DNA from: a virus
Direction: 5' to 3' (one strand)
DNA length: 25,407 bases
Virus record (IMG/VR): IMGVR_UViG_3300034071_000344
Location: 1-25,407 of that record
Made by a program: the position numbers and the translations under genes. The notes under the pieces were generated by a model. That model had not been told where the DNA came from. It did not search any database and saw only the letters and a list, made by a program, of their open reading frames with translations. This document shows positions 1 through 25,407 of this stretch, in pieces (positions within the stretch are counted from its first letter, which is position 1; each line of letters begins with the position of its first letter).

Positions 1-2
1 AT

Positions 3-173
3 TATGGTAGTATTAATCAACGTGAATGTTTAGACAAGTACGGGAACTGGAGATTGTCAGGGATTATGTTCAGACTGAAACGTCAAGGCGTAAACTTTGA
101 AACCACCGAAAAGAAAGTTATGACCCGATACAATATAGAAACCGAAGTTACAACATATCACTTAATCAGATGA
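3..173 (+). CDS. Helix-turn-helix protein, C-terminal part (partial)
   Basis: Only the last 56 residues are inside the window; the start lies upstream. The stretch DKYGNWRLSGIMFRLKRQGV looks like the recognition part of the short helix-turn-helix proteins common in phages (family pattern: small residue, Tyr-Gly, Arg-Leu-Ser, then LK-x-x-G followed by a beta wing). The following ETTEKKV and RYNIETEVTTYHL segments fit the wing strands. It probably binds DNA as a regulator or replication accessory protein, but the promoter it acts on cannot be told. The stop overlaps the next start as ATGA, so the two genes are likely co-translated. Family assignment rests on pattern recognition of a fragment. 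Confidence 0.6.
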   Translation, partial: YGSINQRECLDKYGNWRLSGIMFRLKRQGVNFETTEKKVMTRYNIETEVTTYHLIR

Positions 174-361
174 TTGAAGATTATCCGTTATTTGCTGACT
201 TTTGGAAGCTAACCAATAAAATTGGGAGAAAAGAGTTGATGGCAAAACGATGGCAGGTATTGCCACAATGGAAGAAGATTGAAATTTACAACAAAGCATT
301 AAGCGATAAGGACAAAAAAGCAGCAGAATTTTATTTAAACATAGGAAGATGGAAGAAATAG
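170..361 (+). CDS. Small hypothetical protein (63 aa)
   Basis: Unrecognised. It encodes a charged, soluble 63-residue protein with several Trp and Lys residues (for example KRWQVLPQWKKIEIYNKAL) and no membrane segment. The start ATG overlaps the stop of the preceding helix-turn-helix gene (ATGA), and its last 13 bases overlap the next small gene, so it sits in a tightly packed run of small genes ahead of the terminase. That overlap pattern is the main reason to accept it. A long ORF on the opposite strand (162-533) covers the same bases but is judged a shadow because no other gene here is on the minus strand. Confidence 0.6.
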   Translation: MIEDYPLFADFWKLTNKIGRKELMAKRWQVLPQWKKIEIYNKALSDKDKKAAEFYLNIGRWKK

Positions 362-522
362 AAATAATAAAAACAGAAATTAAAGCCTTACAGGAATTTA
401 GGGCACAACTCTGTGACCAACTGAAAGATGAAAAGTCCTGCGACAAAGCATGGTTAATAAACAACACTATTAGAGGAATAGTAAAATCTGAACGGGAACT
501 AAGTTTTAAGCTAATGAAATAA
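349..522 (+). CDS. Small hypothetical protein, coiled-coil-like (57 aa)
   Basis: A 57-residue reading frame starts at ATG 349 inside the end of the previous gene and stops with TAA at 520-522. The protein is rich in Glu, Lys and Leu (MEEIEIIKTEIKALQEFRAQ) and looks mostly helical, possibly a short coiled coil, with two Cys residues (near 22 and 31). No family recognised. The overlap with its upstream neighbour and the close downstream start at 525 support it as one of a chain of small co-transcribed genes. Confidence 0.5.
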   Translation: MEEIEIIKTEIKALQEFRAQLCDQLKDEKSCDKAWLINNTIRGIVKSERELSFKLMK

Positions 523-524
523 TC

Positions 525-695
525 ATGACACATAAACTAATCTGCGACCATTACTCCAACGGAAAAGATAAAACACTTTACGGAAAAAAACACGATCAAG
601 TTAAAATGATTTCAGAATCAAACACGGCCTGTATAGTTGAAAACAAATTAGGTAATAGATTTTCAATACACATAACCTTATTACAGGCAATTTAA
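525..695 (+). CDS. Small hypothetical protein (56 aa)
   Basis: A 56-residue frame starts two bases after the previous stop. The product begins MTHKLICDHYSNGKDKTLYG and ends RFSIHITLLQAI. The alternating hydrophobic pattern suggests a small beta-rich fold. No motif or family is recognised. Support comes from position and spacing in the run of small genes and from the absence of a better frame on either strand. Confidence 0.45.
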   Translation: MTHKLICDHYSNGKDKTLYGKKHDQVKMISESNTACIVENKLGNRFSIHITLLQAI

Positions 696-725
696 ACAAC
701 TATAAAATAAACCAAGTAAAACACT

Positions 726-845
726 ATGCCAAACAAAAGATATTGCAACACAGAGAAAGTAGAGGGGTGGGGAGGTCAAAATCCTAAAAGATATATGAAA
801 GGATTTAACGTATCCCCAAAGTTTGTACTCACGTCTTACTTTTGA
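726..845 (+). CDS. Possible very small protein (39 aa)
   Basis: An open frame of 39 codons from ATG 726 to TGA 843-845. It is basic and aromatic (MPNKRYCNTEKVEGWGGQNP), with no recognised family. Its stop overlaps the TTTG that I take as the -33 element of the terminase promoter. It could be a genuine short gene or chance; there is no overlap with a neighbour to back it. Confidence 0.3.
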   Translation: MPNKRYCNTEKVEGWGGQNPKRYMKGFNVSPKFVLTSYF

Positions 846-869
846 ATTTTGAAAAATAGCTTAAATTTG
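841..869 (+). promoter_or_regulatory. Bacteroidota-type promoter before the terminase genes
   Basis: TTTG at 841-844, a 17-bp gap, then TAAATTTG at 862-869, which matches the -33 TTTG / -7 TAnnTTTG promoter known for Bacteroidota. The -7 box ends 9 bases before the ATG of the small terminase gene, so the mRNA would start almost at the start codon. It is well placed to drive the packaging and head genes. The region is AT-rich, so a chance match is possible. Confidence 0.55.
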
Positions 870-878
870 TATTAAAAA

Positions 879-1358
879 ATGGGAAAACGAGGATTTGAAC
901 GGCAACCAGCTGAAGTAGCCAAACAAAAGGGTTTATATAGGCCAAGCCTACATGGAAAGATTGAAAACAAAGTTCAATTAGAATATTTATCAGCAGTACC
1001 CGAACCGCCCGAAAACCTAAACGAACACGGGGCAAAGTTTTGGTTTGATATTTTAAACCAACTATTACAGGTTAAGGGATTGGTAATGATAGCCGACCTT
1101 CCAACCTTTCAATTAATGGCCTATAAGTTTCAGGTTTGGAATGAATGTGCGGCCTTGTTAAAAGTTCAAGGTATGTGGGTTGTTGATGACAAAGGTAATT
1201 CAAGGGAAAACCCGGTATTGGTAACGATGGAAAAGGCGGAAAAGATATTTATTAGTTTGGCCCGTGAGTTCGGATGCACACCTTCAGCACGAAACAATTT
1301 AAAAGCACCAACCCAAAAAGAAGAAGAAAAAGACCCTTTAAGCGGATTTGAACTGTAA
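879..1358 (+). CDS. terS: Phage terminase small subunit, P27 family
   Basis: The 159-residue product fits the P27 (Terminase_4) small subunit family. It has a basic N-terminus (MGKRGFERQPAE), a helical middle (EHGAKFWFDILNQL) and the characteristic C-terminal FGCTPSARNNL motif at about residues 130-140. The small subunit recognises the packaging site on phage DNA and delivers it to the large subunit. Length is normal for the family. It is directly followed by the large terminase and preceded by a promoter-like sequence, the usual order for HK97-type packaging modules. The ATG at 879 is the first in frame after the -7 box. Confidence 0.92.
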   Translation: MGKRGFERQPAEVAKQKGLYRPSLHGKIENKVQLEYLSAVPEPPENLNEHGAKFWFDILNQLLQVKGLVMIADLPTFQLMAYKFQVWNECAALLKVQGMWVVDDKGNSRENPVLVTMEKAEKIFISLAREFGCTPSARNNLKAPTQKEEEKDPLSGFEL

Positions 1359-1423
1359 TTATAACTAATTGATAATGACATACCAAGTCAGCTTTCCCCA
1401 CCGTACCAAGACAAAAAAAATAA

Positions 1424-3013
1424 ATGATTAAATTCGATACCGATAAATATTACTTTGATGAAAAGGCGGCTCACGGAGTTGTTAATTTCATTGAATCACA
1501 TATCCGACATATTAAAGGCCCACAATCAGGGCAATTAATAAAATTGGAAGATTGGCAAAAGGAAGATATAATATATCCTTTATTTGGTATCAAAGATAAA
1601 ATAACAGGATTCAGACGTTTTAAGTTTGCTTATATTGAGGTAGCAAAGAAAAACGGTAAATCGGCACTACTATCTGCAATTATTTTAGTAGTATTATTAT
1701 TTGACAAAGATGAAGGTGCGGAGATATTTAGTGCAGCCAGTACCCGTGACCAAGCTAAAATAGTTTTTGGTGATGCTTGTAAAATGATTGGCAAAGACCC
1801 GTTTTTAAAAGAAAAGCTACAAGTTTATCAAAACTCTGTTATTTTTGGAAATAAGTCATATAAACCACTTTCAGCAGACATAGGAACAAATGATGGTATA
1901 AATGCAAACTTAGTTTGTTTTGATGAATTACACCGACAACCTAATCGAGGACTTTATGATGTTTTAATTGGTGCAATGGCAGCAAAAGACCAACCGTTAT
2001 TTATAATGATAACAACCGCAGGAAGTGATTTAAACTCTATTTGCTACGAGCAACACGAATACGCAATTAATGTAAGAGATGGAATAATTAAAGACGATAG
2101 ATTTTTGCCAGTTATTTATGCAGCCGATGTAGAGGATGACCCGTTTATTGAGGAAACGTGGAAAAAAGCAAACCCTAACTATGGAATTTCGGTTAAAAAA
2201 GACTACATAAAAGAACAGGCCGACAAAGCCCGATCTAACAAAGCCTATTTAAACACTTTTTTAAGATTACACCTTAATATTTGGACAAATGTAGAAACAG
2301 TTTTTATAAAAGATGAAGATTGGCAAAAGTGCGGAGCAGAAATAGATATCACAAGATTAAATAATGAAATTGCTTATGGGGGATTAGATTTAAGTTCAAA
2401 AAATGATATTTCAGGATTTAGTTTAATATTTCCACCATCAGACCGTGAATATTACCCTAATAAATATATTTTATTAAATTGGTCATGGTTGCCAGAAGAA
2501 ACACCCAAAGATTCAGCTAATAAAAATAATAATAACTATCAGCAGTGGGTTCATGATAAATGGATAGAGTTAACATCAGGTAACGTAATAGACCATGATT
2601 ATATAATTTCAAGAATAATAGAAATTTGCATAGATTTTAGAGTTATGCAAATAGGATATGACCCATTTAGGGCAACTCATGTAGCAGCAAAACTTATAGA
2701 AGAAGGATTAGATTTGAGGGCATTTAGGCAAGGTGATGCAAGTATGACTACTCCAACGGATGAATTTGATAAATCAGTTACAAAAGGTGAAATATTACAT
2801 AATAATAACCCTGTAATGAGGTGGCAAGTATCAAATGGTGTATTAAAATTTAATAGCGCAGGAAATTTATTTAAAGTTGGCAAAAACCAATCACATCAAA
2901 AAATAGATAATTTTGTTACGTCTATTATGGCTTACGGATTATCAATAGAAGGCGAAGATAACTCAAATAGCAGTTATATGGATGAAAATGAAGTAATGTT
3001 TGTTGAACTATGA
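1424..3013 (+). CDS. terL: Phage terminase large subunit (Terminase_1 family)
   Basis: The 529-residue product carries an N-terminal packaging ATPase and a C-terminal nuclease. The Walker A-like motif is VAKKNGKSAL (residues 73-82) and Walker B is LVCFDELH (163-170), with the coupling motif TTAGSD at about 197-202. The nuclease part shows acidic residues expected for the RNase H-like fold: Asp322 in GGLDLSS, Asp413 in GYDPFRA and Asp495 in DNFVTS. It powers DNA translocation into the prohead through the portal and cuts at genome ends. Complete length for the family. The stop overlaps the next small gene as ATGA. The assignment to the family that pairs with P27 small subunits and HK97 portals is firm. 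Confidence 0.96.
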   Translation: MIKFDTDKYYFDEKAAHGVVNFIESHIRHIKGPQSGQLIKLEDWQKEDIIYPLFGIKDKITGFRRFKFAYIEVAKKNGKSALLSAIILVVLLFDKDEGAEIFSAASTRDQAKIVFGDACKMIGKDPFLKEKLQVYQNSVIFGNKSYKPLSADIGTNDGINANLVCFDELHRQPNRGLYDVLIGAMAAKDQPLFIMITTAGSDLNSICYEQHEYAINVRDGIIKDDRFLPVIYAADVEDDPFIEETWKKANPNYGISVKKDYIKEQADKARSNKAYLNTFLRLHLNIWTNVETVFIKDEDWQKCGAEIDITRLNNEIAYGGLDLSSKNDISGFSLIFPPSDREYYPNKYILLNWSWLPEETPKDSANKNNNNYQQWVHDKWIELTSGNVIDHDYIISRIIEICIDFRVMQIGYDPFRATHVAAKLIEEGLDLRAFRQGDASMTTPTDEFDKSVTKGEILHNNNPVMRWQVSNGVLKFNSAGNLFKVGKNQSHQKIDNFVTSIMAYGLSIEGEDNSNSSYMDENEVMFVEL

Positions 3014-3210
3014 TAATAACACATACTTTAAGAAGTTTTCATTCAAGAGCAAAAGAATTGAAAAAAAAATTAGGTAACGGAAGGGAAGCGTGGGAACAAA
3101 CAGAAAAAGAATATTTTGAAATAATAGGCAAAAACCGTTATAAAAATTATACTTGTTTTAGACAAATACATTGGCAAATAACAACCGGTAATTATAAATT
3201 TCTAAAATAA
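3010..3210 (+). CDS. Small hypothetical protein between terminase and portal (66 aa)
   Basis: Unrecognised 66-residue basic protein, rich in Lys, Arg and aromatic residues (NRYKNYTCFRQIHWQITTGN). The start overlaps the large terminase stop as ATGA, which strongly suggests translational coupling. No HNH, zinc or membrane motif is visible. Its basic charge and place between packaging and portal genes would fit a nucleic-acid-associated or packaging accessory role, but that is speculation. Confidence 0.7.
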   Translation: MIITHTLRSFHSRAKELKKKLGNGREAWEQTEKEYFEIIGKNRYKNYTCFRQIHWQITTGNYKFLK

Positions 3211-3266
3211 AAAAAATTAACACATAAATCTAAACAGGCAAAATACATAATATCTTCGTATTCAAT

Positions 3267-4577
3267 ATGCGAATATTAGGTATTGACTTTGGGAGCAAAC
3301 GTATTCAAGAACTTGAAAACGAATTAAGGTCAGTTACTACTTTTGTTGGTAGATTTGCAGATTATGCACCAGCATATAAAGGAGTACAAGGAGTTGGTAA
3401 AATAGCTGTAAACGAACAATCATCTTTAAGATTATCGGCAGTTTGGGCTTGTGTTCGGCTAATATCTAATTCAATTGCCACTTTACCAAGTAATTTTCAT
3501 GTAAGAGATTCTAATGGTGATTCTACCATTGATAATTCTATTGCGGCACAGTCAGTAATCAAGAATCCGAACCAATATATGAGTTCGTTCACTTTTAAAT
3601 TTACTATGATGGCCTGTAAGTTATTGCACGGAAACGGTTTTGCAATAATAGAAAGAGATTCAAATGGTAAGCCTTTACAACTAATACCAATACACCCTAA
3701 AAGAGTTGAAGTAAAAGTTGAAGATGGAGAAATAAAGTATTTTATTGATGAAAATAAAATAGCTATTGATTATAATAACATTTTGCATTTCAAAGGAGTA
3801 ACAACTGATGGGATCAAAGGAATGTCAACTATTGAATCAGAAGCGGAAAATTTAGGATTAGGTTTAGCAAGTCAGAATGAACTAAAACAATTTTACGAAA
3901 AAGGAAGCAAGATTGATGGTTTTGTAAGTTATCCTAATAAATTTGAATCCGGTGCAAAAATAAAGGCAGAAGAAGCACTAACAAAAAAAGTAAGCGGAAC
4001 TGAGCCAACAACAAAAATACCAATATTTGACAATGGTGCTAAGTTCGTTCAAGTTGGTGTGAATCCTGCTGAAGCATTATGGTTAGATATGATGGGATAT
4101 GCAGTTGAAGATATTGCAAGAATATTTGGCGCACCACCTCACAAAATCGGGGCTTTAAGGCAATCAACAAACAACAATATAGAGCAACAGTCAATGGACT
4201 ACGTTAACGATTGCCTTTTACCCCACGCTAAAGAAATGGAAGAGGAGTTGGAACGTAAACTTTTAAATAGTGATGAAAAAATAAACCATTTCTTTAAATT
4301 TAATTTCAACGGACTTTTACGAGGTGATAGTCAGGCAAGGGCATCACTTTATAATTCATTATTCCAAAATGGAGGAATTACACCTAATCAAATTTGTAAG
4401 TTAGAAGATTTGCCAACATTTGAAGGTGGAGATGAACATTATGTGCAATTAAATATGATTAGCGTAACTAATGCTGCAAGTTATTACCAAACTTTACAAA
4501 CCGATAAAACAGCTAAAAGGATGGAGATTGAGGATATTTTAGAAATAATAGAAAAAAGAAATTTAACAAAAGTATGA
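3267..4577 (+). CDS. Portal protein, HK97 family
   Basis: The 436-residue product matches HK97-type portals (Phage_portal). Signature stretches are LRLSAVWACVRLISNSIATL at about residues 54-73, the DYNNILHFKG segment with following GxS-type turn (about 168-187), and IARIFGAPPHKIG at about 284-296 before the long C-terminal helices. Twelve copies form the ring at the unique capsid vertex through which DNA passes and to which the connector attaches. Length is typical. The last four bases overlap the protease start (ATGA). A weak promoter-like TATCTTCG lies just upstream at 3251 but lacks a clear -33 partner. Confidence 0.95.
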   Translation: MRILGIDFGSKRIQELENELRSVTTFVGRFADYAPAYKGVQGVGKIAVNEQSSLRLSAVWACVRLISNSIATLPSNFHVRDSNGDSTIDNSIAAQSVIKNPNQYMSSFTFKFTMMACKLLHGNGFAIIERDSNGKPLQLIPIHPKRVEVKVEDGEIKYFIDENKIAIDYNNILHFKGVTTDGIKGMSTIESEAENLGLGLASQNELKQFYEKGSKIDGFVSYPNKFESGAKIKAEEALTKKVSGTEPTTKIPIFDNGAKFVQVGVNPAEALWLDMMGYAVEDIARIFGAPPHKIGALRQSTNNNIEQQSMDYVNDCLLPHAKEMEEELERKLLNSDEKINHFFKFNFNGLLRGDSQARASLYNSLFQNGGITPNQICKLEDLPTFEGGDEHYVQLNMISVTNAASYYQTLQTDKTAKRMEIEDILEIIEKRNLTKV

Positions 4578-5209
4578 ACGAAAAAAGGTTTATAAGTGAA
4601 CCCGTAATATTGGAAGAAAGAGCCTCAAATGATGGAACTAAGCAAGATTATATTACTGGTTATGGTATAGTTTTTAATCAATGGAGTTTGCCTTTAACAA
4701 TGGAAATGCAAAACGGGCAAAGAGTTCAGTTTGTTGAAAAAATAGACCCTAAAGCAATTGAAGGTTTAAATATGGATAATGCCGTTTCAATGGTAGATCA
4801 TAAATTTACATTAGGTAAAAGAAATAAAGGAACTATGGATATTTCTATTGATGAACGTGGCGTAAAATATTCGGTTGTAGTGCCAAAAACAACAATAGGA
4901 CAAGATGCAATGGAAAATATAAAAAACGGAAATTTAGAAGGTTCAAGTTTCCAATTTTCAATACCGGCAAATGGTGATTATTGGGATAAAACGTTTACAC
5001 CGTATCAAAGAACAATAACTAAATTTAATTCAGTAACAGAGATGGGGCCTGTAACATATCCTGCATATCCTGATACAACCGCAGCAATGAGAAGTTTAGA
5101 AGAAACTGAAAAACAAGTAGAAGACAAAGAAGAAACTGAAAAAATAGAACTTGAAAAACGCATAGCTAAACTTAAAAGGAAATATAATTACGAAAAAACA
5201 AAAAATTAA
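4574..5209 (+). CDS. Prohead maturation protease, HK97 family (S78)
   Basis: The 211-residue protein shows the HK97 prohead protease pattern: a beta-rich N-terminus ending GYGIVFNQWS, the conserved His76 in VSMVDHKFTLGK, and Ser125 in LEGSSFQFSI, which are the expected catalytic His and nucleophile. The C-terminal tail (from about 175) is a highly charged Glu/Lys helix. The enzyme cleaves the N-terminal delta domain of the capsid protein after prohead assembly and then destroys itself. Start is coupled to the portal stop (ATGA). The capsid gene begins five bases after its stop, the standard portal-protease-capsid order. Confidence 0.94.
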   Translation: MNEKRFISEPVILEERASNDGTKQDYITGYGIVFNQWSLPLTMEMQNGQRVQFVEKIDPKAIEGLNMDNAVSMVDHKFTLGKRNKGTMDISIDERGVKYSVVVPKTTIGQDAMENIKNGNLEGSSFQFSIPANGDYWDKTFTPYQRTITKFNSVTEMGPVTYPAYPDTTAAMRSLEETEKQVEDKEETEKIELEKRIAKLKRKYNYEKTKN

Positions 5210-5214
5210 AATAA

Positions 5215-6564
5215 ATGAAAACCAGTAATGAGTTATTAGAGCAGAGAGGCGTTTTGGACACAGAATTTGCCAACCTTGCAAACTTAGGAGATAAGACTAC
5301 TCCTGAAAACGAAGTTAGAATGGATGCTATTATTGCAGACCTTAAAACTTTGAATGAAGAAATTAAAAAATCAGAAAGCCGTGAACAAGCTAAAAAAGAA
5401 GTTGAAGCACGTGCTAAATCTGTTCCTTTTTTAATTAACCCTACAAAATCAGACAATGAAAACCAAGTAAAAGAGCAGTTTTCAATGCGTAAAATGATTT
5501 TAGATCAATTGGACAAAAAAGCACCTCAAGGTTTAGAAGCCGAAATGGTACAACAAGGTGTAGCAGAAGCCCGTGAAGTTGGTATTTCTCCAAAAGGTTT
5601 AATGCTACCTGCTTTTTTAAATGAAAAACGTGCTGCTGTAAACACAACGTCAACAAGTGATACTCCAAAAACAGGATATTATGTTGCTACTGATACTTTG
5701 GTTGATCAAAGAGTTGATGTTTTCCGTAATCAATTGGTTTTGGTTCAAGCAGGTGCAAAATATTTGCCAGGTTTAGTTGGTAATGTTTCAATGCCAAAGA
5801 AAACAAGTGCTTCAACAGCCGCTTGGTTAACAGAAACAGGAGCAATTACTCCTAACAACTCTGTAAACACAGCAATTACAATGTCACCAAAGCGTGTAGG
5901 TGCTGCAATACCTTACACTAAAACTTTTTTACGTCAAACTACATTGGGAGTTGATAATTGGTTAAAAGATGATATGTTTAAGAGCCAAGCTATTGCCGTT
6001 GAAACAGCCGCTTTAATTGGTGGAGGTTCAAACGAGCCAATAGGTATTTCAAGTGCTTTGACTACAACTGGAGGTACAAACTTAATTGCAATGGGTACTA
6101 ATGGACTTGCTCCAACTTGGGCTTCTATTGTAGAACTTCAAAAGCAAGTAGGTTTAGCAAATGCTAATATCAATAATTGCGCTTACATTTTCAACAATGC
6201 AACAAGAGGTAAAATGAAAACAGTTGTAAGAGATGCAGGTTCAGGATTATTCCTATGGGGTGATGGAACTATGGTTGATTCACAAGGTAATGTTGTTCAA
6301 ATTGTAAACGGAGAAAGAGCATTTGTAACTAATATGGTACGTTCTAACCTTACTAAAGGTTCATCAAGTGGCGTATGTTCAGAAGCATTCTACGGTGATT
6401 TTTCTGACCTTGTAATTGGTTCTTGGGGTGGTTTAGACATCGTTGTTGATGAGTACACTTTAGCACTTTCAAACCAAATCCAAATAGGTGTAAACGGTTA
6501 CTATGATGTAGCTATTTTACATGAAGGTTCATTTGCAACCATCAAAGATTATTTAACTACATAA
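5215..6564 (+). CDS. Major capsid protein, HK97 fold
   Basis: The 449-residue product has the two-part layout of HK97-type capsid precursors. Residues 1 to about 110 are charged and helical (LKTLNEEIKKSESREQAKKE), as expected of the scaffold-like delta domain removed by the protease. From about 145 the shell domain follows (TGYYVATDTLVDQRVDVFRN) and runs to the end, with AAWLTETGAITPNNS and the late GSWGGLDIVVDEYTLALSNQ segments typical of the family. Codon choice is somewhat less AT-biased than in neighbours, as expected for a highly expressed gene. A hairpin follows its stop. Whether the HK97 cross-link residues are present cannot be judged without alignment. Confidence 0.95.
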   Translation: MKTSNELLEQRGVLDTEFANLANLGDKTTPENEVRMDAIIADLKTLNEEIKKSESREQAKKEVEARAKSVPFLINPTKSDNENQVKEQFSMRKMILDQLDKKAPQGLEAEMVQQGVAEAREVGISPKGLMLPAFLNEKRAAVNTTSTSDTPKTGYYVATDTLVDQRVDVFRNQLVLVQAGAKYLPGLVGNVSMPKKTSASTAAWLTETGAITPNNSVNTAITMSPKRVGAAIPYTKTFLRQTTLGVDNWLKDDMFKSQAIAVETAALIGGGSNEPIGISSALTTTGGTNLIAMGTNGLAPTWASIVELQKQVGLANANINNCAYIFNNATRGKMKTVVRDAGSGLFLWGDGTMVDSQGNVVQIVNGERAFVTNMVRSNLTKGSSSGVCSEAFYGDFSDLVIGSWGGLDIVVDEYTLALSNQIQIGVNGYYDVAILHEGSFATIKDYLTT

Positions 6565-6590
6565 TATTCTTTATTATATATATCTGTTAC

Positions 6591-6610
6591 AGCCCCTTCA
6601 ATGGGGCTTT
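6591..6610 (+). terminator. Hairpin after the capsid gene, possible weak terminator
   Basis: AGCCCC (6591-6596) and GGGGCT (6603-6608) form a 6-bp GC-rich stem with a TTCAAT loop, followed only by a short T-run before GG. It lies between capsid and connector genes, where phages often lower transcription of downstream genes or stabilise the capsid mRNA. The short T-run makes complete termination unlikely. Confidence 0.5.
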
Positions 6611-6624
6611 GGCAGTAGAAGCTA

Positions 6625-7203
6625 ATGAACATTCAACAAATTACATATCCAACATCAACGGTCATAACCTTACAACAGGCAAAAGACCACTTAAGAATAA
6701 CTGACAATAATCAGGATTCTGTAATAATGGATTGTATTAAATCGGCACAAAGTCACGTTGAAACTTACACAAATCAAATATTTAGTAGTGCAACATTTTG
6801 TGCTTATTTTGATGAAAAAGAAGTCCAAAGTTACAGTATGTTAGAAATTTGGAAATATCCAATAACTGCAATATCAAGTATAAAATATTTGAATGAAAGC
6901 GGAGTTGAAACAAATTTAGACAATACAACATATTCAACTGATATTATTGATTGCCCTATAAGAATATATTTAACAAGTGTTCCTACAACTAAATTAGATA
7001 CTTTAAATGTTTGGAGGGTATATTTTACAGCAGGATTTACAGATACAACTTATATCAAATCTGAGTTAATAGGATGGGTAAAAATATTTACAGCATTTTA
7101 TTTTCAAACAAGGCAGCCAGAATATACAGGTCAAACAGTTAGCGAAATAGCTTATTCAGCAGAACGACAATTAGATAAATATCGTAAAGATCAATTAGTA
7201 TGA
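6625..7203 (+). CDS. Head-tail connector protein (HK97 gp6-like)
   Basis: The 192-residue protein starts with ITLQQAKDHLRITDNNQDSV, the recognisable opening of gp6-like connector proteins (LeuxxAKxHLR followed by acidic residues and a long helix, DCIKSAQSHVETYTNQIF). A beta-rich insert and a C-terminal helix pair (SELIGWVKIFTAFYFQTRQP) follow. It forms the adaptor ring below the portal and extends the DNA channel. It is slightly long compared with HK97 gp6 itself, closer to the longer gp8-like relatives. Its stop overlaps the next start (ATGA). Confidence 0.85.
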   Translation: MNIQQITYPTSTVITLQQAKDHLRITDNNQDSVIMDCIKSAQSHVETYTNQIFSSATFCAYFDEKEVQSYSMLEIWKYPITAISSIKYLNESGVETNLDNTTYSTDIIDCPIRIYLTSVPTTKLDTLNVWRVYFTAGFTDTTYIKSELIGWVKIFTAFYFQTRQPEYTGQTVSEIAYSAERQLDKYRKDQLV

Positions 7204-7529
7204 ACATAGGTTCTTTAGACAGATATATTACGATTCAATATCCTTTAGAATCCACGAGTTCAACAACAGGAGAAAGAACTCAAACATGGTTAACTTTAGC
7301 AAATGTTTATGCGACAGTTACATATCCTAATTCAATGGCCTCAAATGAGGGATTAGACCAAGCAAGACCAACATCAAATGTAAATGTGGAATTTATAATT
7401 TGGTTTAGAACTGATATTAATGAAAAAATGAGAATTAGTTATGATAGTTCATATTTTGGAATTGAGAGAATAAATAAAGTTGGTAGCCGTGATGAGATGT
7501 TAAAAATTGTAACCGTTAAAAAATATTAA
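7200..7529 (+). CDS. Head closure / head-tail adaptor protein
   Basis: A 109-residue beta-rich protein that fits the Phage_H_T_join family (SPP1 gp16-like). It starts IGSLDRYITIQYPLESTSST with the typical GxLxxRxxI opening, has the TGERTQTWLTLANVYATVTY strand pair, and ends with the GIERINKVGSRDEML segment before the last strand. These proteins plug the connector until the tail docks. Order connector, closure protein, gp10-like protein is the conserved siphovirus arrangement. Translational coupling to the connector gene through ATGA. Confidence 0.85.
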   Translation: MNIGSLDRYITIQYPLESTSSTTGERTQTWLTLANVYATVTYPNSMASNEGLDQARPTSNVNVEFIIWFRTDINEKMRISYDSSYFGIERINKVGSRDEMLKIVTVKKY

Positions 7530-7530
7530 A

Positions 7531-8037
7531 ATGGCTTTTAAAGGAATACAAGGGCAAAATAATAAATTTGAATTGCAAGGTTTTGATGGATTCATCAAAG
7601 CGGTTCAAACTATGCCCGACAAGATGAAGTCAAAAGCAATGAGGGAAATAATTGCCAAAAATATGAAACCCATATCAGAAGCAATAAAAGCTAATACACC
7701 AGTTCGTAAATCTACATCATATCAAGGATCAATAAAAAGAAAACGCAAAGATGGTTCAATAAGTACCGAAAGTATGCCTATGAATTTAAAAAAATCAATA
7801 GGAGTAAAAACATTTGGTAAAGGAACTGAAATAAGTGGTTATGCTGGTATTCAGAAAAAGAAAAATGATGGATGGTATGGTTTCTTTTTAGAACGTGGAA
7901 CACGAAATATAGGTAAAACACCATTTATAGCACAGGCAGCAGCAGCAACAGTTCCATTAGCAACAGAACACCTTACAACAGATATAAAGGATTATATAGT
8001 AAACAATGCTCAAAAATTAGGATTAGATGCAAAATGA
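7531..8037 (+). CDS. HK97 gp10-like head-tail junction protein
   Basis: The 168-residue product has an N-terminal GFDGFIKAVQTMPDKMKSKA helix region, the ANTPVRK motif at about residues 55-61, a basic linker (SIKRKRKDG), and the GWYGFFLERGTRNIGKTPFI segment at about 111-130. The last is the hallmark of the HK97 gp10 (minor tail) family: aromatic, Glu, Gly-Thr, then Pro-Phe. It acts at the head-tail interface or in tail terminator assembly. It starts one base after the previous stop and overlaps the next gene by four bases. Confidence 0.88.
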   Translation: MAFKGIQGQNNKFELQGFDGFIKAVQTMPDKMKSKAMREIIAKNMKPISEAIKANTPVRKSTSYQGSIKRKRKDGSISTESMPMNLKKSIGVKTFGKGTEISGYAGIQKKKNDGWYGFFLERGTRNIGKTPFIAQAAAATVPLATEHLTTDIKDYIVNNAQKLGLDAK

Positions 8038-8444
8038 ATAGTGAAGCGGCAATATATGGGCGTTTAAGCGCAGATGCTACATTAATAGCAATGTTAGCAA
8101 GTAATACTTCAATTTATCCTGAAGTAGCACCTCAAAACGCTGCAAATCCTTGTATTGTGTATAGTGAATCAACACCTGAATTTTCAGATACTAAAGATGG
8201 TGTTAGTCATTTAGATTCTAATATTATTCAAGTTGATATTTACGCTCAAACAATGGCGCAAAGAAACACAATAGGAGCAAGAGTAAGAACTTTATTAGAT
8301 AGATATTCAGGAACAGTTAATTCAATAGTTGTTCAATCAATACAATTAGTATATCAACATAAAACTATTGAACCTATGAATGATATTAACGACATAAAAA
8401 TTTATAGACAAACATTTGATTTTAAATTAAGACAAATTATATAA
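8034..8444 (+). CDS. Tail completion / tail terminator protein (DUF3168-like)
   Basis: A 136-residue protein with the layout of DUF3168 tail terminators: N-terminal helix (AAIYGRLSADATLIAML), a Pro-rich turn (IYPEVAPQNAANPCIVY), a central strand with a conserved polar run, the long helix AQTMAQRNTIGARVRTLLDR, and C-terminal strands ending YRQTFDFKLRQI. These proteins cap the tail tube and bind the head connector. The start overlaps the gp10-like stop (ATGA), and tail tube follows two small genes later. Confidence 0.83.
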   Translation: MNSEAAIYGRLSADATLIAMLASNTSIYPEVAPQNAANPCIVYSESTPEFSDTKDGVSHLDSNIIQVDIYAQTMAQRNTIGARVRTLLDRYSGTVNSIVVQSIQLVYQHKTIEPMNDINDIKIYRQTFDFKLRQII

Positions 8445-8447
8445 AAA

Positions 8448-8795
8448 ATGGCAGTAATAGCAATACAAACACCGAGCGAAAGCGGTACAACAGTAACTTA
8501 CGCAGCCTGTACAGGCGGAGGTGATACAGCAGCAAATAACGGTAAAATGTTATTGCACGTTAAAAATGGTTCAGGTGCGCCAATTACTGTAACGGTAACA
8601 AAGTCATCAAGTGCAAGTGTAATAGATCCACAATATGGTTTACTTACTAAAGCGGATTCAATTGTTTCTGTTGGTGCAGGTGCTGAAAAATTTATTGGCC
8701 CATTTGCAACAGGTGCATTTAATTCAACAAGTGGAACTATTGCAGTAACTTATTCAGGCGTTACAACTTTAACAATTGCAGCAATACAAATATAA
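8448..8795 (+). CDS. Small phage structural protein, beta-rich (115 aa)
   Basis: A 115-residue protein rich in Gly, Ala, Ser and Thr with regular beta-strand periodicity (MLLHVKNGSGAPITVTVTKS, TIAVTYSGVTTLTIAAIQI). Similar small proteins encoded near phage capsid or tail genes are thought to be capsid decoration or tail-associated jelly-roll or Ig-like proteins; I cannot assign a named family. It lies between tail terminator and tail tube, coupled to the next gene through TAATG, so a virion role is likely. Confidence 0.72.
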   Translation: MAVIAIQTPSESGTTVTYAACTGGGDTAANNGKMLLHVKNGSGAPITVTVTKSSSASVIDPQYGLLTKADSIVSVGAGAEKFIGPFATGAFNSTSGTIAVTYSGVTTLTIAAIQI

Positions 8796-8974
8796 TGGCA
8801 AAGAAAGTATTAGAACCAATAGTAATTGAAACAACAGATGTTGAGGTTATTTTAGTAAAAGAATACCAACACCCAGCAGGAGTTTTAAAGCCAATAGGGC
8901 ATAAATTAATAGTTACAAAAGAGTTTGCAGAGGAATTAGTGGGCGAAGGTTACGCAGAAATTTTAAAAAAATAA
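8795..8974 (+). CDS. Small hypothetical virion-region protein (59 aa)
   Basis: An open frame of 59 codons from ATG 8795 (overlapping the previous stop as TAATG) to TAA 8972-8974. The product, starting MAKKVLEPIVIETTDVEVIL, has alternating strands and ends with a helix rich in Glu, Ala and Leu (EFAEELVGEGYAEILKK). That ending recalls short head-tail region proteins in other phages that end in a Leu-x-x-Gly-x-Ala-Glu helix. No function assigned. Overlap and lack of alternative frames support it. Confidence 0.7.
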   Translation: MAKKVLEPIVIETTDVEVILVKEYQHPAGVLKPIGHKLIVTKEFAEELVGEGYAEILKK

Positions 8975-8986
8975 AAATAAAATAAA

Positions 8987-9394
8987 ATGGCAACAACAGG
9001 AATTGTAAACGGAACGCTCATTGGAATATATGTAGCAGGTACAAAAGTAGCAAATGCAATGTCTAACGATTTAGATATTAGCATGGCAGTAAGGGACACA
9101 ACAAACAAAGATACCGCAGGATGGAAAACTGGACTTGGTGGTATGATGAATTGGAGTTGTTCAGGAGAAGGTTTATTTGCAGAAGATGCAGCCTATGGAT
9201 TTGATGATTTATTTGCTGTATTAACAGCCCGTACATCAGTAACGGTTATGATAAGTTCAGCAATTACTGGAGATAAAAAATATAGCGGTTCGGCTTTATT
9301 GACTAATCTAAAAAGAACAGCAGGGTTAGAGGATAATGCAACATTTACCGTATCATTTGAAGGTACAGGAGCATTAACAGAAGCAACTATATAA
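8987..9394 (+). CDS. Major tail tube protein
   Basis: A 135-residue protein with tail-tube features: N-terminal NGTLIGIYVAGTKVANAMSN, the DLDISMAVRDTTNKDTAGWK segment (residues about 28-47) in which a conserved R-D-T-T-N-K-D run marks the TP901-1/Bacteroidota tail tube group, and a C-terminal strand set ending NATFTVSFEGTGAL. Stacked hexamers form the tail tube. The next genes are the chaperone pair and the tape measure, the universal siphovirus order, which makes the call solid. Confidence 0.88.
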   Translation: MATTGIVNGTLIGIYVAGTKVANAMSNDLDISMAVRDTTNKDTAGWKTGLGGMMNWSCSGEGLFAEDAAYGFDDLFAVLTARTSVTVMISSAITGDKKYSGSALLTNLKRTAGLEDNATFTVSFEGTGALTEATI

Positions 9395-9400
9395 AGTCTT

Positions 9401-9727
9401 ATGGCCAAAGAGATTTTATATAATGGGGTTAAATATCCTTTACAGTTTAATATGTTAGTTTTTCGTAATTGGGAAACTGAAACTAAAAAGAAAATATCTG
9501 ATTTAGGAACTTTGGCAAACGGTTCGGGAGCGGTTGAGGCAGTTGATGCCTTAACCCTCCTTTACTTTGCTATTCAAGATGCCTGTGATGAAAAAGAGAT
9601 TGAATTTATTGTAACACTTAAAAGTTTTCTGAGAAATGTAGATTTTTCAAATATGGGTGAAATGATGAGTTTAATTGATTTGGGAGAATCGGAAAACAAA
9701 AGGCAGCCGAAAAAACAGAAAGCGTAG
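9401..9727 (+). CDS. Tail assembly chaperone, short form (gpG-like)
   Basis: The 108-residue unshifted product lies between tail tube and tape measure, the fixed place of tail assembly chaperones. It has a small beta start (EILYNGVKYPLQFNMLVFRN), a helical core (AVDALTLLYFAIQDACDEKE) and a very basic end (KRQPKKQKA). It is expected to bind the tape measure protein and help polymerise the tube around it; it is not part of the mature tail. Some ribosomes are predicted to leave this frame near 9709-9716 and produce a longer G-T fusion, described separately. Confidence 0.85.
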   Translation: MAKEILYNGVKYPLQFNMLVFRNWETETKKKISDLGTLANGSGAVEAVDALTLLYFAIQDACDEKEIEFIVTLKSFLRNVDFSNMGEMMSLIDLGESENKRQPKKQKA

Positions 9728-10035
9728 GAGTAGATTATTTCTATTCTAAAGCCGTTGGAAGTTATGGTTTAAGACCTAAAGATTTTTGGAAACTAACATT
9801 AAAAGATTTTTCATTAATCCAAAGTGGGTTTGTTGAAAGGTTTGATATTGAACAGCAACAGGAATGGGAGCGGATTAGATGGCAAACGTATATTTTAATA
9901 CAACCATCTGTAAAAGCTAACAGTTTAAAAACCCCAAAAGATTTGATATGTTTTTCGTGGGAAACAAACGAAAGTCCGAATTTAAAAGAGTTAGTAAATG
10001 CAAAAGTATTTGATATATTTCCAAATAAATTATGA
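9401..10035 (+). CDS. Tail assembly chaperone, frameshifted long form (gpGT-like)
   Basis: Between 9728 and 10031 no gene starts in the usual way, but the -1 frame relative to the short chaperone is open from 9679 to the TGA at 10033-10035 and contains no ATG. Its translation looks like a real chaperone C-terminal domain: RPKDFWKLTLKDFSLIQSGF, then EWERIRWQTYILIQPSVK and LKTPKDLICFSWE, typical of gpT-like domains. A -1 slip at GAAAAAAC (9709-9716) would give about 211 residues: 105 from the first frame and 106 from the second. The T frame ends in an ATGA overlap with the tape measure. Conserved frameshifting of this kind is known from lambda and many siphoviruses; the exact slip site here is inferred. 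Confidence 0.85.
9709..9716 (+). promoter_or_regulatory. Predicted -1 ribosomal frameshift site
   Basis: In the chaperone frame the codons read CCG AAA AAA CAG, giving GAAAAAAC. A tRNA-Lys on the second AAA can slip back one base and still pair with AAA, then read ACA. The shift must fall between 9679 (after a TGA in the -1 frame) and 9727 (the 0-frame stop). GGAAAAC at 9691-9697 is an alternative slip site but pairs less well after slipping. Confidence 0.65.
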
Positions 10036-12068
10036 GTAAGTACGCAGCGGTAAACGTCAAATTTGGCGCAGATATAAGTCAGTTTTCAACGGCAATGCAA
10101 AATGCAGCCCGTGAAATGAAAAAAGCCGGTGACCAACTTCAGAACGTTGGCAAGTCTATGACTATGAATTTAACAGCACCTATTGTAGCTTTAGGGGCAG
10201 CAGCGTTATATTCATTTGGTCAAATAGATGCTTTAAAACGTGGTTTAATTACATTTAGCGGTTCAGCATCCTTAGCAGAAGAAGAATTTACAAAACTTCG
10301 TGAAGTTGCTAAATTGCCCGGAATAGGATTAGAAGAAGCCGTTAGAGGTTCTATTAATTTACAAGCTATTGGATTAAGTGCAGACGATGCCAGAACTGCA
10401 ATGATGGCATTTGGAAATGCTATTGCAACAATTGGAGGTGGTAAAGAAAACTTTGATTTAGCAATAAGAGGATTCGGTCAGTTAATGAATGCAAGTAAAC
10501 CTTTACAGCAGGACTTGTACCAAATAGCAAACCAATTACCACAAGTAAATAAGTTAATGATAGAAGCCTTTGGAACTAATAGGGCTGAAGATTTAGCAAA
10601 ACTTGGAATAAGTGGTAAGCAGTTAGCGGACTTTTTAGTAGTTGAATTAGGTAAATTACCACAAGTAAGTGGAGGAATAAAAAACTCATTTGAAAACATG
10701 AGTGATTCTGTTAAAATTAGTTTAGCAAGTTTTGGCGAATCAATAGAAAAAAACTTTAATATTTCGGGTAAAATTAATGATTTATCAAATGCTTTGTCAG
10801 GATTGATAAATGGTTTTTCTAATCTTAAACCTGAAACGCAAAAATTCATATTAACTGTTGTTGGTATGGTTGCAGTTATTGGACCATTAGTATTAGGTAT
10901 TGGTGTATTAGTTAATTTACTACCTACACTTATGGCAGGTTTTGGAGTTTTTAGAGGTGCGGTTGTTTTAGCGACAACAGCATTAAAAGCGTTATCAGTA
11001 GCAATGAATGCTAATTGGGTAGTAGCACTTACAGGAGTTTTAGTTTTAGCAGTAGTTGCTATGAAAAATTGGGGTGATTCTACAAGTGAAACAACCAAAA
11101 GACTAAAAGAGCAACGTGAAGAAACAAAAAAATTAGCAGATGAAAAAGAAAGATTAAACAACCCTTTATTAAATCAGAAAAAAGCAGCACCATTAGAAGG
11201 TATTGATTTATTTGGTAAAGGTAGCGGTTATGATTCATTTAGAAAAAAAGGTTTTGAAGGTGGTGGTGGAGAATTTACATATTTGGGTGATGTAAATGTT
11301 GCAATAGATAATACAAAAAAGCAAACAAAAGAATTAACCGATGCTGAAAAAGCAGCTATAAAAAAAGCAGGTTTAGCAAGGTCAGCAGCAATGATTGAAT
11401 CCTATAAAGGGATGCAAATTGAAGTTAATAATGCAATGCGAAAAGCAGATGCACAAAATAATGCAAATAAGTTTAATAGTGATTTAGAAAAAATATACAG
11501 AGGACAAGCCGATATAGTTGGCACTGGATGGGAAGGTTCTACTCAATCATATGCAAAAGGTGTTCAAGGTTTTACTTCTCAAATGGCAATAGCACAAGGT
11601 AAGATTTTAGTAAGTATAGAAGAACTTAATTTACAAATATCAAACGCACTTAGAGGTGGTTTAGGCAATGCAATAATAGACACATTTTCAATAATAGGTG
11701 AAAGCATAGCAACAAATCAAGACCCATTTAAGGAATTAGGTAAAAATTTATTAGATTCATTTGGTAAATTAATGAAGACAATAGGTGCTTTAATGATAAC
11801 AATGGGATTAGCACAATTTGCATTTAATGTAAGTTTAAGTAGTTTAAATCCTATTGGAATGATTGCAGCAGGTGCGGTATTAGTTGCAGCAGGTGCAGGT
11901 ATATCAGCAGCAGCAAAAAAAGGTTTAAAAGGTGCGGATAGTAGTCAAAGTATGAGTAGTTATTCAGGCAGTAGTTCACAAGGACAAGATTTAGTATTAT
12001 CAACCCGGTTAGATGGAAGGGATTTAGTTATGAGTGGACAAAATACATCTTATGTAAAACGTAGATAA
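10032..12068 (+). CDS. Tail tape measure protein
   Basis: The 678-residue product matches tape measure proteins. Residues 1-60 are helical and amphipathic (TAMQNAAREMKKAGDQLQNV). A tape-measure N-terminal domain at about 60-250 contains the recognisable KPLQQDLYQIANQLP and GISGKQLADFLV stretches. Hydrophobic segments lie near 272-306 and 328-345, another (MIAAGAVLVAAGAGISAAAK) near 615-635, and the end is Ser/Gly-rich. It sets tail length and helps DNA enter the host. With the usual rule of about 0.15 nm per residue, the tail would be roughly 100 nm. The start overlaps the gpT-frame stop (ATGA) and the stop overlaps the next gene (TAATG). Confidence 0.93.
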   Translation: MSKYAAVNVKFGADISQFSTAMQNAAREMKKAGDQLQNVGKSMTMNLTAPIVALGAAALYSFGQIDALKRGLITFSGSASLAEEEFTKLREVAKLPGIGLEEAVRGSINLQAIGLSADDARTAMMAFGNAIATIGGGKENFDLAIRGFGQLMNASKPLQQDLYQIANQLPQVNKLMIEAFGTNRAEDLAKLGISGKQLADFLVVELGKLPQVSGGIKNSFENMSDSVKISLASFGESIEKNFNISGKINDLSNALSGLINGFSNLKPETQKFILTVVGMVAVIGPLVLGIGVLVNLLPTLMAGFGVFRGAVVLATTALKALSVAMNANWVVALTGVLVLAVVAMKNWGDSTSETTKRLKEQREETKKLADEKERLNNPLLNQKKAAPLEGIDLFGKGSGYDSFRKKGFEGGGGEFTYLGDVNVAIDNTKKQTKELTDAEKAAIKKAGLARSAAMIESYKGMQIEVNNAMRKADAQNNANKFNSDLEKIYRGQADIVGTGWEGSTQSYAKGVQGFTSQMAIAQGKILVSIEELNLQISNALRGGLGNAIIDTFSIIGESIATNQDPFKELGKNLLDSFGKLMKTIGALMITMGLAQFAFNVSLSSLNPIGMIAAGAVLVAAGAGISAAAKKGLKGADSSQSMSSYSGSSSQGQDLVLSTRLDGRDLVMSGQNTSYVKRR

Positions 12069-14767
12069 TGGGAGCAGTTAGAATAAGTACAGAATTTTAT
12101 ACCGACCAAAATGTAAGATACAAGGTTAATATTTGGGATAGTGATTGGGCAAGTGCTACAATTACTTCTTTTAATAATAACGGATTTGAATTAGAATATG
12201 ATAGGTGTGATAAATTTCTAACACCGTTAATTCCATCAAGTTGTTATTTTACGTTAATAGATGATAATTCAGCAGCGTTTACAGCGTTTAAAACGGACTT
12301 AGCAAACGCACAGGAAAACGAATTTAAACTTTATATTGAAAAGTATGTTAGTGGTGCATGGGTAATTGATTGGGCAGGAATTATTATGTCCGATATGGTT
12401 AGTTGGGATAATGATGGTTCACCACGTTATTTTGAGATAGTAGCAAAAGATGGATTAAACCGATTAGAAGGTATTACATTTGACAAAATATTAACTACTC
12501 CTTATACAACCCAAGCCTTACAGCCAGTTAGTAAAATTATATTTGATTGTTTAAGTTATGCAGGAACGGCACAATTTTGGAACGGTTCAAGTAAACCTTA
12601 TATGGCTTGTAATTTAGAAAAACATGATGTTTTACAAACAGGAATAAACCAAGCCCAAATATTAGATTTAATTTATATAGGAAAAGAGTTTCTTATAGAT
12701 GATTCAAGCAAACCTTTAAACGGTGTAACAAGTTATAAATTTAGAGGTCAATATGATGAACCTTTAAAAACCAAAGATGTATTAAGTCAAATATTGCAGT
12801 TATTTGGTTTAAGAATTATTTTAAGTGAAGGAACGTGGCAAATCTTAGAGGTAATTCAATTTACAAGGACATCAGATGCTTTTGGGCAATATAATTATTT
12901 AGGGTCTTATACAGGTTCAAGTGCAGGAACTTTAAAACTAACTGAAAATGGAACAACGTTAGCAGTTTTAGCAAATGGGAAATATGGTTATTACCCACCA
13001 GTTAAAAATGCAATGGCTAAGATTTACCCGAATGAAATATTAAACGGTTCTTTTTATTTAATTACAGGACTTTATACAGGTAGTGCTACAATGACTTCAA
13101 GCACATTTGAATTAGGCACTATTTACGGTGGTACTGATTTACAATTAGGTGTAAATATTTATTACGATGTTAGAAGTTGGAACGCATCAAATTGGCATGA
13201 TACATATTTAGAAATTACTGCAAAGTTTGTTTTAGGTTCAAATAGAGTAAAGGAAACGGGAACATCATTTTTTAAGGGTGAAGATGCGGCATGGACCACA
13301 ACAGCCGCAGATAAATATACTATGATTGATGTAGGATATAACCATCAAAAATCAGAAAATAGAATATTATCATTTAGAACAACCGACATACCAGCAGGAA
13401 CACATACAAATTCAACTTTAGTAATAACAGCAACTTTAAAAAGTAGAACAGGGGCAGCCTTACCAACAAAAGCGGATTTGAATATTTTTATGAATCGTAT
13501 TGAAGTCAGTTGTATGGATTTGGCAAAAAGTCCACCATCATACGGTCAAATATCTGAATTAGAATATACCAATAGTAATTTAACGGATAATTCTATAAAT
13601 ATAGACTACGGTTTTTTAAGAATTAATGATAATTTAGGAGGAGTTAATATTTCGGACTTTAATTCTATAATGGTTATTCAGCCAAATAATGCAGGGGCTT
13701 TAACAAGGTCAACTGATTGGGAAGCAGGATATACAACTGATGTAGGAATAGTTGAAACACTATTAAAAGAGACAGTAGCTTTACAAGCAACGGCAATAAA
13801 AAAATATATAGGAAATTTTAGAAGTACGATTTATGATGCTTGGAATACAATTGAATACGATAGTATTATTTGGGTATTTATGGGAGGTCGTTATTCTGCA
13901 AAGATGGACGAATGGAGTGGTGAATGGTTTGCAATAGCACATGACAGTTCAATCACTATTGCAGCAACAACAAGAGTAGATGATTATAAACCCGATACTT
14001 TTACACCTACATCATGGCGTAAGGACATACCATTTGTAGATGGTTATCCAATAGGACATAAGCCTGTTATAAAAGTAAATACAGGTGTTGCAATTTCAAC
14101 AGCTACCACAAGTTTTACAATAGATGCAGCCGAATACGACCATATAAGAAAAGGCGATACGGTTAAATTAATAGACCAATATAGTTTAGCAAATATTCAA
14201 TCATGGGTAGTTAATGCTAATTGTGAAGTTTCAGATACAACTTTAACGGTTGTAAGTGATACAACCGACCAACAAATTTACCCTAATGCAACATTTGAAC
14301 ACGAACCACGAGAATACTTAGTTAGTAATATAGTAAGAGCAACAAAGCAATTTCAATTAGGCCCATCACTAAATTATGAGATTAACCAAATATTAAAAGT
14401 CATTACAACAGATGGAACTATTCAAGAAGCTACAACAGATGGTTTAACAGGAATAGGCTCATCAAATAGAATAAAAATACCACTTAATTCAGCAGTAGGA
14501 TTAACAATTACCATAACAGCTAAAGAACAGGGTTCAGATAATTGTGCTATGCTTATTAGACAGGCTTTAATTAGCAATAACTCTGGTACGGTTGTTTTAG
14601 ATGGAACAGTACAAACAATAGGAACAGATATTGATTCTGCATCAATTGTAAATACAATTTCTATTACTGCAAACAATACAAATGATTGTTTAAGTGTTGA
14701 AGTTGATGGAATTGCAACTAATATAAATTGGACTGTAAATGTAAAAGGAGTAGTAAGTATATATTAA
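12068..14767 (+). CDS. Large tail-tip protein, function not assigned (899 aa)
   Basis: This 899-residue protein directly follows the tape measure, where distal tail and tail-associated (baseplate or tip) proteins are encoded. The N-terminal 150 residues (EFYTDQNVRYKVNIWDSDWA through PRYFEIVAKDGLNRLEGITF) are beta-rich and resemble the ring-forming part of tail-tip proteins. The middle (about 330-470) looks like a carbohydrate-binding jelly-roll, and the C-terminal 200 residues are strands rich in Thr, Ile and Asn. No protease, lysozyme or esterase motif is seen. It may combine distal tail and hub roles, since no separate gene for either is present. Role inferred from order. Confidence 0.72.
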   Translation: MGAVRISTEFYTDQNVRYKVNIWDSDWASATITSFNNNGFELEYDRCDKFLTPLIPSSCYFTLIDDNSAAFTAFKTDLANAQENEFKLYIEKYVSGAWVIDWAGIIMSDMVSWDNDGSPRYFEIVAKDGLNRLEGITFDKILTTPYTTQALQPVSKIIFDCLSYAGTAQFWNGSSKPYMACNLEKHDVLQTGINQAQILDLIYIGKEFLIDDSSKPLNGVTSYKFRGQYDEPLKTKDVLSQILQLFGLRIILSEGTWQILEVIQFTRTSDAFGQYNYLGSYTGSSAGTLKLTENGTTLAVLANGKYGYYPPVKNAMAKIYPNEILNGSFYLITGLYTGSATMTSSTFELGTIYGGTDLQLGVNIYYDVRSWNASNWHDTYLEITAKFVLGSNRVKETGTSFFKGEDAAWTTTAADKYTMIDVGYNHQKSENRILSFRTTDIPAGTHTNSTLVITATLKSRTGAALPTKADLNIFMNRIEVSCMDLAKSPPSYGQISELEYTNSNLTDNSINIDYGFLRINDNLGGVNISDFNSIMVIQPNNAGALTRSTDWEAGYTTDVGIVETLLKETVALQATAIKKYIGNFRSTIYDAWNTIEYDSIIWVFMGGRYSAKMDEWSGEWFAIAHDSSITIAATTRVDDYKPDTFTPTSWRKDIPFVDGYPIGHKPVIKVNTGVAISTATTSFTIDAAEYDHIRKGDTVKLIDQYSLANIQSWVVNANCEVSDTTLTVVSDTTDQQIYPNATFEHEPREYLVSNIVRATKQFQLGPSLNYEINQILKVITTDGTIQEATTDGLTGIGSSNRIKIPLNSAVGLTITITAKEQGSDNCAMLIRQALISNNSGTVVLDGTVQTIGTDIDSASIVNTISITANNTNDCLSVEVDGIATNINWTVNVKGVVSIY

Positions 14768-15048
14768 TGCCAACAATAAATAAAAGTAAAAGATTAAGTT
14801 GGGAATTTAAACCAAATCAAAAGAGTTGGAGCAATGACCCTAAATTTTACCAAAGTAGAGAATGGATTATAATGTCAAGGCAAGTAAGAAGTGAAGAACC
14901 ATTTTGCAAAGAATGTTTAAAAAAGGGAATAACAAAACTAAGCGAAGTTTGCGACCATATTATTTCAATTAAAAATGGTGGTTTAAAACTTGATCGTAAT
15001 AATTTACAAGGACTTTGCAGAAATTGCAATAATGCAAAAAAAATATAA
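14767..15048 (+). CDS. HNH endonuclease
   Basis: Using the ATG at 14767 (overlapping the previous stop as TAATG) gives 93 residues; an earlier TTG in the same frame would run into the tail-tip gene and is less likely. The C-terminal half is an HNH nuclease: zinc-binding Cys47 and Cys50 (CKEC), Asp63-His64 (CDHIISIKNGG), Asn79 (NNLQGLC), then Cys84 and Cys87 (CRNC) followed by Asn88 where many relatives have His, an H-N-N variant. In HK97-type phages an HNH protein beside the terminase assists end cleavage. Here it sits about 12 kb away inside the tail genes, so it is either a displaced packaging factor or a free-standing homing-type nuclease. Confidence 0.88.
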   Translation: MPTINKSKRLSWEFKPNQKSWSNDPKFYQSREWIIMSRQVRSEEPFCKECLKKGITKLSEVCDHIISIKNGGLKLDRNNLQGLCRNCNNAKKI

Positions 15049-15051
15049 CAC

Positions 15052-15085
15052 TTTAAAAAATAACATTAACAAAGTAATAATTTTG
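15052..15085 (+). promoter_or_regulatory. Possible promoter before the fibre region
   Basis: TAATTTTG at 15078-15085 matches the Bacteroidota -7 box TAnnTTTG and ends 4 bases before the ATG at 15090. The only -33-like element is TTTA at 15052-15055, a 22-bp gap. The short gap (15049-15089) after the HNH gene is one of few breaks in the otherwise overlapping tail genes, which fits a separate start of transcription for the fibre block. Confidence 0.4.
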
Positions 15086-15089
15086 AATA

Positions 15090-15404
15090 ATGGCAAATAA
15101 ACTAACAGTAACTCAGGGCAATACGTTAGAGTTCACCATAACAGTAACCGATTCAACCGGAACGGCAGTAAATTTAACTGGTGCTACAATAGTAGTTAAA
15201 ATTTATAATGGTTCTACAATTGTTGAAACATACACTACAACAAGCCATACAACACCTTTAAGTGGTATTTCAAGCGGAGTTTTTACAGCAGCACAAACAT
15301 TAGATTGGCCTGTTAGTTTAATGGGTTATGAAATACAAACCATTTTAAGTAATTCAAAAGTCTATTCAATGACTGATTATGTAGAATGTAAAAAAGATAT
15401 ATAA
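15090..15404 (+). CDS. Ig-like or baseplate-upper-protein-like tail protein (104 aa)
   Basis: A 104-residue beta-sandwich-like protein. The opening LTVTQGNTLEFTITVTDSTG followed by VNLTGATIVVKIYN is typical of the N-terminal domain of phage baseplate upper proteins and related Ig-like modules that dock fibres onto the tail tip. The rest (ISSGVFTAAQTLDWPVSLMG, YEIQTILSNSKVYS) continues the strand pattern. It lies just before two fibre-type genes and overlaps the next as TAATG. A docking or adaptor role for the fibre is inferred. Confidence 0.65.
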   Translation: MANKLTVTQGNTLEFTITVTDSTGTAVNLTGATIVVKIYNGSTIVETYTTTSHTTPLSGISSGVFTAAQTLDWPVSLMGYEIQTILSNSKVYSMTDYVECKKDI

Positions 15405-15730
15405 TGGATGTTTCATTTGTAATAGATCAGCAGTCAGTTTCATTTGTAATAGATCAGCAGTCAGTTTCATTTTTAGTAGCACAAATAACTAATATTGGTG
15501 GATTAGTAACAATAACCGATAATAATTTAGTATTTGTTGGAACGGTAGCAGGAGATGACTTACAAGTAATAGCAAAAGACACCGACCTTAATATAATAAA
15601 TGCGACATATACCTTAGTAGGGAATGTATTAACTTTGTCAAATATTCCAACAGGATTAGTAGAGTATATACTTACACAAGATGGAGGATTCTTATTGCAG
15701 CAGGATAGTAGCAAATTAGTAATAAATTAA
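15404..15730 (+). CDS. Tail or fibre accessory protein with a tandem 9-residue repeat
   Basis: The 108-residue product starts MD and then two perfect copies of VSFVIDQQS (residues 3-20) and a partial third (VSF), matching a 27-bp perfect tandem repeat in the DNA. The remaining part is beta-rich (GGLVTITDNNLVFVGTVAGD, ATYTLVGNVLTLSNIPTGLV) and ends in SKLVIN. No named family. Position between the Ig-like protein and the long fibre, and overlap with the former (TAATG), suggest a small structural part of the receptor-binding apparatus. Confidence 0.65.
   Translation: MDVSFVIDQQSVSFVIDQQSVSFLVAQITNIGGLVTITDNNLVFVGTVAGDDLQVIAKDTDLNIINATYTLVGNVLTLSNIPTGLVEYILTQDGGFLLQQDSSKLVIN
15410..15472 (+). 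repeat. 27-bp perfect tandem repeat inside a tail gene
   Basis: Two identical 27-bp units at 15410-15436 and 15437-15463 (each beginning GTTTCATTTGTAATAGATCA), followed by the first 9 bases of a third (15464-15472). The unit keeps the reading frame and encodes VSFVIDQQS. Perfect identity at all codon positions points to recent duplication by slippage. Confidence 0.95.
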
Positions 15731-15734
15731 TAAA

Positions 15735-18700
15735 ATGGCAGATAAAAAAATAACCGAGTTAGTACAAATAACCACTATTGCAAGTGGTGATGTATTACCT
15801 ATTGTGGATATAAGTGATAACACCACTAAGAAAATAGATATTACACAGATTAAGGCACAGAGTCCAGTTCAATCCGTTAACTCTAACATTGGAGCAGTTG
15901 TATTAACTAAAACCGATATTGGACTTAGTAACGTAGACAACACTTCGGATGCTAACAAGCCTGTATCAACTGCGACACAGACGGCATTAGATGGAAAGGT
16001 TGATGAAAATGCTGCTATTACCGGTGCTACCAAAACTAAAATTACTTATGATGCAAAAGGACTTGTTACCGTAGGTGCAGATGCTACTACGGCAGATATA
16101 GCCGATAGCACAAATAAGAGATATGTTACAGATGCCCAAGCTACGGTAATCGGAAATACAAGTGGTACGAACACGGGAGATAATGCAACCAACTCGCAGT
16201 ATAGCGGATTAGCTGCAAGTAAACAAGATGCCTTAACTTTAACTACTACAGGAACTTCGGGAGCAGCAACATTGGTAGGTGCTACTTTAAATATTCCACA
16301 ATATTCGGGAGGAGGAGGTACTACTTGGGGTTCAATTACGGGTACTTTATCTACCCAAACTGATTTACAAACGGCATTAAATTTAAAAGTACCTTATACG
16401 GGTGCAACAAGTGATGTTAATTTAGGTGAGTTTGGTGTTCAGTTAGGAAATATAGAGTTTGATACTACACCTACAAATGTGCCAACCACAGCAGGTAGTT
16501 TAAATTGGAATGACACAGATGGAACTTTAGACCTTAAATTAAAAGGCGGCAATGTTACTTTACAGATTGGTCAAGAGCAGGTTGTAAGGGTAGTTAATAA
16601 AACAGCAACAAGTATAAATCTTTTAGAAGCAAATTACCAAGCCGTAAGAATTACAGGTGCAGTAGGACAAAGAACAAAAGTAGATTTAGCACAAGCCACA
16701 AATGATGTTTTATCTGCCGAAACAATAGGTTTAGTTACTGAAACTATTAACAATAATCAAGAGGGTTTTATAACAACAAGTGGATTAGTTAGGGGGATAA
16801 ACACAACAGGCAGCATACAAGGTGAAACTTGGGCGGATGGAGATATTCTTTATTTAAGCCCTACAACAGCAGGTAGTGTTACAAAAGTAAAACCAACAGC
16901 ACCTAATCATTTAATTGTGATTGGCTATGTAATATATGCACATATAACACAAGGAATTATTTTTGTTAAAGTAGATAATGGTTATGAATTAGACGAATTA
17001 CACAATGTAAAAATAACAACTGCTGCAAATAATAATGTATTAGCTTACACTTCTGCAACTGATATTTGGGAAAATAAAACGGTTGAAACTGCATTAGGTT
17101 TTACACCCGTAGTTGCAAATTCAGCCATCACAGGTGCAACAAAAACAAAGATAACATATGATGCCAAAGGACTTGTTACGGCAGGTGCAGATGCTACCAC
17201 AGCAGATATAGCCGATAGCACAAATAAAAGATATGTTACAGATGCTCAATCTACCGTAATTGGGAATACAAGCGGAACGAATAGCGGAAATCAAACCTTA
17301 GCTAATACATCAGATGCAACTTCACATACAACAACATTATCTGCAACAGGTGGAAGTGTAAAATTAGTAGAAGGTAGCGGAATAACTTTAACAACAACGG
17401 GAACGTCAGCCGATGGAATAATTACAATTGCTTCAACAGGCGGTGGAAGTGGAACGGTTACAAACGTATCTGCCTTGACATTAGGAACAACTGGGAGTGA
17501 TTTAAGTAGTACTGTTGCTAACTCTACTACTACACCTGTAATTACTTTAAACGTACCAAATGCAAGTGCTGCTAATCGTGGTGCTTTAACTTCAACTGAT
17601 TGGAGTACCTTTAACGGGAAACAAGCGGCACTTGTAAGCGGCACAAATATTAAAACTGTTAATTCTACTTCATTACTTGGTTCGGGAGATGTTGCAGTCC
17701 AAGCTACATTAGTTAGTGGAACTAACATAAAGACCATAAATTCTACTTCAATTTTAGGTAGTGGAAATTTAGTTGTGGCTGCTGCTCCAAGTGGTATTAG
17801 TGGTGCAATTCAGTTTTCAGATGGTACTTCATTATCAAGTGATGCAGCCAATTTCTTTTATGACAATACGAATGATAGGTTAGGGTTAGGAATCAATGCC
17901 CCAACTTCAAGACTGCACATTAAAGGAAGTGGTGCAACAAGTGCTACATCATCTTTTAAAATACAAAATAGTGCAAATACTGAGTTATTAAATATTACTG
18001 ATGATGGTGCTGCAACATTTGGTAATAGAATAGATGTTAATCAACCTAATATATCTATTAGTAGTATTGCAACTGCTATTACTAATGGTTCATTCATAGG
18101 TGCAAATTTAACGGGTACTAAAATTGGTTTATTGGTTGGAACTAACCAATCAGGTTATAGTTATATACAAGGTAGATATGCATCAGGTGCAGAACATATT
18201 AGAATACAAGAATATGGTAGTGGTATATCAGTTGGTTCAGCAACAGGGGATGGTTACATAGGAATAGGGAGAACATCGCAATTAGCAAGTTCAAAATTAG
18301 GCATATCAGTAGCACCAACCGCATCAGCAAATTATGGACTTGTTTCATTAGGTTCAGGTGCATTTGATGGGGCTACAGCTGGGTTCTTTACAGGTAGTGC
18401 AAATGGAACTTTAATAGCGGGAAACTTAGCAAGTGGTGGAACTTCTGATTTGTTAAATATGCAAGTAGCAGGGGTAGGTAGATTTAAAATAAGTAGTGCA
18501 GGGAAACCAACCTATGATAGTACAATAACACCATCAGGAACAACGGGAAACCAAACCATAAATAAGCCAAGTGGAACGGTCAACATAGCAGCAGCAGGTA
18601 CAACTGTAACAGTAACAAATAGCTTAGTAAGTACTTCATCAATAGTAATTGCAGTAGTTAGAACTAACGACACAACGGCATATATTAAAAATGTAGTTTC

Positions 18701-18779
18701 AGGTACTGGTAGTTTTGATATTAATTTAGGAGCAGCAGCAACCGCAGAAGTATCAATAGGATTCATTGTAAATAATTAA
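15735..18779 (+). CDS. Long tail fibre protein (putative receptor-binding)
   Basis: The 1014-residue product begins MADKKITELVQITTIASGDV, a start found in many phage fibres, followed by SNIGAVVLTKTDIGLSNVDN, the common tail-fibre repeat that forms trimeric shafts. Two related 53-residue modules (94-146 and 464-516) and two copies of a LVSGTNIKT...GSG unit (about 633-679) make up much of the shaft. The part from about 710 (RLGLGINAPTSRLHIKGSGA) resembles fibre modules that carry shaft-head transitions. The end is beta-rich (FDINLGAAATAEVSIGFIVN) with no S74 intramolecular chaperone signature. Low Cys, high Thr/Ser/Gly content and position after the tail tip fit a host-recognition fibre. Confidence 0.85.
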   Translation: MADKKITELVQITTIASGDVLPIVDISDNTTKKIDITQIKAQSPVQSVNSNIGAVVLTKTDIGLSNVDNTSDANKPVSTATQTALDGKVDENAAITGATKTKITYDAKGLVTVGADATTADIADSTNKRYVTDAQATVIGNTSGTNTGDNATNSQYSGLAASKQDALTLTTTGTSGAATLVGATLNIPQYSGGGGTTWGSITGTLSTQTDLQTALNLKVPYTGATSDVNLGEFGVQLGNIEFDTTPTNVPTTAGSLNWNDTDGTLDLKLKGGNVTLQIGQEQVVRVVNKTATSINLLEANYQAVRITGAVGQRTKVDLAQATNDVLSAETIGLVTETINNNQEGFITTSGLVRGINTTGSIQGETWADGDILYLSPTTAGSVTKVKPTAPNHLIVIGYVIYAHITQGIIFVKVDNGYELDELHNVKITTAANNNVLAYTSATDIWENKTVETALGFTPVVANSAITGATKTKITYDAKGLVTAGADATTADIADSTNKRYVTDAQSTVIGNTSGTNSGNQTLANTSDATSHTTTLSATGGSVKLVEGSGITLTTTGTSADGIITIASTGGGSGTVTNVSALTLGTTGSDLSSTVANSTTTPVITLNVPNASAANRGALTSTDWSTFNGKQAALVSGTNIKTVNSTSLLGSGDVAVQATLVSGTNIKTINSTSILGSGNLVVAAAPSGISGAIQFSDGTSLSSDAANFFYDNTNDRLGLGINAPTSRLHIKGSGATSATSSFKIQNSANTELLNITDDGAATFGNRIDVNQPNISISSIATAITNGSFIGANLTGTKIGLLVGTNQSGYSYIQGRYASGAEHIRIQEYGSGISVGSATGDGYIGIGRTSQLASSKLGISVAPTASANYGLVSLGSGAFDGATAGFFTGSANGTLIAGNLASGGTSDLLNMQVAGVGRFKISSAGKPTYDSTITPSGTTGNQTINKPSGTVNIAAAGTTVTVTNSLVSTSSIVIAVVRTNDTTAYIKNVVSGTGSFDINLGAAATAEVSIGFIVNN
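16014..17282 (+). repeat. Diverged duplicate modules in the fibre gene (16014-16172 and 17124-17282)
   Basis: Two 159-bp segments encode almost the same 53 residues starting AITGATKTKITYDAKGLVT and ending IGNTSGTN. Only about two residues differ, but many third codon positions do, except for a near-identical central stretch around GCAGATATAGCCGATAGCAC, which occurs in both copies. Confidence 0.85.
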
Positions 18780-18782
18780 AAT

Positions 18783-19124
18783 ATGAAAATAGTTAAAATA
18801 AACGCAGAAGTAAATTTGTTAAGTGGAATGGTAGTTCCAACAGGTAGTGTATTAGTAATATCAGAGGCATACACCGACAACAAAAGTCAAAAAGATGGTG
18901 TAATTCCTGCACAGGTAGCAACTTTATTGTATCAGAATGAACAAGCTATTACTGACGGCAAAGTTTCTATTCCAAATGTAGCAGATTTTAATACTACTAT
19001 GTCAGGCAGTTTAGACGTAACAAGATATGAAACAGAGGCAGCAGAAGTAATGCTTATTGAATTTGTTGTAGGAACTTTATCTCTTGTTTACGGAGAAGAA
19101 AATATAGAGGTCATTGATTTATAA
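18783..19124 (+). CDS. Hypothetical protein after the tail fibre (113 aa)
   Basis: Unrecognised 113-residue protein, starting three bases after the fibre stop and overlapping the next gene as TAATG. The first half is beta-rich (VNLLSGMVVPTGSVLVISEA), the middle mentions a charged loop (YTDNKSQKDG), and the C-terminal part is acidic (EEAAEV-type segments, GEENIEVIDL). Small proteins just behind fibre genes are often fibre-assembly chaperones or fibre-tip adaptors; that is a possibility from position only. Confidence 0.65.
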   Translation: MKIVKINAEVNLLSGMVVPTGSVLVISEAYTDNKSQKDGVIPAQVATLLYQNEQAITDGKVSIPNVADFNTTMSGSLDVTRYETEAAEVMLIEFVVGTLSLVYGEENIEVIDL

Positions 19125-19294
19125 TGATAGAATTAGAAGACCTAAAAGTAGTAGGGGCAAATGTCCTTTGTTTTATAACAATAAAGACTGTTGACCTTAA
19201 TGTGGGGTTGCAGACTATATTATTGTTAGCGACAATAATTTACACCTTTGTAAGAATAATCAACGAGTGTAAAAAATATTTAAAAAACAGATGA
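19124..19294 (+). CDS. Small membrane protein, holin candidate (56 aa)
   Basis: A 56-codon frame from ATG 19124 (TAATG overlap with the upstream gene) to TGA 19292-19294 (ATGA overlap with the downstream gene). One clear membrane segment (LQTILLLATIIYTFVRII, residues about 29-46) is followed by a basic tail ending KKYLKNR. Size, topology and position immediately ahead of the endolysin block fit a holin or holin partner. Two other small membrane proteins follow, so which one makes the lethal hole is unknown. Confidence 0.65.
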   Translation: MIELEDLKVVGANVLCFITIKTVDLNVGLQTILLLATIIYTFVRIINECKKYLKNR

Positions 19295-19644
19295 TAAATT
19301 TAATATTACTAATAGTTGCCAGTTTAATGGCGTTTTTGTTAATGCCGATTTCTTTATTGTACGGATTAATTCGGGCAATCTTCCACAAAGGTTTAAGTTA
19401 TTATTTTTGGCAATGTGCTTTAAGCATTGACCAAACAGGAAATACTGTATGTCAATTTCTATTTAATGACTTTATGATTAAACCAAATGGACACAGATGC
19501 GGAAACCCTGATGAAACGGTAAGTTATGTATTAGGAATGAACAAAGCCAAAGGAACACTTTATCCTTTAGGTTTAGTTGTTGCTTGGATATTAAATAAAA
19601 TAGACCCAAACCATGTTGAAAACGCAGTCAAAAACGAGCAGTAA
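19291..19644 (+). CDS. Membrane-anchored protein of unknown function in the lysis block (117 aa)
   Basis: The 117-residue product begins with a strong hydrophobic segment (INLILLIVASLMAFLLMPIS, residues 2-21) continuing into LLYGLIRAIF, and has a second weaker hydrophobic stretch near 92-101. The C-terminal half carries CGNPDETVSYVLGMNKAKGT and ILNKIDPNHVENAV, motifs I associate with a conserved but uncharacterised family in Bacteroidota phages. Its place between a holin candidate and the endolysin suggests a lysis or membrane role. Starts within the previous stop (ATGA). Confidence 0.7.
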   Translation: MINLILLIVASLMAFLLMPISLLYGLIRAIFHKGLSYYFWQCALSIDQTGNTVCQFLFNDFMIKPNGHRCGNPDETVSYVLGMNKAKGTLYPLGLVVAWILNKIDPNHVENAVKNEQ

Positions 19645-19864
19645 AGCAATAAGACCTTTTACCCGAAAGGCAATAGTAAGCAAGACCCCTGATTGGGCGA
19701 AGTGGACATTTAGAATAGTTTTTGCCATCACGGGTGTAGCAACTTTTGTTATTGCAAGTGACCCAAGTATTGAAGACACTTTAAAAGTTCAAATAGGTGT
19801 TTACTTGAAAGGTGTAGATATGTTTGTGTTTACTTTGTCTAAGATGTTTGGAGTGACCAAGTAA
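19613..19864 (+). CDS. Small membrane protein, second holin candidate (83 aa)
   Basis: An 83-residue basic protein whose start overlaps the previous gene by 32 bases. A basic N-terminal region of about 30 residues (SSKAIRPFTRKAIVSKTPDW) precedes one membrane segment (FRIVFAITGVATFVIAS, residues about 33-49) and an amphipathic C-terminus (LKGVDMFVFTLSKMFGVTK). Charge asymmetry, length and position before the endolysin match small holins. The ATG at 19613 is the only good start upstream of the hydrophobic segment. Its stop overlaps ATG 19864 (TAATG). Confidence 0.62.
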   Translation: MLKTQSKTSSKAIRPFTRKAIVSKTPDWAKWTFRIVFAITGVATFVIASDPSIEDTLKVQIGVYLKGVDMFVFTLSKMFGVTK

Positions 19865-19867
19865 TGG

Positions 19868-19951
19868 ATGAAGAAGAAAGACCCGACACAACTTGGACAG
19901 ACGGTAACGGATATTGAACCTTACGATGACTTTAATTATTACCCTGATTAA
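19868..19951 (+). CDS. Possible micro-ORF before the endolysin (27 aa)
   Basis: ATG 19868 opens 27 codons (MKKKDPTQLGQTVTDIEPYD and a short acidic aromatic end). It fills nearly all the gap between the holin-like gene and the endolysin. A competing 17-codon frame starts at 19864 with a TAATG overlap. Either could be real or only a spacer with coupling function; no family recognised. Confidence 0.25.
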   Translation: MKKKDPTQLGQTVTDIEPYDDFNYYPD

Positions 19952-19954
19952 TTT

Positions 19955-20407
19955 ATGATAGAAAAAGAAATAGAATCAGCACTAAATAAAGTTAAAGAAG
20001 TCTATGGTGTAAATTACGCCAAGAGATTGGAACAACTATTTAGAAACGAAACAGCACATTTTAAAAGTGGCAACTTCTTAAAAACTTTAAGTGCAGGTAT
20101 GGAAGTAGGTGCAAAAGTTATATATCCTTATGGGTGGAGTTCTTTGTTTGAATTTTGGGAAAATAATCCGCAATACAAACCAACAGGAACACACAGCCAA
20201 GCCGAAAACACATCAGCATTAGCAAAAAAAAGAGGTGTAAGAACTTTTATTAAGTTTGGTAGCGTGGAAGCAAGTATGATGACAGTTGCCCATCTAATTA
20301 AATTAAGAGGTGGTAATTTTGGTGCTTGGTTCAGTAAAAATGCAGTTCAGCAGTTAGCGTATAACCACGAACTTGACAATATTAAAGTAAGAATTGTTAA
20401 AGATTAA
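19955..20407 (+). CDS. Putative endolysin (muramidase-like)
   Basis: The 150-residue protein has a lysozyme-like pattern: helix EVYGVNYAKRLEQLFRNETA with Glu32 in R-N-E-T-A-H-F as likely catalytic acid, then GMEVGAKVIYPYGWSSLFEF and a C-terminal helical region (SMMTVAHLIKLRGGNFGAWF). This RxETxHF...YPYGW layout is one I recognise from peptidoglycan hydrolases of Bacteroidota phages. There is no signal peptide, so release would need a holin, in line with the membrane genes upstream. It would cut peptidoglycan glycan strands at the end of infection. The family call is by pattern only. Confidence 0.7.
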   Translation: MIEKEIESALNKVKEVYGVNYAKRLEQLFRNETAHFKSGNFLKTLSAGMEVGAKVIYPYGWSSLFEFWENNPQYKPTGTHSQAENTSALAKKRGVRTFIKFGSVEASMMTVAHLIKLRGGNFGAWFSKNAVQQLAYNHELDNIKVRIVKD

Positions 20408-20409
20408 TT

Positions 20410-20967
20410 ATGAATCAAAAATTTAGTTATTACCTTAATGTTTTTTTAGCGGTTGGGCTATTTTTAATAGTTTTTAAATTCGGTTGCAACCCTGAATACA
20501 AAGATAGACCGATTGTGATTAATGAAGTAGCGGATTCAAATGCCATTTATGACCATTTAGAGAGCGAATACAGCAATCAAATCATAAAGTTATATGATAG
20601 TATAGAATACTTAAATAAACACGTTAAAACGGCTAAAACGATATATAAGACTAAAATAGTTCAAGTATGGTCAGATTCAGTAGTTACTACCAATGAATGT
20701 TCTGAAGTAGTTGAACAGGCAAATGCTATAATTTCAAGTCAGGATACACTAATAAAAGTTCAAAGTCGTAGTTTAATAACCTGCAATTCCCAAGTTGGGA
20801 ACTTAAGAAACCAAGTTGAACTAAACAAAGGGTATGCGGATATATTGTTAAAGCAAAAAATTGAATTGATAAAAGAATACGACAAGATTAATGCAAATAC
20901 TAAACGGAATAAATTATTAGCAGGAATAGTAGCTGCGATATTAGTTAGCTTCAGTTTAATAAAGTAA
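20410..20967 (+). CDS. Spanin-like protein with both ends membrane-associated
   Basis: The 185-residue product has an N-terminal hydrophobic segment (LNVFLAVGLFLIVFKFGC, residues 9-26) with Cys26 at its end, a long helical, charged middle from about 40 to 160 (EYSNQIIKLYDSIEYLNKHV, VGNLRNQVELNKGYADILLK), and a C-terminal hydrophobic end (LLAGIVAAILVSFSLIK). It starts two bases after the endolysin stop. Spanins of Gram-negative phages fuse inner and outer membranes. An N-terminal lipid-anchored Cys plus a C-terminal membrane segment would make a unimolecular spanin, but KFG before Cys26 is a poor lipobox. An Rz-like inner-membrane protein is the alternative. Confidence 0.6.
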   Translation: MNQKFSYYLNVFLAVGLFLIVFKFGCNPEYKDRPIVINEVADSNAIYDHLESEYSNQIIKLYDSIEYLNKHVKTAKTIYKTKIVQVWSDSVVTTNECSEVVEQANAIISSQDTLIKVQSRSLITCNSQVGNLRNQVELNKGYADILLKQKIELIKEYDKINANTKRNKLLAGIVAAILVSFSLIK

Positions 20968-20972
20968 ATTTG
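20965..20972 (+). promoter_or_regulatory. Possible -7 promoter box at the end of the lysis block
   Basis: TAAATTTG matches TAnnTTTG exactly and overlaps the stop codon of the spanin-like gene. A clear -33 TTTG is lacking (TTAG at 20945-20948 is the nearest). If active, transcription would start near 20979 and meet the terminator hairpin at once, giving a very short RNA or an attenuated message for the DUF3310 gene. Confidence 0.35.
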
Positions 20973-20998
20973 AAATGTTTAAAATGTTTAATTGTACG

Positions 20999-21036
20999 GG
21001 GATTATTGCTGCGAAGTAGTTAATCCCTTTTTTTTT
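20999..21036 (+). terminator. Strong intrinsic terminator after the lysis genes
   Basis: GGGATTA (20999-21005) pairs with TAATCCC (21021-21027). An inner stem of CTGC (21009-21012) with GTAG (21016-21019) closes a GAA loop. Nine T residues follow (21028-21036). This is a textbook Rho-independent terminator and marks the end of the late operon. Confidence 0.85.
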
Positions 21037-21042
21037 AATATT

Positions 21043-21252
21043 ATGATAGACCCAATTAACCCGGCACATTATAGAGATGGAAAAATAGAAGTGATTGACT
21101 TTATAGAAGATAAAGGCTTTGGTTATAATTTAGGAAACGTTATAAAATATGTTTCAAGAGCAGGAAAGAAATCGGATAAAATAGTTGAAGATTTAGAAAA
21201 GGCAAAGTGGTATTTAGAAAGGGAAATTAACAAACACAAATGCAAGAATTAG
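21043..21252 (+). CDS. DUF3310 family protein
   Basis: From the ATG at 21043 the product is 69 residues and fits DUF3310: PINPAHYRDGKIEVIDFIED, then GYNLGNVIKYVSRAGKK and EDLEKAKWYLEREI. The family (P-x-HY, GNxxKY-xxRxGxK, DLxKAxWYL) is widespread in phages and related by fold to nucleotide pyrophosphohydrolase-like helical proteins, but its function is not established. A longer frame from TTG 20992 would have to be read through the terminator hairpin and its T-run (giving NPFFFN), so it is rejected. The last 13 bases overlap the metallophosphoesterase gene. Confidence 0.88.
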   Translation: MIDPINPAHYRDGKIEVIDFIEDKGFGYNLGNVIKYVSRAGKKSDKIVEDLEKAKWYLEREINKHKCKN

Positions 21253-22217
21253 AAAAAACAAAACAGCTAAGAGAATTTATAAAATTATATCCTAATTATC
21301 CTAATAAGAAATTAGCACGAATGTTTTATAAGGAAAATCCATTATTATACACTAATGAAGAACGTGTAAGGTCAAACATCAGAAATTTATTAGGTCAATC
21401 GGGAAATAAGATACAAAAAGACAAATCATTATATATGGATGCTAAACCTTTAAATCCTTACAATCTACCTCAATCCTTTGAATGCGATTATAGCCCATTT
21501 GAATTGAAATGTCACAATCTTTTAGTTTTAAGTGACGTTCACATCCCTTATCATTCTATAAGTGCTTTATCAACTTGCTTTGATTATGTTTCGGGAAGGA
21601 AAGTAGATGCTATTCTTTTAAACGGTGACACCATAGATTGTCATATGCTTAGTCGTTTTGTCCGTGATCCAAAAGCAAGAAACTTTGGTGAGGAATTAGA
21701 TGCCTTTGCGGAGTTCTTTGTCATTTTAAAAAAGATATGGGATGTGCCTATTTATTTCAAACTTGGAAATCACGAAGAAAGATATAATCATTTTCTTTGG
21801 ATGAAGGCAAATGAACTAACTGGTGTTGAAGAATTTAATTTAGAGGCGATAATTAAGAAAAGAGCCAATGTAGAAGTTATCTCTGACAAAAGAATAATCA
21901 AAGCAGGTAACCTTAATATCTTACACGGACACGAATTTCAAGGCGGTGTGTTTAGTCCTGTTAATATTGCACGTGGATTATTCCTTAAAGCAAAAGTAAA
22001 CGCAATGCAAGGGCATAACCATCAGACATCGGAACATTCAGAAAGAGATTTAGAGGGTAAGATAACAACTACTTGGAGTGTAGGGTGTTTAAGTGAATTA
22101 CATCCTGCATATATGCCAATCAACAAATGGAATCACGGTTTTAGTATGGTTGAGATTGAAGATGATGGTTCGTTTGAGGTGCAGAATAAAAGAATCCACG
22201 AAGGGAAATTATTGTAA
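21240..22217 (+). CDS. Metallophosphoesterase with N-terminal helical domain
   Basis: The 325-residue protein carries all five motifs of calcineurin-like phosphoesterases: Asp99 and His101 (LSDVHIP), Asp130 in GDTID, Gly-Asn-His-Glu at 176-179, His229-His231 in LHGHEF, and His259-His261 in GHNH. These bind two metal ions and hydrolyse phosphoesters. The first 60 residues (ELEKTKQLREFIKLYPNYPN, KLARMFYKENPLL) look like a helical, possibly DNA-binding domain. Such proteins are frequent in early regions of Bacteroidota phages; a role in nucleic-acid or nucleotide processing is likely but the substrate is unknown. Confidence 0.9.
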   Translation: MQELEKTKQLREFIKLYPNYPNKKLARMFYKENPLLYTNEERVRSNIRNLLGQSGNKIQKDKSLYMDAKPLNPYNLPQSFECDYSPFELKCHNLLVLSDVHIPYHSISALSTCFDYVSGRKVDAILLNGDTIDCHMLSRFVRDPKARNFGEELDAFAEFFVILKKIWDVPIYFKLGNHEERYNHFLWMKANELTGVEEFNLEAIIKKRANVEVISDKRIIKAGNLNILHGHEFQGGVFSPVNIARGLFLKAKVNAMQGHNHQTSEHSERDLEGKITTTWSVGCLSELHPAYMPINKWNHGFSMVEIEDDGSFEVQNKRIHEGKLL

Positions 22218-22245
22218 GTTTTTATTTAAAAAAATTGGACAAAAT

Positions 22246-22353
22246 ATGACTTCTAAATTAGAACTACTTAAAAAAGAGTTAGATGCGATAAGGTTAGAAT
22301 TAGAACAAATAAAGAAAGACATATCACAGCCTTACACAACTTTAGAAAAGTAA
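22246..22353 (+). CDS. Very small coiled-coil protein (35 aa)
   Basis: From ATG 22246 a 35-residue, strongly helical product is encoded: TSKLELLKKELDAIRLELEQ followed by IKKDISQPYTTLEK, with heptad-like Leu/Ile spacing. The frame is open further upstream to 22093, but that part lies inside the metallophosphoesterase gene and reads as an unlikely basic, Cys-rich sequence, so the later ATG, 28 bases after the upstream stop, is preferred. It may be a small oligomerising or regulatory peptide; nothing more can be said. Confidence 0.55.
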   Translation: MTSKLELLKKELDAIRLELEQIKKDISQPYTTLEK

Positions 22354-22440
22354 TATTACAGCGTTACAAATTGTAGGCTATAATTCCGATATTTGGGTTA
22401 GATGATTACAATAGCACCCAAAAATTAGTAAATGCACCTT

Positions 22441-22502
22441 ATTTAGATTAATTCTAAATTAGTCAAACTACTTGATTATTAAAATCAGAACAACGTATTT
22501 TG
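22441..22502 (+). promoter_or_regulatory. Intergenic region with inverted repeat and promoter-like elements
   Basis: The gap 22354-22518 holds a perfect 7-bp inverted repeat, ATTTAGA (22441-22447) and TCTAAAT (22453-22459), with a 5-base centre. Downstream are TTG at 22472-22474 and TATTTTG at 22496-22502 (21-bp gap), one T short of a full Bacteroidota -7 box. An operator and promoter for the gene at 22519 are possible; all elements are weak in AT-rich DNA. Confidence 0.3.
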
Positions 22503-22518
22503 AACCAACAATTAAATT

Positions 22519-22782
22519 ATGAAAAAGACATTAGAACTAACATTATCCGAAAGTGAAGGAGTAAAGATTGAAGTATCTTGCGATGTACTTAGAATTGAAA
22601 CTGATAATCCTGCGACCCATCCTGACGACCCCAACCAATTAACCATTACAGAGTATTGGTGCAAGACCATTAATAAATTAAAGATAAACGGATTTGAGTT
22701 GGGAATTTACAACCATAAGACATTAAAAGAAATTGAACGATTAGTGGAGGACCAGTTAGAATCTAACCCTGATTTATTTTAA
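22519..22782 (+). CDS. Hypothetical protein (87 aa)
   Basis: Unrecognised acidic 87-residue protein. It starts KKTLELTLSESEGVKIEVSC (beta-rich), has a polar loop (TDNPATHPDDPNQL), then TITEYWCKTINKLKINGFEL and a helical acidic end (LKEIERLVEDQLESNPDLF). Two Cys residues, no metal or catalytic motif. It follows the possible operator/promoter region and precedes another hypothetical gene by 10 bases, so it may head a small transcript. Confidence 0.65.
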   Translation: MKKTLELTLSESEGVKIEVSCDVLRIETDNPATHPDDPNQLTITEYWCKTINKLKINGFELGIYNHKTLKEIERLVEDQLESNPDLF

Positions 22783-22792
22783 ACTTTTAGCG

Positions 22793-23242
22793 ATGGCTTA
22801 TAATAGTGAATATCATACAGAAAAAAAATTAAAAGAAATTCAAAATTGGGATATAAAAGACGCTCATAATTTGGTAAACAGATTGCGTGATATGTGGCAA
22901 TACAAAAACTACTTCACCGAAAATTGGGGGCTTGACCATATACATAAAGAAAGACCAGTTTTAATGCTTGAGTTACATACAGGAGGATGGAGTGGTAATG
23001 AAGATATAATTGAAGCATTACAGAAGCATAAATTATTTTGGATGATGTGGTGGTGGAAAACAGAAAGAGGCGGACATTATTATTTTGAAGTTGATTTTTC
23101 TGCAATAGGATTTAAGCCAGTAAATAAATTTACAAAGGAAAATAAACTCACAAGGCAGTATGTTTCAAAAGCAAAAGCAAAATTTGATTGGATTAAAATA
23201 TCGCATACTAAAAGACTTATCCGTGCAGTAGCAAAAGTTTAA
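22793..23242 (+). CDS. Conserved-looking phage hypothetical protein (149 aa)
   Basis: The 149-residue product has a distinctive core: LMLELHTGGWSGNEDIIEAL followed by HKLFWMMWWWKTERGGHYYF at about residues 56-100. This LELHTGGWSGNE plus aromatic cluster plus RGGHYYF pattern is one I associate with small proteins found across many phages and mobile elements, without known function. The N-terminus is helical and charged, the C-terminus basic. An attC-like palindrome begins 8 bases after its stop, so this gene could be the last backbone gene or the first cassette gene. Confidence 0.72.
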   Translation: MAYNSEYHTEKKLKEIQNWDIKDAHNLVNRLRDMWQYKNYFTENWGLDHIHKERPVLMLELHTGGWSGNEDIIEALQKHKLFWMMWWWKTERGGHYYFEVDFSAIGFKPVNKFTKENKLTRQYVSKAKAKFDWIKISHTKRLIRAVAKV

Positions 23243-23250
23243 AATATTGC

Positions 23251-23384
23251 CCATAACGGAATTGGGCTAAACGCAGTAGGATGACAGCAGCACAGCAGAT
23301 AAGATGGAAGCAACAGACGGTAAATGTGCATTACCCTATGTTCATAGCAGGACACTCCCTATTGCGTTTTAGCCTATGTTATAT
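23251..23384 (+). repeat. attC-like imperfect palindrome A
   Basis: Outer boxes CCATAAC (23251-23257) and GTTATAT (23378-23384) pair over ATAAC/GTTAT. Inside, after unpaired spacers (7 and 3 bases), GGCTAAACGCAGTAGG (23265-23280) pairs with CCTATTGCGTTTTAGCC (23358-23374): 16 pairs, one bulged T (23367) and one G-U. The 77-base loop has its own small hairpins at 23319-23335 and 23336-23347. Total 134 bp, within the known attC range. It follows an ORF stop in the same orientation, as integron cassette recombination sites do. Confidence 0.55.
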
Positions 23385-23454
23385 GAAGTGCCGACTTATT
23401 TAGCACAAAACTTGAATTGAAACGATAAACAGAAAAACAAAAACAAAAAAAGCG

Positions 23455-23598
23455 ATGGAAGAATATAAAAAAATACCTAATAAAAAGGTTTCAGATTTTG
23501 GGAAAAGATTGAGAGATAAATCCAAAATAGAAGACCGTGAGTTTATAAAAAAACAACAAATATCTTTAATTAAAGCAAAAAAAATAATAGTAAGATGA
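23455..23598 (+). CDS. Small basic hypothetical protein (47 aa)
   Basis: A 47-codon frame from ATG 23455 to TGA 23596-23598. The product is extremely Lys-rich (MEEYKKIPNKKVSDFGKRLR, then IKKQQISLIKAKKIIVR) and helical, with no recognised family. The stop overlaps the next start as ATGA, so the two are likely translated together. It is the first gene after attC-like site A, 70 bases beyond its right box. Confidence 0.5.
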   Translation: MEEYKKIPNKKVSDFGKRLRDKSKIEDREFIKKQQISLIKAKKIIVR

Positions 23599-23921
23599 AA
23601 ACAGCAGTAGATTGGTTAATTGAACAATTAACTCCTTCAATATCGTTGCAACAAAAACATATTGATAAATTAAAAGAAAAAGCAAAAGAAATAGAACAGT
23701 TACAATTTAATAAAATGACAGAGGCATTTATAAAAAACAGAGAACAAACAAGACCATTAGTATTTGAAAATGGTTTTTTTGCTGGATTTGAATATGCTTT
23801 AAAAAGTTCAGAAGATTATTACGAGAAACTTGAAAAAACAAAATTTGCAGATGATGACTTCACAAAAGATTACCTGCAAGAAAAAAGTAATGAAATTTAT
23901 AATGAAAAATTTAACAAATAA
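23595..23921 (+). CDS. Hypothetical helical protein (108 aa)
   Basis: The 108-residue protein starts MKTAVDWLIEQLTPSISLQQ and continues with Lys/Glu-rich helices (HIDKLKEKAKEIEQLQFNKM), an aromatic turn (FENGFFAGFEYALKSSEDYY) and a charged end. The opening T-A-V-x-W-L-x-x-Q-L plus a KAKEIE helix occurs in many short Bacteroidota phage proteins of unknown function. It is coupled upstream through ATGA and followed by another hypothetical gene after 5 bases; all lie between attC-like sites A and B. Confidence 0.68.
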   Translation: MKTAVDWLIEQLTPSISLQQKHIDKLKEKAKEIEQLQFNKMTEAFIKNREQTRPLVFENGFFAGFEYALKSSEDYYEKLEKTKFADDDFTKDYLQEKSNEIYNEKFNK

Positions 23922-23926
23922 ATAAA

Positions 23927-24223
23927 ATGGCAGACGAAAGAGATTTAAAACACTTTGCTGAAATAGCAAACGAAAACAAACCAAAATTCAAGTTTGAAAA
24001 TTCAATGCAACTTGCTTTGGTTTTAGATGTGAAACACAATGAACTGATGAAGTTTTATTGGTATTTAGAAAATCAAATAGTTAAAAGAAGGCATTTGATT
24101 AGATGCTGTTTAGTTGTTACTGATGAGGGAAACGACTTTATAAAAGATATGTCAGATGCTTTTATACTTGCTGCATTTGTTCATTTTGGTAAAAAGAATA
24201 GTTTAACCATAAATGATTTTTAA
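23927..24223 (+). CDS. Hypothetical protein (98 aa)
   Basis: Unrecognised 98-residue protein with a charged N-terminus (ADERDLKHFAEIANENKPKF), a helix LALVLDVKHNELMKFYWYLE, two adjacent Cys residues in RHLIRCCLVVTDEGNDF, and an amphipathic C-terminal helix (DMSDAFILAAFVHFGKKN). No catalytic motif. It ends the three-gene run between attC-like sites A and B and is followed at once by a terminator-like hairpin. Confidence 0.62.
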   Translation: MADERDLKHFAEIANENKPKFKFENSMQLALVLDVKHNELMKFYWYLENQIVKRRHLIRCCLVVTDEGNDFIKDMSDAFILAAFVHFGKKNSLTINDF

Positions 24224-24250
24224 AAGTGCGGTGGCTTTTTTCTTTTTGTT
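24222..24250 (+). terminator. Terminator-like hairpin after the three-gene run
   Basis: AAAAGT (24222-24227) pairs with GCTTTT (24234-24239, ending in a longer T-run) around a GC-rich 6-base loop, and the following bases to 24250 are mostly T. It begins at the stop codon of the 98-residue gene. Short A/U-rich stems with a GC core are common for Bacteroidota terminators. Confidence 0.55.
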
Positions 24251-24295
24251 TTTCCTTCACGGAACTTCAATTGGAAACAGTCAGCAAGGCATTTC

Positions 24296-24388
24296 ATATA
24301 ACGGTTGGGTATATGTGAAGTACCGTAACACAAAACTTAAATAATTAGTAGAAACTTTATGAGGTATTTCACATATACCTTGTTATAT
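24296..24388 (+). repeat. attC-like imperfect palindrome B
   Basis: ATATAAC (24296-24302) and GTTATAT (24382-24388) are perfectly complementary outer boxes. After unpaired spacers (5 and 3 bases), GGTATATGTGAAGTACC (24308-24324) pairs with GGTATTTCACATATACC (24363-24379) over 17 positions with a single G-U. The loop is 38 bases. At 93 bp with box-spacer-stem-loop order, this is the cleanest of the three attC-like sites. It shares ATAACGG and a following TGGG with site A. Confidence 0.58.
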
Positions 24389-24390
24389 TT

Positions 24391-24482
24391 AGTTAGTGTG
24401 ATTGATGTAAAACAAAGGGCAGGGCACAAAGATACTGAACATCGGGAGAGGTCGAGGAACTTCCATCATCAACACACTAATT
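24391..24482 (+). other. Long hairpin in an ORF-less stretch, possible structured RNA
   Basis: TTAGTGTG (24393-24400) plus TTGATG (24402-24407) pair with CATCAA (24467-24472) plus CACACTAA (24473-24480): 14 pairs with one bulged A, extendable by two pairs outside. The interior (about 59 bases) is richer in G than its surroundings and can form a smaller stem GAGGT/ACTTC (about 24448-24463). No ORF fits. It fills the space between attC-like sites B and C. It could be a non-coding RNA, a further recombination site or a folded remnant. Confidence 0.45.
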
Positions 24483-24484
24483 GA

Positions 24485-24614
24485 ATATAACGGATGGTGC
24501 TTTGCGAAGGCGGGGCTTAGAAAAACAAATGTTGAATTAACCACAAAAGATAATTAGATGCAGAAAGTTGAAAATATAGACGAAACCCCCGCTTTTGCCA
24601 AACCCGTGTTACAG
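24485..24614 (+). repeat. attC-like imperfect palindrome C, overlapping the methyltransferase start
   Basis: Left box ATATAAC (24485-24491) followed by GG; right box GTTACAG (24608-24614), pairing over TAAC/GTTA. The inner arms TTTGCGAAGGCGGGG (24501-24515) and CCCCGCTTTTGCCAAA (24587-24602) form 15 pairs with one bulged C and two G-U. Loop 71 bases. The GC-rich arms stand out in AT-rich DNA. The right arm doubles as coding sequence for the predicted methyltransferase N-terminus. Confidence 0.52.
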
Positions 24615-25280
24615 GCAGTACGGGTTTTAAACCTATACGCTTGTCTTGGTGGTAATCGTTACAAGTGGGATGAAGTGGCAAATATTGAAGTAACCGCAAT
24701 AGAACTTGACCCCGAATTGGCACGAATGTATAAAGAGAGATTTCCAAATGATACGGTTATAGTTGCTGATGCTCACGAATACTTGCTTAACAACTATATG
24801 AATTTTGATTTTATCTGGAGTTCGCCACCTTGCCCATCACATAGTAGAATAAGATTTGGACAAGCTAATAGTGAAAGAGAAAATTACAACCCAATTTATC
24901 CCGATATGACATTGTATCAAGAAATCATTTTTTTAGACAATTACTATAAAGGGAAATATGTAGTTGAAAACGTGATACCATTTTATGAGCCATTGATACC
25001 AGCAAAAAAACGAGGAAGACATTTATACTGGTGTAATTTTAATTTACCAAATGAATTGAATGGCAGACCACAACCAAAAGGATTTATTGAAACAGGAAGT
25101 AAACCTAATGAGATATTTCACGAAATAGATTTGAGTAGTTATAAAGGCGAACAAAGGAAAGATAAAATTGCTTGTAACCTTGTTGATTACGAAGTCGGGA
25201 AAACAATATTTGCAACAGCTATGGGCGTAATACTAAAATCTAATGTTAAACAAAATTCTCTATTCGGAGATGGATGGTAG
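24558..25280 (+). CDS. DNA cytosine-5 methyltransferase
   Basis: The 240-residue protein has the order of C5 DNA methyltransferase motifs. Motif I is LNLYACLGGNR (residues 24-34), with Glu49 and Asp51 (IELDPE) in motif II. Motif IV is SSPPCPSHS (88-96) with catalytic Cys92. Motif VI is ENV (137-139), and RGRHLYW (about 152-158) resembles motif VIII. It would transfer a methyl group to C5 of cytosine, probably to shield phage DNA from restriction; no partner nuclease is seen. It is short, leaving little room for a target domain. Residues 1-16 come from the arm of attC-like site C. GTG 24606 (residue 17) is an alternative start that keeps all motifs. Confidence 0.88.
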   Translation: MQKVENIDETPAFAKPVLQAVRVLNLYACLGGNRYKWDEVANIEVTAIELDPELARMYKERFPNDTVIVADAHEYLLNNYMNFDFIWSSPPCPSHSRIRFGQANSERENYNPIYPDMTLYQEIIFLDNYYKGKYVVENVIPFYEPLIPAKKRGRHLYWCNFNLPNELNGRPQPKGFIETGSKPNEIFHEIDLSSYKGEQRKDKIACNLVDYEVGKTIFATAMGVILKSNVKQNSLFGDGW

Positions 25281-25293
25281 TATTGCCTATAAC
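25281..25293 (+). repeat. Lone left box of an attC-like site after the methyltransferase
   Basis: TATTGCCTATAAC at 25281-25293 matches TATTGCCCATAAC at 23245-23257, the left end of site A, at 12 of 13 positions. Both follow an ORF stop within a few bases. No matching inner arm or right box was found downstream, so this looks like a truncated or degenerate site. Confidence 0.4.
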
Positions 25294-25337
25294 TAATCTG
25301 TAAGAGAGATAAAACTAAATATTAAACTTTTAAAAAT

Positions 25338-25407
25338 ATGCAAGTTACAATTAATTATAATTTGAAATGGCAGCTAAATACAGCCCCGAATTATCAATTT
25401 ACGGACA
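25338..25407 (+). CDS. Phage hypothetical protein, N-terminal part (partial)
   Basis: A frame opens at ATG 25338 after an A-rich leader and runs off the end of the window with 23 complete codons. It reads MQVTINYNLKWQLNTAPNYQ and then F-T-D. The NYxLKWQ...APNYxFT opening resembles the first residues of small phage or mobile-element proteins in early regions of Bacteroidota phages, whose function I cannot name. It marks the return to phage-like coding after the cassette-like block. Confidence 0.55.
   Translation, partial: MQVTINYNLKWQLNTAPNYQFTD

Follow-up and report, generated by a model that had tools for sequence, protein, structure and literature searches.

What is the block of imperfect palindromes near the right end of this phage DNA, and if it is a set of exchangeable gene cassettes, which enzyme might move them? 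The DNA analysed here is a virus record classed by IMG/VR, all 25,407 bases of it (the window), and is no part of a host assembly; it is a phage of Bacteroidota. An earlier note had described the block as an array of integron-like gene cassettes oriented along the genes, with no integrase in view.

Layout and attC-type sites of the block

The elements that the earlier note had listed are present. There are three imperfect palindromes with ATAACGG at their left (23253-23259, 24298-24304 and 24487-24493), and they delimit a three-ORF segment, an ORF-less segment with a hairpin of 110 nt (24382-24491) and a methyltransferase segment, which runs from an AAC at 24489-24491 to another at 25291-25293. 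The latter AAC belongs to the lone TATAAC box that closes the array (25288-25293; Table 1). The methyltransferase matches PF00145 over profile positions 2-105 of 324, that is, the N-terminal part of the family only, and its ATG at 24558 lies within the loop of site 3. The left-flank gene had no match in Pfam or PHROG. The window stops approximately 115 bases past the array, so that the neighbourhood beyond is visible only in sibling phages.

Table 1 Features of the block and its flanks. Slashes mark predicted cuts.
Feature	Positions	Strand	Evidence or remark
Left-flank phage gene, 149 aa	22793..23242	+	79-87% protein identity in sibling phages
Left junction, phage DNA to ..AAATATTGCCCATAA before cassette A	23243..23256		Predicted cut AA/C
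attC-type site 1	23251..23386	-	R' left end, R'' right end; R3 20.6 bits, E 0.003
Cassette A, predicted unit, 1045 nt	23257..24301	-	Site 1 and small ORFs on opposite strand
ORF, 47 aa, in cassette A	23455..23598	+	From sequence; DUF6877 match sub-threshold only
ORF, 108 aa, in cassette A	23595..23921	+	Searched against Pfam and PHROG
ORF, 98 aa, in cassette A	23927..24223	+	Searched against Pfam and PHROG
attC-type site 2	24296..24390	-	R3 27.9 bits, E 7e-5; folding z -3.9
Cassette B, predicted unit, 189 nt, without ORF	24302..24490	-	Site 2 and hairpin 24382-24491
attC-type site 3	24485..24616	-	R3 81.7 bits, E 2.5e-17
Cassette C, predicted unit, 802 nt	24491..25292	-	Site 3 and methyltransferase on opposite strand
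C5 cytosine-specific DNA methyltransferase, 240 aa	24558..25280	+	PF00145 E 1.3e-7; phrog_363 E 2.4e-14
Right junction, TATAAC/TAATCTGTAAGAG.. and conserved leader	25288..25340		Identical in L001-L004 and L161

Compared with shuffled sequences, two of the four hairpins, site 2 and that of the ORF-less segment (z -4.0), folded better, while site 1 (z -0.7) and site 3 (z +1.0) did not. When the window was scanned for a plain AAC-hairpin-GTT pattern, the outcome was no better than for shuffled sequence, and an Rfam search at gathering thresholds returned zero matches. Folding alone is no proof of attC sites; comparative evidence is decisive.

A search pattern derived from site 3 retrieved 58 loci, almost all from Bacteroidota, and 19 chromosomal and 8 phage sites (n = 27) were aligned. 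The core AACA...CGTT is invariant in 27/27 sites and is preceded by T in nearly all, resembling the TAAC (A, C or T)...CGTTA of eight plasmid-derived class 1 attC sites. A covariance model built from these eight was dropped because their alignment was too heterogeneous. For model R1, the RNAalifold structure had only 7 pairs and a hand-given stem was substituted. In the proposed stem, 88% of cells are paired, with a covariation score of 0.265; column-shuffled alignments scored 0.126, and slid stems did not exceed 0.098. The family thus has the conserved R''/R' core, variable inner sequence and conserved fold of attC sites.

We scanned the whole window, unfiltered, with R3, a hold-out covariance model trained on the 19 chromosomal Bacteroidota sites only. 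R3 found exactly three sites, all on the minus strand, and the palindromes can accordingly be called attC-type sites, as had been proposed. Its sole other match at E ≤ 1 was the opposite-strand shadow of site 3 (E-values of the covariance models are rough, given their short calibration). R3 also detects sites in phages that had served in none of the training sets, such as L008, L005, L070, L016, L010 and hemulen6-1. Another model, R2, scores site 1 at 45.3 bits, with site 1 being within its training set. The weak folding of sites 1 and 3 would suit transcription terminators or other hairpins lying amid ordinary phage mosaicism, but such a reading is extremely improbable given the strand-specific hold-out matches, the covariation and the linkage of arrays to recombinases described below.

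With three R3 sites and no match to an integron integrase in the window, the block falls under the definition of a CALIN (at least two attC sites, no integrase nearby). The family shares with class 1 attC sites the TAAC..CGTTA core and the folded imperfect repeat. As read from the alignments, it differs from them in that its R'' side is nearly free of spacer, with approximately 5 nt on the R' side, in the lack of a consistent L'' extra base and in end pairing that extends past the R boxes.

Gene polarity and cassette ends

The three sites share one orientation, as the earlier note had stated, but they do not follow the genes: all three are on the strand opposite to them. Site polarity runs from TAACA to CGTTA, as comparison with class 1 attC sites shows, which puts attC on the minus strand of the window. 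An attC polarity following the genes was rejected on the basis of the site alignment, the class 1 comparison, the minus-strand matches of R3 and ORF counts across the family.

Near integrases on chromosomes, the longest nearby ORF on the R'' side was sense at 25 of the 28 scored sites and antisense at 3. In phages that had been found irrespective of integrases, this ORF was antisense at 31 of 32 scored sites, and integrase-bearing viral contigs gave 34 of 35. Phages thus total 65 antisense to 2 sense, as against 25 sense to 3 antisense on chromosomes (Fisher p ~2e-17, with sites within one array being non-independent). Classical integrons follow a rule, genes sense with attC and R'' after the stop codon, from which phage cassettes depart: the stop codon frequently touches or runs into the R' box, and translation starts within the attC or past it. 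Because the genes are antisense to attC, each hairpin goes with the gene to its right. With this polarity, the ORFs share the coding strand of the phage and are probably read from phage transcripts.

In integrons, the R' and R'' of one cassette match. The match between cassette ends runs further in these arrays than in integrons in general. Past GTT/AAC, the start and end of phage cassettes are complementary at 10.7 of 18 positions within a cassette versus 5.7 of 18 between cassettes; for positions 5-18, 0 of 2,000 permutations reached the observed value, and chromosomal arrays behave alike. Within the window, the ends of cassette B are complementary at 15 of 18 positions and those of cassette C at 10 of 18. 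Judged by the cassette ends, an origin as a transposon, IS or MITE was rejected, since transposon copies share their termini whereas the ends here differ between cassettes and match only within one.

Of ten proteins tested from cassette regions, seven are DNA methyltransferases and three are without a Pfam match. The cargo consists of small proteins and orphan DNA methyltransferases, presumably directed against host restriction, a use already suggested for phage cassettes (PMC9892861).

Cassette exchange among sibling phages

Sibling contigs with conserved left-flank genes were retrieved by two protein searches. The earlier note had called for a comparison with related phages, and these siblings are not continuous across the cassette boundaries: content is swapped and flanks are kept. 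In L001, L002, L003, L004, L085 and L087, both flanks are retained, with complete or partial replacement of what lies between. L001 carries two ORFs and an N6/N4 methyltransferase, L002 two methyltransferases and L003 only ~200 bp, while L004 and L161 combine cassette A of the window with a different C5 methyltransferase. The left junction, ..ATAAC, is common to L001, L002, L003 and L084. A search for a clean empty site flanked on both sides was unsuccessful; the only homologue that it returned, L246 (same contig as L084), has different phage DNA as its right flank.

The clearest case is an exchange between the window and L164 (the whole contig of L004) or L161. Positions 23254-24306 are 99.8% identical in these contigs (2 mismatches in 1,053 nt), whereas the left flank is 87% identical to L164 over 1.75 kb and 93% identical to L161 over 228 nt, and the right flank 84% identical over 99 nt. 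The edges of the shared block, TAAC/GG on the left and TAAC/GGTT on the right, are the predicted G/TT crossover points, as expected of a discrete unit. Both phage junctions, ..ATAAC/G on the left and ..AAC/TAATCTG on the right, and the L164 exchange fit crossovers at G/TT on the minus strand. L164 and L161 were assembled separately, and L165 shares 970 nt of the block at 100% identity, which argues against an assembly chimaera. The block is thus a real integron-type array whose genes are inverted and for which one recent exchange is clear.

Could the array be a dead relic, inherited long ago and no longer recombining? The closest siblings of the window are without a recombinase and the match of its right junction to a candidate attI, described below, is weak. 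We nevertheless regard this as very improbable, because near-identity of a cassette between phages whose flanks have diverged implies that it moved recently, and because content varies among close siblings.

Homologous recombination between phages might alone have exchanged the cassettes, the hairpins being incidental shared sequence. Phages are mosaic, and site 1, present in the window, L001 and L161, offers 134 bp of homology. The L001 edge in particular falls on the R'' side of site 1: the window and L001 share hairpin 1 and diverge at 23379, not at R', which one G/TT crossover does not explain and homologous recombination inside hairpin 1 could. Against this, the L164 block begins and ends at the R' boundary of a site, where the adjacent hairpins differ in sequence, complementary cassette ends are characteristic of site-specific units and arrays elsewhere adjoin recombinases, making homologous recombination quite unlikely as the sole cause.

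We favour site-specific exchange. A cassette would be a minus-strand unit of the form TT...(reverse-complement ORF)...AAC-(attC hairpin)-G, which a tyrosine recombinase would insert or exchange at G/TT (plus strand AA/C) via the folded attC strand. The right end (25293) is the probable entry point for new cassettes. In phages that carry an integrase, the counterpart of the right junction is the end of the array next to the integrase (attI); as the right end of the block corresponds to this integrase end, the methyltransferase cassette is probably the newest. The leftmost hairpin is common to the window, L001 and L161 while the rightmost cassette differs, which is in keeping with right-end entry.

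Recombinases linked to the site family

The window has no match to an integron integrase, as the earlier note had observed, and the array is therefore probably served in trans or has been stripped of its integrase. PF00589 is also absent from 15 of the 16 array-bearing phage records, some of which are fragments, and the acting enzyme is consequently a guess. The sole exception, the 41-kb phage L010, encodes a 277-aa enzyme of the array type adjoining its five sites.

Scanning viral contigs for this enzyme regardless of sites yielded 80 loci, of which 11 carry family sites (L328, L334, L338, L340, L342, L344, L345, L348, L349, L353 and L362), always on the strand opposite the enzyme. With L010, at least 12 viral contigs thus hold enzyme and array in the same locus. 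A terminase match was found in 5 of the 13 records tested, and some of the enzyme-bearing contigs are possibly prophages or fragments. The phage-array enzymes included in the tree (L010, L328, L334, L338, L340 and L342) form a clade with L341 at 98/83. A candidate attI, resembling AAC/TATTATATGTAAAA, lies just before the integrase in seven of the viral contigs that carry one; the right junction of the window agrees with the consensus of this candidate at 7 of 14 positions, a weak match.

On chromosomes, sites surround many recombinase genes, often as arrays, with nine beside the L311 enzyme and six in L289. Each of 25 host genomes of such sites matches TIGR02249 at E ≤ 1e-20, against a background in which 4 of 14 control genomes match too and with some of the host matches being Xer-like. 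In most hosts, one protein matches TIGR02249 in two pieces, approximately 2-180 and 237-315, the middle being absent. Among 118 sampled Bacteroidota genomes, sites were found in 54, the enzyme in 45 (alignment A2, E ≤ 1e-60) and both in 37 (Fisher p 3e-10, a statistic that ignores phylogeny).

These array-linked enzymes resemble IntI but are without the ~41-residue IntI-specific domain. The spacing from KDR to HxLRH is 63-69 residues, versus 105 in IntI1 and two other true IntIs. In maximum-likelihood trees, IntI forms one clade (100/99 and 100/100) and the array-linked enzymes fall outside both IntI and Xer; a divergent sequence, L272, which is not array-linked, adjoins IntI in the first tree. 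NF040815, 'site-specific tyrosine recombinase/integron integrase' (XerA-type), is the best or second-best named family for these enzymes, a name that carries no implication of an array; seven of the eight chromosomal enzymes tested score just under its cut-off, and the L010 phage enzyme is below it too. Many array-linked enzymes have an N-terminal extension, in which there is no gathering-level Pfam match.

Integron recombination is held to require the IntI-specific domain, which is also taken as defining (PMC9668308). The array-linked recombinases are without it and outside the IntI clade, so that 'integron' in its strict sense fails. The earlier description of the block as integron-like thus stands for its attC sites, cassettes and exchange, but not for a strict integron. 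By the same token, enzymes without a domain held necessary for recombination may do something else.

A more conventional reading is that the block is a CALIN whose cassettes came from a classical integron and are moved by a true IntI of the host, with its IntI-specific domain. Clusters of attC sites that lack an integrase (CALINs) are already known in phages from Qi et al. 2023 (PMC9892861). That study resembles ours in its attC-type sites, cassettes in phages including virulent ones, methyltransferase cargo and lack of an integrase. It differs in the use of IntI1, which in tests can use phage attC sites, and in the typical orientation found in two phages, and the accessible text describes neither an antisense rule nor a non-IntI integrase. 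One of its phages, Polaribacter phage P12002L, contains zero sites of the Bacteroidota family described here. The attC architecture and cassette behaviour of the block agree with this conventional reading, and in a class to which site-bearing genomes belong, 15 of 61 genomes have a true IntI. However, among the true-IntI genomes of the 118-genome survey, sites are listed in G044, G080 and G103 and not in G029, G039, G056 or G060; sites instead track the domain-less enzymes, which the arrays adjoin. A conventional CALIN is, in our view, unlikely.

We consider it likely that the block at 23257-25292 is an integron-type cassette array, without an integrase of its own in view, that is served by the IntI-like Bacteroidota recombinase group. 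The enzyme, on the evidence of linkage elsewhere, would be one of these recombinases without the IntI domain, its source being the host chromosome or a co-infecting or ancestral phage that has such an enzyme next to an array.

Sedentary chromosomal integrons are a close likeness to the chromosomal arrays: both have a tyrosine recombinase adjoining an attC-type array of one direction, genes that end at R'' and the TAACA..CGTTA core. They differ in the enzymes, which here are without the ~41-residue domain, often carry the N-terminal extension and lie outside the IntI clade. Salinibacter ruber is the one Bacteroidetes genome that IntegronFinder 2.0 names as having a complete integron (PMC9024848). 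Our literature searches, which covered few subscription papers, found no Bacteroidota integrons without the IntI domain, and to the extent that this searchable literature shows, systematic inversion and non-IntI integrases appear to be new.

On balance, we lean towards a distinct cassette system of Bacteroidota and their phages that runs parallel to integrons and combines attC-like hairpins with recombinases lacking the IntI domain; its chromosomal branch would carry genes in sense, and its phage branch inverted genes, integrases of its own and methyltransferase cargo. These findings suggest a cassette-shuffling system that current integron definitions have missed. If this is true, integron-like capture is commoner than surveyed, and phages own a cassette platform on which anti-restriction genes are traded. 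The requirement of the IntI domain for recombining folded attC DNA also becomes directly testable.

The Flavobacterium phage vB_FspS_hemulen6-1 (MN812208), in which a search for a tyrosine recombinase found none, resembles the window in its DNA methyltransferases and in eight R2 matches, several of them weak, between antisense genes, and differs in that it belongs to another phage genus and its array is unannotated. The chromosomal branch includes an array of ~490 kb in one genome.

Recombinases beside viral and chromosomal arrays

IntI-like tyrosine recombinases lacking the IntI-specific domain are encoded beside arrays of the window's attC-type sites in viral contigs L328, L334, L338, L340, L342, L344, L345, L348, L349, L353 and L362 and in the 41-kb phage L010. 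In seven of the viral contigs that carry both integrase and array, a shared candidate attI precedes the start of the integrase. At Bacteroidota integrase loci L270-L289 and L307-L316, a W-containing motif (..KWSxSxKAWxxP..) recurs in the N-terminal extension of many array-linked recombinases and is present in repeated copies in the longest extensions; the extension gave no Pfam match at gathering level.

An IntI-like recombinase that lacks the IntI domain adjoins one end of a run of at least 28 sites of the family in Bacteroidota bacterium SSA2 (G021, contig shown as CP058707.1). The run spans about 490 kb, with all sites among the matches listed lying on the minus strand, and is possibly a giant chromosomal cassette array.

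Cassette ends, junctions and the window methyltransferase

Complementarity between the two ends of one cassette, as seen in L010 and the window, extends beyond the R boxes, often past a short mismatch, and does so in phages and chromosomes alike. The sibling phage contigs L161 and L004, which share the window's first cassette, carry a diverged second copy of the right-junction region, as if it were another insertion target. The methyltransferase of the window (240 amino acids) matched the C5-methylase profile over its N-terminal third only, and may be a shortened or divergent enzyme.

Coordinates of junction copies, the window methyltransferase and the SSA2 site run
Contig	Position	Feature	Remark
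L161	507-580	diverged second copy of right-junction region (TAACTAATTGGTAAAATAGATAAAAC..)	upstream of shared cassette
L004	3299-3372	diverged second copy of right-junction region (TAACTAATTGGTAAAATAGATAAAAC..)	upstream of shared cassette
Window	24558-25280	methyltransferase	
G021	~3,496,021-3,986,835	site run	

Sites in binned contigs and a cultured phage

The MAG contigs L174, L199 and L210, binned as chromosomal, show phage-type polarity, with cassette genes antisense to attC, and L174 repeats the start of a cassette from the sibling phage L002 near letter for letter. These three may be phage contigs inside the bins. A typical Bacteroidota site of the family lies in L209, a contig labelled Treponema sp. 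MAG and assigned to a spirochaete, reflecting either misbinning or cross-phylum transfer.

Eight covariance-model matches lie between genes of Flavobacterium phage hemulen6-1 (L291, MN812208.1), and the surrounding genes include several DNA methyltransferases. This phage is in culture, and an experimental system for such arrays is at hand.
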